Assembly (NCBI GenBank): GCA_027619975.1
Contig: JAQCGX010000018.1
Span: 1 to 60,385, forward strand
Origin: Nitrospinota bacterium
Lineage (GTDB): Bacteria; Nitrospinota; Nitrospinia; Nitrospinales; VA-1
Length of the DNA: 60,385 nucleotides
Reading direction: 5' to 3'
Made by a program: the position numbers and the translations under genes. Each line of letters begins with the position of its first letter. The first letter of the stretch is position 1. The notes beneath the pieces are model-generated. The model worked only from the letters and a program-made list of their open reading frames with translations. It did no database searches and had not been told where the DNA came from. Below are positions 1 through 60,385 of the stretch, piece by piece.

Positions 1-49
1 TTAAATTAACAGTAAACTTGAAATTAACATTTTAAGGTCCCAAAAATAG

Positions 50-68
50 TTTTTCAGCAACCTGCTAG
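50..68. repeat. Short dispersed motif, copy 1 (inverted relative to the right-end copy)
   Basis: The stretch ending in CAGCAACCTGCTAG lies just past the MFS gene stop. Its reverse complement matches 60271-60289 at 18 of 19 positions by eye. Such 'TTTTTCAGCAACCTG' stretches look like small extragenic repeats, but the function is unknown. The two copies are 60 kb apart in inverted orientation. Confidence 0.4.
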
Positions 69-76
69 ACCCTCCT

Positions 77-1306
77 CTATTTTCTTCTTCCGTGCTTGAT
101 TTCAGGAATGAGCATCAAGCTGGCCACAACCATCATGGCCGCTGAAAGCAGACCTACATTGACCACGCCAATTTTTTCATAAGCCCAATAGCCGATCATG
201 GGGCCGATAGTTCCCCGTATCCCTGTCAGAGACACATGAACGGACATATAAGCCGCCGTTTTCCCCGGTGGCGCGTATTTTGTCACCCATAAACTCCAGG
301 CGATGCTTCCCCCTGCAAATGCCAATCCGATCAATCCTGAACTGATGCCGATGACCCACGGATTTTTCGATATGAAAAACGCCCCAACGCCCACGGCGAA
401 TAACAAGTTGAGAATTATTCTAAGGGTCACAAAGTTCATGCGGTCAAACATTCTGGCCCAGAAGGGGATGAAAAGCATGCGGATGGTATCGGGAATGACG
501 GTGATGATCATGGCCACAAAAATTGCGGAACCTTCTATGCCGAATTCGGCAGAGGTGACGTAATCTACCCGCAAGGGAATCGTCCACAGGTTGGCGAACC
601 CCATGATGAACCAGGTGAACAACACATATCCAAAGGCACGATCCTGCACCACATATTTGAAGTTGGCGAGAGGATGCCAGTGCGCATTAGCTTCAATATT
701 TTTTGATGGCATGCAATAGATTGCCCCCGCTTTGGCCAAAGCGCAAAAACCCATCAAGGTGAATAGCCAGGTAAAGTATTCTATATCGACTTCCAATAAG
801 GATGAGCCAAGATAACCAAACGCCGCCGATACCCCGACCGTCAGGATGAGGGGAATGGAGAAATAGTTGCCGCGTTTATCGGCAGGATAATTGTCGCCGT
901 AAATATCCGTTAAAAGTGGCAGTAATGCGCTTCGTCCGATGTATCCGATGACAATAAACAGGGAGAATATTTCCACCGTTTTGGACCAGGCGGCAATGAG
1001 CAGGCACACTCCGGTCATGACGGAAGGCAGGGCTCCCAATATTGATTTCCGCCAGCGGGTTCCTTCGGCGTAATGCACGAAGATGAGAGAAAGAAACATT
1101 CCCATGAAGGGAGCCGCAGCGATCAGGGATTTCAAGTTTTCGTCCGCTTGAAAGTAACGGATGGCGATGAAAAGGCAAAAGGTTTGCGATCCCGTCGCCA
1201 GCATGCCTTCGAACCCGCCGCGCGCCAGGTCGCACCGGAAGGTCTTCTTTGCGATTTCTTCTTTGGAGAGGGTTGAATAGGTGTTCAATTTAATTTTCCG
1301 AGGCAC
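77..1306 (-). CDS. MFS-type membrane transporter
   Basis: The 409-residue protein is a chain of hydrophobic segments consistent with about 12 transmembrane helices, with a short charged loop (WRK) after the second or third helix and a central hydrophilic stretch (HWHPLANF, about residue 215) typical of major facilitator proteins. The substrate cannot be told. The start is a GTG that overlaps the end of the upstream TPR gene by about 22 bases, so the two are probably translationally coupled. MFS membership is read from overall architecture only. Confidence 0.75.
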   Translation of the reverse strand: MPRKIKLNTYSTLSKEEIAKKTFRCDLARGGFEGMLATGSQTFCLFIAIRYFQADENLKSLIAAAPFMGMFLSLIFVHYAEGTRWRKSILGALPSVMTGVCLLIAAWSKTVEIFSLFIVIGYIGRSALLPLLTDIYGDNYPADKRGNYFSIPLILTVGVSAAFGYLGSSLLEVDIEYFTWLFTLMGFCALAKAGAIYCMPSKNIEANAHWHPLANFKYVVQDRAFGYVLFTWFIMGFANLWTIPLRVDYVTSAEFGIEGSAIFVAMIITVIPDTIRMLFIPFWARMFDRMNFVTLRIILNLLFAVGVGAFFISKNPWVIGISSGLIGLAFAGGSIAWSLWVTKYAPPGKTAAYMSVHVSLTGIRGTIGPMIGYWAYEKIGVVNVGLLSAAMMVVASLMLIPEIKHGRRK

Positions 1307-1749
1307 TGGGCGATGAACTCCCGGTTGGCGTCGGCGTAAGGCTGGATTTCGATGGCGCGTTTAAAACATTTCAGGGCTTCATCGTAACGGGCGAGTTTGT
1401 ATAGGCACATTCCCATACCGTGCAAGGCGCCAAAATGGTGCGGGTTGATTTGAATCGTGCGTTCGCATTCGACAACCGATTCTTCAAGCTCGTCCTGTAG
1501 AAATAAAAGCGTGGCGAGTTTGTTATGGGCTTCGGCAAAATCAGGATAACTTTCTAAAAGATCTTCAAAGACCTGCCTGGCGTCTTCCATTTGGTTTTCG
1601 CCCATCAGCCTCGTTCCCTGGTTGAGCTGCTCTTCGGCTTGGCTTCCGGCTTCCTGGTACCATAGCGACCAGAGTTCCTGGGTGGCATGGTTGCGTGTGG
1701 CAGGACTAGGGTTTTTGAGATCGTTCAATAACTGTTGCAGTTCATTCAT
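1285..1749 (-). CDS. Small TPR-repeat protein
   Basis: The 154-residue soluble protein contains about three consecutive tetratricopeptide repeats from residue 35 on, with the usual spacing of small residues and a terminal helix (YDEALKCFKRAIEIQP). TPR domains are protein-interaction scaffolds. It has no catalytic motif and no signal peptide. It is the first gene of a two-gene minus-strand unit with the MFS transporter and is divergent from cinA, so 1750-1919 should hold promoters in both directions. The partner is unknown. Confidence 0.75.
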   Translation of the reverse strand: MNELQQLLNDLKNPSPATRNHATQELWSLWYQEAGSQAEEQLNQGTRLMGENQMEDARQVFEDLLESYPDFAEAHNKLATLLFLQDELEESVVECERTIQINPHHFGALHGMGMCLYKLARYDEALKCFKRAIEIQPYADANREFIAQCLGKLN

Positions 1750-1919
1750 ATTAAATATAAACCATTGATTTAGGTTTTCCTGATGGGGCAGGCATCAAAC
1801 AGTGAATAGATTTGGGTTTCAAACAGTTAAAGTTTATATTAATTCAAATGACGCAAGGTTAGCAAACTCCGTTCTAAAATATTATTTTTGAGTGACCTGG
1901 AAAGGGTGAAGGAGCGCAC

Positions 1920-3200
1920 TTGTTTTCTAACGAATCGGGAGTTCGGCAGGCGGAAATTATTGCCATCGGCAATGAAGTCGTTAGTGGCTTGATTCAGGAC
2001 AGCAACTCACGGTTTCTGAGTGCCCGCTTGCAGTCCATAGGAGTCAATGTGTCCCGATTCACAGCTGTCGGAGATGATAAAACGACGATTCAGACCGTGG
2101 TTCAGGAAGCCCAGGAAAGAGTGGGCATTGTCATCGTCACCGGCGGGTTGGGTTCGACCCATGACGATATCACCAAGGCCGTTCTTGCCGACTTGTATAA
2201 GTCAGGGTTCAAAAAGGACGAGCAAGTCGCTAAAATGCTTACGGGGTTCTTTAAAACCAGGGGCAGGGAAGTGCCTGAAGGGGTCCAAAGCCAGTGGAAC
2301 GTGCCCGAGGCCGCGACGGTTCTGTTAAACGAGAAAGGCACGGCCCCCGGATTGCTGTTTGAAAAAGAAGGCAAAATGCTTTATGCCCTGCCCGGCGTTC
2401 CGCTGGAGATGGAATATTTGTTCGAAAAATATATCGAACCTAAGCTGTCGTCCCCGGATGGGTTTAAAATATGGCATCGGGTGCTGCTCACCACGGGACT
2501 TTCCGAAGCTGATCTCTGGTCCCTGATTGGTTCGGTTGCGCCCTTGGAAAAGCTGGTGACGGTGGCATCGTTGCCGTCTCACCTTGGGGTCCGCATTCGA
2601 TTGTCCGCCCTGGCAAAAGAGGAAGTTGAGGCGAAGGCCCGGTTGGATGAAGCGGATAACCTGATAAACACAAAAATTGCAACCCATCTATTCGGCAGAG
2701 ATGATGAAACCCTCGAAGGGATAGTGGGCGAGCTTCTCCTGCAAAAAAAACAGACGGTCGCCGTGGCCGAATCGTGCACCGGTGGGTTGATCGGCCATCG
2801 CCTGACGCAAATTTCCGGAAGTTCCGAGTATTTTCTGGAGGGGGCGGTCACCTATAGTAACGAGGCCAAGCATAAGCGACTGGGCGTGGCGGAAGAACTT
2901 ATAGTAGAATATGGCGCGGTGAGTGAGGAAGTTGCGTTAGCCATGGCCGAGGGGATTCGCAAAAGCGCCGGAACCGATTTTGGTGTGGCCGTCACCGGGA
3001 TCGCCGGACCCACAGGCGGGACCGAGCAAAAACCGGTGGGGCTGACATATATTGCCATGAGCGATGCGGGCCATACCGAATGCCGGAAATACCTTTTTCA
3101 TCAGGACCGTGGCCGCAACAAGGAGAGGGCCGCCCAGGCCGCTCTCGATCTTCTGCGTTGTCATCTCATGAAGCAAAAAGGTCTTGACGGGTTTAAATAG
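1920..3200 (+). CDS. cinA: CinA-family protein (MoCF-like domain plus NMN amidohydrolase domain)
   Basis: The N-terminal 170 residues show the molybdopterin-binding fold used by CinA (AIGNEVVSGLIQDSNS, TGGLGSTHDD, ALPGVPLEM). The C-terminal 165 residues are the CinA amidohydrolase domain (AESCTGGLIGHRLT, GISGxxGPTGGT-like GIAGPTGGT). The family includes nicotinamide-mononucleotide amidase and ADP-ribose pyrophosphatase activities used in pyridine nucleotide salvage. The length of 426 is normal for the two-domain form. The start is TTG, preceded by GAAGGAG, so a rare start codon is supported by a good ribosome site. Confidence 0.92.
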   Translation: MFSNESGVRQAEIIAIGNEVVSGLIQDSNSRFLSARLQSIGVNVSRFTAVGDDKTTIQTVVQEAQERVGIVIVTGGLGSTHDDITKAVLADLYKSGFKKDEQVAKMLTGFFKTRGREVPEGVQSQWNVPEAATVLLNEKGTAPGLLFEKEGKMLYALPGVPLEMEYLFEKYIEPKLSSPDGFKIWHRVLLTTGLSEADLWSLIGSVAPLEKLVTVASLPSHLGVRIRLSALAKEEVEAKARLDEADNLINTKIATHLFGRDDETLEGIVGELLLQKKQTVAVAESCTGGLIGHRLTQISGSSEYFLEGAVTYSNEAKHKRLGVAEELIVEYGAVSEEVALAMAEGIRKSAGTDFGVAVTGIAGPTGGTEQKPVGLTYIAMSDAGHTECRKYLFHQDRGRNKERAAQAALDLLRCHLMKQKGLDGFK

Positions 3201-3250
3201 GTTTATTCTATTGATAAGAGGAAGTGGATCAATGAAAAAGGAGTTTTCAA

Positions 3251-3646
3251 ATGAGTAAAGTCGGTGAATACATGAGTACCACGATTTATTCTGTAAGCCC
3301 GGATGAGCTTGCCTATGATGCCTTCGAAAAAATGAATAAAAACAATATTGGCGCGCTTTTAGTCAAGGATGGTGAAGAGTATGTTGGGGTCTTTACCAAA
3401 ACGGATTGGATGTTGCTGGTTTTAAGGGGAGAAAGCGACCCCAAGACTTTGCAGGTTTCCGCGTTGATGACAAAACTTAAGTATACGATCGATCGGGATC
3501 AAACCATTGCTTCAGCCTGCGCCATTATAGAAGAAAATCGTATTCGCCATCTTCCAGTGACCAAGGATAATAAAATTGTGGGGATGTTTTCCGTCAAGGA
3601 TTTGGAAAAATATTATCTGCACTTGCATAAAAAAACAGATTTTTAA
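3251..3646 (+). CDS. CBS-domain pair protein
   Basis: The 131-residue protein consists almost entirely of two CBS motifs. The first covers about residues 5-60 (MSTTIYSVSPDE to GVFTKTDW). The second covers 68-125 (ALMTKLKYTIDRDQ to GMFSVKDL). Such stand-alone Bateman modules bind adenosine nucleotides and act as energy sensors or partners of other enzymes. It has a GGAG ribosome site eight bases upstream of its ATG. It lies between cinA and a zinc-ribbon membrane protein on the same strand and may be co-transcribed. The partner is not evident. Confidence 0.85.
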   Translation: MSKVGEYMSTTIYSVSPDELAYDAFEKMNKNNIGALLVKDGEEYVGVFTKTDWMLLVLRGESDPKTLQVSALMTKLKYTIDRDQTIASACAIIEENRIRHLPVTKDNKIVGMFSVKDLEKYYLHLHKKTDF

Positions 3647-3699
3647 TTTCTGCATGGTTCAATAATGAACCCTGAAGGAATTGGGAGAGGAACGTAACT

Positions 3700-3897
3700 A
3701 TGACCCCGTGCCGTGAATGCGGAAAAGAAGTTTCCGAAGATTTGCGGAATTGCCCTCATTGCGACACCCCGGTAAACCCGAATATTCCCAATTATCCCAC
3801 CTTTGGCGGCAGTGGCTGGGTCATGAGCGTGATCGGAATTCTGTTCATCACGTTGATCGTGGGGCTGCTTGTTTTAATGTTTACGTTTCAAGATTGA
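3700..3897 (+). CDS. Small zinc-ribbon membrane protein
   Basis: The 65-residue protein has an N-terminal zinc ribbon (CRECG at 4-8 and CPHC at 18-21) followed by one hydrophobic helix at about residues 41-62 (VIGILFITLIVG). The architecture predicts a zinc-binding head anchored in the inner membrane. The ribosome site is GGGAGAGGA, at good distance from the ATG. Function is unknown. The ribbon resembles DUF/zinc_ribbon_2 proteins found widely as short membrane factors. Confidence 0.7.
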   Translation: MTPCRECGKEVSEDLRNCPHCDTPVNPNIPNYPTFGGSGWVMSVIGILFITLIVGLLVLMFTFQD

Positions 3898-3960
3898 AAT
3901 TTCCCAGAGCGGACATTTCATAACGCAGCCTGGATAGAAAAAGTCAGGCTGAGGAGCAAT

Positions 3961-4086
3961 ATGTTTAAACGGTTCTCTTCCCGTACCAAAGTACGTTACA
4001 TGAAGATAATTCCCGAGTATTACAATTCTTTTAAGCCAATTTCCCGCATATCCGGTTTTTTGCGGAGACAGGCCAACTTTATATAA
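3961..4086 (+). CDS. Possible 41-residue basic small protein
   Basis: An ATG at 3961 is preceded by GAGGAG at optimal spacing and opens a 41-codon frame ending TAA at 4084. The product is rich in Arg, Lys and aromatic residues (MFKRFSSRTKVRY at the start). The stop lies 14 bases before the GTG of the M42-like peptidase, so it could be a leader peptide or a remnant of a larger gene. No family was recognised. Support is only the ribosome site and position. Confidence 0.3.
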   Translation: MFKRFSSRTKVRYMKIIPEYYNSFKPISRISGFLRRQANFI

Positions 4087-4100
4087 CTCACGCGACTCCA

Positions 4101-5156
4101 GTGCTAAGTAACGAATTTATTGACCTACTAAAATCTATTATAAGGCATCCCAGTGTCGTGGGTGCGGAGCACTCATTCTTTAGAGTGTTGCAACGTGAAC
4201 TTGAAGAAAGGGGTGCGAATGTCACCTGGTACGAAGGGTTACTGGTCGCTCAGGGCAACAAACCCCTTAGCATCATGTTTTCTGCGCATATCGATCGGCA
4301 TGGCTTGATTTGCACAGGCCCAAAAGAATTTCAGTACGCTGCATTCCTTTCTGCCAACAGGACGGACCTTTTAAATAATTCTGTTTCTGAAGAATTGATG
4401 ACAAAGGTGACCGGGCGATTTCAGTCCGACCCAGTATATGCCTACGAGCCGTGGTCTGGTGTCTACCGGGGAAATGGCATTATTAAACGTTCCTATGTCT
4501 GCGAGTATAGAAACAACCTGATTTTCGAAATAGAAGGGCTTGGTGATGTTGTTGCCGGAACGCCTATCGCGTTTAAGGATAAACTTAAAGTCAATAACGG
4601 CCGACTGCAAGGACAATTAGATAATGTATTGACTGCCGCAGTGCTTGTGCATTTATTCAGTCTCGGTTTTCAGGGCACCGCATTTTTTACCGCACAGGAA
4701 GAGTCTGGCAAAAGCTGGCGTTATTTGCTGGAATGGTTTCGTCGATTTGGTGGATCGACCAATCGACTTTTCGTAGTGGATACCAGTCCTTTTCCCAGTA
4801 TTGAGACAGCGAATAACCAGATGCTGGTTCTCAGAGAAAAAGATGCCAATGCCAGCTTTAACAGGGAGGCCACGAGTCTGATTGAAGATTTATGCCGAAC
4901 AAATAATATCAGCTTTTTGTACAAAGACAGGTACGTTGAAGAAGATAACGCACGACTGTTGAGTCTGGGTGAAAAACCCCGGTCCGTCGGTAGCACGGAA
5001 ATGGGTAGAATAATTATGGGTTCAAATGGACTGGTTGACGGCACCACAATACAGATACCCACAACCGGATATCACACCATGGACGAATCCGCATCACGTG
5101 AATCTGTTGATGCATTTATTCGTATATTGGCAACAATATCGAAGAAAAGTGAGTGA
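4101..5156 (+). CDS. M42-like zinc aminopeptidase/deacetylase-type hydrolase
   Basis: The 351-residue protein carries an ordered set of M42/M20 metal-ligand motifs: SAHIDRHG (His and Asp, about residue 58), GQLDN (bridging Asp, about 172), QEESG (catalytic Glu pair, about 199), VVDTSP (about 226) and a late GYHTMDE (last His ligand, about 326). Families of this type are cytosolic metallopeptidases with two zinc or cobalt ions. The start is GTG without a clear ribosome site, which could indicate coupling to the short ORF upstream. It stands at the edge of the accessory stretch. Exact substrate is unknown. Confidence 0.75.
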   Translation: MLSNEFIDLLKSIIRHPSVVGAEHSFFRVLQRELEERGANVTWYEGLLVAQGNKPLSIMFSAHIDRHGLICTGPKEFQYAAFLSANRTDLLNNSVSEELMTKVTGRFQSDPVYAYEPWSGVYRGNGIIKRSYVCEYRNNLIFEIEGLGDVVAGTPIAFKDKLKVNNGRLQGQLDNVLTAAVLVHLFSLGFQGTAFFTAQEESGKSWRYLLEWFRRFGGSTNRLFVVDTSPFPSIETANNQMLVLREKDANASFNREATSLIEDLCRTNNISFLYKDRYVEEDNARLLSLGEKPRSVGSTEMGRIIMGSNGLVDGTTIQIPTTGYHTMDESASRESVDAFIRILATISKKSE

Positions 5157-5210
5157 TTGTTTTTCAGGCGCCGTACGAACGGCAATGATTACTCCAGTCC
5201 TCAAGCAGGC

Positions 5211-5348
5211 TCATTTGAGTGTTTTAAAGGCTTGAAATAAACCGTCTCGGTAATGCCCTGCTTGTTCGATGTCGAAGGTTTCAATGGTGTAATCCGCGAT
5301 GGCGGCAAGATCGTTTTTAGCATCCTTGGTGAGGATATATTTAGCCAC
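5211..5348 (-). pseudogene. Truncated ParE-type toxin (45 residues)
   Basis: A GTG at 5348 sits inside the last codons of the parD-like gene (GTGGCTAA) and opens a frame matching the ParE/RelE N-terminus: YILTKDAKNDLAAIADYT, then EQAGHYRDGL. ParE toxins normally run about 95 residues. Here the frame stops with TGA at 5211 and the next 55 bases do not resume the family. The toxin has therefore lost its C-terminal half, including the region that forms the active fold. The overlapping start is typical of parDE operons. It was too short to be flagged as an ORF. Confidence 0.7.
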
Positions 5349-5589
5349 TGCGTTTCAGATGTCTCTGTTCCGCCTCCTTCCAGATATCCTCCGCTGTGTG
5401 CTCGCTGATTCCGCTGGCTTCGGCCTTATCCAGCATATTGCGTAATTCGACGATCTTGCTTTCCCGTTCCTGATCCTGGCGCACCAGGTGGCGGAAATAT
5501 TCGCTGGTGTTTTCAAACTGCCGGGTTTTCATTGCGGACTGGATGTAGTTGCCCATCTCATCGGGCATGGTGATTGAAAATTTTGCCAT
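5341..5589 (-). CDS. ParD-like ribbon-helix-helix antitoxin (orphan)
   Basis: The open frame extends upstream to 5811, but the real gene very probably starts at the ATG at 5589, preceded by AGGAGG eight to ten bases away. The resulting 82-residue protein begins MAKFSITMPDEMGNYI and has the RHH motif (F-S-I-T-M strand, then EYFRHLVRQDQ helix) followed by an acidic-basic C-terminal arm that would wrap a ParE toxin. Its toxin partner (5211-5348) is truncated, so this is an orphan antitoxin or DNA-binding autorepressor. Confidence 0.8.
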   Translation of the reverse strand: MAKFSITMPDEMGNYIQSAMKTRQFENTSEYFRHLVRQDQERESKIVELRNMLDKAEASGISEHTAEDIWKEAEQRHLKRSG

Positions 5590-5619
5590 CGTGTAAGTCC
5601 TCCTTTTAACTTTATTGGC

Positions 5620-5639
5620 CACAGGCTGGAAAGCCTGTG
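5620..5639. repeat. REP-like palindromic hairpin
   Basis: CACAGGCT-GGAA-AGCCTGTG forms a perfect 8-bp stem with a 4-base loop. The same core (GCACAGCCT-TTCC-AGGCTGTGC) occurs at 60340-60361. Read on the minus strand it translates as AQAFQPV and fuses the reverse-transcriptase remnant to parD in a single frame, which is an artefact. Dispersed hairpins of this kind are usually moved by REP-associated (RAYT/IS200-like) transposases, none of which is in the window. Confidence 0.65.
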
Positions 5640-5654
5640 CTACCACTGTCCCGA

Positions 5655-5811
5655 GGGCTAACCCAAGTCCTCGGGGCTCAAAGCGGTACCCCAGAAAATC
5701 AAATCCTTTTTCTATTTTCCCGATGTAGGTTTTATCGGGGTGCTTTTCCAGATTGAGTTCCGCCAACGTTTGATTGACGTTCCGCACCGCTTCGCGCAGT
5801 TTCCACTGCAA
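5655..5811 (-). pseudogene. Reverse-transcriptase fragment (group II intron-like)
   Basis: The minus frame from 5811 encodes about 50 residues ending the palm/thumb region of a group II-type reverse transcriptase. The recognisable part is LEKHPDKTYIGKIEKGFDFL followed by GYRF. The catalytic YADD box and everything before it are missing, and the frame runs into the REP-like hairpin. It is a decayed insertion. I cannot tell whether it came from an intron-encoded protein or another RT class. Confidence 0.6.
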
Positions 5812-5921
5812 ATTGGCTGATCTGCAATGTCCGCTTTGGGTTGTGACTTCAACCGGTCAACGCAATCGAAGGTCCGTTTTTCCGTTATAACTGTTATTTC
5901 ACAGAATTTGAGTTTTCATTT

Positions 5922-6215
5922 TCAAACCAACGTTATATGAAGCTCACGGCCCACGGCGCGGGCGGCTTTTGACATGGTAGCGAGTGTTACATTTGAAACG
6001 GCAGGGTCGAGAAATCGATCCAGTTGCCTTCTGCTGGTTGCCATTTTCTTCGCCATCTCTGTTTTAGAAATTTGGTTGTCGGACATAGCCTTGCGAATCT
6101 GATCCGCCAGAATTTCTTTAAGGGTCAGATGTTCGCATTCCTCAAGCATTCCCTGTTCATCGAGAAAATCATCAAAAGATGATCCAACGTGAGGGTTTTT
6201 GGTTTTCTTGCTCAT
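5922..6215 (-). CDS. XRE-type helix-turn-helix antitoxin (HigA-like)
   Basis: The 97-residue protein has a helix-turn-helix at residues 45-80 (ISKTEMAKKMATSRRQLDRF) and the leader SSFDDFLDEQGMLEE that is common in antitoxins paired with Gp49/HigB toxins. Its start codon overlaps the toxin stop by four bases (ATGA), the usual toxin-first HigBA arrangement. It should neutralise the toxin and repress the operon. The C-terminus (GRELHITLV) is complete. Confidence 0.8.
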   Translation of the reverse strand: MSKKTKNPHVGSSFDDFLDEQGMLEECEHLTLKEILADQIRKAMSDNQISKTEMAKKMATSRRQLDRFLDPAVSNVTLATMSKAARAVGRELHITLV

Positions 6216-6487
6216 TGCTCTACCTCCTTTTTCCTCTTCTTCGCGAGGTCTAAATCTGCTTGCGGTGTCTTCTGGGACTTTTTCACAAAGCCATGCAGGA
6301 GCACCATTTTATTATTGGTTATCAGGAAAATGACTCGCGCTATGCGTTTATCTGAAATGTCGCTACGGACTTCATAAAGCCCATGTCCCAGAGGTTTGCT
6401 GTAAGGCATACCAATCGGCCAGCCAAATTCAACCTTTTGAATGTCCTTGCCGACAATTCTCCGATCTTCCCTATTCAGTTTCAACAA
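6212..6487 (-). CDS. HigB/Gp49-type toxin, apparently N-terminally truncated
   Basis: The 91 codons match the core of phage-derived Gp49-like HigB ribonucleases: VEFGWPIGMPYSKPL, then GLYEVRSDI, then MVLLHGFVKKSQKTP. Full-length relatives (about 110 residues) begin with a strand and a GREPVREWL-type helix, and that part is absent. In-frame sequence upstream hits a TGA a few codons before the TTG at 6487, and the end of the rhomboid gene lies 24 bases away. The module therefore probably lost its promoter and first 20 residues to a recombination. Toxicity is uncertain. Confidence 0.65.
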   Translation of the reverse strand: MLKLNREDRRIVGKDIQKVEFGWPIGMPYSKPLGHGLYEVRSDISDKRIARVIFLITNNKMVLLHGFVKKSQKTPQADLDLAKKRKKEVEQ

Positions 6488-6511
6488 CGCGATTCAGGGG
6501 ATTCTGGGTTT

Positions 6512-7156
6512 TCAAGCACGCATTCGGCGGAACGGCAGAATCAGAAGCATGCCCGCTAAAAACCCTCCGATATGAGCGAACCACGCGACCCCTGCGCCTC
6601 CCGATTGGGCCATGGCGTTTCCCACCTGAATCAAGACCCACAAACCGAGAAGAAACAAAGCGGGAACGCGGATGATGGTGACAAAAATGAATAAAAACAC
6701 CAGTGTTTTGATTCTCGCAAAGGGGAACAGCACCAGATAGGCGCCCAGGATTCCCGATACCGCACCGCTGGCGCCGACCATGGGAATCACTGAATTGAAA
6801 TCGGTGGCGACATGCCCGAGGGCTGCAATGGTCCCGCAAACCAGGTAGAACAAGATAAAGCGGAATTTCCCCAGGATGTCTTCAATATTATTCCCGAAGA
6901 TCCAGAGATAAAGCATGTTTCCGGCTAAGTGCAAAAATCCAGCGTGCAGAAACATCGAGGAATAGATATTTGGATAAAACGTGACGGGGGCGCGGACCAG
7001 TGCGTAGGGAACCAGGCCATATTCGTTAAATATCATGTCCGGTGGAACGGAAGCGTTGAAAAATGTCTGGAAATATATAAAAACATTGGCTCCGATGGCC
7101 AGTAGGGTGATTATCGGGAAGTTGCGCGTGGGAATGTCGTCGCCCAGAGGGATCAT
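6512..7156 (-). CDS. Rhomboid-family intramembrane serine protease
   Basis: The 214-residue polytopic protein has the rhomboid signature in order: HLAGN (His76-Asn80 region), GASG with catalytic Ser130, and AHIGG with catalytic His185. Six hydrophobic segments fit the minimal bacterial rhomboid. The family cleaves substrates within or near the membrane. It is divergent from the NACHT-FGE gene, with 153 bases between them. The last codons abut the truncated HigB gene. No substrate is apparent. Confidence 0.93.
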   Translation of the reverse strand: MIPLGDDIPTRNFPIITLLAIGANVFIYFQTFFNASVPPDMIFNEYGLVPYALVRAPVTFYPNIYSSMFLHAGFLHLAGNMLYLWIFGNNIEDILGKFRFILFYLVCGTIAALGHVATDFNSVIPMVGASGAVSGILGAYLVLFPFARIKTLVFLFIFVTIIRVPALFLLGLWVLIQVGNAMAQSGGAGVAWFAHIGGFLAGMLLILPFRRMRA

Positions 7157-7309
7157 GAGTTATTTCTGTTTATTGATGTTCTGCAAGGGGATGCCTTGTG
7201 ATAAAATTTTAATGTTGCCTCTAAAATTCAATTTAAACTTTGAGTCTAATCCGAAAAATATCAATTTTTGGATGCTCTGGATACCCATTGATTATAAAGA
7301 ACCTGTCTT

Positions 7310-9730
7310 ATGAGTGAAACAAATGATTTGCCCGTCCCGATCCATGTTGGTGATGAATTGCCCGTCGTTCAATCGAAGCTCGAGGAATCTCAGGGTTGGG
7401 TGATAGAAACCTTTCGGAAACACCAGCTCAAAGCGGTGTCCGCCTGGATGGATGCAACAGTAGGCGAGGGGAGGGGACGGAAAAACGTGATCCCCCAGGT
7501 TTTGCTGGATACCAACCCCATTGATCACCGCCAAAGTCTGCAAGAGCAGGTGTTTCCTTCGCCCAGAGCCATCCATGAGGATCTTTTAGAGATCAACAGT
7601 CTCAAGTTCTTGCTCCAGGCTGGGCTGGGTATGGGCAAAACCACTTATCTTAAAGGGTATCAGGAGCAACGGCTGAAGGGAGTCGCGCATCCTGTTTATC
7701 CCCTGCCATTGTATTTTCATTTGGGCGACCTGCCAGCCCGGACGGGATTCGCCAAATTTTACGAAACCATATATCAAGAAATCCTGCAAGTTGTTTTATT
7801 GGAACAGGAAGAAGTTGACGGACTGGAACTGGATGAGGACCTTCTTCTCGGAACGATAGAAATGATCTTCAGAACCGGGAAAATCCAGTTTCTTCTTGAT
7901 GGCTTGGATGAGCTGGACCCTGAGGATCGGTTCCACGTCTATTTCGAAACCTTTGTGGATGACAATGCGTTCAACAGTAGTTTTGTGGTGCTGGCGACGC
8001 GCAAGTTCCATCTGGGATCCCTGGCGGCGGATACGGTGGTTAAAAAAGGGCAGGACTCTGCGTTTCAGATGGAGGTTCAGGAAGTCGATGAGAAAGATCG
8101 AAACTTTTTTCTCGGCGATGCCAATAAAAACAATGTGTTGAAAACAATTTTCGCTAATTTCCCTGAGCTGGGAAATACGCCTCTGTTATTGAAGATGATC
8201 CATACGCTTGAAGCGAACGAGCTTTTGGAGGGAGTGGAAAAACGCGGGGATATATATGCGGCCTATTTCGATCATATGCTGGCGCAATTTCAGGAAGCCG
8301 ATCAGGAGAACAACCCCGAGAACCCCGTTCAATGGTTGATGAAAGTTTCATTCGACTTGTTTCAAAAGGAACAGGCGCAACGGTTCCAGGATGTCGAACT
8401 GGGGTTTTCCAAGGAAATCCTGAGAGATTCTAAGGAAGCTCTGATAATTCTGAATGAAAAAGGGGAAGAAGTGAGTTTTGCTGACGGGCTGGATTGTGTT
8501 TTTCAGCAGACCGCCATGCGCTTTGAATACCGGCATCCTTCCTTTCAGGAATTCTTTGCCGCCCGATATCTGGCCGCCCACCCGAATTGGCAGGAGCTTG
8601 TGCACGAACACTGCCGTCAGGAACCCTGGGAAGAGGTCATCCGGTTTTTGGCGGGAATGGTTCCCGGTGATGAGCTGTTCGAGATTCTTCTCGAAGAAGG
8701 CGCGGTATTTTTGGCGGGCAATTGTTTGTGGGAGACGAGAGACCTCTCCAAGGAAAAATCGCTACTGGTCAATCATCTGCTGAAGTACCAGTGCAAGGAA
8801 TCCCTGCCGCAATTTTCCAAGTGTCGCCTGGTGCAAACGCGTGATGTGATTGAAGCGGTGGACCGGGAAGTCCTTTTACAGCGTATTGCCGATATTCTCA
8901 AACGCCATAAAAGGGACAGCCGGATATTGTTCGCGACCCTGGAATTGCTGGTGTCCTTATACGATATGGATCTTCATGCCCTGGTGGATACTCAGGATTT
9001 TGAACCGCTCCAGAATATAAAGGAGCTGACGGACTTCCTGGCTGAATCCAGAGACCCGGAACAGGTGAAACCCTCTCTGATAAAGAGATGGAGCGAAATG
9101 GTGACCGTTCCCGCCGGGAAGTTCATTTATCAGGATGAAAAGGATGAAGAGGACCAGATCAATCTTAAGGAATATTCCATTATGAAGTTTCCGGTGACCA
9201 ACATCCTGTACCGGGCGTTTGATCCCAACCATCGACACCGTTTTTCCAAGTATTCCAATGAGGAGGATCAGCCAGTCATCGGCATCAATTATTTTGAAGC
9301 CCTGGTGTTCTGCATCTGGCTGGGGAAACGTCTGCCCATTGAGAAGGAATGGGAAAAAGCCGCACGCGGAACCGATGGACGGGATTATCCCTGGGGAGAG
9401 GCGTTTGGTTATCAAAACGGCTACAACAATACCTGCGATTATGTGATGGGACGAACCAATGTTGTGGATGAGTTTGAGCAAGGGATTTCTCCCTACGGGT
9501 GTTTTGATATGGCCGGTAATGTTTGGGAATGGTGCGTTCAACATCATGCATCCAAACACTCGACCCAAAGGATCGTTCGCGGAGGGTCCTGGCTCAACTA
9601 CCTGGTCCACTCCAAATGCAAGTTCCGTAACTCTTTTGATCCTTCCGAGCGGCATCTTGCGGTGGGATTTCGTTGTGTTTCAGGCCCCCAGTTCACTGAA
9701 ATTGAGGAAGAGGATGACGAAGACGACTGA
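7310..9730 (+). CDS. NACHT NTPase fused to an FGE/SUMF1-like C-terminal domain
   Basis: The 806-residue protein has three parts. Residues 1-95 form an unrecognised N-terminal segment. Residues 98-480 are a NACHT STAND ATPase, with Walker A GLGMGKTT (105-112), Walker B FLLDGLDELD (about 193-203) and an arginine-containing sensor (VVLATRKF). A region containing SFQEFFAARYLAAH precedes a helical section. The C-terminal 200 residues are a formylglycine-generating-enzyme/C-lectin-like domain (VPAGKF, YPWGEAFG, GCFDMAGNVWEW, IVRGGSW, VGFRCV). STAND ATPases with such sensor ends are known in bacterial immunity and signalling. FGE domains can be catalytic or ligand-binding. The start has no good ribosome site. 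A terminator-like hairpin follows. Confidence 0.88.
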   Translation: MSETNDLPVPIHVGDELPVVQSKLEESQGWVIETFRKHQLKAVSAWMDATVGEGRGRKNVIPQVLLDTNPIDHRQSLQEQVFPSPRAIHEDLLEINSLKFLLQAGLGMGKTTYLKGYQEQRLKGVAHPVYPLPLYFHLGDLPARTGFAKFYETIYQEILQVVLLEQEEVDGLELDEDLLLGTIEMIFRTGKIQFLLDGLDELDPEDRFHVYFETFVDDNAFNSSFVVLATRKFHLGSLAADTVVKKGQDSAFQMEVQEVDEKDRNFFLGDANKNNVLKTIFANFPELGNTPLLLKMIHTLEANELLEGVEKRGDIYAAYFDHMLAQFQEADQENNPENPVQWLMKVSFDLFQKEQAQRFQDVELGFSKEILRDSKEALIILNEKGEEVSFADGLDCVFQQTAMRFEYRHPSFQEFFAARYLAAHPNWQELVHEHCRQEPWEEVIRFLAGMVPGDELFEILLEEGAVFLAGNCLWETRDLSKEKSLLVNHLLKYQCKESLPQFSKCRLVQTRDVIEAVDREVLLQRIADILKRHKRDSRILFATLELLVSLYDMDLHALVDTQDFEPLQNIKELTDFLAESRDPEQVKPSLIKRWSEMVTVPAGKFIYQDEKDEEDQINLKEYSIMKFPVTNILYRAFDPNHRHRFSKYSNEEDQPVIGINYFEALVFCIWLGKRLPIEKEWEKAARGTDGRDYPWGEAFGYQNGYNNTCDYVMGRTNVVDEFEQGISPYGCFDMAGNVWEWCVQHHASKHSTQRIVRGGSWLNYLVHSKCKFRNSFDPSERHLAVGFRCVSGPQFTEIEEEDDEDD

Positions 9731-9838
9731 AACTGGCGAAAAATTTTAGTTTTCCCCTACTTAGCCGCAAAAAAAATCCGCAGACCAATAAATTATTCCC
9801 CCTGAAGAACCATTGAAAAACCGTCCCCTTTTTTCCCC

Positions 9839-9864
9839 TACCCTGAACAGGGTAAAGTTTTTCT
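9839..9864 (+). terminator. Possible rho-independent terminator of the NACHT gene
   Basis: TACCCT-GAAC-AGGGTA is a six-pair stem with a four-base loop followed by AAGTTTTTCTT. The stem is short, so strength is uncertain. Confidence 0.45.
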
Positions 9865-9892
9865 TGACTCTCTAAATGGTTGTATTTATCCT
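9864..9892 (+). promoter_or_regulatory. Candidate sigma-70 promoter for the REC-HD-GYP/motAB operon
   Basis: TTGACT at 9864-9869 and TATCCT at 9887-9892 are separated by 17 bases. This is a good match to vegetative promoter spacing. The predicted transcript would have a leader of about 165 bases before the TTG start at 10066. Confidence 0.5.
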
Positions 9893-10065
9893 AATTTCAA
9901 TAAGTTAACAGAATTGTGGTGCTCAGGTAAGTTTCCATTTTTGGGGAAATTTCAGGGAGTGATGTGTTCAAACTTCCTATTTTCCAAATAGATTTACCTT
10001 GGATGACTGTTAGGTATGCATAATTTTTTGAATTTTCAATCAGAACTCATTTGGAGATCAGGTAT

Positions 10066-11418
10066 TTGAATATCAAGGGACTCGCAAAAAAAATCCTTTG
10101 TATTGATGAAGACCCCGCACTGTCCGGAAAGGTGAGGGAAATTATCAATCACGCTTTTGATTCCAGTGAGGTGCAAATATTTCATTCGCTGACGGGTGAA
10201 CAAGGGCTCGATCAGATGCTCAAGATGCCAGCCGATATTGTTCTTTGCGATATTCAATTGTCCGGAAAAGACGGGTTCGATATATGCCGGCAAATCCGCA
10301 AGAATCACCCGCAATGTGCCATCATTTTGATGTCGCCCTATGAACCGGAAACTGATGTCGCCATCAAGGCCAGAGAAGCCGGGGCGGATTCTTATTTTTC
10401 AAAACCCGTTAAGAAAGGCGAATTTCTATTTGCGGTGAATTCTATTTTACGGGCCGCCCGGCAGGAAAATGCCATTTACGAAAAAAACCAGCAATTGGAA
10501 GAATCTCTGGAGCAATTGAAGGCGTTTCATAAAAAAGTGGCCGACTTGAATGTTGAGCTTCAGGTGGACAAGAGACGGCTCGGGGTCAATCTCCAGGAAG
10601 TGACGGAACTGAACTACCAATTGGAAGAAAAGAATTTACAGATTTCCTCTATGATCGAAGAATTGGGCCACCGGTTTGAATCCACAGAGTCCCTGATCGC
10701 CAGCATCATAGAGATGCACCAGGCCGACCACCGCGGACATTCGGAGCGGGTTGCGAAAATTTCCACGTTTATAGCCGAAAAAATGCAGCTCACCGATTAT
10801 CAAACTCGCAATATCAAATCCGCGGCGCGTTTGCACGAGTTGGGAATTGTGGCCCTGCCTTCGAAGGAAAAAAGGTTGGAAGCGATGAACGAGGGGAAAA
10901 GTCGATCACGAACCAACCATTCCCTTGTGGGGGAGATGCTTCTCAAAAGTTTTCCGGGATTCGAGCTGACTGCCAACATTATTCGGCATCTGCATGAAAA
11001 TGTCGATGGGTCCGGGTTTCCCGACAACCTCTATGGAGACCGGATTCCTATTGGCTCCAGAATCGTGTCTGCCGCCAGTTATTTTGACCATTGCAGAATT
11101 TTAAACCCGGATTCCAGCCCATCAGAAACCTTCGCGGTTACCGAACAACAACGCGGGAAATTTTTCGATGAAGATGTTTTGAATTTCCTGGGTGAGTATG
11201 TGCAAACCCAAATGCAGTCCGGTGACGAAAAAACTCTGGATTGCACTGTATTTGCACTGGTGGAAGGGATGGAGTTGGCTTCCAATATTTATTCAGAGTC
11301 GGGAATCAATATCCTGATAAAGGGGACGGTTCTGAATGCAGATATTCTCAGTAAAATTTTAAATTTTCACGCCGTCGATCCCATTGCCGGCACCATAAAA
11401 ATTAAACAACCGACTTAA
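10066..11418 (+). CDS. Response regulator with REC and degenerate HD-GYP domains
   Basis: The receiver domain spans about residues 5-125: acidic pocket IDED, phosphoacceptor Asp in LCDIQLSG, and KP in YFSKPVKK. A coiled coil (about 135-200) leads to an HD-GYP-like domain (about 205-380). That domain keeps DHRGHSERVA, TNHSLVGEML and DGSGFP. However, the metal-binding HD has become HE (ARLHELG), the HH pair is LH, and the late Asp of the xxDxFD box is Ser/Ala, so phosphodiesterase activity is doubtful. The start chosen is TTG at 10066, with GGAGATCAGG upstream; an earlier TTG at 10051 overlaps that ribosome site. motA begins four bases after the stop. Confidence 0.87.
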   Translation: MNIKGLAKKILCIDEDPALSGKVREIINHAFDSSEVQIFHSLTGEQGLDQMLKMPADIVLCDIQLSGKDGFDICRQIRKNHPQCAIILMSPYEPETDVAIKAREAGADSYFSKPVKKGEFLFAVNSILRAARQENAIYEKNQQLEESLEQLKAFHKKVADLNVELQVDKRRLGVNLQEVTELNYQLEEKNLQISSMIEELGHRFESTESLIASIIEMHQADHRGHSERVAKISTFIAEKMQLTDYQTRNIKSAARLHELGIVALPSKEKRLEAMNEGKSRSRTNHSLVGEMLLKSFPGFELTANIIRHLHENVDGSGFPDNLYGDRIPIGSRIVSAASYFDHCRILNPDSSPSETFAVTEQQRGKFFDEDVLNFLGEYVQTQMQSGDEKTLDCTVFALVEGMELASNIYSESGINILIKGTVLNADILSKILNFHAVDPIAGTIKIKQPT

Positions 11419-11421
11419 ACT

Positions 11422-12222
11422 ATGGATATAGCAACTTTAGCAGGAATTGTAGCGGGAATAGGCCTGGTTCTGTGGTCTATTCTAATGAACAGTGGCCTGG
11501 ACTTGTTTTGGAGTGCTCCTTCAGCCATGATCGTAATGGGCGGGACGCTGGCGGCCATATTTATTGCTTTCCCGATGAATGAAGTTTTCAAGGTGATGGG
11601 ACTGTTTGTTCGGGTATTTCTGGTCAGAAAATCCGATCACTATGTACTCATTCAATCCATGGTGGACGTTTGTAATGTTGCCCGTAAAGGCGGCGTTCTG
11701 GCCATTGAGTTGAAGCTCAAGGATATCGATAACGAGTTTCTGAAAAAAGGGTTGGAGATGACCGTGGATGGAAAAGATGAAGCCACGGTAAATGCCTTGC
11801 TGAAAAGGGAAATCAAACAGATCCTGAAATCTCATAAGGATGGTTGGGAAATTTTCAATCAAATGGGTGCTTTTGCCCCGGCTTTTGGCATGGTGGGAAC
11901 TTTGATCGGTTTGATCCAGATGCTTGCCGATTTGTCCGACGTGAATTCCGTTGGACCAAAAATGGCCATTGCCTTGATCACCACTTTTTACGGTGCGGTT
12001 TTGGCGAACCTGTTCTTCATTCCCATGACCGTCAAGTTGAAGCGTCGCAGTGCCACGGAAACCCTGGAAATGAATCTTGTCCTGGAAGGCATTTCCTACA
12101 TTCGCAAAGGTGTGAACCCGCGATTTATGCAGGATGTTCTGGAAAACTATCTTGATTCGTACCACGGGAAAAAGTCCAACAAGGAAGACGACAAGGGCGG
12201 TAAAACCCCCGCCAAGAAATAA
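11422..12222 (+). CDS. motA: Flagellar motor stator protein MotA
   Basis: The 266-residue protein has four hydrophobic segments: two at the N-terminus (LAGIVAGIGLVLWSI and the PSAMIVMGGTLAA helix) and two in the MotA/ExbB domain (GAFAPAFGMVGTLIGLIQML and the FYGAVLANLFFIPM helix). A cytoplasmic loop lies between the pairs. With MotB it forms the ion channel that drives the flagellum. The basic tail is rich in Lys and Asp. It begins four bases after the REC-HD-GYP stop and ends seven bases before motB, so the three genes are co-transcribed. Confidence 0.95.
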   Translation: MDIATLAGIVAGIGLVLWSILMNSGLDLFWSAPSAMIVMGGTLAAIFIAFPMNEVFKVMGLFVRVFLVRKSDHYVLIQSMVDVCNVARKGGVLAIELKLKDIDNEFLKKGLEMTVDGKDEATVNALLKREIKQILKSHKDGWEIFNQMGAFAPAFGMVGTLIGLIQMLADLSDVNSVGPKMAIALITTFYGAVLANLFFIPMTVKLKRRSATETLEMNLVLEGISYIRKGVNPRFMQDVLENYLDSYHGKKSNKEDDKGGKTPAKK

Positions 12223-12228
12223 CTGATT

Positions 12229-13038
12229 ATGGCTGAAGAAGAAAAGAAAAAAGAGCCGGATCCGGCTGAAGAAGAAGACGAAGAGGAGGAGGACGGGGCG
12301 GAAGGGATCCCGGCATGGGTCATGACCTTTGCCGATCTGGTCACCCTGTTGATGGTATTCTTCATTCTTTTATTCGCCATGGGGTCTATTGAGGACGAGA
12401 AATGGCGGTTGATCAAGGAATCCCTCAAGAGCGCTTTGGGTACGGATGATCTTCCTGAAGCCGGAACCCGTCAGGGACTCGATGTCATGACGATGAAGGT
12501 GAATGAAGAGAGTGTCAACGCCATTGATGAAGTTGGGGCGATGGTGTCTAAGGAAATTGAGGAAATTGCCTCCGAAGTAGAAGAGTTCGTATATAAGAAC
12601 AAGCTGGCGGGACAGGTCGAGGTTTCTTCTGATGAAAGAGGAGCGATCATCACCATTTCCGATACGGTACTATTTCCATCTGGCCAGGCTCGAATGAGTC
12701 GTGAAGGCGCCAAAGTCATCAACCAGGTCTTTGATCTACTCAAACAATTTCATTACGATGTGAAGATTGAAGGGCACACGGACGACTCCCCCATCCATAC
12801 GGAAAGGTTTCCTTCCAATTGGGAGCTGTCCGCTTCCCGAGCCGCTGATGTGGCACGCATGTTCGTCGAAGCGGGTTTTTCGCCTGAAAATCTTTCCATA
12901 GAGGGGTTGGCTCAGTTTCGTCCTAAACTGCCAAATAACAACGCGATTAATCGCGCCGCCAACCGCAGGATTGAGATTGTTTACCAGCGCGGAAGTATCC
13001 GCAAACAAATGGTGGATGTTTTACGGAGAGGCGGGTAA
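12229..13038 (+). CDS. motB: Flagellar motor stator protein MotB
   Basis: The 269-residue protein starts with a highly acidic cytoplasmic tail (a run of Glu and Asp at residues 10-25). One transmembrane helix (WVMTFADLVTLLMVFFILLF) carries the essential Asp of the FADL motif. The C-terminal half is an OmpA-like peptidoglycan-binding domain (VKIEGHTDDSPI, NWELSASRAADVARMF, NRRIEIVY). It anchors the stator to the wall. The extended acidic tail is unusual but the functional residues are intact. Confidence 0.95.
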   Translation: MAEEEKKKEPDPAEEEDEEEEDGAEGIPAWVMTFADLVTLLMVFFILLFAMGSIEDEKWRLIKESLKSALGTDDLPEAGTRQGLDVMTMKVNEESVNAIDEVGAMVSKEIEEIASEVEEFVYKNKLAGQVEVSSDERGAIITISDTVLFPSGQARMSREGAKVINQVFDLLKQFHYDVKIEGHTDDSPIHTERFPSNWELSASRAADVARMFVEAGFSPENLSIEGLAQFRPKLPNNNAINRAANRRIEIVYQRGSIRKQMVDVLRRGG

Positions 13039-13173
13039 TCGGTGCAATTTACTTTACAGGTTCCATCTTCCATGCACTCCTGTCCTCCTGCTATAATACT
13101 CTCCACAATATTTCCTTTTCCATGACAACCCGAGGGCGTTTGAAAACTTGAAAAGGTTTTTCCCGCGACTGAC

Positions 13174-14277
13174 TTGACTGAGAAATCCCCAGACTACTAT
13201 ATGGCCCGTGCTCTGGAACTGGCCCGAAAAGGTGCAGGGAGGACATCTCCCAACCCGATGGTAGGCGCTGTGATCATCAAAAATGGCCGCGTGGTGGGGG
13301 AGGGGTATCATAAAAAAGCCGGTTTTCCGCATGGAGAAATCGAAGCTCTGAAAAAAGCGGGTTCTCAAGCCAACGGGGCGGATCTTTATGTCAACCTCGA
13401 GCCTTGCTGTCACTTTGGGAAAACCCCGCCATGCACGGATGCGATTATTGCCGCAGGCATTCGTAAAGTCATCGTGGGAATGAGCGACCCAAACAAACTG
13501 GTCAGAGGAAAAGGGTTCCGGAAATTGCGGCAAAAGGGTATCGAGGTGGTAACCGGGGTGCTTGGCCAGGAATGCACCCGATTGAATGAAGTTTTCGTAA
13601 AATATATTTGCACCCACCGACCCTTTGTTATATTAAAGACCGCTGTTTCCCTTGATGGGAAAATTGCCACGAGTTCGGGGCAATCCCAATGGATCACCGG
13701 CGCTAAAGCCAGACAGAGAGTGCATCAAATCCGCAATGAAGTCGATGCGATCGTCGCCGGCGCCGGGACTATAGTTGCGGACAACCCCTTGTTGACTACC
13801 CGGCTGGGAAAAAAGTCCAACGTCAAGCATCCCGTTCGGGTTGTTTTGGACAATGAAAATCTTGTCCCCTTGAATGCCAACGTTTTTAAAAACACAGATT
13901 CCCAGCGAGTCTTTTATATTGCCGGTAAAAACATCTCTGTTTCCCGGAAGAAGGCCCTGATTCAAAAAGGAGTGGAAGTTCTTTCCCTAAAAGAAAAAAA
14001 GGGCAAAGTCGATTTGCAGCATTTGATGCAGACGTTGGGTGAGAAAGAATTGACCTCGGTATTGATCGAGGGTGGGGGTGAGGTGAATGCCAGTTTTCTG
14101 GAAGCGGGGCTGGTGGACAAGGTGATGGTTTTTGTGGCTCCAATATTAATTGGAGGGCGGGATGCTCCAGGGCCTGTCGGTGGAAACGGAATATCGCGTC
14201 TTGCGGACGCTCTTAAAATAAAAAACATGACCGTCAGTTCCATTGGCAACGATTGGTTACTGGAAGGCTATCTTTAA
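13174..14277 (+). CDS. ribD: Riboflavin biosynthesis bifunctional deaminase/reductase RibD
   Basis: The N-terminal cytidine-deaminase-like domain has PNPMVGAV, the zinc site PHGEIEAL and PCCHFGKTPPC. The C-terminal reductase domain has VILKTAVSLDGKIA and LIEGGGEVNASF. The two activities deaminate and then reduce the pyrimidine intermediate of riboflavin synthesis. The length of 367 is standard. The start is TTG at 13174: relatives begin a few residues before YYMARALELA, so an ATG at 13201 would be too short. No FMN riboswitch is visible upstream. Confidence 0.95.
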   Translation: MTEKSPDYYMARALELARKGAGRTSPNPMVGAVIIKNGRVVGEGYHKKAGFPHGEIEALKKAGSQANGADLYVNLEPCCHFGKTPPCTDAIIAAGIRKVIVGMSDPNKLVRGKGFRKLRQKGIEVVTGVLGQECTRLNEVFVKYICTHRPFVILKTAVSLDGKIATSSGQSQWITGAKARQRVHQIRNEVDAIVAGAGTIVADNPLLTTRLGKKSNVKHPVRVVLDNENLVPLNANVFKNTDSQRVFYIAGKNISVSRKKALIQKGVEVLSLKEKKGKVDLQHLMQTLGEKELTSVLIEGGGEVNASFLEAGLVDKVMVFVAPILIGGRDAPGPVGGNGISRLADALKIKNMTVSSIGNDWLLEGYL

Positions 14278-14322
14278 TAAGTGCGGCGCAAGTAATTTAT
14301 TGATAAAAAGGGAAATTAAAAA

Positions 14323-14976
14323 ATGTTCAGCGGTATCATTCAGAGCCTGGGAACGGTGGAAAAAATAACGCGTGGGGATGAAAAAGCCGAGATGGTGATT
14401 CGTACTGAATCGGGTTTCAGTGATTTCGAGTTGGGAGAAAGTATCGCTGTCAACGGTGTTTGCCTGACGGTCCGAGAATCAGGGGATCATTATTTCGTTG
14501 CGGATTTAAGCACCGAAACTTTGAACCGTACGGGTTTTAAGGAGGTCAAGGAGCGGACTAAGGTAAACCTGGAGCGTTCGCTCACCCCCTCGCAAAAAAT
14601 CAGCGGACACTTTGTTTCAGGCCATGTCGACCAAGTGGCTACGGTGGTGGAGTTAGAAAGTAAAAGTGGGGAAATCCTGTTCCGGTTCGAGTATCCTCCA
14701 GAACTCGCCCCTTTTATCATTGAAAAAGGGTCTATTGCCATCGATGGAATCAGCCTCACAGTATTTTCCTGCATGGATAATCGGTTCTCCGTATCAATTA
14801 TTCCCTTCACGCATACCCATACGAATTTGAGCGCCCGCAAAATCGGGGACCGGGTGAATATTGAATGTGATATGATTGGTAAATACGTTTTTAAAGCCTG
14901 TGAAACTTTGTTGGGATCGTCCCCGACGGAACAAAAGGTCTCCCTTGATCTGCTCCGGCAAAAGGGTTTTTTGTGA
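14323..14976 (+). CDS. ribE: Riboflavin synthase alpha chain
   Basis: The 217-residue protein is two tandem lumazine-binding barrels, the first starting MFSGIIQSLGTVEKI and the second near GHFVSGHVDQVATV. It dismutates two lumazine molecules to riboflavin. It lies 45 bases after ribD and 175 bases before ribBA. The final residues (KVSLDLLRQKGF) are complete. Confidence 0.95.
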   Translation: MFSGIIQSLGTVEKITRGDEKAEMVIRTESGFSDFELGESIAVNGVCLTVRESGDHYFVADLSTETLNRTGFKEVKERTKVNLERSLTPSQKISGHFVSGHVDQVATVVELESKSGEILFRFEYPPELAPFIIEKGSIAIDGISLTVFSCMDNRFSVSIIPFTHTHTNLSARKIGDRVNIECDMIGKYVFKACETLLGSSPTEQKVSLDLLRQKGFL

Positions 14977-15151
14977 TTATGGCTCTATGAGTGCATGATT
15001 TTATCCCAAAGGTTCATGTTGGATAATATAAAATCGGTTAAAGAGAATTATTTGTAATAATAGGTCGATGAGTCCCTGATTTAGCCTGAAGGGTGGGCTT
15101 ATGACAGGAGTTTTTATCATCAGGCAAAGGGATTTTTATTAAGGGAAAGTT

Positions 15152-16363
15152 ATGAGCGATGCGTTCAGCACCATAGATGAAGCTCTGGAAGATGTAAAAC
15201 AGGGCAAAATGATCATCATCGTCGATGATGAGGACAGGGAAAACGAGGGCGATCTGATGATTGCCGCCGAAAAGGTGACTCCCGAGGCTATCAATTTTAT
15301 GGCCAAATATGGCCGGGGGCTGATCTGCCTGGCCCTGACCGAGGAGCGAACCCGGGAACTGGGGTTGACGATGATGGTTGAAGACAACCAGTCGGCTTTT
15401 GAAACCCCTTTTACCATTTCAATTGATGCCAGGGACGGGGTGACGACAGGAATCTCCGCCGCCGACCGGGCGAAAACTATTCTGGTGGCCATCGATCCGA
15501 AAACCCAAAAAAAGGATTTGGTCAAACCGGGGCATATTTTTCCTTTGCGGGCAAGAGATGGCGGCGTTCTGGTGCGTATGGGGCAAACGGAAGCCTCTGT
15601 GGATATTTCCCGGCTTGCCGGGATATCGCCTTACGGCGTCATTTGTGAAATCATGGATGACGATGGCGAAATGGCCCGGGTGCCTTCATTGACCCTGTTT
15701 GCCAAAAAATACAATTTAAAGATGATCACCACCAAGGACCTTGCGGAGTACCGTCTGCAACGGGAAACCCTGGTCGAAGAAGTAGTTTCGACGATCCTTC
15801 CTACGGAGTTCGGCGACTTCAACGCGGTGACTTTCCGCAACGTTCTGATTGACCAGATCCATATTGCTTTGGTCAAAGGCGAGGTCAAGCCCGATGTGCC
15901 GACGCTGGTGCGCGTTCATTCGCAGTGTCTGACGGGAGACGTGTTCGGGTCGTTCCGCTGTGATTGCGGCGATCAACTGAAAAAATCAATGCAGATGATC
16001 AGTGAAGAGGGCGCTGGCGTTTTGTTGTATTTGTACCAGGAGGGGCGCGGCATCGGGATCGTCAATAAACTGAAGGCCTATGCTTTGCAGGATCAGGGAC
16101 AGGATACCGTTCAGGCCAATGAAGCTCTTGGATTCAAGCCGGATCTTAGAGAGTATGGAATCGGTGCGCAGATTCTCCATAAACTCGGCCTTGGGAAGAT
16201 CCGCCTGATGACCAACAACCCACGCAAAATTGTCGGGCTGGAAGGCTATGGGTTGGAGGTGGTGGAGCGGGTTCCCATTGAGGTGAAGCCCAGAAAAGAT
16301 AATATCAAGTACCTTGAGACCAAACGGCAGAAAATGGGGCATATGCTCAAGAACATATCCTGA
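15152..16363 (+). CDS. ribBA: Bifunctional DHBP synthase/GTP cyclohydrolase II RibBA
   Basis: Residues 1-200 are 3,4-dihydroxy-2-butanone-4-phosphate synthase ([35 protein letters not shown]). Residues 205-400 are GTP cyclohydrolase II ([19 protein letters not shown] zinc site, [17 protein letters not shown]). The two supply both precursors of riboflavin. The ribosome site AAGGGAAAG precedes the ATG. It is immediately followed by ribH. Confidence 0.96.
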
Positions 16364-16380
16364 ACAAGGTGGAGAGAAAA

Positions 16381-16845
16381 ATGGTTAGCCATATTGAAGG
16401 AGACTTGAATGCCAAAGGATTAAAAATTGGCATCGTGGTCAGCCGGTTTAACGAATTTATCACCGGCCGCCTGGTCGAAGGCGCACTTGATTGCCTGCTA
16501 CGGCATGGAGCGGTAGAGAAAGATATCGAAGTGGTAAAAGTACCCGGCGCTTTTGAAATTCCCATGGCGGCAAAAAAAATGGTCGCCGGGAAAAAATATG
16601 ATGCGATTCTCTGTTTGGGAGCCGTTATCCGCGGGGCGACGCCACATTTTGGTTATGTTGCCGGCGAGGCCGCAAAAGGAGTGGGAAGCATCGCGTTGGA
16701 ATCTTCTGTTCCGGTTTTGTTTGGCGTGTTGACGACAGATAATCTGGAGCAGGCGATCGAAAGAGCGGGGTCCAAATCCGGCAACAAGGGTTGGGAAACG
16801 GCGCTTGCCGCCATTGAAATGGCTAATTTGTACAAGAAAATTTAG
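16381..16845 (+). CDS. ribH: 6,7-dimethyl-8-ribityllumazine synthase
   Basis: The protein shows the family's core: [32 protein letters not shown] and [17 protein letters not shown]. The frame is open back to a GTG at 16369. However, GGTGGAGAG lies at proper distance from the ATG at 16381, so that start (154 residues) is preferred. It completes the ribD-E-BA-H set and sits 17 bases behind ribBA. Confidence 0.95.
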
Positions 16846-16924
16846 CCAGTGTGACGCTGGGCCCAATAGGAACGTGCAATGGGTTTTAGTTATTATCAGT
16901 TCTTTTAAATAGGTGCATTCAGGT

Positions 16925-17356
16925 ATGGGGAAGCGAAGGTTCTCAAGAGAGCTGGCATTGAAGTTTCTTTATCAGTTTGAATTTAATGAAGCGGATTTCG
17001 ATGATCAGATGGCTTCGTTTGCAGAAAGGACTTCCTGCAAAGAAGAGGTTAAAGCCTTCATGGAGGAACTGGTTTTAAAAGTTCTCAATCATATTGATGA
17101 GATCGACGGTATCCTGAAAAAATACAGCGAGAACTGGGCTCTTGATCGCATGACGGTGATCGACCGTAATATTTTGCGGCTTGGCGTGTGTGAATTGCAT
17201 TTCAGTCAGACCATTCCTCCCAAAGTTGTTATCAACGAAGCGGTTGAAATCGCCAAAATATATGGCAGTGAAGAATCTCCGGATTTTATCAACGGCATTC
17301 TGGATAAAATTTTCAAGGAAATGCCCAAGGGAAAGACGCCTTCATCCATCGGGTGA
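16925..17356 (+). CDS. nusB: Transcription antitermination factor NusB
   Basis: The protein is an all-helical NusB with the RNA-binding N-terminus ([16 protein letters not shown]) and the late motif [17 protein letters not shown]. It assembles with S10 on boxA RNA to support rRNA transcription. ribH-nusB linkage is widespread. GTG at 16913 is an alternative start adding four residues; the ATG at 16925 better fits the family. Confidence 0.94.
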
Positions 17357-17375
17357 TTCCGGTTGTGGCTTCCTA

Positions 17376-18104
17376 ATGAGATATCTCATTTTTTCCGACC
17401 TGCACAGCAATCTGGAATCATTGCAAGCCTTCTCCCGGATCGCGGCGACCCTCGATCACGATAAAAAAGTATTTTTGGGAGATCTGGTGGGTTACTGCGC
17501 CGATCCCAATGCCTGCGTGGAATGGGTTCGGGAAAATGCGGATATCATCTTAGGCGGTAATCACGACTTTGCCGTCGTGGGAAAAACCGGCCTGACCTAT
17601 TTTAACCCACACGCCTACCAGGCCTGTCTCTGGACCCGTCAGGAATTGTCCGAGGAGAATAAAGCTTTTCTGATGGCGCTTCCCTGTGAAATAGAGGAAG
17701 ATGGCGTTACCTGGGTACATTCATCGCCTTTTGAACCCGATCAGTGGCATTATGTAAATTCCTGCAAGGACGGGAAAATCAATTTCGATCATTTTTTGGC
17801 CCGCTTGTGTTTTCTCGGGCATTCCCACCGGCCCGTGATCCTTGAGCAAGGTTCGGATGGGGTGGTAAAGGATTACATCTCTTCGTTCCGGGAGCTAGAT
17901 CCGGAATGCCGCTATATCGTCAATGTTGGCAGCCTGGGGCAGCCGCGAGATGGCAACCCGCAACCTTCATTTGTGGTCTATGATTCTGATGCGGCAACCA
18001 TTGAATTTCAAAGATATGAGTACGATTTTGAATCCACGCAAAAGAAAATCCTCGCTGCCGGTCTTCCTTTTCCCCTGGCCGATCGTTTGCGCTTAGGGAT
18101 GTAA
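17376..18104 (+). CDS. Metallophosphoesterase (calcineurin-like)
   Basis: The 242-residue protein has the metallophosphoesterase order: DLHSN (about residue 7), GDLVGYCADPN (about 36), GGNHD (about 60), a later H-S-S in WVHSSPF, GHSHRP and NVGSLGQPRD. The frame is open upstream to 17181 inside nusB; ATG 17376 opens directly with the first motif. Such YfcE/diadenosine-phosphatase-like enzymes are cytosolic with unknown phosphoester substrates. It closes the rib-nusB run. Confidence 0.88.
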   Translation: MRYLIFSDLHSNLESLQAFSRIAATLDHDKKVFLGDLVGYCADPNACVEWVRENADIILGGNHDFAVVGKTGLTYFNPHAYQACLWTRQELSEENKAFLMALPCEIEEDGVTWVHSSPFEPDQWHYVNSCKDGKINFDHFLARLCFLGHSHRPVILEQGSDGVVKDYISSFRELDPECRYIVNVGSLGQPRDGNPQPSFVVYDSDAATIEFQRYEYDFESTQKKILAAGLPFPLADRLRLGM

Positions 18105-18130
18105 CTTATTGATTTTCCGCCCTCTAAATC

Positions 18131-18159
18131 TTGACGCTATTTTGAAAAAATGATATAGT
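18131..18159 (+). promoter_or_regulatory. Sigma-70 promoter for the amidase/der genes
   Basis: TTGACG (18131-18136) and TATAGT (18154-18159) are separated by exactly 17 bases, five of six matches in each box. It lies about 118 bases upstream of the amidase ATG. Confidence 0.6.
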
Positions 18160-18276
18160 CTTAAGCCGTAATAGAATAAAAGGTTATGAGAGGTTGTCAT
18201 GGCCGTTTTCCCGAAGTGTTAATTATTGTTATCTGCAATTTTTTATTTTGCCTTTCAGCATAAGCGAATTCCTTGA

Positions 18277-20067
18277 ATGCCCTTTTTAACTGCTAAAAAA
18301 ATCGTATCCTGTTTTTTGATCGCCTCCTTTTTGGTTTTGGGAAGTTTTCAAGAGGATCTTCAGGCCAGAGGGTCTCAGGATGGTTCGTCCGGGGCTTTTT
18401 ATCAGCAAGCTCAACGAAGTTATTATCTCCTGAAAAGTTCTAAGAAAAACCGGGCCTATCGCCACCAATGGGTGGCTTGTATCGAAAAATTTATTGCCGT
18501 GTACGAAAAATTTCCTTCCAGTCCGCAAGCTTACAATGCACTTTATACAGCGGCCCGCCTTTACCAGCAACTGTACGATGTGGCAAGAAATGGTGAAGAC
18601 CAGGATCGAGCGAGCCATTTTTATTACAAGGTGATCTCTGAGTTCAAGAGTGGCCGGTTGACAGATGACGCTTTGATTCGTCTGGGAGAGATTTATTTTG
18701 ATAAAAAAAACTATCCGGCGGCCTTGTCGGCTTTTGAGAAAATTCTTCGGGAATACCCGCAAGGAGATCAGGCCACCAAAGCGCAAAAACTGAGAGAAGC
18801 CACGGTTGCCTTTGTTCCTACTCAGAGAGTGCAAAAAGTTAAGGCCCTGTCCAGTGAAGTGGCATCGCCTGTTCTTATCAAGAAAGTGGATTATCGCAGG
18901 CAACCCGATGCTACAAGAATTGAAATTCTTATTGGTGGTCCAACGAAGATATCTCAGAATCGGTTGAGCGATCCCGAGCGCATCTATTTCAACTTCTCCA
19001 ACGCCAGGCTGGACAGCAATATTAAAAGGGATATTCAAGTCGGGGGCGACGTTCTAACGCGTTTGCGCGTCAGCCAATTTGATGAAAACAGCAGCCGACT
19101 GGTTTTGGATATCCCCGCGAACAAGGAAATTAAAGTTGTCACGTCCCAGGAAGGTTCCAAACTGGTGATTGACTTGTTTGGTCCCGGTAAAAAATCTATC
19201 GTGGCTGAAAGATCCCAACCGTCTTCAACTCCAAAATCAAATTCAATGGAGACTATAAAACCCGAGCCGGCTCCAGAACCCAAGCCGGTTCCCGGGGTGG
19301 CTGTGAAACCCGAAGCCGTTGTAACGCTCAAAGTCGTTCCCGTTGCGGTGGCCTCGAGAACCAAAACCGTGCCCCGGAGCCAGGCGCCTCTTATTATCGT
19401 TGACCCTGGACATGGTGGGAAGGACGTTGGCGCAACCAGTCCCAATGGTCTGCTTGAAAAAGAATTGAACCTTGATATCTCCAAGCGATTGAAAAAAATT
19501 CTGGAAACCCGCTACGGCTATCAAGTTATTTTGACGAGGCATGATGACACCTTCATCCCGTTGGAGGAAAGAGGAGAGATTGCCAACAAAAAGAATGCGG
19601 ATTTGTTTGTTTCGATTCACGTCAATGCCGCAAAACGCCGGTCCGCGCATGGAATTGAAACCTATTACCTGGGAGTTGCCAATAGCGAGCAGGCTCAGGA
19701 AACAGCCACCCGCGAAAATGGCGAGTTGGTTCACTCAGTAAAGGACAATCAGGTTCAGCAAATTTTGGCCAGTATGATCAGCACGACAAAAATCAACGCT
19801 TCCGCCGCATTGGCGAGCCACGTTCAAGAACGGCTCCACAGTTCGGTAAAAAAGAAATACTCTGAAGTGAAAGACCTTGGCGTCAAGGAAGGACCCTTCT
19901 TTGTTCTCCACGACACGAATATGCCTAGTATTCTCGTGGAAGTGGGGTTCATAACCAATTCTCTCGAGGAACGAAGATTGAAGCGGTCGGACTACCTGGA
20001 GCTGTTGGCATCTGCCATTGCCCAAGGAGTTCATGAATTCAAAAGGGACAGAGGACCCACCATTTAA
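18277..20067 (+). CDS. N-acetylmuramoyl-L-alanine amidase with TPR-like and AMIN domains
   Basis: A signal peptide (KKIVSCFLIASFLVLGSF) leads to a helical TPR/YbgF-like section (about residues 40-170), an AMIN domain (about 200-310) and a Pro/Lys-rich linker. The C-terminal amidase_3 domain has DPGHGGKD, EKELNLDIS, VSIHVNA and VEVGFITN, all zinc and catalytic residues present. It cleaves peptide stems from peptidoglycan during cell separation, acting in the periplasm. The N-terminal helical repeats are an addition to the usual AmiC layout. A 17-bp-spaced promoter precedes it. Confidence 0.93.
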   Translation: MPFLTAKKIVSCFLIASFLVLGSFQEDLQARGSQDGSSGAFYQQAQRSYYLLKSSKKNRAYRHQWVACIEKFIAVYEKFPSSPQAYNALYTAARLYQQLYDVARNGEDQDRASHFYYKVISEFKSGRLTDDALIRLGEIYFDKKNYPAALSAFEKILREYPQGDQATKAQKLREATVAFVPTQRVQKVKALSSEVASPVLIKKVDYRRQPDATRIEILIGGPTKISQNRLSDPERIYFNFSNARLDSNIKRDIQVGGDVLTRLRVSQFDENSSRLVLDIPANKEIKVVTSQEGSKLVIDLFGPGKKSIVAERSQPSSTPKSNSMETIKPEPAPEPKPVPGVAVKPEAVVTLKVVPVAVASRTKTVPRSQAPLIIVDPGHGGKDVGATSPNGLLEKELNLDISKRLKKILETRYGYQVILTRHDDTFIPLEERGEIANKKNADLFVSIHVNAAKRRSAHGIETYYLGVANSEQAQETATRENGELVHSVKDNQVQQILASMISTTKINASAALASHVQERLHSSVKKKYSEVKDLGVKEGPFFVLHDTNMPSILVEVGFITNSLEERRLKRSDYLELLASAIAQGVHEFKRDRGPTI

Positions 20068-20081
20068 CGAGGTTCATCATC

Positions 20082-21404
20082 ATGTCTGTTCCTGTGGTTG
20101 TTATCATTGGCAGAGCCAATGTAGGAAAATCCACTCTCTATAATAAACTCACCGAAAAAAGATCTTCCATCGTCAATGACACTCCGGGTGTGACTCGGGA
20201 TCGTTTGTTTGGCCGCGCCGAATGGCAGGGTCGGCAGGTCATTCTGGTTGATACCGGGGGCGTTGATATCGATAACGTGAACGAAATTGAGCTTCAGGTC
20301 AAGGAGCAGGTTCTGATCGCTCAAAACGAAGCGGACTTCATTATTCTGGTGGTTGATAGACAACAAGGGCTCACGGCTCAAGACAGGGGTATCATCGAAC
20401 AGGTGAGACGGACGGGAAAGGCTTTTTATCTGGCCGTCAATAAGGTGGATGAGCCCTTACACGAAAAAGATATGGGTGAGTTTTTGCAACTGGGGATAAA
20501 AGCGACCTATCCCATATCGGCAGAACACGGCCTTGGACTCTTGGATCTGATAGACGGTCTGGTTGCGGCCTTCCCTGAAGCCACTCCCGAAGAGCCGGAG
20601 CTGGATGTTATAAAAATTGCCATTGTGGGCAAGCCCAATGCAGGGAAATCCTCCTTGGTCAATAAATTGTTGAACTCCGAAAGATGTATCGTATCCCCTA
20701 TCCCTGGAACCACGCGGGATACCGTCGATACGCATTTACAGTTTCAGGGAAGGGATCTTCTTTTTATTGACACGGCGGGAATCCGCCGCAAGGGAAAAAC
20801 CAAAGAGGTTCTGGATAAATTCAGCGTCATCATGGCTTTGAAAGCTCTGGACCGATGTGATATAGCCGTTCTTGTTCTGGATGCGGACGAAGGGGTGTCG
20901 GATCAGGACGCCAACATCGCGGGGTATGCCTTCGATAGAGGCAAGGGCTGTATTATCGTGGCCAATAAGTGGGATTTGATCGAAGAACCAAGAGGGTCTT
21001 TCCCAGCTTTTGAAGAAAAAGTCCGGGATCAGTTTAAGTTCCTGGAGTTTGCTCCTCTGTTGACGGTTTCCGCTAAAACAGGGCAGGGGATAAACAAGTT
21101 GCTTTCGAGCATTGAAAAAGTTTATGCGGAATATTCAAAGAATATTACCACAGGCAAGCTGAACGATTGTTTCGAGAAAGCGATCCTGAAAAATCCGATG
21201 AGCAGTTATCGTGGAAAATTTTTAAAACTGTTTTACGCCACGCAAGTCAAAAGTTGCCCGCCAACGTTCAGATGTTTTGTTAATTACCCGCAGGGGATTC
21301 ATTTTTCCTATCAGCGGTATATGGTCAATAGTTTGCGCAAAGTTTTTGGATTTTCAGGAACCCCGCTTCGTTTGATGTTTTCAAGCCGAAAAAAGATGGA
21401 TTGA
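20082..21404 (+). CDS. der: Ribosome biogenesis GTPase Der (EngA)
   Basis: Two tandem GTPase domains are clear: G1 GRANVGKST and GKPNAGKSS, G2 TPGVTRD and PGTTRDT, G3 DTGG and DTAG, and G4 NKVD and NKWD. A C-terminal KH-like domain follows (CFVNYPQGIHFSYQRYMVNSLR). Der assembles the 50S subunit. The length of 440 is typical. GAGG precedes the ATG. It follows the amidase by 14 bases. Confidence 0.97.
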   Translation: MSVPVVVIIGRANVGKSTLYNKLTEKRSSIVNDTPGVTRDRLFGRAEWQGRQVILVDTGGVDIDNVNEIELQVKEQVLIAQNEADFIILVVDRQQGLTAQDRGIIEQVRRTGKAFYLAVNKVDEPLHEKDMGEFLQLGIKATYPISAEHGLGLLDLIDGLVAAFPEATPEEPELDVIKIAIVGKPNAGKSSLVNKLLNSERCIVSPIPGTTRDTVDTHLQFQGRDLLFIDTAGIRRKGKTKEVLDKFSVIMALKALDRCDIAVLVLDADEGVSDQDANIAGYAFDRGKGCIIVANKWDLIEEPRGSFPAFEEKVRDQFKFLEFAPLLTVSAKTGQGINKLLSSIEKVYAEYSKNITTGKLNDCFEKAILKNPMSSYRGKFLKLFYATQVKSCPPTFRCFVNYPQGIHFSYQRYMVNSLRKVFGFSGTPLRLMFSSRKKMD

Positions 21405-21806
21405 TATCGGGGCCTGAGTAGAACCAAGGATTTTGCAAAGTAGTAAAAAAGTGCCCCGGCATCGTGCCGCTCCCTTCCCTTCAGTAGCTCAAGATTAGTA
21501 AAAAATCACCTTTAGTCTTGCCTCAGGTCTCTGGTAAGTTGTATAAAAAGGTTAAAATTTATCAGAACAAGAAAAACTACGCTTGCATTTGACGTTCCCT
21601 GACCCCTTGTATGGTGCCGTCCTGGGCTTAGGCGAAAGGCTATCGTTTGGAAATCAGGTATTTGCTCTGGAAAAAAACAATGATGTGTATACAATTGGGA
21701 TGAATCAGCGAAGTTGAATTCGATCAATACAAACCTTTAAATTTGTCAGGCGAAATAAATTCTATGTAGATAAAAATCATGGCCCCCCTTTTCTCAGAGG
21801 TTTGCA
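21405..21806. other. 402-base intergenic region
   Basis: No CDS with a ribosome site and no recognised RNA family is seen. It holds a small hairpin CGGCA-TCG-TGCCG (21457-21469). No 6S, SRP or tmRNA signature was recognised. It probably carries the end of the der transcript and the EF-G promoter. Confidence 0.4.
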
Positions 21807-23906
21807 ATGAAACTATATAAGCTTCAGGAAATAAGGAATGTCGGACTCATCGGTCATGGGTCTTCCGGAAAAACATCGGTTGCAGAAGCCATCCTTTTTA
21901 CATCGGGGGTGGCTGATCGATTGGGAAAAGTGGGCGACACATCATCCCTGATGGATTATGATCCAGGGGAAATGAAACGCGGACATACGATCAGCGCTTC
22001 TCTGGCCTTTTGTGAATGGGACAAGCACAAAATAAACATCCTCGATACGCCCGGTGATAATAATTTTATAGCGGATACGCCGGCATGTATTCGCGTGATT
22101 GAAGACGCTGTCGTTGTTATTGGGGCTGATGACGGAATTCAATTTTATACAGAAAAAGTATGGCAATGGGCTGATGATCAGGATTTATTGCGAATGGTCT
22201 TTTTGAATAAATTGGATCATGAACGCGCCAACATCCCTCCCATTCTGGAAAATCTGAAGAAAAAATTCAAAAAGACGCCGGTATTTTTACAATTGCCCGT
22301 GGGCAATGGCGACAGTTTTATGGGCATCGTCGATCTGGTGGGGAATAAATATTACACCTATGAAAAAGGATGTAGCGGGAAAGGTAAAGTAAATAAAATT
22401 CCTTCCGATATAACGAGTAACGTAGAAATCGCCCGTGCGGAACTTACGGAAGCCGTGGCGGAGGTGGACGACGAACTGATTGAAGTTTATTTAGAAAAGG
22501 GCGAGCTGACCGAGGACGAGTTTCACCAGGGATTGAGAAATGGAATCCAGAAGGGGCAACTGATTCCCGTGTTGTGTGGGTCGGGATTGCAAAATATGGG
22601 AATCGATCTTTTATTGGAAGCGGTGATTGATTACCTGCCGTCCCCGGATAAGCGCAATCCGGTGGCTGGAAGATCTCCCAAAGATGACGCGGAAATGGAA
22701 CGAAAGCCAGATCCCGAGGAACCGTTTTCAGCTTTGGTTTTCAAAACAATCGCCGATCCCTATGCCGGGAAATTAACGTTGTTCCGGGTGTTTTCCGGGT
22801 CGATCAAGGCGGATTCCAGCGTATTCAATGCCTCGAAGGAGAGCAGCGAAAGGATAGGGCAGATTTATTTGCTCCAGGGAAAAAAACAGGTTCCCGTTTC
22901 AGAAGTTTCCGCCGGGGATATTGGCGCTGTGGCCAAGTTGAAGGTGACAACCACCAGCGATACCCTTTCAGATACTGACAATGCGATCGTTTTTGATCCC
23001 ATTCAATTTCCCAGTCCGGTATTTTCGCAGGCGATTGTGCCCAAAACCCGAGCGGATGAGGAAAAAATCAGCACGGCTCTTCATCGAGTGACCGAGGAAG
23101 ATTCGACTTTGAAGGTAGAAAGGAACGCACAGACCCACGAACTGCTTGTTTCAGGAATGGGCCAGCTTCATCTGGATGTGATCATCGAGCGTCTGAAACA
23201 ACGGTTCGGGGTGGAGGTGGATGCTAAACCTCCCAAGGTGCCTTATCTGGAAACCATTCGTGGGCAAACCAAGGTCCAGGGCAAATATAAAAAACAGACA
23301 GGGGGTCGAGGGCAGTTTGGCGATACCTGGCTGGAGATTTCACCTCTTGCAAAAGGCGGCGGGTTTGTTTTTGAGGATAAGGTTGTGGGAGGTGCGATTC
23401 CCAAAAATTATATTCCTGCGGTGGAAAAAGGAATTCAGGAAGCGATGACCCACGGAGTGATCGCGCATTATCCCATGGTCGATGTGAGGGTGAAGCTTTA
23501 TGATGGTTCGTACCATAATGTCGACTCGTCGGAGATGGCTTTTAAGATCGCAGGCTCCCTGGGGTTTAAAAGGGGGGTTATCGATTGCAAACCCGTATTA
23601 CTGGAGCCCATTATGAATATGCAGGTGGTGGTTCCCAGTGAACATGTTGGTGACATTATGGGCGACCTAAATTCCAAACGAGGGAAAATTCAGGGGATAG
23701 ATGCGGATGACGACATGCAGACCATTCGTGTTCATGTTCCAATGGCGGAGATATTAAATTATGCGGCGGACCTCCGGTCAATAACGAGCGGCAGGGGGTT
23801 GTTTGTGATGGAGCTTGATCATTACGATGACGTACCAGAACACCTTTCCAAAAAAATTATTGAGCAGGCCCAGCAGGATTTTGAAAAAATGAAAGAAAAA
23901 TCGTAA
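21807..23906 (+). CDS. Elongation factor G-like protein (EF-G2 type)
   Basis: The 699-residue protein has EF-G domain order: GTPase with GHGSSGKTS, DTPGDNNF and NKLDHE, domain II near residue 300, and domains III to V with GMGQLHLDVIIERL and GGRGQFGDTWLEI. The P-loop (GHGSSGKT instead of AHIDAGKTT) and NKLD (instead of NKMD) place it with EF-G-like paralogues rather than the main translocase. It may act in ribosome recycling or as an accessory factor. It stands without str-operon neighbours. Confidence 0.88.
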   Translation: MKLYKLQEIRNVGLIGHGSSGKTSVAEAILFTSGVADRLGKVGDTSSLMDYDPGEMKRGHTISASLAFCEWDKHKINILDTPGDNNFIADTPACIRVIEDAVVVIGADDGIQFYTEKVWQWADDQDLLRMVFLNKLDHERANIPPILENLKKKFKKTPVFLQLPVGNGDSFMGIVDLVGNKYYTYEKGCSGKGKVNKIPSDITSNVEIARAELTEAVAEVDDELIEVYLEKGELTEDEFHQGLRNGIQKGQLIPVLCGSGLQNMGIDLLLEAVIDYLPSPDKRNPVAGRSPKDDAEMERKPDPEEPFSALVFKTIADPYAGKLTLFRVFSGSIKADSSVFNASKESSERIGQIYLLQGKKQVPVSEVSAGDIGAVAKLKVTTTSDTLSDTDNAIVFDPIQFPSPVFSQAIVPKTRADEEKISTALHRVTEEDSTLKVERNAQTHELLVSGMGQLHLDVIIERLKQRFGVEVDAKPPKVPYLETIRGQTKVQGKYKKQTGGRGQFGDTWLEISPLAKGGGFVFEDKVVGGAIPKNYIPAVEKGIQEAMTHGVIAHYPMVDVRVKLYDGSYHNVDSSEMAFKIAGSLGFKRGVIDCKPVLLEPIMNMQVVVPSEHVGDIMGDLNSKRGKIQGIDADDDMQTIRVHVPMAEILNYAADLRSITSGRGLFVMELDHYDDVPEHLSKKIIEQAQQDFEKMKEKS

Positions 23907-23945
23907 CCAAATCACGGGAAACATGTTCTTATCTTAATTGAAAGG

Positions 23946-24281
23946 ATGTTGAAAGTGGAAATTGTTGAATCCAAGGCAAATGTTGTAAAATCTGACTTAG
24001 TCGAACAGGTGTACAAAAAAGTGGGTTTTACCCGCCAGGAAGCAGAAGAAGCCGTTGATGTTTTATTTAAAGAAATAAAGAAAGAACTGGCTAGTGGGGA
24101 AAGCGTCCGCATTGCAGGATTCGCTACTTTTAATTTGAAACATAAAAAAGCGAGAAATGCACGCAACCCTCAAACCGGCCAGCCCATTCTCATCCGCTCG
24201 CGCAGGGTCCTGACCTTCAAGCCCAGCAAGAATTTATTAACATCCACGGAGTCACCCTCAGATAACGGCAACAATTTCTAA
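23946..24281 (+). CDS. HU/IHF-family DNA-binding protein
   Basis: The 111-residue protein is a standard HU/IHF fold with the signature around GFATFNLKHKKARNARNPQTG and the RRVLTFKPSKNL end. The extra N-terminal 12 residues and the ASGESVRIAGF strand resemble IHF-alpha. It bends DNA. The neighbouring MerR-type gene is the common ihfA companion, which supports IHF-alpha over HU. The exact start may be one of the first codons. Confidence 0.9.
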   Translation: MLKVEIVESKANVVKSDLVEQVYKKVGFTRQEAEEAVDVLFKEIKKELASGESVRIAGFATFNLKHKKARNARNPQTGQPILIRSRRVLTFKPSKNLLTSTESPSDNGNNF

Positions 24282-24425
24282 TCCAATGAAGGCGAGTTGT
24301 TTTTTAATCAGGTTGCAGAGGTTGTTTTCTTTTCGGTTTGCTTGTTCACCTCGTTCAGGGCATTAAAGGTTCAACCGTAACTAGTTTATTTATTATGATA
24401 AATGGTAGCTTAAAGGGTATTTGAA

Positions 24426-24785
24426 ATGGATAGTGTGATTCCTGATAAATTATTTTTTAAAATAGGAGAGGTGGCCGATATCGCAGGGGTGGAACAACAT
24501 GTTTTGCGCTATTGGGAGGATGAGTTTGATATGCTGAAGCCGGATAAAAATCGATCAAGGCAAAGGTTGTATCAGAAAAAGGATGTGGAATTGGTGTTGG
24601 AAATCAAACGTCTGTTGTATGGGGAAAAGTTTACCATTGCCGGCGCTAAAGTGAAGCTGAAAAAGTATAAAAAGAAAGGTTCGCCGGAGTACCTTGATGA
24701 ACGTGAAAAACTCATTGAGCTGAAACGTCAAATGAAAGAAGACCTGGAATCCATTTTAAACACACTGGATCACCAAAAATCCTGA
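24426..24785 (+). CDS. MerR-family transcriptional regulator
   Basis: The 119-residue protein has a winged helix-turn-helix at residues 10-70 ([25 protein letters not shown]) followed by a basic linker and a coiled coil (about 75-112). No metal-binding cysteines are present, so it is not a metal sensor. MerR-like genes beside ihfA are recurrent. Target is unknown. Confidence 0.9.
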
Positions 24786-24901
24786 ATTCTGCTCACCAAA
24801 TTCAATCTCCCCAGTTTTTTCCTTCCAGAACCAACACTTTTGATTCAAAATAATAAATTTGAAATTGAATTAATACAATCAGGCCGTTAGAGGAAACTTT
24901 C

Positions 24902-26119
24902 TTGTTTACCCAGTTATCCCTTTTGGACGGGTTTGCCATCGTCATCTTCTGGTGGATCGTCTGGCATCGCTGGAGTCACCAGTGCCGGGGTGCGATGCCG
25001 CAACTGTCTGAAGAAAAGCCGAACCTGTCTCTTGCCTCCCCGAGGGTATCCATCATTGTCCCGGCCCGCAATGAAGAGCAATCCATCGAGCGTTGCGTTC
25101 GATCCCTGCTGGCGCAGGACTATCCACAGCTGGAAGTCATCGTGGTGGATGACGGATCGGAGGATGCCACCGGTGAGATTTTAGTCCGGCTGGCAAAAGG
25201 CGACTCCCGATTGAAGATCATTCAGGGAAAACCTCTTCCCGAGGGTTGGATGGGAAAGGCCCACGCCTTGTGTCAGGGATACCACCAAGCGCGAGGAGAC
25301 TGGTTGCTGTTCACCGATGCGGACACGCATCACGACCCGTCTTTGCTTTTAAGGGTCATGGGGCAGGTGATCTCCAGTAACGCTTCATTGGTAACGGTGG
25401 CCGGCGAACAGGAAGCGCCAGGTTTTGGCGTGGCCCTGGTCAACCTTGCGGTTTTTTCTTATATCTTTATGGTGAGTGATAGAAGAGGATTTACCGAAGC
25501 CGGGTCCCGGCAAAGCCTGGTCAATGGGCAGTACGTCCTGATAACCCGTGAAGCCTATGAAACCCTGGGGACCCATGAAGCCCTGCGCGAGTATTCAAGC
25601 ACCGATGTGTCGTTGGGATACCTGGCGAAACTAAAAGGTTTCCTCACTCTGGGGATCAATGGCGGCGAAGCTCTGCAAACAAAAATGTATTCTTCCATAT
25701 CGGAGGCCTTTAGGGGATGGTCCAGAAGCCTGGTCAATGGCATGTGGACGGCTTTGGGGCCGGGGCGGGGCAGCGTGGCGCTGATTTTGTTGACGATCGG
25801 ATTTTTGTTTTTCTGGGTGGTTCCCTGGTTGACATGGCTTGATGGCTTGGGAAAAAATAACAGTTCCCAGCAACTCGTGGGGTTCTTGCAGCTCCTGGCA
25901 GTTTTTTGTACACTGTGGATGAAAAGCGGTAATTTCCTCAAAGGAGTTTTGGATTTGTTTCTAATCCCTTTATCGTATTTGATTTTTATGGTTATGGTGG
26001 TTTCGGGGTTAACAGGGGCTTTGTTCAGGGGGGGAACGGCATGGAAGGGAAGGATCGTCGTTACCGCCAGACGGTTGCCGCCCTGGAAGCCAGAGGCATC
26101 ACGCCCTCGAAAATCCTGA
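24902..26119 (+). CDS. Family 2 glycosyltransferase, HpnB-like
   Basis: An N-terminal membrane helix (about residues 5-25) is followed by a GT-A domain: VSIIVPARNEEQSIE, VVDDGSEDAT, PLPEGWMGKAHAL, DADTHHDP and a late EYSSTDVSLGY. Three C-terminal hydrophobic helices follow (about 285-380). GWMGKAHA is typical of hopanoid-associated HpnB and carotenoid glycosyltransferases. It is a membrane enzyme with nucleotide-sugar donor. No other hpn gene is in the window, so hopanoid function is only suggested. The start is TTG. Confidence 0.85.
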   Translation: MFTQLSLLDGFAIVIFWWIVWHRWSHQCRGAMPQLSEEKPNLSLASPRVSIIVPARNEEQSIERCVRSLLAQDYPQLEVIVVDDGSEDATGEILVRLAKGDSRLKIIQGKPLPEGWMGKAHALCQGYHQARGDWLLFTDADTHHDPSLLLRVMGQVISSNASLVTVAGEQEAPGFGVALVNLAVFSYIFMVSDRRGFTEAGSRQSLVNGQYVLITREAYETLGTHEALREYSSTDVSLGYLAKLKGFLTLGINGGEALQTKMYSSISEAFRGWSRSLVNGMWTALGPGRGSVALILLTIGFLFFWVVPWLTWLDGLGKNNSSQQLVGFLQLLAVFCTLWMKSGNFLKGVLDLFLIPLSYLIFMVMVVSGLTGALFRGGTAWKGRIVVTARRLPPWKPEASRPRKS

Positions 26120-26204
26120 GCATATTATGAATACATATTTCAAAAAACGATGCTCGTGGGCTGAAAACTATCCTTTGATGACCGTTTACCAGGAGGTGGC
26201 AAAA

Positions 26205-26245
26205 AATAAAAACCTCCCCGAATAAATTCAGGGAGGTTTATTATT
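26205..26245. terminator. Bidirectional rho-independent terminator
   Basis: AATAAAAACCTCCC pairs with GGGAGGTTTATTATT across a 12-base loop, giving a long stem with T-runs on both strands. It sits between the convergent glycosyltransferase and redoxin genes and can end both. Confidence 0.85.
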
Positions 26246-26253
26246 GGAAAAAA

Positions 26254-26727
26254 TTAGGCAAACGCTTTTTTAGCCACTTCCACTAATCCATCGATCGTTC
26301 GGCAACCGAGCAATTCAGCATCTTCTCTGCCTAATTGCTCGCCATTGGCGTCAACCGCAATGACGGACCGCTGTAAATACCGGCTTCGAACCCCTTCGAG
26401 GTTGAGTTTATTAGCCTTGGCGAAAGCCTGATCCGGGTCCTGCAGGAGGTTAGGCAATCCTCGTCCGGCATTGCTCAAAATATCCGTCCCCACAATGACG
26501 ATCACTTCGTCGGCTCCGGCATCCTTGAATTTGCCCATGTTTTCTTTGATAAGATCCAGCTCTTTATTACAGAATCCACCGGCTCCAGGCAAAGTCACAA
26601 CCAGCCGTTTCCCCTTGAAATTATTGACAGATATTTCTTTTTCTAGTGGGGTGGAAGCGGCATTTTCAACCGTCCAGTCGGGATTCAGTTTAATCAGTTT
26701 TTCATCGATACCGGGCAACTTCGCCAT
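26254..26727 (-). CDS. Thioredoxin-fold redoxin (atypical peroxiredoxin-5-like)
   Basis: The 157-residue protein starting at ATG 26727 (GGAGG upstream) has strands and helices in the order of peroxiredoxin-5/redoxin proteins: VVTLPGAGGFCNKE, VIVIVGTD and YLQRSVIAVDANGEQLG. The usual PGAFTPTC peroxidatic box appears as PGAGGFC: the Cys remains but the conserved Thr is missing. Function is therefore unclear. The open frame extends to 26787. The divergent neighbour is a secreted HExxH protein. Confidence 0.65.
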   Translation of the reverse strand: MAKLPGIDEKLIKLNPDWTVENAASTPLEKEISVNNFKGKRLVVTLPGAGGFCNKELDLIKENMGKFKDAGADEVIVIVGTDILSNAGRGLPNLLQDPDQAFAKANKLNLEGVRSRYLQRSVIAVDANGEQLGREDAELLGCRTIDGLVEVAKKAFA

Positions 26728-26937
26728 ACCAGCAACCTCCTTTTGTGAACAATTATTGATGCTAGTACGATGAGCCAATTTCATCAAGGATGCAAAAAAA
26801 TCATAAAAAAAAATCTTTGTGCCGACAGCCTCAAAATGCCTTGATTTTAAATGGCAAATAGACCATTGGCTTTTGCTCTTCCCATTTGATAGTCTAAATG
26901 AAACATCTTTTTTCCGATTTTCTGAGGTTTGCCGCCC

Positions 26938-28554
26938 ATGATAAAATCATTTAAAGCAATTGCCATTTTGTGCCTGATTCCTGTTTTATGCGGTTTTCAA
27001 TATCATCCGGTCGATCAGTCTTCCGGCTCGGAGGAAGGTTCACCTCCAAGAAAATTTTATGAATATCCCGGTGATTACGGGCAAGAAGTTCAACAGTTGA
27101 TGGATAAGTTCAAGGATGCGTTTGGTTACGAGTTGATTGAATTTGGCGAAGCGTGGCGCACCGATCAGATCGAAAAATTGCATGCTGTGTTTTCAGAACT
27201 TCCCCCCACTTTTTATAAAATGCCAGGTTTCAAAGGGCTTTATCGATTGAGCCGGATCATGGCTGATTCGGGAGAAATCACCGGGGATGAGATTCCCGCC
27301 GCAACTCTGCCGCCATTTATAACTATTTACAAATCTCTGGGAAAGTCTTATCAGGTGTTGGTGGCGGATCAGGACCCCCGTGTGGAATTTTACACCCCCT
27401 TATTTTATGAGGATGAAAAAGCTTTTAAGAATATCGTTCAGCATGAAATGGCGCACGCGTTTGATATGGTGCATGGGTTCCCAAGTTTTTCCGCCGAGTG
27501 GCTGGCCATTGCCAATTTCAGAATCCTCAACATCCCGGCTTTGGACGCAAAACCCGGCAGTGATTTTCTCTACACTTTTTTGAACGATGCGGGAGTGGAC
27601 AATTACGCGCCTGTTTCGCTTCGCCATCTGCCGACCTATTCCCGCCAGAATCTCCAGGAAGATTTTGCCAATTCGGTGGCGGCCTATATCAATTATCCCT
27701 ACTTCCGGTACAGCCATCCGGCCCGATACAGATTTCTCAAAGAAAAGGTTTTTGCTGGCAAAGAGTATTTCTCTGCAGATGATAAGAATCTCGGCTTCGA
27801 TGATAAAGTTCTTGCCGATTTTAAAGTTGCCATGGACAAAAAAGATTGGCAACGGGTAACGCAGATCATCGCCGAAGTGAGTCGTGGGCATTATCCGAAA
27901 CTGGAATCTGCAATCGTATCCCGCCTGCGAGAGGAGATCGACTCTGGGCCTGCGGTTGACGGCAAGGACCTGCAATTGAGCCTTGCCAGTTGTTTGCTTC
28001 AGGACCCGGAGGCTCTGGAATTGCGCAAGAACTTGATTATTAAGAAACGTGTCTCTATTGAAAAACTATTGAAGAATGAGCGGTGTTTTCGATCAGGCAG
28101 GGATAATTTTCAAAAAAATCTCGTCAAGTGGGCACCGGCGAATGTCCATTTTTTTCAGGAAAAAGGGCAGAGCTTTTTGCAGTTTCTCGATCCGGTTCTT
28201 GGTGTTGCTCACTCCCGTGGCTATAATACTCAATATGTGTGGAGGTTGTTGACCGAAAGGCAGGGAAGTGAACCTGTCGCCGGGGGCAATCTGGTTCTGA
28301 AGGAAGGCGGAAATGGCTCGGTCAAAATCGACCTTGCGGCTACCGCAGAAAATAAGTTTGTATTGCCTGAGGGACAGCCGCTGGTCCTGGAGCTGGGAGT
28401 GATGCGTATGCATCCCAGGCAGTTCGATACGTACAATTCAGAAATAACAAAAATCCGCTTTGTGATGCACCCCGGATTCAATTACCAGGGGCCTGAACGG
28501 CCAAATATTCGGGTCATGTATCCTTTTCGCGCGGCGTACAAAGACAAATTTTGA
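26938..28554 (+). CDS. Secreted zinc-metallopeptidase-like protein
   Basis: An N-terminal signal sequence (IKSFKAIAILCLIPVLCG) is followed by a 500-residue exported protein. The HEMAH motif (His169 and His173) and a later EWLAIA segment match the gluzincin pattern of two His and a distal Glu, as in ATLF-like toxin-related peptidases. Thus a zinc-dependent periplasmic or secreted protease is likely. Another feature is a C-terminal part with no recognised fold. TTG at 26929 is too close to GAGG, so ATG 26938 is preferred. Substrate is unknown. Confidence 0.65.
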   Translation: MIKSFKAIAILCLIPVLCGFQYHPVDQSSGSEEGSPPRKFYEYPGDYGQEVQQLMDKFKDAFGYELIEFGEAWRTDQIEKLHAVFSELPPTFYKMPGFKGLYRLSRIMADSGEITGDEIPAATLPPFITIYKSLGKSYQVLVADQDPRVEFYTPLFYEDEKAFKNIVQHEMAHAFDMVHGFPSFSAEWLAIANFRILNIPALDAKPGSDFLYTFLNDAGVDNYAPVSLRHLPTYSRQNLQEDFANSVAAYINYPYFRYSHPARYRFLKEKVFAGKEYFSADDKNLGFDDKVLADFKVAMDKKDWQRVTQIIAEVSRGHYPKLESAIVSRLREEIDSGPAVDGKDLQLSLASCLLQDPEALELRKNLIIKKRVSIEKLLKNERCFRSGRDNFQKNLVKWAPANVHFFQEKGQSFLQFLDPVLGVAHSRGYNTQYVWRLLTERQGSEPVAGGNLVLKEGGNGSVKIDLAATAENKFVLPEGQPLVLELGVMRMHPRQFDTYNSEITKIRFVMHPGFNYQGPERPNIRVMYPFRAAYKDKF

Positions 28555-28557
28555 GAA

Positions 28558-28980
28558 TCAGGGAATGGTCCGAACCATGCGGTAAGCCATATTCATATTG
28601 GAGTATTTAGACGGCCAGACTTTTTGCCCGTCTTCATACTGGATGATCAGGGCGGAAGAATCTTTTTCCTCCAGGGTCCATGTGGTTCCCGCGCTTCCCG
28701 GCTCAAATACAGGGTCCAGGTAAATATCATCTCCGTATTTATCGGTATTTGTTTTGTTCAGGTCAAACAGGCTCCAGGCTTCTTCTTCCGTGGGGAAACG
28801 CCAGTCTTCATGGCCTGCAATCCGTTCGAGGTTGGCGATTTCCACATAATCCTGGCCTTTGAACCAGTTGAGCCACTTTTTATTGTCCTGAAAGGAATCG
28901 GTTTTTCTCCACATCACATTCATCTTCGTGTCCGTGATGGTTCCGTTGCCATTGTCCTTGAATCGTTCGTTATCTGACAT
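28558..28980 (-). CDS. DUF1566 (Lcl C-terminal domain) protein
   Basis: The 140-residue protein from ATG 28980 begins MSDNERFKDNGNGTITDTKM and has the DUF1566 signatures: NGTITDTKMNVMWRK, then WRFPTEEEAWSLF, then the C-terminal YRMVR. The domain is a small collagen-binding/lectin-like fold found in many secreted proteins. Here no signal peptide is present. It ends four bases after the plus-strand metallopeptidase stop, so the genes are tail to tail. Role is unknown. Confidence 0.75.
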   Translation of the reverse strand: MSDNERFKDNGNGTITDTKMNVMWRKTDSFQDNKKWLNWFKGQDYVEIANLERIAGHEDWRFPTEEEAWSLFDLNKTNTDKYGDDIYLDPVFEPGSAGTTWTLEEKDSSALIIQYEDGQKVWPSKYSNMNMAYRMVRTIP

Positions 28981-29018
28981 AAGGTTTAATTTATTTCTTT
29001 GGTTATGGGGGGGGGTCG

Positions 29019-29243
29019 TCACCAACCCTGTCCCTTGATGCCATAGGATCGAGTGCCAGCGCTTCCCTTTTTCAAATAATCCTCTAGCCCTTTATTTATA
29101 TCTGCATCCTGTTCGGAATCGGGCTTGTGGGTTTCCAGAATTTTAGCCACATATTCCTGCAGGGCGTTTTCATCTCCCTGACAATGATTCAAAAGGCGCT
29201 GGTAAATTTTTTCATCCAGATTGATGGTCAGTTTCTTTTGCAT
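29019..29243 (-). CDS. Small protein with a ribbon-helix-helix-like N-terminus
   Basis: The 74-residue protein starts MQKKLTINLDEKIYQRLL, a strand-then-helix pattern reminiscent of CopG/Arc proteins. A poorly conserved tail with Gly and Ser follows. It could be a DNA-binding or toxin-partner protein. No toxin is adjacent. Family assignment is tentative. Confidence 0.5.
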   Translation of the reverse strand: MQKKLTINLDEKIYQRLLNHCQGDENALQEYVAKILETHKPDSEQDADINKGLEDYLKKGSAGTRSYGIKGQGW

Positions 29244-29348
29244 CGAGCGAAGGAATGATAATGAATGTTTTAGAGGTTGCGTGAGTATGGAGATATCTTA
29301 AACCAATTTACTGCGGATGAAAAGACTCCCCCTGGAATTTTGAAAATT

Positions 29349-31658
29349 TCAGGACACCGAAGTCGATGTTTTGGATGCGGATTTAGCTGGGGTATTTTTT
29401 ATTGAAACCATGGAATAGGGGAGGTCGATCACGAACCGGCTGCCCTTGGGTGCGTTGTCCTTGACCTGAATGGCTCCGTCGTGGTCAACAATGATCCTAT
29501 TGACGATCGCCAGCCCTAGCCCTGAGCCGCGCTTTTTGGTGGTGAAATGAGGGCGGAACAGCTTGTCCACGTCTTCAGGAGCTATTCCACTGCCATTGTC
29601 TGAAAATTCGATTTGGACTTGTTGTTCTTTTTGATTCAACCTTGTGGATATGCATATTTCCCCGTTTTCATCCACAGCGTCCAGGGCATTTTCAAAAAGA
29701 TTGATGAACACCCGCCGCATTTGTTCAGCATCGACTTTAATGAGTCCAATGTCCTGATCAAAATTTTTATTAATGGTTACCCTTTTTTCATAGTCGGAAT
29801 ATAAAATAGAGACATCATCGATGATTTTGTGAAGCGAGGCAGGTTTAGGATTTGGGGCCGGCATGCGAGAAAAGCGTTGAAATTCGGTCAGCATATCTTT
29901 CATCCCTTCAACTTCCTGGCAGATGATAGCGATGCTTTCCTCGAACACTTGGTCAAACTCTTTTTTATTTTCGCGATATTTTTTCTGCAGGCGTTGGGTA
30001 TTCAGTTGAATCGGGGTCAGAGGGTTTTTGATTTCGTGGGCGATGCCCTGGGCGACTTCTTGCCAGGCGGCAATTTTCTGAGTCTTGATCAACTGCGTCA
30101 AATCTTCAAAAACGATGACGAGGCCGAGATATTTTTCGTCGGGGTCTTTTAATACCTGGATGTTGACGAGCAGGGTCAGGTTGCTGTCACCGACCCTGAG
30201 GTCTATTTGTTCTTTCACAGATGCTTCGAGTTTATCATTTATTTGTTTTGTCATGAGCCGAATCGGTCCATGAAAGGAGGGATCGAAGGCTTCTCTATAA
30301 CTGCACCCAAAAACTTCCTCTGCTTTAGCCCCAAGTATTTTCTCAGCCGCCTTGTTGAACGTGGTGACACGACCTTTTTTATCCACAGAAACCACCCCGG
30401 CGCCGATATTTTCCAGAATCGTTTCTATGTAGTAGCGCCTCTGCTCCAGCTCAAGATTCGTTACTTTCAAATCCTCATGAGCGTGCTGGATGTTCAAGCG
30501 GCCTTCGTTTAATTGGTTGGTCATTTTATTGAAAGAGTCGACCAATATTCCTATTTCATCGCTGGCATGGACGCCGATTTTAAAATTGAGGTCGCCTTCG
30601 GCGATTCTTCTAGTCCCTTCGGCCAACTCCTGAATGGGGATGGTGATGCCCCGCGCCATGTAAAACCCCAGCCAGATCGCGGAAAACAAAATCAGCAAAG
30701 TGATCAAGAGGAAGGTGATGTAGTAACTGGCGCTGACGGGTAATTTTAAAAAGCTTTGTTGTTTGTAATCCTCGAACGTACTGCGAATGGCTTCTATTCT
30801 GCCCAGTGAATTTTGCGGGATCGGGGCCAGGGTGAGAATATAGCCCCAGATCTCAATTTTATTATCCACCGTTTGCTTGAGGGGCACCATCACCACAAGG
30901 AAGGTTCCATGGTTGGTGGTTCGAATTTCTGAAACCCCTTCGCCCCCCACACTTTCCTTAAGCAAATCCTGATAGCTGGCGCTGGCCTGAGGAAGAAGCT
31001 TTTGATTATAAACAGAAACAACGATCTGCTTTTGATTGTCATAAACGATCAATCCATTGAGATCGTATTCCTCTACTTTTTCTATTGCCAGGGCCTCTAG
31101 CTGATCGCGATTTTTTTGTCGAAACAGTTCCCTCTTTATAATGAAATTTTCAATTTTTTGAGCACGGGACAGGGCTCCTTTTTCCAGATGGGAATAATAA
31201 TCCCTCGCCACGTCCATGGATCTTTGTAATGTTTGTTCCACTTGCAGGCTAAACCAGCTTCCTATGCTATAGGTGAACAGCTTGCTGGCGGTCGCGAAAA
31301 GCAGGGTAGAGGGGACGAGAGCAAGAATTAGAAACGCGATAATGAGTTTGGTTTGGAATTTCGACCCGATGATTTTACTTTTACGCTCGTTGTATAATTT
31401 TACCAGGTTTCTCGTAATGAGTATGATCAGGACAAAGAGGAGGATCAGGATGATGTTGAATACCGCAAGAACTGCGATATTGTTGGCTATCGGGGCGGTG
31501 GTCTTTTGTTGAAGGATATAGTTTTCAATCGCGGTCAGGGCGAGCAGGGAAAATATGATCGTGGCGATGATTCGTTGGGTACGTTTTTTTTTCCTGCGGG
31601 CTTGTTCTTCGGAAGGTTGTGAAAACTGGGGTTTATTTGTTGAAGGAACGGATGACAT
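29349..31658 (-). CDS. NtrY-like membrane sensor histidine kinase
   Basis: Layout of the 769-residue kinase: several N-terminal transmembrane helices (first about 30-50, a further pair about 65-140), an extracytoplasmic sensor region to about 325, then HAMP (ARGITIPIQELAEGTRRIAEG), a PAS domain (TILENIGAGVVSVDKKG), the His box AHEIKNPLTPIQLN (His about residue 540) and a HATPase domain (NLFENALDAVDENG, DNGSGI, GSGLGLAI). The NtrY group pairs with an NtrX sigma-54 regulator, but none is in the window. It overlaps the DUF4390 gene by 26 bases and is co-transcribed with it. Confidence 0.9.
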   Translation of the reverse strand: MSSVPSTNKPQFSQPSEEQARRKKKRTQRIIATIIFSLLALTAIENYILQQKTTAPIANNIAVLAVFNIILILLFVLIILITRNLVKLYNERKSKIIGSKFQTKLIIAFLILALVPSTLLFATASKLFTYSIGSWFSLQVEQTLQRSMDVARDYYSHLEKGALSRAQKIENFIIKRELFRQKNRDQLEALAIEKVEEYDLNGLIVYDNQKQIVVSVYNQKLLPQASASYQDLLKESVGGEGVSEIRTTNHGTFLVVMVPLKQTVDNKIEIWGYILTLAPIPQNSLGRIEAIRSTFEDYKQQSFLKLPVSASYYITFLLITLLILFSAIWLGFYMARGITIPIQELAEGTRRIAEGDLNFKIGVHASDEIGILVDSFNKMTNQLNEGRLNIQHAHEDLKVTNLELEQRRYYIETILENIGAGVVSVDKKGRVTTFNKAAEKILGAKAEEVFGCSYREAFDPSFHGPIRLMTKQINDKLEASVKEQIDLRVGDSNLTLLVNIQVLKDPDEKYLGLVIVFEDLTQLIKTQKIAAWQEVAQGIAHEIKNPLTPIQLNTQRLQKKYRENKKEFDQVFEESIAIICQEVEGMKDMLTEFQRFSRMPAPNPKPASLHKIIDDVSILYSDYEKRVTINKNFDQDIGLIKVDAEQMRRVFINLFENALDAVDENGEICISTRLNQKEQQVQIEFSDNGSGIAPEDVDKLFRPHFTTKKRGSGLGLAIVNRIIVDHDGAIQVKDNAPKGSRFVIDLPYSMVSIKNTPAKSASKTSTSVS

Positions 31659-32337
31659 GACTTAAGGCCTTTGATTTCGCTCTCTCTTTGGATTTTTCAT
31701 TGAAGGCTTCACTGGAATTGAGGAATTCCTGGTCAATGGTGAGGGGCGAAGTTTTGGCCCAGGATGTTTCAAAATTATTGAAAGGAACGAAGAAAAAAAG
31801 GTAGTTGAAGGGAAACCAAAACCGATCCATTTCAAGGTTGGCCTTTACCTGAACATAATACTTCTCAGCCGGGTCCAACTGGTAGATAGGAGCAATGGGA
31901 ATATTGTTAAGGGTCGCCATTAGTTGTTGGTAGCGATCTTTTTTTTGGGTAATGATTTTTCTTTTTACGTTTTTTCCAACCTCAGAAAACCGGTAGGCTT
32001 TTTTCAAAGAATCAAATTGGACCGTGTGACTGACTTCATTGGATCGGATCAGTGTATCGTTCCAAAGAGAGACTTGTTTCCTGAGTTCGATTTGAAAGGT
32101 CACTGTCATGGGAACACCGCTTTCGATGGCTTCAAGAATTTTTCCTTCGATTCCATCGGTGAGAATGGCATCCATGGTGATGTAATTTCCCTGCGTGGAA
32201 ACCCCCACGTTGACAAGTGATGGGGAGGCGGCTCCTGCGATGGAAACCAGCGTCCACGAGCAAATCAACAGTGTTAGTGTCAGGATGATATTCAGCTTTT
32301 TGGCGGTTTTTTTATTCAATATAGTCAGAAAGTCCAC
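31633..32337 (-). CDS. DUF4390 protein with signal peptide
   Basis: A hydrophobic signal (LNIILTLTLLICSWTLVSIAGA) leads a 200-residue exported protein. The core (VTFQIELRKQVSLWNDTLI, then AEKYYVQVKANLEMDRFW) matches the DUF4390 family seen next to ntrY in many deep-branching Gram-negatives. It may act as a periplasmic partner of the NtrY sensor region. The overlap with ntrY argues for a functional pair. Exact function is unknown. Confidence 0.75.
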   Translation of the reverse strand: MDFLTILNKKTAKKLNIILTLTLLICSWTLVSIAGAASPSLVNVGVSTQGNYITMDAILTDGIEGKILEAIESGVPMTVTFQIELRKQVSLWNDTLIRSNEVSHTVQFDSLKKAYRFSEVGKNVKRKIITQKKDRYQQLMATLNNIPIAPIYQLDPAEKYYVQVKANLEMDRFWFPFNYLFFFVPFNNFETSWAKTSPLTIDQEFLNSSEAFNEKSKERAKSKALSHVIRSFNK

Positions 32338-32682
32338 TATTTTTTTCCGTTTGGCGGGAACTGTTTACCGTCTGTTTTCTTTTTCGGAGTGGAGCCTGAT
32401 CATCAGGGATCGCAAGCGGCTCCCGTTTGCGATCAAACTAATCAATCCTTCCAACATAACCTATTTTCAGGCTCTTGTAAAGTCAATAAAATAGATGACT
32501 TAGCTTTGAAAAGCGTTAATTTTACAGCCGAAAATCTCTTCCGGAAAAGGAAGCCAGGGTTCAACTGATTGAGAATACTAAGGAAATAAATTTCGTAGGT
32601 CCGATTAAAATTTCGGCAGACGAAACGAAACTTTAGAGAGATGACAAATAGGGATGTTTTTTTTGCTTCCAAGGTTTACGTG
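32338..32682. other. Intergenic region between mutS and the DUF4390-ntrY operon
   Basis: This 345-base gap holds two strong palindromes (32395-32434, listed separately) and no convincing gene. Confidence 0.5.
32395..32434. promoter_or_regulatory. Two adjacent palindromes upstream of the DUF4390-ntrY operon
   Basis: CCTGAT-C-ATCAGG (32395-32407) abuts GATCGCAAGCGG-CTC-CCGTTTGCGATC (32408-32434), a 12-pair stem with one G-T pair. No T-run follows on either strand, so they look more like operator or RNA-structure elements than a standard terminator. They lie about 60 bases upstream of DUF4390, and about 250 bases downstream of the mutS stop. Confidence 0.5.
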
Positions 32683-35346
32683 TTAAAAATTTTTTCGCAG
32701 AGCTTTCAGTTCGAAAATAAGATCCAGGGCTTTTCGTGGCGTCAGATCATCTGGGTTCAAATCATCCAGTTTCTTGAGAAGAGGCGAGTGATCTTCGGTA
32801 AACATCATCAGTTGTTGAGGGCCCACATCTAAAGGGTCCGATTCGCTATGAGAAATTTTGGGCCGCCCCACTTCATCGAATTCGCTTTTTTCCAGATTAT
32901 CCAGAACCTCTAAAGCGCGGTTCAATACTTTTTCCGGCAAGCCAGCCAGCCGGGCAACCTGAATTCCATAGCTCTTATCCGCCCCGCCTGAGACGATTTT
33001 CCGCAGGAATATGATCTCATCATTCCACTCCTTGACCTGAACGTTGAAATTATTAACTCCGGGAAGAACCAGGGCCAGATCCGTCAGTTCGTGGTAATGA
33101 GTCGCAAACAGGGTTTTGGGTCCGCCTTGTTCCCCGGTCAAGGCGTGGAGATATTCGACGATCGACCAGGCGATGCTGATTCCATCAAAGGTGCTGGTGC
33201 CGCGACCGATTTCATCGAGGATGATCAGGCTCCTGGCTGTGGCGTTATTTAAGATATTGGCAGCCTCGTTCATTTCCACCATGAAGGTGGATTGTCCTTT
33301 CAAAAGGTGATCCTGTGCCCCGACTCTGGAAAAGATCCGATCCACCACCCCGATCCGGGCTTCGTCAGCGGGAACAAAACTTCCGACCTGGGCCATCAAG
33401 GTGATCAGGGCGACTTGGCGCAGGAAGGTGGATTTACCGGCCATGTTGGGACCGGTGATGATCATGATCTGATTGTCGGTGGAATCGAGAAGGGTGTCGT
33501 TGGCAATGAACTGATTGAGAGGGTCAATTTTTTCTACCAGAGGATGTCTGCCGTTCTTCAGCAGGAGGGTGGAATCCTCAAGGAGGGTGGGGCGGCAATA
33601 ATTATTCTGGTGAGCTATTTCGGCAAAGGAAAACAGGGCGTCTATTTTTCCGATAGTCCGGGCCATGGCCTGGATGCGCGGACCCTGCCGGGCGATGTCT
33701 TCGCGGATTTTATGAAAAAGCTGAAGCTCCAATTCCGATATCTTGTCTTCCGCCCCGGTTATTTCGACCTCATACTCTTTCAATTCGGGAGAGATGTAGC
33801 GTTCCGCATTGACCAGAGACTGTTTGCGAATGTATTCCTCGGGAACGCGGTCGCTATTTTTTTTGGTGACCTCTATGTAGTAGCCGTAAATTCTATTGAA
33901 CCCCACTTTTAAAAGGGGGATTCCGGTCCGCTCTTTCTCTTTCGTTTCGAGAGTGGCGATCCAGGTTTTACCATCTTTGCTGATCGATTTCAGCCGGTCG
34001 AGTTCCGCATCGCATCCGGGTTTTATCAGATGCCCGTCTTTCAGGTGGATGGGCGGATCGTCCATGATTTTCTCATCTATGAGTTGAAATATATTTTCCA
34101 GATTGTCCCAGGTTTTCGTAAGTTGAGAGATGGCCTCTGCTTGAAACTGGTTGAGCAGGAAGAGAATTTCCGGAAAGGTTTCGATAGAATTTTTAAGCGC
34201 GATCAAATCGCGGGGACCGCAGATGGAAAGCGATATTCGCCCGACCAGGCGCTCCAGGTCGTGAATCCTTTGCAGTTGGTCGCGCATGTCTTTTCTAGGG
34301 AGCGGATTTTGTTTGAAGGTGGCTACCAGGGTCAGGCGTTCCTCGATGGTCTTCCGATCGATCAGTGGTTTTAAAATCCATTCCTTGATCCTTCTTGCTC
34401 CCATCGGAGTTTGGGTGGTGTCCAGCAAATCCAAAAGAGAATTTTTACGACTTCCATCACTCGACTGCACCAGCTCCAGGCTTCGGATGGTGGTGTGATC
34501 CAGAAGCATGGAGTTATGAATATGATAGGTAGAGAGTGCGCTGATATGGCGCAAGGCGGATTTCTGGGTTTCCTGCAGGTAATGAATCAAGGCGCCTGCC
34601 GCAGAAATCGCCAGTCTTAAATTTTCACAGCCAAACCCCTCCAGCGAACCGGTGTTGAAGTGCTCGAGCAAGTTCCGGTAGGCTTCGCTAAAAGAAAACG
34701 TCCAGTCTTCACAGCTGTGCTGATAGATGGCGTCGTTATTTAACCAGGGCGTATTGCCATTGGCTTCCGCCGCTGTAGACTCTGGGACAAGGATCTCTTT
34801 AGGACTGATTTTTTCCAATTCGTCTGCAAGGAGTGAAACCGCATTATCTCCCCGGATTTCGGTGACCTTGAACAGCCCTGTGGAAATATCGAGGGCGGCT
34901 AAGCCCAGCCCGTCTTTGCCGAAGAACAGGGAAACCACAAAATGGTTGCTTTTGGGGTCCAGCAAGGAATCATCGAGAACCGTTCCCGGTGTTATGATAC
35001 GGACAATTTCGCGCCGGACCAAACCTTTTGCAAATTTGGGGTCTTCCGTCTGTTCGCAGAGCGCGACTTTCTTTCCCGCCTTGATCAATTTGGAGATATA
35101 AGCGGTGGCGGCATGGTGAGGGATGCCGCACATGGGAATCGAATTGGCTTTGTTTTTACTGCGTGAGGTCAGGGCGATCTCCAGGATGCGGGAAGCGATC
35201 TTGGCGTCCTCATTGAACATTTCATAGAAATCTCCCATGCGGAAAAAGAGAATCGCATCGGGACAATCCCTTTTGATGCCCTGGTATTGCTGCATCATCG
35301 GGGTTTCGTCTTCCGACGGGCCCATTTTTTTTGTTCCGGAGGTCAT
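32683..35346 (-). CDS. mutS: DNA mismatch repair protein MutS
   Basis: The 887-residue protein starts with the MutS mismatch-binding domain (MMQQYQGIKRDCPDAILFFR, then MGDFYEMF). It continues through core and clamp domains and the ABC ATPase: GPNMAGKST Walker A (about residue 632), STFMVEMNEAA, LDEIGRGTSTFDG and FATHYHEL. It recognises mismatches and recruits MutL. It is the last gene of a long minus-strand housekeeping run; a 9-base gap separates it from the HIT gene. Length is standard. Confidence 0.98.
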   Translation of the reverse strand: MTSGTKKMGPSEDETPMMQQYQGIKRDCPDAILFFRMGDFYEMFNEDAKIASRILEIALTSRSKNKANSIPMCGIPHHAATAYISKLIKAGKKVALCEQTEDPKFAKGLVRREIVRIITPGTVLDDSLLDPKSNHFVVSLFFGKDGLGLAALDISTGLFKVTEIRGDNAVSLLADELEKISPKEILVPESTAAEANGNTPWLNNDAIYQHSCEDWTFSFSEAYRNLLEHFNTGSLEGFGCENLRLAISAAGALIHYLQETQKSALRHISALSTYHIHNSMLLDHTTIRSLELVQSSDGSRKNSLLDLLDTTQTPMGARRIKEWILKPLIDRKTIEERLTLVATFKQNPLPRKDMRDQLQRIHDLERLVGRISLSICGPRDLIALKNSIETFPEILFLLNQFQAEAISQLTKTWDNLENIFQLIDEKIMDDPPIHLKDGHLIKPGCDAELDRLKSISKDGKTWIATLETKEKERTGIPLLKVGFNRIYGYYIEVTKKNSDRVPEEYIRKQSLVNAERYISPELKEYEVEITGAEDKISELELQLFHKIREDIARQGPRIQAMARTIGKIDALFSFAEIAHQNNYCRPTLLEDSTLLLKNGRHPLVEKIDPLNQFIANDTLLDSTDNQIMIITGPNMAGKSTFLRQVALITLMAQVGSFVPADEARIGVVDRIFSRVGAQDHLLKGQSTFMVEMNEAANILNNATARSLIILDEIGRGTSTFDGISIAWSIVEYLHALTGEQGGPKTLFATHYHELTDLALVLPGVNNFNVQVKEWNDEIIFLRKIVSGGADKSYGIQVARLAGLPEKVLNRALEVLDNLEKSEFDEVGRPKISHSESDPLDVGPQQLMMFTEDHSPLLKKLDDLNPDDLTPRKALDLIFELKALRKNF

Positions 35347-35355
35347 GCTAAACGT

Positions 35356-35844
35356 TTAAACTGAAATGTTTTGAAAATGAGGAAGTAAATTGTCGTAGGT
35401 GGCTCTGAGGTGTTCCGGGTGAACTTTGGTGTCGGCCAATACGGGCATGTAGTTGGTATCGCCATTCCATCGGGGGACGATGTGAATGTGAATATGCTCA
35501 TCGAAGCCGGCGCCACCCGCTTTGCCCAGATTGAATCCGACATTGAATCCCTCGGGGGATTTAACCGTCCGCAGGATTTCCACGCATTTCTGCGTCAGGC
35601 GGTTTATCTCGGTGAATTCGTTTTCTTCCAGCTGGGTGATGCAGGAGAGGTGTCTGTAGGGGGAAACCATGACATGACCGGTGTTGTAAGGAAAAATATT
35701 CATGATGACGAAAGAGTGCGGCCCTCTGTAGAGGATGAAATTTTTTTGGTCCTCTTCCGCACTGGGAAGGGAGCAGAAGATACAATCCCCCGATTTATCT
35801 TCCTGAATGTATTCCATTCGCCAGGGGGCCCATAGTTGTTTCAT
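35356..35844 (-). CDS. HIT-family nucleotide hydrolase
   Basis: The 162-residue protein has the histidine triad HIHIHIVPRWNGD and an N-terminal CIFC pair (CIFCSLP) that may bind zinc. Family members hydrolyse AMP-linked or dinucleotide polyphosphates such as Ap4A. The start (MKQLWAPWRMEYI) is typical of this subfamily. It lies between ybeY and mutS. Confidence 0.92.
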   Translation of the reverse strand: MKQLWAPWRMEYIQEDKSGDCIFCSLPSAEEDQKNFILYRGPHSFVIMNIFPYNTGHVMVSPYRHLSCITQLEENEFTEINRLTQKCVEILRTVKSPEGFNVGFNLGKAGGAGFDEHIHIHIVPRWNGDTNYMPVLADTKVHPEHLRATYDNLLPHFQNISV

Positions 35845-35874
35845 CGTCGAAATTCCCTATTGCTGTGAAATAGC

Positions 35875-36342
35875 TCAGTATTGACAGGATTCAGAAGGAG
35901 CTTTGCCTGGAAATATTAATGCGAATAAATCCCAGGTTTTTTCCTTCATAATTTTTTCTTCCTTTAGAGACCGCTCGTGGTCGTACCCCAAAAGATGGAG
36001 CGTTCCATGAATGAGCAATAATACCAGTTCCTGCTCCAACGAGAATTGATGCTCCATCGCCTGACGGTGAGCCGTTTCCACAGAAATTACCACGTCCCCG
36101 AGCATTTGGGAAATAAATTCGGTATCTTCTCCTTCATTCTGGGGGAAGGAAAGAACATCGGTTGCGGTGTCAATATTTCGATATTGATGGTTCAGTTGGC
36201 GAATTTTTGCGTCGTCCACGATCAGAATACTGAGTTCATCATCATGGCATTCCAATGTTTGTAAAATTTTTTTGACTTGCCTTTTAAATTTCGCGGTATC
36301 GACTGTGTGAATCTCTTGATCGTTTTGGATTTGAATATCCAT
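35875..36342 (-). CDS. ybeY: Endoribonuclease YbeY
   Basis: The 155-residue protein starting at ATG 36342 ends with the zinc motif HGTLHLLGYDH (three His). Before it come the family motifs RQLNHQYRN and TDVLSFPQ. YbeY matures rRNA ends. The open frame upstream to 36462 is not needed. It follows phoH, the usual neighbour. Confidence 0.95.
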   Translation of the reverse strand: MDIQIQNDQEIHTVDTAKFKRQVKKILQTLECHDDELSILIVDDAKIRQLNHQYRNIDTATDVLSFPQNEGEDTEFISQMLGDVVISVETAHRQAMEHQFSLEQELVLLLIHGTLHLLGYDHERSLKEEKIMKEKTWDLFALIFPGKAPSESCQY

Positions 36343-36445
36343 GCGAGATATTTTTCCCTGATATGGGTTGGCTCTGGTTTTAGAAATGAAATGCGCCAGT
36401 GTTCCTGAAAAATAAATTCGGAAATATCGAGGGTGATGGAGGCAA

Positions 36446-37408
36446 TTATTTGGGACTGTCACCCTTGTCGTAAGCCCGGATGATTTTTTTTACAAGTTCG
36501 TGCCGGACCACATCTTTTTCGGTAAAATAGATGAACTGAATCTCTTCAATATCCTGCAAAAGTTTTTCCACATGAATCAGACCGGAGTCGCGGGCGCTCG
36601 AAAGGTCGATTTGTGTGACATCGCCTGTCACCACAATTTTAGACCGGAACCCAAGGCGGGTTAAAAACATTTTCATTTGTTCGCGGGTGGAGTTTTGCGC
36701 TTCATCGAGGATAATAAACGCATCGTTTAGCGTTCGCCCGCGCATATAGGCCAGAGGAGCGATTTCGATGATTCCATCCTGAACCATCTGCAACACCTGG
36801 CTGGCTTCCAACATGTCATTCAAGGCATCGTAAAGCGGCATCAGGTAGGGATGGATCTTCTCCGAGATATCTCCCGGCAAAAAGCCCAGTTTTTCTCCGG
36901 CTTCTACAGCAGGACGCACCAGAACAATTTTTTTAAACTGGTTTTTGAGCAGACCTTCCACGGCGAGAGCCACTGCCAGATAGGTTTTTCCCGTCCCCGC
37001 CGGACCGATGGCAAATATAATATCTTTCTGCTTGGCCGCCTTTATAAACTCGCTTTGGGCAGAACCTTTGGGGGAAATGTAGCCTCGACCGGGAGACAAG
37101 ACCACCCGTTCGGTAAAGATCGATTTTAAATCGACATTGGGATCATCGGCAATCAAGCGAATGGCGAACTTGATATCCCCGTTTTGCGGCGGTGTTTGCC
37201 CTTCAAACAATTCCTGTAGTTGGGCCAGGAGTCGATTGACGGTTTCTATGGAATCTGGAGAGCCTGTAACTTTGACCTGGTTGCCACGGGTGGTGATACG
37301 AACGTTGAACTTCTTTTCTATCAGCTTGAGGTTGACGTCATGCGTTCCAAAAATATCTGGAATCAGATCGTTATTTTCAATTATTATTTCTTTGGTGGTG
37401 GGGGCCAA
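36446..37408 (-). CDS. PhoH-like ATPase
   Basis: Walker A GPAGTGKTYLA (about residue 134), Walker B FIILDEAQN and the PhoH stretch VRPAVEAGEKLGFLPG are clear. The N-terminal KH-like section (NVRITTRGNQVKVTG) belongs to the YbeZ subtype. YbeZ-YbeY linkage is common and is kept here. The start is read as TTG at 37408. A helicase/ATPase role linked to RNA processing is likely. Confidence 0.95.
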   Translation of the reverse strand: MAPTTKEIIIENNDLIPDIFGTHDVNLKLIEKKFNVRITTRGNQVKVTGSPDSIETVNRLLAQLQELFEGQTPPQNGDIKFAIRLIADDPNVDLKSIFTERVVLSPGRGYISPKGSAQSEFIKAAKQKDIIFAIGPAGTGKTYLAVALAVEGLLKNQFKKIVLVRPAVEAGEKLGFLPGDISEKIHPYLMPLYDALNDMLEASQVLQMVQDGIIEIAPLAYMRGRTLNDAFIILDEAQNSTREQMKMFLTRLGFRSKIVVTGDVTQIDLSSARDSGLIHVEKLLQDIEEIQFIYFTEKDVVRHELVKKIIRAYDKGDSPK

Positions 37409-37454
37409 GCGAAGTTTGTCTATCCTATAGAGGGTGAGTAAAAATATCCATTGG

Positions 37455-38012
37455 TCAGGATCGATTCCCCTGAGGGCGAATCAGGCTTAAAAATTCACTG
37501 CGAGTTCTGGCATCGGACTTGAAACACCTGAGCATGGAGCTGGTGGTGGTGTAGGAGCTTTGTTTTTCAACTCCCCGCATGGACATGCATAAATGCATGG
37601 CTTCAATAACCACTCCCACGCCCTTGGGCTGCAAAATTTCCTCAAGACATTCGGCAATCTGCTTGGTCAAGCGTTCCTGCACTTGCAATCTGCGGCTGAA
37701 AGCATCTACGATGCGGGGAACTTTGCTCAACCCGATGATCTTGCCTTTGGGCAGATAGGCAACGTGACATTTTCCCAGAAACGGCAACATGTGGTGTTCG
37801 CACAAGCTGTAAATGTCGATGTCTTTAATGATGACCATCTCGTCATAATCTTCCTGGTAAAGGGCACCGTTTACCAGTTCGTCTATATTTGTCCTATACC
37901 CACTGGTCAAAAATTTCAGGGATTTTTCAACTCTTTCCGGGGTATTTTGGAGACCTTCGCGTGATGGGTCTTCTCCCAAGTCTACCAGCAGTTTTGCTAT
38001 CAGGTCTTTCAT
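37455..38012 (-). CDS. folE: GTP cyclohydrolase I
   Basis: The protein has the zinc and active-site motifs [28 protein letters not shown] and [10 protein letters not shown]. It makes dihydroneopterin triphosphate from GTP for folate or queuosine. Three in-frame starts exist (38054, 38036, 38012). The last begins MKDLIAKLL, right after the queD stop TGA with GTGGAA upstream, and suits the family. The upstream starts would overlap queD. Confidence 0.95.
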
Positions 38013-38013
38013 A

Positions 38014-38421
38014 TCAATTTCCACGGTAGACGACATAGTTTCGCTCGGATTCATAAAGTTTCAGCTCATGTAAAGTGCCGTTATCAATTTTTGACTCCAG
38101 GAGTTCCCAGAATTTGATGGCAATATTTTCAGCAGTGGGAATCACGTCTTTCATAAAGTCGACATCCATATTGAAGTTCTTATGGTCCACTTTGTCGATA
38201 ATTTCCCAATGGATCAATTTCTTAAGGGTTTTCAAGTCCAGCACCATCCCTGTATCCGGGTCGATGTCCCCCTTGACCGTTACCTCCAGAACATAATTGT
38301 GACCGTGGCCATTAGGGTTGTTACACAACCCGAAAGTTTCTTCATTCTCCCTGTCGGAAAATTTGGGATTGAAAAGGCGGTGGCTGGCGCAGAATTCCAG
38401 ACGTCGGGTAATATATATCAT
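38014..38421 (-). CDS. queD: 6-pyruvoyl-tetrahydropterin synthase/QueD family
   Basis: The 135-residue protein has the zinc His set (CASHRLF, and [12 protein letters not shown]) and the catalytic Cys in [14 protein letters not shown], plus a late ESERNYV. With FolE it forms the start of the preQ0/queuosine or a pterin route. It is immediately upstream of folE with the stop next to folE's start, so translation is coupled. Confidence 0.92.
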
Positions 38422-38455
38422 AGGAAAAAATATTGAAGGGATAGGGGAGGAAAGT

Positions 38456-38647
38456 TTATTTCAGGTACTTTCTTTTATTATCGGTGGAATAAAATCCCGG
38501 CCCATACAAATGAAAGTTCATTTGGTTAAAGCATTTATGTAGAGGTCCCCCACATTCTTCGCATTTGCTAATGGGTTCGTCATTCACTTTTTGCAAAAAT
38601 TCAAAGTTTTTTTTGCACTTGTCGCATTGGTACTCATACATCGGCAT
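38456..38647 (-). CDS. FmdB-type zinc-ribbon protein
   Basis: The 63-residue protein is MPMYEYQCDKCKKNFE plus CEECGGPLHK: two CxxC pairs of a zinc ribbon and the family's N-terminal signature. Such proteins are putative regulators with no proven target. It precedes queD in the same direction. Confidence 0.9.
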   Translation of the reverse strand: MPMYEYQCDKCKKNFEFLQKVNDEPISKCEECGGPLHKCFNQMNFHLYGPGFYSTDNKRKYLK

Positions 38648-38695
38648 TGGAAAAACCTCTCGATAATTAAATTTAGACCGAGCTCTATGAACGCC

Positions 38696-39193
38696 CTAAT
38701 TCAAATGCGGAACTTGGTCATTGGGAATAAGCGATCCATTCCAGAAAATCTCTTTTCTGGAGTTGCCTCCCCGAAAAACATCCAGAGTTTTGGGAATGTT
38801 TATTTTCATTCCCTCCAAATCGAATACGGACGACGGAAGCGTGAGACCCCATTCAGGGTCAAACACTCCGATCAACATTCTCGATGGCGTCATCACCTGA
38901 ATGACCATGAATTTTTCTATGGAATACTTTTTTTGTATTTCCAAAGGCATCATAAAGGTTTCATTTTCGCCCTTAGAGCCATAGCGCATGACAGCCTTAC
39001 CGGAATCAAGCTTTTCAAATACAATGGACTTAAAAAACTCTTCCAACTCCACAAAAATATTCTCTTTTGGAAATACTACAATACCAAAGTCTTCGTTGTT
39101 TTTGTAGAGCTGGTATTCATGACCCGAACCCGCAGAGGCGGGAATAACCCCAAGCCAAAATAATAAAACTATAATGTAAGGTATCTTTTTCAT
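38696..39193 (-). CDS. Secreted hypothetical protein
   Basis: The 165-residue protein has a clear signal peptide (IIVLLFWLGVIPASAG) and no domain I recognise. The mature part is mixed strand and helix without a Cys pair. It lies between fmdB and ndk. A periplasmic or outer location is predicted, with function unknown. Confidence 0.65.
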   Translation of the reverse strand: MKKIPYIIVLLFWLGVIPASAGSGHEYQLYKNNEDFGIVVFPKENIFVELEEFFKSIVFEKLDSGKAVMRYGSKGENETFMMPLEIQKKYSIEKFMVIQVMTPSRMLIGVFDPEWGLTLPSSVFDLEGMKINIPKTLDVFRGGNSRKEIFWNGSLIPNDQVPHLN

Positions 39194-39262
39194 ATTATTT
39201 GGATGGGTAAGACCCTTAGAGGATTCCCGCTTTTTTCTGTAAAGTTTATAGTTTATTGAAAT

Positions 39263-39679
39263 TTATGGAAAAATCTCAGTTTGGCTGAAGAAAAATGGAA
39301 CCTCAAAGGCCGCATTTTCCGGGGAATCCGATCCGTGAACCGAATTTTCCTCCAAACTGATTCCAAATTCTTTGCGGATGGTTCCTTCGGCGGCATCCGC
39401 CGGGTTGGTGGCTCCCATGAGCTCTCTCCATCCTAATATGGCATTTTCATGTTCCAGCACCATCAAGATTACAGGGCCTGAACTCATAAAAGTGCACAAA
39501 CTGTCGTAAAACGGTCGGTCTTTATGTACATAATAGAACCTCGCCGCAACGCTTTTTGGTAACAGAGCGCGTTTAATCCCCACCACTCTGAACCCATTAG
39601 ATTCGATCCGATCTGTTATTTTTCCAATGAGATTCCGGTAAACTCCGTCGGGTTTAATCATTGCCAGTGTTCTTTCCAT
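39263..39679 (-). CDS. ndk: Nucleoside diphosphate kinase
   Basis: The 138-residue enzyme has [13 protein letters not shown] at the N-terminus and the catalytic NSVHGSDS (His115) near the C-terminus. It equilibrates nucleoside triphosphates. Length is standard. Confidence 0.98.
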
Positions 39680-39720
39680 TTAGAATGTCCTTAAGTTATG
39701 AGTCAAGGTTGGTAAAAAAA

Positions 39721-39757
39721 AAAGGTATTTGAGCTCAACCGGCTCAAATACCTTTTT
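39721..39757. terminator. Strong rho-independent terminator
   Basis: AAAGGTATTTGAGC and GCTCAAATACCTTT form a perfect 14-bp stem with a 7-base loop. A T-run follows on the plus strand and a run of A on its other side gives T on the minus strand. It ends the oxidoreductase operon and isolates ndk. Confidence 0.9.
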
Positions 39758-39770
39758 GATAGCAATGGAA

Positions 39771-40034
39771 TTATCGCACGACAATACCGGTTTTCTTAAT
39801 AACAAAACCTTCATCAAGTGAGTCGATCCACCTCATCTTTATGGCATGGTTCTTGGCGATTTCATCGCAGATATAAACGCAGATCTCACAGGACTTACAG
39901 CGATCAACAGAGATATAAGCCGACTTGTCGGCATCACTATAATTGATGCAATTCGATTCGGGACAGTATGTGGTGCAAAGGGAACAGTTCTTTGATGAAC
40001 AAATGGCCTTGTCAACTTCAGCAACGTAGTACAT
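39771..40034 (-). CDS. Ferredoxin-type subunit of 2-oxoacid:ferredoxin oxidoreductase
   Basis: The 87-residue protein has two cysteine clusters: CSSKNCSLCTTYCPESNC near residues 12-29 and CKSCEICVYIC near 47-57, enough for two iron-sulfur clusters. As the last gene of the operon it resembles the delta/epsilon electron-carrier subunit. The start follows GGAGAAACC. The function as partner is inferred from its place. Confidence 0.85.
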   Translation of the reverse strand: MYYVAEVDKAICSSKNCSLCTTYCPESNCINYSDADKSAYISVDRCKSCEICVYICDEIAKNHAIKMRWIDSLDEGFVIKKTGIVVR

Positions 40035-40054
40035 GGTTTCTCCAAATAAAAATA

Positions 40055-40786
40055 TTAAGCCACCCCGGCAGCAGCGTGTTGTTCTTTAGTGAGTTCTATG
40101 TACTTAGCGTCTGGATGCGCAAAACCATTGTCCATCATATACTTGTAGCTGGCTTCAAGGGTTTTCATATTGGCTTCCATGAGCTTCGCTTTTTTGGCGA
40201 ACTTTTTCTCGATGGCGCTGTCAAGCGCGGCGGTTCCCCCGGATACGACGATTCCTTTACCGATGAATCGGTCCTTAACGGATGCGGCAAGCGATCCCAG
40301 ATCCGGTATCCCGAAAACAGCTGCAACGGCGCCACACATGGCCATATTCGTGGCCAATTCGGTTTTTGCAACTTCGTTGGCGATCTCAGTTGCCGGGAGA
40401 TAATAGACTTTAGCATCCATATTATCCATTTCCTTTTGCTCATCCCTGCTAAAAGGAATCGGCGTCCGGCTGTTGATAATGATAATGCCGTCTTTTTTCA
40501 GACCCGTATAAAACGGCATGGTGTAGGATTTCCCCAAGGTGATAACCGAGGGATGGAAAATCATAATGACGTTCGGGAAAATGATCTCGCCGATTTCATA
40601 AATGACTTCATTGGAAATCCTGACATAGCTTTCTACTGGTGCGTTCCGTTTCTCTGAACCAAAAAATGGAACGAGAGAGCTGTGCCCGCCAGAAATAACA
40701 ACTGCGTTACTGATGATATGGGACGCTGTGACCACACCCTGGCCTCCGATCCCTGCCATGCGAACGTTATAGCGTTTAACAGCCAT
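40055..40786 (-). CDS. 2-oxoacid:ferredoxin oxidoreductase gamma subunit
   Basis: The 243-residue protein opens with the gamma signature (VRMAGIGGQGVVTASHI) and continues with the catalytic-domain pattern of POR/KGOR gamma (GSEKRNAPVESYVRIS). It sits between the beta subunit and the ferredoxin in the same operon. Substrate specificity (pyruvate or 2-oxoglutarate) cannot be told from this subunit. Confidence 0.88.
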   Translation of the reverse strand: MAVKRYNVRMAGIGGQGVVTASHIISNAVVISGGHSSLVPFFGSEKRNAPVESYVRISNEVIYEIGEIIFPNVIMIFHPSVITLGKSYTMPFYTGLKKDGIIIINSRTPIPFSRDEQKEMDNMDAKVYYLPATEIANEVAKTELATNMAMCGAVAAVFGIPDLGSLAASVKDRFIGKGIVVSGGTAALDSAIEKKFAKKAKLMEANMKTLEASYKYMMDNGFAHPDAKYIELTKEQHAAAGVA

Positions 40787-40801
40787 AATTACCTGTCTCC
40801 T

Positions 40802-41677
40802 TTAATTTTTATCTTTTTTATCTTTTTTGGCTTTTGCTTCAAGATCTTTCAAAAACTCTTTGGCTCGATCAGAGATGATCTCTTCAAACCCATAACGGTC
40901 CTTTTCAATTTCAAAGGCGTCTTTCATAACATCAGGAGTGGGGATGGAATACTCAATGTTGCAGGAAGTATACGCCTGCACATAGGTGGCCCCAAATTCC
41001 CTGGCGATCAGAATTGCACGCCGGATGGTACGGGCAACGCGCGCCGGATTGGTCGGTGCGAGGCGAGCGATGTAATCGAGCTTGGCGACCTTGGCTAAAC
41101 CCATCATGTCCATTTTTTCGTCTTTTTTTCCGCGGGGAGCCATTTTGAGCACTTTACCCTGGATGGTCATGCCGCTTTCCTGTCCACCGGTGTTACCGTA
41201 AACTTCGTTGTCGAGCAGGACGGTGGCAAACTTTTCATGGCGGAACCAACTGTGCATCAAGCCCTGGAATCCAATGTCCACGAGCCCGCCATCGCCGGCG
41301 CAGACCACAACATCTTTAAACTGATTAGGAAAACGAAGTTCCAGGCCCCGTTTCAGGCCGGAGGCTACAGCGTTGGTATCGCCATAGTTGCCATAAACAA
41401 AGGGAACCGAAGCCTGGGAAAGAGCCAAGCGACCACAACCTGCTGTTCCCACGACAATCGTGTGTTCCGGATTGGGCATGCCAATGTACATCAACCGGAT
41501 AAACAAAGTCATGGCACAGCCTGCACACATGGGATGTTCTTCAATGATTTCCTTGAATTTCCCCATGTCGGTCACTTTTTTATTCTTGCCATAGGGGCCG
41601 TGATCAACGAGATCTTTGTATTCAATTGGAAGAAATTCTTTTAAAGCTGGAGAAGGTATTAAGGTTTCAAAAGACAT
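40802..41677 (-). CDS. 2-oxoacid:ferredoxin oxidoreductase beta subunit (TPP-binding)
   Basis: The 291-residue protein has the CAGC iron-sulfur ligand pair, TAGCGR, the TPP motif GDGGLVDIGFQG followed by the Asn ligand in LLDNEVYGNTGGQ, and the POR/KOR beta ending. It binds thiamine diphosphate and reduces ferredoxin. It is separated by 203 bases from the alpha gene and followed by gamma. The substrate is unresolved; nearby sucCD favours 2-oxoglutarate. Confidence 0.92.
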   Translation of the reverse strand: MSFETLIPSPALKEFLPIEYKDLVDHGPYGKNKKVTDMGKFKEIIEEHPMCAGCAMTLFIRLMYIGMPNPEHTIVVGTAGCGRLALSQASVPFVYGNYGDTNAVASGLKRGLELRFPNQFKDVVVCAGDGGLVDIGFQGLMHSWFRHEKFATVLLDNEVYGNTGGQESGMTIQGKVLKMAPRGKKDEKMDMMGLAKVAKLDYIARLAPTNPARVARTIRRAILIAREFGATYVQAYTSCNIEYSIPTPDVMKDAFEIEKDRYGFEEIISDRAKEFLKDLEAKAKKDKKDKN

Positions 41678-41794
41678 GATTTCATCCTCTATATATGTAG
41701 CAAATTATTTAATTAGGAAATTGAGTCAATCTCAAAACTATTGTTGCAATGATACACCTTTTACAAACAATTTTAACTAAAATCACTTCAATTT

Positions 41795-41822
41795 GATTGC
41801 CTTCAGGAGTATTCCGGCAATC
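41795..41822. other. Hairpin in the alpha-beta gap
   Basis: GATTGCC and GGCAATC enclose a 14-base loop within the 203-base gap between the alpha and beta genes. No T-run follows. It may be a processing or attenuation site. The rest of the gap (41678-41880) is AT-rich without a gene. Confidence 0.35.
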
Positions 41823-41880
41823 AAGCAGAATAATTCAGCGTTTTATTAAAAAGAGCATTAAATGCCCAATTCCTTAAAAT

Positions 41881-43092
41881 CTAGGAATTTTGTTTTCTCG
41901 CTTCCGCCAACCATTCCAAAACCATTTCGGTTGGCATGGTCATGCCGCCATAAACTCTTGGTCCGGCGGAGATGATTGCGTCACAATTGCCATAAAGAGT
42001 TGCACAGACTTCTTTGTGCAACCAGCCCGCTTGGTTGAATTCTGGAATCAGAATACGCTTGGCATTCTTTAAGGTCTCAATCAGTTCAGCTCTTGGGAAG
42101 GGGCGAATGGATTTGATTTTAATCAGCCCGACTGTTCGCCCTTGTTCAGCCTCCTGGCGCATGGCTTCCCGTGCCTGGGAAACTGCGGACCCGGAAGCTA
42201 TGATGAAATCTTCAGCTTCTGGGTTAATTATCTCCACCAACCCGCCCAGATACTTCCTCAAATATTTAGCGGAACGCTCCACAGCGGCAAAAACTTCCTG
42301 CTGCCAACTGGAGTGCATGTGATAACTGATGAAGTTACTTTTCTGAATTGGCGCGTCCCGAGAGAGACGAGCGGGAGGATTCTCATTGTCCATTGCAGGC
42401 ACAGCGGATTTCCAACCATCTCTTGGCGGTAATTTGTATTCTTCAGGAGTTATGGAAACCTGTCCCCGTGCGTGAGTAACAAAAAATCCATCCACGGATA
42501 CAACAACGGGTAAGGTGACGTCCACCTTTTCGGAGACGATAAATGCGACCAGAGGATAATCGTAGAAATCCTGCTGGTTCTCAGCGTGTAACAGGATGAT
42601 GCCCGTGTTGATTAGAAAGGACATTTCGATATTGTCCGGCTGAATCGCCAAAGGGGTGTTGATGACCCGGCACATGTCCAGCAGGACAATAGGAACTCTC
42701 GCACCCGGCCAGGAGCTGATCGCTTCCATGCCGCGCATGAGGCCCGGTCCGGCAGTGGCGGTGAGAGTTCTGACTCCGGCACGAGAGGCGCCCGCGCAGG
42801 CTGAAAAAACGCCGATTTCTTCTTCGCCGCGATAATATTCTTTGATATATCCCTCATCATAAAGATAGCCCGCCTGTTGCATGGTTTCACTTTGTGGCGT
42901 GATGGGGTAGGAAATGGCGATATCAACATTGGCCCTGCGAATCGATTCGCGGGCGGCTTCACTTCCTGTGATGAACAGTGTTTCTCGCGGAAGCTTGAAG
43001 AACATTTCTTCTGGAGTGACTATTTTTTGTTTATCCCCTAGAGGTACCCAATCTACAGGTTTACCTTCCGCTTGGGCTGTTAGGTTGGACAT
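41881..43092 (-). CDS. 2-oxoacid:ferredoxin oxidoreductase alpha subunit
   Basis: The 403-residue protein (from ATG 43092, GGAGA upstream) has the PorA pattern: YPITPQSETMQ, YRGEEEIGVFSACAGASRAGVRT, ATAGPGLMRGMEAIS, and a C-terminal domain with GSAVSQAREAM. An earlier start (43155) is open but lacks a ribosome site. It heads the operon alpha-beta-gamma-ferredoxin on the minus strand. In reductive TCA organisms this enzyme fixes CO2 onto succinyl-CoA or acetyl-CoA. Confidence 0.9.
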   Translation of the reverse strand: MSNLTAQAEGKPVDWVPLGDKQKIVTPEEMFFKLPRETLFITGSEAARESIRRANVDIAISYPITPQSETMQQAGYLYDEGYIKEYYRGEEEIGVFSACAGASRAGVRTLTATAGPGLMRGMEAISSWPGARVPIVLLDMCRVINTPLAIQPDNIEMSFLINTGIILLHAENQQDFYDYPLVAFIVSEKVDVTLPVVVSVDGFFVTHARGQVSITPEEYKLPPRDGWKSAVPAMDNENPPARLSRDAPIQKSNFISYHMHSSWQQEVFAAVERSAKYLRKYLGGLVEIINPEAEDFIIASGSAVSQAREAMRQEAEQGRTVGLIKIKSIRPFPRAELIETLKNAKRILIPEFNQAGWLHKEVCATLYGNCDAIISAGPRVYGGMTMPTEMVLEWLAEARKQNS

Positions 43093-43247
43093 GCTATGTC
43101 TCCTGGAAAATCGTTTTTTCTGACGGCAGAGTTTTACTTGCAACTGCCGAAACATAAATTAACTTAATTTATACTTGTAACTCTATGATTTATTTAGCTT
43201 TATCTTTGACAGAGCCAAACCGCAATTTCGCTTGTAAAAAGAACCCA

Positions 43248-43277
43248 ATAGTAAATAACAAACACAAGCCCTGTCAA
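43248..43277 (-). promoter_or_regulatory. Sigma-70-type promoter of the oxidoreductase operon
   Basis: On the minus strand TTGACA (43272-43277) and TACTAT (43248-43253) are 18 bases apart. The site lies about 155 bases upstream of the alpha start. The -35 box is perfect. Confidence 0.55.
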
Positions 43278-43303
43278 GTGTTAACCTGCCTCGAAGTGCC
43301 TTT

Positions 43304-43633
43304 TTAGGACTTGTTATCTTCTGGCAACATATTTTCCAACAAACTCAGTTCGTCGAAATAGCCAAATGCCTTTTGCAGGAATTCATTCAAGGTTTTATCG
43401 TTATAAAATTTCAAAGTCTTATCGGTCAACTCTGTGGTATGGCAAACCTCGTATTCCATAGGTTTTTCATTTACGTACTTGATAACGTCCACTTCCCAGT
43501 GAATATTTGATATGTTTTCCTGGGGTTTGCTGATGGCGGTCAGGCCATAATCGTTTACTTTATACAGGAATTGCACGCCTCCCAACCCGTTGGGCTCGGC
43601 ACGATTTAAAAGCAGATACTCTTGGGTAATCAT
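43304..43633 (-). CDS. Hypothetical protein, 109 residues
   Basis: The protein is soluble, mildly acidic, with a mixed strand/helix pattern and no recognised motif. Its ATG follows GGAAGAAATAA. It is divergent from the next small gene. Function is unknown. Confidence 0.6.
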   Translation of the reverse strand: MITQEYLLLNRAEPNGLGGVQFLYKVNDYGLTAISKPQENISNIHWEVDVIKYVNEKPMEYEVCHTTELTDKTLKFYNDKTLNEFLQKAFGYFDELSLLENMLPEDNKS

Positions 43634-43826
43634 TTATTTCTTCCTTATATTGGTTAATCACGTCCTTTTTGAAAGTTTGTGAACTAAAGGTGTGTTCTAA
43701 TATAGCCTAAATTGAACGATTTGCATAAATTTTATGGTGTTTTGATAAGTCCAAATGGATTTATCGGAATCCTACATAGGTATAAAAACAGAATATTGGC
43801 AATTAAAATTTTTATAGGAAAAAACT

Positions 43827-44111
43827 ATGTCCCCCATTGAATTAAGTGATCCTGCCAAGATAGAAGAGTTTTTGACTAAGATCCAGTTGACAGGAAAAGG
43901 GTTCACCACGGACTGCCTTTTATTGGACGCTTATGATGCCGGTTTGGATTATCCGGATTATTTAAAAGCCGAGGGGGAAGATCCGGATGCAAGTTATGGG
44001 GATGAGTCTCCCGCCTGGGCGAAATATCACATGCGCCAGGGAAAACGAGTGTTTATGGTTTATGGCGGGGAAGGCAAGGATAGAAGGACGCATTTTTCGG
44101 AAACACCTTAA
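43827..44111 (+). CDS. Hypothetical protein, 94 residues
   Basis: The protein is small and acidic, with a Tyr/Asp-rich middle (DAYDAGLDYPDYLKAEGEDP). It has AGGAAA before the ATG. No domain was recognised. It is the first of several plus-strand genes. Confidence 0.55.
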   Translation: MSPIELSDPAKIEEFLTKIQLTGKGFTTDCLLLDAYDAGLDYPDYLKAEGEDPDASYGDESPAWAKYHMRQGKRVFMVYGGEGKDRRTHFSETP

Positions 44112-44225
44112 ATTTGTTTAACTAACTATTTTTCAGTCAATTTAAGTGATTTTGCACGATGGCGTCGCTTAAAAGGTTCACACGATGATATCGTTTCGTA
44201 AATTCCTTTTCAGGGGATAAAAATA

Positions 44226-44672
44226 ATGGATTTTGATAAAGAAACTCAAGTACGAATTCTGCAGGTGGCCGCTGGTCGGGAAGATGGAAAGACCTTTGAA
44301 GAACTCGATGAGCGTATTGCTCATATCATGGACCTGCATCCGGAATTCGATGAAATCTGGAAACAAGGGGAACTGGCGACCTATCCTCAGGAAATCAACG
44401 GAAAAGTCGTCAGTCCATTTGTACACACCGTTTTACATGTAACGGTTGACAGGCAGATCACCCTTGGGCAGCCCGAATTCGTTCCCGAAGCCTATAACCG
44501 GCTCATCGATCAAGGGATGGAGGAGCATCACGCCCTGCATGCCGTTATGAGTATTTATGCGGAGCTTCATTTTGCGAATTTACGCAAGGGCCAGCAGTTT
44601 GATACGCTTGACTACCAGAGCCGATTGCAATATCTGTCCTATGAAGATTCTGGTTCAGAGGGCGAAGGGTGA
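44226..44672 (+). CDS. DUF1841-like protein
   Basis: The 148-residue protein contains the stretch VSPFVHTVLHVTVDRQITLG, then MEEHHALHAVMSIYAELHFAN, resembling the second part of DUF1841 proteins, which are small, cytosolic and unstudied. GGGGA precedes the ATG. It lies 25 to 40 bases before the flavin-oxidase gene. Confidence 0.65.
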   Translation: MDFDKETQVRILQVAAGREDGKTFEELDERIAHIMDLHPEFDEIWKQGELATYPQEINGKVVSPFVHTVLHVTVDRQITLGQPEFVPEAYNRLIDQGMEEHHALHAVMSIYAELHFANLRKGQQFDTLDYQSRLQYLSYEDSGSEGEG

Positions 44673-44709
44673 TTTGGTGGACAACGGTTAAAATTTTTTG
44701 GAGGTTGTT

Positions 44710-45249
44710 GTGAGCAAACAGATTTCGAAACTAGATGAACCGCTTAAAGAATTCATAACAAATCAGCATATATTTTTCGTAGGGACGGCGGGAGTGGAGG
44801 GTCGGGTGAATATTTCCCCGAAGGGCATGGACTCATTGCGAGTGATCGACTCTAAAAAAATAGTGTGGTTGAATTACACGGGAAGCGGGAATGAAACCGC
44901 GGCGCATGTCCTGGAATGCCAGCGTATGACTCTCCTGTTTTGTGCTTTTGAAGGCAAGCCGCAGATCTTGCGTGTCTACGGAAAGGCGAGGGCGGTCCAT
45001 CCTCACGATGCGGAGTGGGAAACATTGCTTGGTCTTTTCCCGGCGCTACCAGGAGCGCGGCAGATATTTTCGCTGGATATCGAGAGCGTGGCCACGTCCT
45101 GCGGTTACAGTGTGCCTTTTTATGAATACGTTGGCGAGCGTGATGTTTTGGTGCAGTGGGCGGAGAAAAAAAGGGAAGATGGCGTTAAGAAATATTGGCA
45201 GGATAACAACCAAAAAAGCATCGATGGCAAACCCACCGGCATATTTTGA
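44710..45249 (+). CDS. Pyridoxamine-5'-phosphate oxidase-fold flavoprotein
   Basis: The 179-residue protein shows the split beta-barrel pattern: IFFVGTAGVEGRVNISPKGM, VWLNYTGSGNETAAH, MTLLFCAFEGKPQILRVYGKA. The family binds FMN or heme and often reduces small molecules. The start is GTG at 44710 with GGAGG six bases before it; an earlier TTG at 44698 overlaps that site. Function in detail is unknown. Confidence 0.85.
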   Translation: MSKQISKLDEPLKEFITNQHIFFVGTAGVEGRVNISPKGMDSLRVIDSKKIVWLNYTGSGNETAAHVLECQRMTLLFCAFEGKPQILRVYGKARAVHPHDAEWETLLGLFPALPGARQIFSLDIESVATSCGYSVPFYEYVGERDVLVQWAEKKREDGVKKYWQDNNQKSIDGKPTGIF

Positions 45250-45336
45250 TGAGCAGGGAATAATAAAGAGGTTAAGTCGCAAAACCTATTCAATTGTTTT
45301 TCCCACAGGGGATCTGGGTCAACGTGATGGGCTTGT

Positions 45337-46842
45337 CTACGAGGACCTTAATATAAAATTGAATCCAGATATCGGTTGGTCGTTTTCCATCCTGATGGTG
45401 GTGGGCTGACAGGACGCAACGACAAACTGAAATTCTTCCGCAAGATTCTGAATGTAGTCTTTGGAATGGGCAAACCGTCCTGTTTGTCTGAGTGAATAGT
45501 TTTCCCCTTCGCAACCCTCCGTGGAAAATAAAAAATACGAACCTTGCATCGCCCGGCTCTTGACCGTCGAAAAAAAAGCCGCAAGATTTCCAAAATAAAC
45601 CATGACGTCCGTCGCCAGAAACAAATCATAAGTTTCAGAGGATTGATTTAAAAAGTTTAAGATCTCGCCAACGGACAGGGCATCGTAAATTTCTTTTCGT
45701 TTCGCTTCCGCAACCATTTTGGAGGATATATCTACTCCTGCCAGGCGATCCGATAAGGGACGGAACGCCTGGCCTGAAAGCCCGGTTCCGCATCCCAGAT
45801 CAACCGCTCTCCTGAATCGGTAGTTCTTGCCTGCTAATTGGATCAGGTGTGTTTTCAGATCATTGGGAGCATTGTATTTGAGTTTGTCGACGAGTTGATT
45901 TTCAAAACTACCGGCGGCCTTGTCGAATAAACTCTCAACGTACTGAATGGGCGTGGTTTCGGTGGGGGTTCCGCGGATGGAATTCAGCATGTGCCGGGAA
46001 GAAAAACTTGCAGGGTCCAACTCCACCGCCCGCTGATACAACTCCGCCGCTTTTTCCTTCTTTCCCAGAGCGTAATAAATATTGCCAAGGTTGTTGTGGG
46101 CTTTGGCCAGATCAGGTTTTACGGCAATGGCCTTTTGGTAGGAAACCAGGGCGTCATTCATCCTGCCGACTTCTTCATAAGTATTGGCTAAATTATAATG
46201 AGCGTCCGCGTAATCGGGATATATTTTTAAAGCCTGCTGAAAAGATACGATGGCCTGTTCCAAACTTCCGAGCTCTTTGTAAGCAATGCCGAGGTTATTG
46301 TTTGCTTCAGGTTTAGAAGGGTCCAGATCGAGCGCAATCCGGTACGATAGAATCGCCGCCTCCAGATTGTTGACGCTATTAAATGCATTGCCCAGGTTGA
46401 AGTGGTAATCCCAGTCTCCGGGGTTGGTTTGGATGGCTTGTTGATAGGACGCAATCGCATTTTCAAAGTCTCCCAGTCTTGCATGGATGAGGCCAAGGTT
46501 GAAATGGGCCACATCCAGACCGGGCTCGAGAGATACGGCTTTTTGATAGGAGCCCATGGCTTCTTGCCATCGGCCTTGGCCTTCAAATACCTTGGCAAGG
46601 TTGTAATGAGCGTCCGCAAAATTTGGGTTGATTGTGAGAGCTTTGGCTATGAGTTCTTCGGCGCGGTCGAGTTGACCCAGTTGGAGTTCAAGCACTCCTG
46701 ATAAGTGCAAGGCGTCAAAGTCGTCTGGAGCTTTGGCCAGAGCCTCATGGAAATAGGTTTTGGCCTCCTGCAATCTGCCGTTTTGAAAATTTTCGACGGC
46801 CAGGTGCAGTAATTTTTGCGTATCGACAAGAGGGTCACTCAT
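45337..46842 (-). CDS. TPR-repeat methyltransferase fusion
   Basis: The N-terminal 300 residues are about eight tetratricopeptide repeats of the Pro-containing 34-residue type. The C-terminal 200 residues are a class I SAM methyltransferase: DLGCGTGLSG (about 348-357), then DISSKMVAEAKR, and YDLFLATDVMVYFG. The TPR part likely presents a protein substrate. Start ATG 46842 (MSDPLVD) is preferred over 46884. No close neighbour gives its target. Confidence 0.9.
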   Translation of the reverse strand: MSDPLVDTQKLLHLAVENFQNGRLQEAKTYFHEALAKAPDDFDALHLSGVLELQLGQLDRAEELIAKALTINPNFADAHYNLAKVFEGQGRWQEAMGSYQKAVSLEPGLDVAHFNLGLIHARLGDFENAIASYQQAIQTNPGDWDYHFNLGNAFNSVNNLEAAILSYRIALDLDPSKPEANNNLGIAYKELGSLEQAIVSFQQALKIYPDYADAHYNLANTYEEVGRMNDALVSYQKAIAVKPDLAKAHNNLGNIYYALGKKEKAAELYQRAVELDPASFSSRHMLNSIRGTPTETTPIQYVESLFDKAAGSFENQLVDKLKYNAPNDLKTHLIQLAGKNYRFRRAVDLGCGTGLSGQAFRPLSDRLAGVDISSKMVAEAKRKEIYDALSVGEILNFLNQSSETYDLFLATDVMVYFGNLAAFFSTVKSRAMQGSYFLFSTEGCEGENYSLRQTGRFAHSKDYIQNLAEEFQFVVASCQPTTIRMENDQPISGFNFILRSS

Positions 46843-47062
46843 GCAAAAAACACTTTCTTGATGGGCGATGAATCCCCATTGCAACCCAACCTTGCAAATT
46901 GTGGATTCAATTCAAATTGCTGCAATTATCATCCATTTTTGCTTTTTCGTAAAGCCTGGAAAAGCGGGCTATAAGGTGTCGGGTGGGAATGGAGGAGAAT
47001 AGGGGAGATTTGGATGAGAAAAGTTGAGAAGTCTCATTACTGTGTGATTGCCTGTAGAAGAA

Positions 47063-47084
47063 AGTTCCCCTCGGGGGGGGAGCT
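47063..47084 (-). terminator. Possible terminator at the end of sucD
   Basis: On the minus strand an AGCTCCCC/GGGGAACT stem with a C-rich loop overlaps the sucD stop and is followed by TTCTTC. It has one mismatch and a weak T-run. Confidence 0.4.
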
Positions 47085-47948
47085 ACAAAACCTTCTGTAT
47101 GGTTGTTCCAAGGTCAGCGGGGCTTTTGACCACCTTGATGCCGCATTTTTTCATGATCTTCATCTTTTCCTCTGCGGTTCCCTGTCCGCCGGAGATGATA
47201 GCGCCAGCATGACCCATGCGTCGTCCGGGAGGTGCGGTTTGCCCGGCGATGAACCCGACTACCGGTTTGGTGACATGCTTTTTGATGAAGTAGGCGGCTT
47301 CGTCTTCCGCCGATCCCCCGATCTCGCCGATCATGCAGATGGCTTTGGTGCCACGGTCTTTCTGAAACAATCCGAGTGCGTCTATGAACGTGGTGCCGAT
47401 GATTGGATCGCCGCCAATGCCCACACAGGTGGACTGGCCGATGCCTAGCGCCGTCAACTGCCCGACAGCTTCATAAGTCAGGGTGCCACTGCGGGATATG
47501 ATGCCGACGTTGCCCTTTTTGTGTATATGCGCCGGCATGATGCCGATCTTGCATTTTCCGGGGGAGATGACGCCTGGACAGTTGGGTCCCACGAGGCGGG
47601 AATCGGAATTTTGCAGGTAACGGTGGACTTCTATCATGTCGCTGGTCGGGATGCCTTCGGCGATACAGATGATCAGCGCAATGCCCGCATCGGCGGCTTC
47701 CAGAATCGCATCAGCGGCAAACGCCGGGGGAACGAAGATCATGGTGGCGTTGGCTTTGGTTTTCGTCGCGGCATCTTTAACGGTATTGAAGACAGGCACG
47801 TTGTCCAGAACGGTTTGACCGCCTTTGTTCGGCGTGACCCCGCCCACGACGTTGGTTCCATATTTCATGCATTGTTCGGTGTGGAACTGACCTTCACGTC
47901 CCGTGATTCCCTGAACGATCAACCGTGTATTTTCATCGACGAGTATGC

Positions 47949-47952
<4 letters not shown>
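47083..47952 (-). CDS. sucD: Succinyl-CoA synthetase alpha subunit
   Basis: The 289-residue protein has the CoA-binding N-terminus ([15 protein letters not shown]), NCPGVISPG, and the phospho-His site [12 protein letters not shown]. Start overlaps the sucC stop by four bases (ATGA). It converts succinyl-CoA and succinate. Confidence 0.97.
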
Positions 47953-49109
<1,157 letters not shown>

Positions 49110-49250
49110 AGATTCAGTCGTGATTTATTAGATTTCAATTGGGGAAAAGGAGACCGTTTTTATCATATGCCCTCAAATTTGTCAAAGCAAAATAAGGAAA
49201 GTCCGTACGTCAGCTTCGGTCGGCCTTATTTTTTTGGTATCTGGGGATAA

Positions 49251-49676
49251 TTAAACTTTTGAGGTGATACTTTTTAGGGATTGAGTGTTTTGCTGTTGTG
49301 CATGGTTGTTATCGAATATCTGGATCCAGGCTTCGTGAAGAGGTTCCAACACCTTTATAATTGATTCCAGGGCCTTGCGATCCGATTTGATGTTGGCCAG
49401 GGTCAATTGACGTAAAATAAATTGATACAGGGTCTCCAGACGGGCGGTGACCTCGCCGCCATTTTTCAGGTTCAGGGAAACGGATAGTTCATTGACAATA
49501 TCGTGGGTTTTCCCGATGTATTTTGCCTTCCCGGCAATATCGCCCTTTTCCATACTTTGCAGAGCCATTTTCGTAAACTTGATGGCGCCCTCATACATCA
49601 TCAGAATCAATTTGCCTTGACTGGATGTGGAGACTTCGCTTTGTTTGTATGCATTGTGATACCGGGCAGGGACCAT
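49251..49676 (-). CDS. fliS: Flagellar export chaperone FliS
   Basis: The 141-residue helical protein has the family pattern YKQSEVSTSSQGKLILMMYEGAI and LYQFILRQLTLANIKSD. FliS holds flagellin unfolded before export. It follows fliD by 53 bases on the minus strand. Confidence 0.94.
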   Translation of the reverse strand: MVPARYHNAYKQSEVSTSSQGKLILMMYEGAIKFTKMALQSMEKGDIAGKAKYIGKTHDIVNELSVSLNLKNGGEVTARLETLYQFILRQLTLANIKSDRKALESIIKVLEPLHEAWIQIFDNNHAQQQNTQSLKSITSKV

Positions 49677-49729
49677 GTGAAAAAAGACTCCTTGAGACTG
49701 TAGCGTTAATTTTAACTTGATCCTGAATC

Positions 49730-51346
49730 TTAAGATTTCAGGTTATTAAGTCCGGCGAGCGCACTCTCGAATGCGCCTTTTTGAGAATTCAGTTTTCCTA
49801 TGATTACTTCCAGATTGGCAAATCGTGACCTGAGGTCTTTTTCAAAGACCTCCAAACGCGATTCAAGAGAAGTGATCTGCTCATCAACATCACTGATGGT
49901 TTTGGTAAAGGTGTCGATTTCGGTCGTCAGGGGACCTTTAAGCGATTTATCCACCAGGTTCTGAAGGACACGGTCGATCGTTTCTCCAACCCCCAGAGAT
50001 AACGTGATCGTTCCATAAGATCCATCCGACAGATTGCCGAGCCTGAAGTTGAGACCTTCAGCGGCGGTTCCCACTGCTCCGGAGAAAAAGTTTCCCGATC
50101 CGGCGGCATCGGAATATTGATTCTGACCCGAAACACTCAATTGCGGCACACCCCCGACAACCCGCAAATCAAAGGTGCCGGCGACCGTATCTTTTGTGAA
50201 CCCGATGAAGGTGACATTATTGTTCGAAGTCGTTCCCTTGCTGGCGAACAGGTTACTCACACTGCCAATATCCGTGTTCAGAGCTGCGGTCAGTTTGGCA
50301 TCGTCTATTGATATCGTCCCGTCACTTTGAGTGCGGATTCCAATCTGGGATAGCGAGTTGAAAGTGCCCGAAACCCCCGGCACCGCACTGCTCAACGTGT
50401 TTCTCAGGCTCTGTTGCAGGTTTTGAACGGTGAAGTTGCCAAACAGAAGGCCGGTCGACCCCGTGTCGGTGTCTAAAAACTGTTGTCCATCGAGAAATGC
50501 TGATAGCTCATTGTACCCATCGACAAAAGCATTCACTTTCTCTTTAATTGCGGTTTGGTCGGAAGACAGAGTGACGATTCCTGAACCGGCTGATTGCAAG
50601 TTGATCGTGGCCCCGGTGATGACGTCGGTCACCGTATTATTGGACTTGGTGATCGTAATCCCATCCAAGGTAAAACTTGCATTCTGGGCGGACTGGGTTG
50701 TCGTGAACGACAATACTTCCTGGGTTTCGGCACCGATCAGGGCCTGATTGATTGACAGAGAAACGCTGTTGTCGGCTCCTGATTTCGTTCCGGCAACCAA
50801 AAGCCGGATAGGGTTTGTGGAACTTCCGTCATTCAGAAACGAGGCCTGGATATTGGCCCCGGAATTATTGATCGCCAGCCGCAACCCGTCCAACGTGTTG
50901 TTGGTTGAGTTGATATTGATTTGTGTAGTCGTTGTACCGACGGTGATATTAAGGATTCCCTGTGGAATCGTGTCAGAAGTGGCGCTGTAACTTGCGGACA
51001 CCAACTTGCTTTCCCGAGCCAGTTGGTTGACGACCAGGGAAAATGTACCGGAGGCTGCCTGACTGGTGGTGTCGAGGGTGATCACCTGATTGGTGTCGGA
51101 GGCGCTGTTATTTGAAAATACCCCTTTGGTGGAAAGGAACTTGGTTTCTGAATTTATGGTGGTGACAACACTTTTAAAGGTTTGCAATCTCGATTGCAGT
51201 TCCTGAAAAGCGAGTAGTTTTTCAGCTTCGAGGTCGGCCTTGGCCTCCAGCAGGTCAATCGGTCTCCTTTGCAAAGAGATCAGCTTGCTGACGATATCAT
51301 TGGTATCGAGGTTTGAATTGATTCCCGATATTAAGGATTCGGCCAT
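49730..51346 (-). CDS. fliD: Flagellar filament cap protein FliD
   Basis: The 538-residue protein opens with the FliD N-domain (ISGINSNLDTNDIVSKLISL) and has a Ser/Thr-rich central part and the C-domain ending in a coiled coil (EQITSLESRLEVFEKDLRSR). It caps the filament and guides flagellin folding. A sigma-28 promoter lies 57 bases upstream. Confidence 0.95.
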   Translation of the reverse strand: MAESLISGINSNLDTNDIVSKLISLQRRPIDLLEAKADLEAEKLLAFQELQSRLQTFKSVVTTINSETKFLSTKGVFSNNSASDTNQVITLDTTSQAASGTFSLVVNQLARESKLVSASYSATSDTIPQGILNITVGTTTTQININSTNNTLDGLRLAINNSGANIQASFLNDGSSTNPIRLLVAGTKSGADNSVSLSINQALIGAETQEVLSFTTTQSAQNASFTLDGITITKSNNTVTDVITGATINLQSAGSGIVTLSSDQTAIKEKVNAFVDGYNELSAFLDGQQFLDTDTGSTGLLFGNFTVQNLQQSLRNTLSSAVPGVSGTFNSLSQIGIRTQSDGTISIDDAKLTAALNTDIGSVSNLFASKGTTSNNNVTFIGFTKDTVAGTFDLRVVGGVPQLSVSGQNQYSDAAGSGNFFSGAVGTAAEGLNFRLGNLSDGSYGTITLSLGVGETIDRVLQNLVDKSLKGPLTTEIDTFTKTISDVDEQITSLESRLEVFEKDLRSRFANLEVIIGKLNSQKGAFESALAGLNNLKS

Positions 51347-51402
51347 AAAAGGGTCTTTCTAAGCTATTGGTGAAATAGAGACAGTTATCCCATTAAGGTT
51401 CT

Positions 51403-51430
51403 TTATCGGTCTGATATTTTATAAACTTTA
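51403..51430 (-). promoter_or_regulatory. Sigma-28 (FliA) promoter for fliD-fliS
   Basis: On the minus strand TAAAGTTT (51423-51430) and ACCGATAA (51403-51410) are 12 bases apart. The consensus is TAAAGTTT, 11 bases, GCCGATAA. The match is 15 of 16, with spacing longer by one. Confidence 0.75.
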
Positions 51431-51599
51431 ATCGTTTTGACAGGCTTAAAATCAATGAGATAAATTCAATCAAGGCAAGGCACGGTAAATGCGGGATTTT
51501 CTATGGCTTTCTGCTTCGATCTTAAAAAAAGATTGATTTGATCGTCGAGAATGCTAAATTACGGAACTCTCTCACCAAACAGAAATAATGGGGAAAAAA

Positions 51600-52229
51600 A
51601 TGGCAGAACAGTTTGATTTATTTGCAGAACCGGAAGAAAAACCGGTTGAAAAGGCGGCGTCGCCGAAAGAAGCTCCCAGAGTCCTGTATTTCGACCTGGA
51701 AACCCAGAAAAGCTCCGATGAAGTCGGAGGCTGGTCGCCCATGTCGATCAAATTGATGAAACTTGCCGTTGGAGTGGTCTGGGACAGCCGCGAGCAGAAA
51801 TACTTTGTCTACCGGGAAAATGAGGCGGAAAAACTGGCGGAAAAACTGCACACCGCCGATCTGGTCGTGGGGTTCAATGTCATCGGCTTCGACTACACCG
51901 TTCTGGAAGGTTATGGGCCTTTCGACCTCAATAAAATAAAGACCTTCGACATGCTTCTGGATGTCAAAAAACTTCTAAACCATCGCCTGGCACTCAACCA
52001 CCTGGCGCAACACACCTTAGGCGCGGAAAAATCCGCCGACGGCCTGATCTCCATCCAGTGGTATAAGGAAGGCAAGATGGACCAAATCATCGAATACTGC
52101 ACGCAGGATGTGGACATCACCCGCGACTTGTTCCTGTTTGGCGAGAAAAACGGCTATGTGAAATACAAAACCCGCGCCGGAAAAATCGAAGACCTGAAGG
52201 TGGATTGGAAGATTGGGGATTTGGTTTAG
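51600..52229 (+). CDS. 3'-5' exonuclease related to the PolB exonuclease domain
   Basis: The 209-residue protein from ATG 51600 has an RNase H-like fold with Exo I FDLETQ, Exo II GFNVIGFDY and Exo III YCTQDVDITRDL, the acidic residues for two metals. It resembles the YprB-like group. It has no helicase or polymerase part. It precedes the ParDE module. Confidence 0.8.
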   Translation: MAEQFDLFAEPEEKPVEKAASPKEAPRVLYFDLETQKSSDEVGGWSPMSIKLMKLAVGVVWDSREQKYFVYRENEAEKLAEKLHTADLVVGFNVIGFDYTVLEGYGPFDLNKIKTFDMLLDVKKLLNHRLALNHLAQHTLGAEKSADGLISIQWYKEGKMDQIIEYCTQDVDITRDLFLFGEKNGYVKYKTRAGKIEDLKVDWKIGDLV

Positions 52230-52267
52230 ACGGCTTAGCGGTCGGCTTATCGTATTCCCGCCAACTA

Positions 52268-52296
52268 TTGCCAAAATCATAGTACCAATATATACT
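52268..52296 (+). promoter_or_regulatory. Promoter of the ParDE module
   Basis: TTGCCA (52268-52273) and TATACT (52291-52296) have 17 bases between them. The -10 box lies inside the palindromic operator, so ParD binding would block RNA polymerase. Confidence 0.6.
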
Positions 52297-52317
52297 AATA
52301 TTTAGTATTAATATTGG
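52285..52317. promoter_or_regulatory. Palindromic operator of ParDE
   Basis: Left arm CCAATATATACTAA and right arm TTAGTATTAATATTGG are nearly perfect inverted repeats around TAT. Autoregulated RHH antitoxins bind such AT-rich palindromes. Confidence 0.65.
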
Positions 52318-52326
52318 GAGTTCATT

Positions 52327-52578
52327 ATGATGTCAAAAAACACCAGCATTTCTCTCGGTGAGCATTTCAACAACTTTATCGAACAGCAAGTTTCTCAAGG
52401 CCGTTATGGTTCCGCCAGTGAAATCGTCCGGGCAGGTCTGCGCCTGTTGGAGGAACATGAAAACAAGGTTCAAGCGTTACGCTCGGCCTTGATCGCAGGG
52501 GAAGAAAGCGGACCCGCCAGGAAATTTGCAGTCGATAAATTTTTGTCCTCGGTGAAGAAAAGAAAAAAGAATGGCTGA
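52327..52578 (+). CDS. parD: ParD-type RHH antitoxin
   Basis: The 83-residue protein has the RHH N-terminus (SISLGEHFNNFIEQQVSQGR) and the ParD feature YGSASEIVRAGLRLLEE. It neutralises the ParE encoded directly after it. Two ATGs in tandem (52327 and 52330) follow GGGAG. Its stop overlaps the parE start by eight bases. Confidence 0.93.
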   Translation: MMSKNTSISLGEHFNNFIEQQVSQGRYGSASEIVRAGLRLLEEHENKVQALRSALIAGEESGPARKFAVDKFLSSVKKRKKNG

Positions 52579-52861
52579 TTTTTTTCTGCGGCCAAAAGCA
52601 AGGCAGGATCTTGAAGATATCTGGTTTTATACCTATGAAACTTGGGGAGAAGATCAGGCCGACAGCTACATTCATGACTTGAATAGCGGTTTTCTGGCGT
52701 TAGCGGCCAAGCCTGAAAAAGGCCGACCCTGTGACGATATTAGAGAAGGCTACCGCAGGCACTCTGTAGGAAGGCATATTATTTTTTACCGAGTGACCAA
52801 AAAAGGAATTGAAATCGTCCGCATTCTTCATCAAAGCATGGACCCGGAGCGACATTTCTAA
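52571..52861 (+). CDS. parE: ParE-type toxin
   Basis: The 96-residue protein has the RelE/ParE fold: FLRPKARQDLEDIWFYTYETWG, then RHIIFYRVTKKGIEIVRILH. Full length, no frameshift. ParE toxins typically poison DNA gyrase. Its end overlaps the HEPN gene end by four bases on the opposite strand. Confidence 0.93.
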   Translation: MADFFLRPKARQDLEDIWFYTYETWGEDQADSYIHDLNSGFLALAAKPEKGRPCDDIREGYRRHSVGRHIIFYRVTKKGIEIVRILHQSMDPERHF

Positions 52862-53790
52862 CGAATGAATTGTTTTTGCAGTATGTCAGAAACATACCGG
52901 TCAACCTCTCCAAGCATACTGTGAAGTTCCGGTCGGTTGACAATGCCACGATGGACAAGGTCGTTACGTGTTTTGTAAATTTTTTTAAAGAACTTTTCAG
53001 CAGTCATAGAGAAATACTCCTTTTCCGCTAATAGCTCACGCGCCATTCTCTTTCCTGTTTGAGCAATGGATTCCTTTTTACGCCATGACAATTCGTCAAT
53101 TAATAATTTTTTATCTTCATCTGGAATTTCTGCATTGTTGGTCGCTTGAATGAGACTATCCACGTGGAGGCATGCTTCCTCTGATTTCGGTAATGGATCA
53201 AACAGAGCTTCCAGACACATAAATAACGTTAAAAACCTGGCACTGGAAGTGCTCTCAAAGTGGCTCATTGAATAGAGTTCTACTGCCAATTCTGCCCGCG
53301 GTGACTTAAAGTTGAAAGTGTCGGGAATCTGTTTAAGAGTATCAATAAAAGAATCTATCGATCTTCTACTCGCGCCTTTAGCATGCAAACTATAGAACAA
53401 TGGTTTTGGTTCTGCTTCAAAGATCGTAATTCCCAGCTTATCATCAAGAACCGGGGTGCCATGCTGCTGTGATAGCATTTCCCGCCCGTCCTTCGTTAAA
53501 CCACCTGGTAATGCATATTTACCAAGGTCAATTCCCACACGTTGCTTTGTTGCATAATAAAGAACTGCAATCTTCACCTTCTCAGCAGAGTCTTGTGCTT
53601 TTTCAACGGTGTTATAGGGGCCGCCGATAACGCTGAACCGGTTGCTTGAATTGAATTTCTTTTCTTTATTTAAGGCAGAAAGCTTAAAATTCTCGCCAGT
53701 TTGATTGCTTTTAAATTCGAGGAAAGTTTCTTCTTCGGTAAAGGGTCCCTCTGCTGCTAATTGAAAACAAACTCGATACTTGTAATTCAT
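52858..53790 (-). CDS. HEPN-domain protein with RX4H motif (Apea-like)
   Basis: The 310-residue protein has an N-terminal half of unknown fold. The C-terminal half has FLTLFMCLEALFDPL and ends with RNDLVHRG, an RX4H motif (Arg275 to His280), as in HEPN ribonucleases and ApeA-like proteins. Such proteins often cleave RNA in defence or toxin-antitoxin systems. It lies convergent with and touching parE, next to MoxR. No cognate MNT antitoxin is adjacent. An RNase function is inferred only. Confidence 0.6.
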   Translation of the reverse strand: MNYKYRVCFQLAAEGPFTEEETFLEFKSNQTGENFKLSALNKEKKFNSSNRFSVIGGPYNTVEKAQDSAEKVKIAVLYYATKQRVGIDLGKYALPGGLTKDGREMLSQQHGTPVLDDKLGITIFEAEPKPLFYSLHAKGASRRSIDSFIDTLKQIPDTFNFKSPRAELAVELYSMSHFESTSSARFLTLFMCLEALFDPLPKSEEACLHVDSLIQATNNAEIPDEDKKLLIDELSWRKKESIAQTGKRMARELLAEKEYFSMTAEKFFKKIYKTRNDLVHRGIVNRPELHSMLGEVDRYVSDILQKQFIR

Positions 53791-53853
53791 TTTAAATTTA
53801 TAGTCAGGAAGGATATGTTTGTTAGTAGTCCGCTTTTAGCGATCCTTTCTTCC

Positions 53854-54843
53854 TCACCCCACCTTCACTTGCTCCAGCAGTTTGTCGATGATGTCGGCAG
53901 GTTTGATGTTTTCCGCTTCGGCTTTGAAGTTGAGGATGATGCGGTGCTCCAGAACCTGGCGGGCGACGCTTCGGACGTCTTCAACGGTTATGCTGACGCG
54001 TTCATCCATCAAGGCGCGGGCTTTGGCTCCCAGTATGAGGTATTGCGAGGCGCGCGGGCCGGCGCCCCAGTCGATCCATTCATCGACGAAACTGGGTGAA
54101 CTGCCGTTTTGATTAGGGCGGGTGCTTTGCACCAGATCCACCGCATAATGGGCGACGTGATCCGAGACGGGGACGCGGGGGACCAGCGCCTGCAATTCCT
54201 GAACGCGTTCGGCATTGAGCACGACTTGCAAGTCGGGGCTGTGGCCGGAGGTGGTGGAGAGAGCGATCTCCACTTCCTGTTCCCTCGTCGGGTAGGTGAC
54301 GTTGATGATAAACATGAATCGGTCCAACTGGGCTTCTGGGAGCGGGTAGGTGCCCTCGTGCTCGATGGGGTTCTGGGTGGCGAAAACCAGAAACGGTTGA
54401 TCCAAGGAGTAGGTGTTGCCGCCGACCGTCACCTGATGCTCCTGCATGGCCTGCAACAGGGCGGCCTGCGTTTTTGGCGGTGTGCGGTTGATTTCGTCGG
54501 CCAGAATGATGTTTGAAAAAATCGGGCCTTTGATAAAACGGAATGAACGTTTGCCTGTCGCCTGGTCTTCATGGAGAATATCGGTCCCGGTGATGTCGGA
54601 GGGCATCAGATCGGGAGTGAACTGGATGCGGCTGAAATTCAAACTCAGCACCTTGGAAAGGGTGCTGACCAAAAGTGTTTTAGCCAGACCGGGCACGCCG
54701 ACGAACAGGCAGTGGCCTTTGGAAAATAAGGCGACCAATAAATCTTCGATGACAGCATCCTGCCCGACAATCACCTTTTGAATTTCCTGAATTACATTTT
54801 TTTTGGCTTGCACCAATTCTTTTGCCAGTTCCAGATCTTCCAT
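53854..54843 (-). CDS. MoxR-family AAA+ ATPase
   Basis: The 329-residue ATPase has Walker A GVPGLAKT, Walker B ILADEINR, sensor 1 ATQNPIEHEGTYPLPEAQLDR, and the MoxR lid. MoxR proteins act as chaperone-like partners of vWA proteins in envelope or stress functions. It comes after the TPR-peptidase on the minus strand. The usual DUF58/vWA genes do not follow in this window. Confidence 0.93.
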   Translation of the reverse strand: MEDLELAKELVQAKKNVIQEIQKVIVGQDAVIEDLLVALFSKGHCLFVGVPGLAKTLLVSTLSKVLSLNFSRIQFTPDLMPSDITGTDILHEDQATGKRSFRFIKGPIFSNIILADEINRTPPKTQAALLQAMQEHQVTVGGNTYSLDQPFLVFATQNPIEHEGTYPLPEAQLDRFMFIINVTYPTREQEVEIALSTTSGHSPDLQVVLNAERVQELQALVPRVPVSDHVAHYAVDLVQSTRPNQNGSSPSFVDEWIDWGAGPRASQYLILGAKARALMDERVSITVEDVRSVARQVLEHRIILNFKAEAENIKPADIIDKLLEQVKVG

Positions 54844-54927
54844 ATATAACTTTCACGTTGAAAGGGTTACTCCAGCTTTTTCTTCGCAGGATTGAGGAGG
54901 TTTGATCCTGTCTTATCCGCGACGTTT

Positions 54928-56508
54928 TCAGCCAGGCCGGTTATCCAAATATTTGTACAATTTCTTCTGCAAATTTTTTTCTTTCTCCATCTTAAGGATA
55001 TCATAAATCTTGATCAGCCTCAGGTGGACGAAAGGATTGAAGGGATTGATCTTGACCGCCCACTCGAAATAGTCTCTCGCCTCGTCTGTCCGTCCGGTTT
55101 CCAGGTACAACTCTCCCAGGTTCACGAGGGTGGTGTGAAAATCGGGATACTGTTGGAGGCTCTTTTTAAGATTCAATTCCGCCTGTTCGTAGTCCTGAAG
55201 AATCAGGTAGGTTCCTGCCAGTTTGTTGTACAGGATGGGGGATTCCAATTCGCTTTCCTCAAACGCCTTTTCGTATTCAATGATGGCGGCCTTGTATTGA
55301 TTGCGGGATTTTAAGATATCTCCCAGAAAAGCCAGATCCTGCGCTCTTTGCGCCCCGACTTCCTGGTAGTCCTTTTTGTCGTCTTCTGTGTTTCTATCGG
55401 TTTTGAAGCGGGTTTGCAGGGCTTTCAGTCCGGGAATGGTTTTCAGGTTCTGCTGTTTCATGAAACTCTTCCACTTTTCCTGAAAAGTCGCAAGATCCAT
55501 GCCCAGGTGGGCTTCAAGGGCGCTGTTGAAATTTTGTCCGGCGGCAAGGTCATCGAGCAGAGCGGGGAGCATATCTGCTCCCTTTTCCCGAATCATAAAA
55601 TCCACCATAGAGGCGACTTCGGCATAGGCCAGTTGCACGTCCTCCTGGTTTTTTAATTTTGCCAAAGAAGGCATCATGGCGTCCAGAGAGATCAAATAAT
55701 CATTTGCGAGTCCTGCGGCCAGCACGGTTTTCATCAGCGGGCTTAAGAAATCTTCAGCTTGCCGCCATTTGCCCTCGAAATGTTTGGCGATGCCTTCGTG
55801 AATCCACAGTGGCAGTTTGTTGTGACTTTTTTTGGTCAGCAGATAGTGGGTGTATTCATGGCTGAGGGTGTCCATCCAGTGATAACCCCGCACCAGAGAC
55901 GCCGGGGAAATCAGCATGATGCGGTTGTATTTGCACAGGGCGACGGTGCCTGATGTGATGATATCCTCTCGGGTCAGGGGAGAGACGCGGGACAGGGGCT
56001 CACGATTGGGGTAGATTTCCACCCGGATTTTTTCCTCGGGAAAATAATTCAACAGCTCGCCCAGCACCTGATAGGATCGTTCCAGAACTTCTTCTGCGTA
56101 ATGCACCAGAATCTCGTCCGGCCCCTTTTCAAACCGGAAAATAAAATGCTCGGATTCTCTGGAGATAAATTTGGCCGCCGCCTGACGCGTTTCGTTGGCC
56201 AGCGATTTGAACTCTCGCACGGAATCGTGTTTATCTTCCACGGGTTTTAAAATCTTCCACGCGTATTCGTAGTTTCCCTTAGAAAATTCCACTCGCGCTT
56301 GCAGGAACCGCACATCTCCCGATTGTGGAAACTGCTCTAACAGTGATTTCGCCAGAGTGTCCGCCTCCGCGATTCTCCAGTCTTCCACCAGCTCGTAACC
56401 TTTAAATACCTGGTGGGGAGGAACCTCGACAGGAGCGGCGTTTGCAGACGGAGTCATCCCGTTCAGGAGCACTGTCAGAAGGCTGTATAGAAAGAAACGC
56501 CGCATCAT
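54928..56508 (-). CDS. Exported TPR protein with a peptidase-MA-like gluzincin domain
   Basis: A signal peptide (FLYSLLTVLLNGMTPSANA) leads to a region with HEYTHYLL (His217, His221) and the downstream WIHEGIAKHFEG (third Glu ligand), typical of peptidase MA. The C-terminal third is TPR repeats. It could bind or process envelope proteins. It overlaps the DUF4175 gene by four bases (ATGA) and is translated with it. Confidence 0.85.
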   Translation of the reverse strand: MMRRFFLYSLLTVLLNGMTPSANAAPVEVPPHQVFKGYELVEDWRIAEADTLAKSLLEQFPQSGDVRFLQARVEFSKGNYEYAWKILKPVEDKHDSVREFKSLANETRQAAAKFISRESEHFIFRFEKGPDEILVHYAEEVLERSYQVLGELLNYFPEEKIRVEIYPNREPLSRVSPLTREDIITSGTVALCKYNRIMLISPASLVRGYHWMDTLSHEYTHYLLTKKSHNKLPLWIHEGIAKHFEGKWRQAEDFLSPLMKTVLAAGLANDYLISLDAMMPSLAKLKNQEDVQLAYAEVASMVDFMIREKGADMLPALLDDLAAGQNFNSALEAHLGMDLATFQEKWKSFMKQQNLKTIPGLKALQTRFKTDRNTEDDKKDYQEVGAQRAQDLAFLGDILKSRNQYKAAIIEYEKAFEESELESPILYNKLAGTYLILQDYEQAELNLKKSLQQYPDFHTTLVNLGELYLETGRTDEARDYFEWAVKINPFNPFVHLRLIKIYDILKMEKEKNLQKKLYKYLDNRPG

Positions 56509-59500
56509 TTCACCAACTCCTTGTAATATTCCATGACCATGCGCTGGTAATCTTTTGGAGTGTGGTTTTTCATGGCGCGCAGGATTTCCTCGCGGAATTC
56601 GCCGGGAACTTTATACTGATCTTCGGACGGCAAGTGGACTTTTTCTTTTTGCATACGCTCCGAACCGCCGCGCCGGGAGTCTCTGGACTGGCCAGTGCCG
56701 AATTTTAAAGGCGATGAGCGGGAGGCCTGCTTGCCTTGTTCGCTACTGGATTCCTTAATCTCCTTGATCATCTCCTGGGTTTCCTGAAGTTGCTTGAGGG
56801 CCTGGTTTTCTGCGCTGATGCTTTTCTGTACCTGATTTTGCTTGAGGTTACTCTCTGCCCGTTGCATGTTCCGGCCGGTTTGAGACATTTTGTCGGCCAG
56901 CTCCGGGGTGATCATAGGGTTTTCTTTGTTCATTTGCCCGAACCGTTGGGTCAGCTGTTCGGATTCATTCTTCATACGCTGTTCTTCCTCAGCCATTTTC
57001 TGCATTTCAGATTTGTTTTCTTCTGACAATAATTCCTGATTGCTGTCCTGTATGGTGCGCATCATGGAACCCAGTTTTTTTGAAATCTCGCTGTTCAAGC
57101 GGGTGACTTGTCTAAGATCTTCATTGAGACGATCACCCAGATCCTCCCGCTTGTTGGGGGTGGTGCGGATATTATTCTGCCATTGGAAGACTTCAGGATA
57201 GGTGTTTTTAAATAAATTATTGAACTCGTTCAAATCCTGTAACTCCGTCAACTCTTCCAGGGTGTCGTATTTTTCCTGAAGCTGAGGCAGGGAGTTTTTG
57301 AATGTTTGAAATACCTTGGCCCGCAGGGAATCCATCTCCGTCATCAGCTGGGCCAGCTCCATTCTGGCATCATTGAGTTTTTTAAAATTTTCCTCAAGAC
57401 TGGGGCTCTGGTTGGCATCGACAGTTTTCTGACTGAGCGTCCGTAATTTCCGGTTGACCTTGATTTCCTTATCGAGGAGATCATTCAGGGCTTTCATGGT
57501 GGGGTGTTCGCCCAGATATTGGTCATCTCCCTTGAGAATCGATTGAATTTCGTTGAGGTACTTTTTGATTTCTGCAAACACCTGGCGGATGGCGTCTTCA
57601 AATAAATTGGATTGCGCCTCGCGCAGGGATTGGTTGATCTTGGTGGTTTGGTCGAGCAATTTTTTTTGGTCCTTTTCCAGCCGTTGTAATTTTTCCAGCG
57701 AATCGTCGAGTTGCTTCATGGCTTTCATGTCCATCAGGTCATCCATGTCCGACCTAGCCTGATCCAGCTGATTGGCCAGGGTTTGCAGGTCTTCGACCAT
57801 CTTTTGCAATTCTTCCTGAGCCTCATCGATTTTTCCCCGGTTCATCAGGTCCATGATGCGGTCGAGAGAGGCCGAGAACTGGTCCATGTTCATTCCCTTG
57901 AAGGCATCCGGGTTGAGAAATTCGTCTGGGCGGGACTGGGTTTGCCGGGCGAGCTGATCCATGATTTTTTCCAGGGTTTGACGGATCTGGTCGATTTTCC
58001 GTTTCAGTTCGTTGGATTTTTGCGGCGCTTTTTTATCGCGGATTTTTTTAAATTCCTCACGGAGGGATTCCGTCAGTTCATTGAGGTGTTGTTCCAGATC
58101 CATCACCTGATCCAGTTTCTGCCGGTTGGTCATTTTCACCAGGAATAAAATATTGGTTTCCAGTTGCGTGACCAATCGCCGGTTGAGACCGTCGAGATCA
58201 AGAACATCGTAGACAACCGGGGTGGGTTTGAGAACCGTGTTTTGAATGTTATTGATGGCGTTGATTTGCTCATCACGAATCTGGTTCAGGCCGTTTATGA
58301 TGTTTTTCAGTAAATTAGAGTAGGGGCGAGGAAAAAACTCCAGCGTCTTGGCCCGTTCTTCGATGCTCTGGGCCAGTCCGATGATTTCAATCAGGGCATC
58401 GGCGCTGGCAATGAGATGGTTTTTCCAATTCATCGCGTCTATTGGCTTGGCTTTTGATTCGGCGCCGATGATCAGGCCTGTGGCTAATTGAACAATCAGT
58501 TTTTCCGTTAACTCCTCTTGCAGTGCGATCAGGTTTTCCTGTTCCTCCCGCGAATCAAAGACGGTGAAGGAAAACGTTTCCGATTGCCCGGTATTGGGAC
58601 CCTGAACATTGTCGTTGTCCTTGATCTCCATGAAATATTCCACCTCGTCGCCAGGTTCAAAAGCCATTTCGCCGAGCGCCCACGAATGGCTGCCCTGTAT
58701 ATTCCGCTCTCCATCTTTCACCCGTTTGACACTCTGGCGGGTTGGCTTGCCGTTGACGAACGCCACCAGATCGATTTCCGAAATGCCGAACTCGTCTTGA
58801 GCTTCGTAAAACAATTCGATCGTGCCATTGGCGTAATACACAGGTTTCGGATTGGCAATGAAAAGAACGATATTTGGCGCACGGTCCTGGGTCAGAGTGA
58901 CGGCATATTTTTCAGGCAGGAGATGCTTCGTTCCTTCCGCATCCTTGACCCTGAACTGGTAAAACCCCTGCTCCTTGACCAAAAATTGGGTCTCAAGCGT
59001 GTTGTTCCCCAACAGCTGCATGGAAAAGTTGTCTTTCGCGTTCCAAACCAGTTCCCCGCCATCAACGGGTAAATTGACGGTTCCCTGCACCTGAGCCTCC
59101 GTGCCGGGCAAGACCGAAATTTTTCCGTCTGAGGGGTGGATCACTTGTGGCTTCATCCCGGTATAGGCGGGATAATTAAACGTCAGCTTCAAATCTGAAA
59201 TCGTATATTTGCCGATGGAAGCCTCTGGCTTTTGCGTGGGCTTTGTGGCGCTGGCCTGAATCTGGGAGGCCGCAGGAACCGGGGGAGATAGCAGATTATC
59301 AAACCCTTTGCTAAAAAAATCGGGCAATAAAAAGGCGACGATGACAAGCGAGACCAACGTACCTAAGAACCAGTTGCGGTTGCGTGTCTCTTCCCCGGAA
59401 TCGATGATGGATTCCGGCGGGATCGTCTCGATGCGAGATTGAGTCCGCCGGATTTGTTCCTCAATAAAAGCGAGAGAGATGTCCTGGTCTGCTTGCAGGT

Positions 59501-59843
59501 GCGACAAACGCCTGCTGAACTGACTGGCGTTGATCAGGGCATTGTCCAGATCGGGAAATTTCTTCTCGGTCAACAGGGCGGCCTGATCGAGGGAAAAGGC
59601 GGTGGTTTCCTCGCGAAGAAAACAAAAATAAAGAAGATATGAGAAAGCCGCCCCGAAAAAGATCGACAAGGGCAACCAGAATTCCAGGATTTGAGCAGGG
59701 AAATAATAGGAAAACAGGTTGCCAAACAGGAAACTGCCCGTCAAAAAGGTAAAAAGGAGATAGAACCCCTTCAGGGTCAGAACCCGGATGCGTTTCTTTC
59801 TAACGCGCTTAAGAAAATCGTCTATGGTGCGATTTGGTTCCAT
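56505..59843 (-). CDS. DUF4175-like large membrane protein with coiled coils
   Basis: The 1112-residue protein has two transmembrane helices at the N-terminus (about 25-75), a third at about 160-185, then an extracytoplasmic beta-rich part (about 200-440). A long Gln/Glu/Lys-rich coiled coil follows (about 550-1050). This matches DUF4175 proteins encoded next to MoxR. It likely spans the periplasm. It starts the three-gene unit DUF4175, TPR-peptidase, MoxR. Confidence 0.8.
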   Translation of the reverse strand: MEPNRTIDDFLKRVRKKRIRVLTLKGFYLLFTFLTGSFLFGNLFSYYFPAQILEFWLPLSIFFGAAFSYLLYFCFLREETTAFSLDQAALLTEKKFPDLDNALINASQFSRRLSHLQADQDISLAFIEEQIRRTQSRIETIPPESIIDSGEETRNRNWFLGTLVSLVIVAFLLPDFFSKGFDNLLSPPVPAASQIQASATKPTQKPEASIGKYTISDLKLTFNYPAYTGMKPQVIHPSDGKISVLPGTEAQVQGTVNLPVDGGELVWNAKDNFSMQLLGNNTLETQFLVKEQGFYQFRVKDAEGTKHLLPEKYAVTLTQDRAPNIVLFIANPKPVYYANGTIELFYEAQDEFGISEIDLVAFVNGKPTRQSVKRVKDGERNIQGSHSWALGEMAFEPGDEVEYFMEIKDNDNVQGPNTGQSETFSFTVFDSREEQENLIALQEELTEKLIVQLATGLIIGAESKAKPIDAMNWKNHLIASADALIEIIGLAQSIEERAKTLEFFPRPYSNLLKNIINGLNQIRDEQINAINNIQNTVLKPTPVVYDVLDLDGLNRRLVTQLETNILFLVKMTNRQKLDQVMDLEQHLNELTESLREEFKKIRDKKAPQKSNELKRKIDQIRQTLEKIMDQLARQTQSRPDEFLNPDAFKGMNMDQFSASLDRIMDLMNRGKIDEAQEELQKMVEDLQTLANQLDQARSDMDDLMDMKAMKQLDDSLEKLQRLEKDQKKLLDQTTKINQSLREAQSNLFEDAIRQVFAEIKKYLNEIQSILKGDDQYLGEHPTMKALNDLLDKEIKVNRKLRTLSQKTVDANQSPSLEENFKKLNDARMELAQLMTEMDSLRAKVFQTFKNSLPQLQEKYDTLEELTELQDLNEFNNLFKNTYPEVFQWQNNIRTTPNKREDLGDRLNEDLRQVTRLNSEISKKLGSMMRTIQDSNQELLSEENKSEMQKMAEEEQRMKNESEQLTQRFGQMNKENPMITPELADKMSQTGRNMQRAESNLKQNQVQKSISAENQALKQLQETQEMIKEIKESSSEQGKQASRSSPLKFGTGQSRDSRRGGSERMQKEKVHLPSEDQYKVPGEFREEILRAMKNHTPKDYQRMVMEYYKELVK

Positions 59844-59990
59844 AAGGGGGAATTAGAAATATTATCTTGATGCATTATACCGTTTGCCCAACCCCATTAT
59901 CCCACAAATGCAGCGGTTTGGCAGGCAGGTTATCTTAGGGAGTGGGATTTTGTTTTGGATGCTTCGTCAGAATAGCTTTTCCCTTTGAAT

Positions 59991-60148
59991 TTAAGGAAAC
60001 TTTTGCATAACCCGTCATTGCGAGAAGCCAACGGCGACGAAGCAATCCAGAAGATCTGGATCGCCACACCGCTTCGCGGTTCGCGATGACGTATCGGGAT
60101 AGGGTAAACCTCGATGAAGATTCTCGACTTATGCAAAAATTCCCTTAA
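59991..60148. mobile_element. 158-bp MITE-like element
   Basis: Left TTAAGGAAACTTTTGCATAA (59991-60010) and the reverse complement of 60129-60148 (TTAAGGGAATTTTTGCATAA) agree at 18 of 20 positions. Inside them CGTCATTGCGAG and CGCGATGACG form a second inverted pair, and a palindrome around AGATCT fills the centre. It encodes nothing. The outer TTAA may be a target duplication. The internal CGTCATTGCGAG motif is common in dispersed bacterial repeats. Confidence 0.75.
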
Positions 60149-60270
60149 AAGGCGGATTATTTTTTATAAAAACTTTATTATCAAAGCCTTAGTTGAGGCG
60201 GAGGGGTTTAGGGTGACTTCTTTTGGGAATGGGAAATGGCCGGGAGAGGGGGATTTTGTTTATTGGAAAG

Positions 60271-60289
60271 CTAACAGGTTGCTGAAAAA
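60271..60289. repeat. Short dispersed motif, copy 2
   Basis: CTAACAGGTTGCTGAAAAA matches the reverse complement of 50-68 at 18 of 19 positions. Non-coding; see that entry. Confidence 0.4.
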
Positions 60290-60339
60290 GAGAAAAATCC
60301 GTCAGCGGGTTAAGTTTTACAGGTTTTTGCTTTTAAGTG

Positions 60340-60361
60340 GCACAGCCTTTCCAGGCTGTGC
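60340..60361. repeat. REP-like palindromic hairpin
   Basis: GCACAGCCT-TTCC-AGGCTGTGC has a perfect 9-bp stem and a 4-base loop. A second half-copy (GCACAGGCTGGAAAGG) follows at 60362-60377, so this is a tandem or twin REP. It is the same family as 5620-5639. Confidence 0.65.
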
Positions 60362-60385
60362 GCACAGGCTGGAAAGGCGGAATTA

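Follow-up and report, generated by a model that had tools for sequence, protein, structure and literature searches.

A single-copy NACHT-FGE gene belongs to the core genome of a marine Nitrospinota order and may encode an NLR-type receptor for an endogenous ligand

Bacterial relatives of NLR proteins are usually regarded as accessory, fast-changing defence genes, and the gene at positions 7310 to 9730 of the window (the whole stretch of DNA analysed, 60,385 nucleotides from a Nitrospinota bacterium) raises the question of whether that view fits this NACHT ATPase, which ends in a domain of the formylglycine-generating enzyme (FGE) fold. Proteins in which a NACHT domain or another NTPase is joined to an FGE domain (also called FGS) at the C-terminus are widespread and predicted to be immune, often with N-terminal EADs or effectors, in multiple copies, and often with diversity-generating retroelements, or DGRs (PMC8195603; PMC10907252). 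The organisms studied here are related to Nitrospina, which are major marine nitrite oxidisers (PMC3578206), and our literature search found no paper on the NACHT-FGE gene in Nitrospina. The open reading frame is intact, from ATG to TGA, and its parts are as follows.

7310..9730, + strand: NACHT-FGE gene, 806 aa (ORF and Pfam; orthologues in 57/64 genomes of the order)
7310..7594, + strand: residues 1-95, conserved N-terminal segment, predicted helix 28-50 then LLDxNPxxxRQSLQExVFPxPR (model and alignment A3)
7595..9079, + strand: residues 96-590, predicted NLR-type module with NACHT, HD1, winged helix and HD2-like helices (Pfam, profile, model, Foldseek)
7622..7645, + strand: Walker A GLGMGKTT, residues 105-112 (sequence; invariant residues in 38 orthologues)
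7889..7915, + strand: Walker B FLLDGLDEL, residues 194-202 (sequence; 38-orthologue alignment)
8534..8563, + strand: HPSFQEFFAA motif, residues 409-418 (alignment), which we take to be of the type typical after a NACHT ATPase core
9092..9679, + strand: FGE/C-lectin fold domain, residues 595-790 (PF03781, E 2e-41; model and Foldseek)
9578..9676, + strand: RGGSW...GFRC segment, residues 757-789, corresponding to the part that varies in DGR targets, largely fixed in orthologues
9680..9727, + strand: tail, residues 791-806, with an acidic end in most orthologues (orthologue alignment)

As judged from its sequence and structural models, the 806-aa product is an NLR-like STAND ATPase with an FGE/C-lectin domain where repeats usually stand: an NLR-type NACHT module (residues 96-590) is followed by the FGE/C-lectin fold in complete form (591-790). 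The Pfam NACHT family (PF05729) matches residues 107-239 at E 6.5e-6 and 26.5 bits, 0.2 bits below its cut-off of 26.7, and a profile of 38 orthologues matched NLRC4 in the PDB at E 3e-6 and, separately, FGE-fold proteins. The P-loop residues G107, G109 and K110 and the Walker B residue D197 are invariant in the 38 orthologues, which excludes a chance resemblance; D200 is kept in at least 90% of them, with E in its place in one orthologue (L067). The full-length AlphaFold2 model has a mean pLDDT of 74.6, mostly high at residues 20-590 and of low confidence at the FGE end. In Foldseek searches with this model, NLRC4, NOD2 and NLRP3 were matched across some 550-590 columns, the best of them at E 3e-12; the TM-scores are modest at about 0.3, as expected with shifted domains, and Avs4 was also among the matches (E 3e-4). 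Similar to these animal NLRs, the protein is predicted to have a NACHT-HD1-WHD-HD2 arrangement; unlike them, it has an FGE domain where they have leucine-rich repeats, and it lacks a CARD or PYD. Of the features of a NACHT-clade STAND NTPase, Walker A and B with their acidic residues are present, and so, by sequence profile and model, are the NACHT fold, the winged helix and the HD2-like helices. A preliminary description of this DNA, made from the sequence alone, had read the gene as a NACHT ATPase fused to an FGE/C-lectin domain and had pointed to the same Walker motifs and a complete C-terminal domain, all of which is borne out by Pfam, the profile, the models and the invariant ATP-site residues. 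The part that diverges fastest is residues 241-430, after the ATPase core, at 38% mean identity to the window protein.

The C-terminal domain is covered end to end by the FGE-sulfatase family PF03781 (residues 595-790, E 2e-41), and a second model, of residues 590-806 from an alignment enlarged with paralogues (pLDDT 88), matched CalU17, SUMF2, FGE, EgtB and the Treponema variable protein TvpA in Foldseek. Among these, SUMF2 and TvpA are members of the fold that are not known to have FGE activity. The catalytic motif in solved FGE structures is GGS[YF]LCHxSYC, as compared with GGSW[LMF]NYxVx[SA]KC in the NACHT-FGE protein, so that the copper-cysteine positions are occupied by N763 and by S or A at 768 in all 38 aligned orthologues. 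For human FGE, the PDB contains C336S and C341S mutants, which mark the two cysteines that have been studied. A further cysteine, C770, is invariant in the orthologues. The domain is also the most conserved part of the protein: 60 of its 200 columns are invariant in the 38 orthologues, and its mean identity to the window protein is 72%, against 38-58% in the other parts. A search of the genome for a sulfatase substrate returned a single PF00884 protein, which lacks a C/S-x-P-x-R motif. The fold of a formylglycine-generating enzyme is therefore present, while its copper cysteine pair and a motif-bearing sulfatase substrate are absent, and on these two grounds the C-terminal end most likely serves for binding, without the activity of an FGE enzyme. 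The copper-site check that had been proposed for this domain accordingly found both cysteines missing, and the proposal that the FGE end senses a ligand is supported as far as binding is concerned, although ligand sensing itself stays a prediction. Both an active FGE and a sulfatase partner were rejected as candidates. The genome (G000, 2.9 Mb) has 26 further places with FGE domains (loci L108-L127), an expansion also seen in relatives; many of these proteins start with a signal-peptide-like sequence, and the FGE cysteine pair occurs in none that has a readable motif.

The N-terminal segment had been put forward as a possible effector. It is well conserved, with 67% mean column identity over residues 15-95 (alignment A3), and the AlphaFold2 model shows one clear main helix (28-50) and short elements that run up to the NACHT domain. 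Residues 1-95 have no family match in Pfam, NCBIfam or PADLOC, and with neither such a match nor an effector fold in the predicted structure, an effector was rejected. A profile of residues 15-95 run against 21 genomes found this gene only, the remainder being noise at E > 0.005, so there is no duplicated EAD-type adaptor within these genomes, and an EAD-like adaptor common to other proteins was likewise rejected. The simplest interpretation is that the segment would give its output through a dissimilar partner.

To establish how the gene is distributed, a profile of the NACHT part (A2, residues 1-590) was run against 77 genomes of the phylum, 64 from the order and 13 others; the profile was used on this phylum, and other genomes were reached through close pattern matches. 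An orthologue is present, as a single copy, in 57 of the 64 genomes of the order, including all 36 that are at least 85% complete. The seven genomes without the gene are 57-84% complete, two of them (G020 and G051) carry fragments at contig ends, and in a few MAGs the gene copy is cut at a contig end or interrupted. Outside the order, none of the 13 genomes from the phylum has an orthologue, a weak match in G059 being a distinct DUF4062-NACHT-FGE protein. Searches of 72,556 plasmids, of 50,697 phage records and of IMG/VR returned no relatives of the NACHT part, the last being a scan that reaches only candidates sharing short conserved peptides, and horizontal spread was rejected on these results. 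In 23 genomes, the NACHT-FGE tree and a tree of MotA, RibD, RibE and RibBA have 19 of 20 splits in common without any strongly supported conflict, and their patristic distances correlate at r 0.975. NACHT-FGE orthologues have about 53% identity to the window protein, somewhat less than RibD (59%) and CinA (57%) show in the same genomes. The Nei-Gojobori method was applied to close pairs, with dS near saturation in some; most pairs have a dN/dS of about 0.05-0.12, and the FGE domain has about 0.03-0.06, while a single very close pair gave 0.32 from small counts. Throughout the order this is a core gene kept in single copy, inherited vertically and under strong purifying selection.

The setting of the gene is conserved as well. 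The preliminary description had it standing alone in a decayed accessory region, close to toxin-antitoxin and RT remnants. Around it in the window lie the following features.

1920..3200, + strand: cinA-like gene, just upstream of the rhomboid and NACHT-FGE genes in most relatives (synteny)
5341..6487, - strand: lineage-specific insertion outside the conserved locus, with an RT scrap and orphan ParD at 5341-5811 and an HTH/Gp49 pair at 5922-6487 (domain search; synteny)
6512..7156, - strand: rhomboid-family gene, divergent conserved neighbour (PF01694, E 1.6e-34; synteny)
10051..11418, + strand: response regulator with an HD-GYP-type HD domain, conserved downstream neighbour (PF00072 and PF13487; synteny)
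11422..13038, + strand: motA and motB, conserved neighbours, then ribD-ribE-ribBA-ribH (sequence; synteny), the names being ones that we presume from general knowledge of such sequences

The same order, cinA, rhomboid (reverse), NACHT-FGE, HD-GYP response regulator, motA, motB, ribD, ribE and ribBA, is found in about 40 loci, so that the gene, far from standing alone, has a neighbourhood conserved across the order. The interval between cinA and the rhomboid gene is about 20-400 bp in most relatives and is expanded in the window's genus. The remnants sit in that interval, past the rhomboid gene, and a decayed accessory region is thus not what surrounds NACHT-FGE: the remnants are real and next door, but they lie outside the conserved locus, and the HTH/Gp49 toxin-antitoxin-like pair (5922-6487) looks intact. 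The insertion spot as a whole (3201-6511) holds a CBS-like protein, a peptidase-like gene, the RT scrap with the orphan ParD, and the HTH and Gp49 pair, and a related ParD is found in the same cinA-rhomboid position in L038. The RT scrap, at the start of ORF 5341-5811, has RT_UG4 as its best PADLOC match (E 2.9e-18 over 55 aa) and is called a group II intron maturase by NCBIfam. In G039, NACHT-FGE is followed immediately by another gene with an FGE domain, which is antisense to it and has 31% identity (L069 4830-5459, in the orientation used for the synteny comparison). When the same locus was sought in outgroup genomes via the HD-GYP gene, only generic HD-GYP matches were retrieved.

A direct comparison for the FGE end is available in the same genome, where contig C47 of G000 carries an intact-looking DGR (L119, G000:C47:3500-8500) with all of its parts on the - strand.

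L119 2484-3527, - strand: DGR target, an FGE-fold protein with a signal-peptide-like start (domain search)
L119 2022-2369, - strand: bAvd, PF22296, E 2e-19 (Pfam)
L119 961-2322, - strand: RT, PF00078, E 3.5e-23 (Pfam)
L119 about 838-952, - strand: DGR template repeat (repeat comparison)

Template and variable repeat differ at 20 of 33 A positions, as against 1 of 34 C, 0 of 28 G and 0 of 17 T positions (1 of 79 for non-A positions in total). The residues diversified in L119 align with NACHT-FGE residues at about 763, 764, 767, 772, 774-777 and 780-785; of these, 763, 764, 774, 776 and 780 are invariant in 16 orthologues and 767, 777 and 781 nearly so, while the pocket-rim positions 782-784 vary. 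The face of the fold that is mutated by the DGR is therefore hypermutable in the L119 target and largely fixed in NACHT-FGE. The genome holds no second copy or template near-copy of the 3' end of NACHT-FGE, and the sole RT found in it pairs with another target gene; NACHT-FGE as a DGR target was rejected on these grounds. Our literature search found no paper connecting Nitrospinota with DGRs.

What the protein does was weighed against three other readings. The least probable by far, and one to which we give hardly any weight, is that it is a formylglycine-generating or related oxidase joined to an ATPase: CalU17, SUMF2 and FGE are its closest folds and C770 is invariant, but N and S/A stand at both FGE cysteine positions in every aligned orthologue and the genome's only PF00884 protein is motif-less. 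Nor do the Pfam matches of the protein include DinB, the domain that provides the metal-binding His in EgtB-type enzymes. It is improbable, although less so, that NACHT-FGE is a regulatory ATPase acting with the HD-GYP response regulator, MotA/MotB or the rhomboid protease, for example as an envelope signalling scaffold. The gene order conserved across the order would fit such a partnership, but the gene is kept without an adjacent motA in L053, L054 and L061 and without an adjacent rhomboid gene in L063, L065, L066, L067 and L069, and a strict functional dependence on those neighbours is thereby made less likely; in L080 and L081 some 2.4 kb separate it from the HD-GYP gene, and the adjoining riboflavin genes show that neighbourhood by itself says little. 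In the latter two loci (genus g15), the distance is made up of extra sequence between NACHT-FGE and the HD-GYP gene. Both HD-GYP and motA are missing beside NACHT-FGE in L053, L054 and L061, where the rib genes remain; L053 and L054 still hold a remnant of motB, and the motor genes have apparently been lost repeatedly at these loci. A Zorya reading of MotA/MotB was rejected: PADLOC scores MotB against ZorB, but MotA has 266 aa, no long tail and no PADLOC match.

A stronger rival, although we still consider it unlikely, is a core anti-phage sensor whose FGE end would read an invariant feature of phage or infection and whose NACHT module would trigger abortive infection, acting either via the N-terminal segment or via a partner in the host. 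Recognition of conserved phage folds is known from Avs proteins, and the overall plan of NACHT-FGE is that of bNACHT and Avs proteins, including the Avs4 match in Foldseek. Moreover, NTPase-FGS fusions are predicted to be immune (PMC8195603; PMC10907252), and clade-14 bNACHTs have no readily discernible effector yet protect against phage (PMC12169576), so that a missing effector is no argument against defence. The phylum also contains effector-bearing accessory relatives, all with PADLOC matches.

L128:345-3122: DUF4062-NACHT-FGE (PADLOC match)
L129:2345-5806: TIR-NACHT-WD40 (PADLOC match)
L130:4796-6814: KAP-FGE (PADLOC match)

Against this, the NACHT-FGE gene itself has no PADLOC match, its conserved locus has no defence neighbours, it is present in every near-complete genome of the order and does not show the patchy, mobile distribution expected of anti-phage bNACHT and Avs genes, its phylogeny is congruent, no copies were found on mobile elements, and its presumed recognition end is the most conserved part, the opposite of an arms race. 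The preliminary description had inferred defence from the accessory setting, had suggested a search of homologue neighbourhoods for defence genes, and had named homologues in a conserved non-defence neighbourhood as the outcome that would speak against its inference; with no defence genes in the conserved locus, fixed synteny, housekeeping neighbours and purifying selection strongest in the FGE end, this outcome is largely what is seen, and the defence role is weakened.

The explanation that we favour, at about an even chance, is a core NLR-like switch with a frozen FGE sensor for one constant ligand. The protein would be a cytoplasmic ATP/ADP switch whose catalytically dead C-terminal FGE/C-lectin domain would bind that ligand, which we infer to be the cell's own product or a stimulus unchanging over evolutionary time. 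Ligand binding would free the module of NACHT and winged helix from its resting state, ATP exchange would then permit oligomerisation, and the N-terminal segment (about residues 30-95) would relay the signal to a partner whose gene lies at another locus. The plan of an NTPase with an FGE domain, which in other lineages belongs to accessory conflict systems, many of them diversified, would have been taken into the core genome of the order and its sensor frozen. Against this explanation stand several points: the bacterial NACHT proteins that have been characterised serve, as far as we know, either defence or a lysis system that was co-opted; the effector-less clade-14 bNACHTs protect against phage; residues 241-430 diverge fastest; some rim positions (782-784) vary; and there is no strict neighbour partner.

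Comparison with known systems places the gene within a known NTPase-FGE architecture, of which the lack of an effector and of diversification and the fixation in the core genome are the new part. Similar to the STAND/NACHT NTPase-FGS conflict systems (eLife 2021, PMC8195603) and the DGR-diversified NACHT/nSTAND1-FGE sensors (PNAS 2024, PMC10907252), it has a central NTPase (there NACHT, or nSTAND1, MNS or KAP) and a C-terminal FGE/FGS lectin-fold domain. In those systems, which are found above all in multicellular bacteria, the N-terminus carries an EAD or effector, there are several copies, and a DGR is often present; in NACHT-FGE, neither an effector nor an EAD can be recognised, and the gene is present in one copy, lacks a DGR link and is order-wide with a frozen sensor. 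A gene pair of bDLD3-STAND-FGS and bDLD3-TIR has been described in 'nitrospinae' (PMC8195603), which is adaptor-bearing and differs in arrangement. The clade-14 bNACHTs (PMC12169576) likewise have a NACHT module without an evident effector, but they end in a SNaCT domain where NACHT-FGE has its FGE domain, and their defence is demonstrated. The fold is shared with SUMF2, CalU17 and TvpA, none of which is joined to an NTPase, TvpA being diversified by a DGR. As a precedent for an NLR-like ATPase in the cell's own programme, the CARD-NLR-like LypABC controls the release of gene transfer agents in Caulobacter (PMC13236601), although it comprises three genes with peptidases and a CARD, none of which are present at the NACHT-FGE locus.

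Taken further, and more tentatively than the switch itself, NACHT-FGE may be an NLR-type NACHT-lectin receptor domesticated as an order-defining core gene of marine Nitrospinota, its sensor face frozen to an endogenous ligand, serving house-keeping surveillance and not phage defence. The L119 FGE protein provides an internal contrast in the same genome: the two proteins share a fold and a face, which is hypermutable in the L119 target but frozen in NACHT-FGE. A single-copy gene in the same place in all near-complete genomes of the order, with a recognition end more conserved than its ATPase, is a clean case in which to ask whether NLR-like receptors serve the physiology of their own cell.
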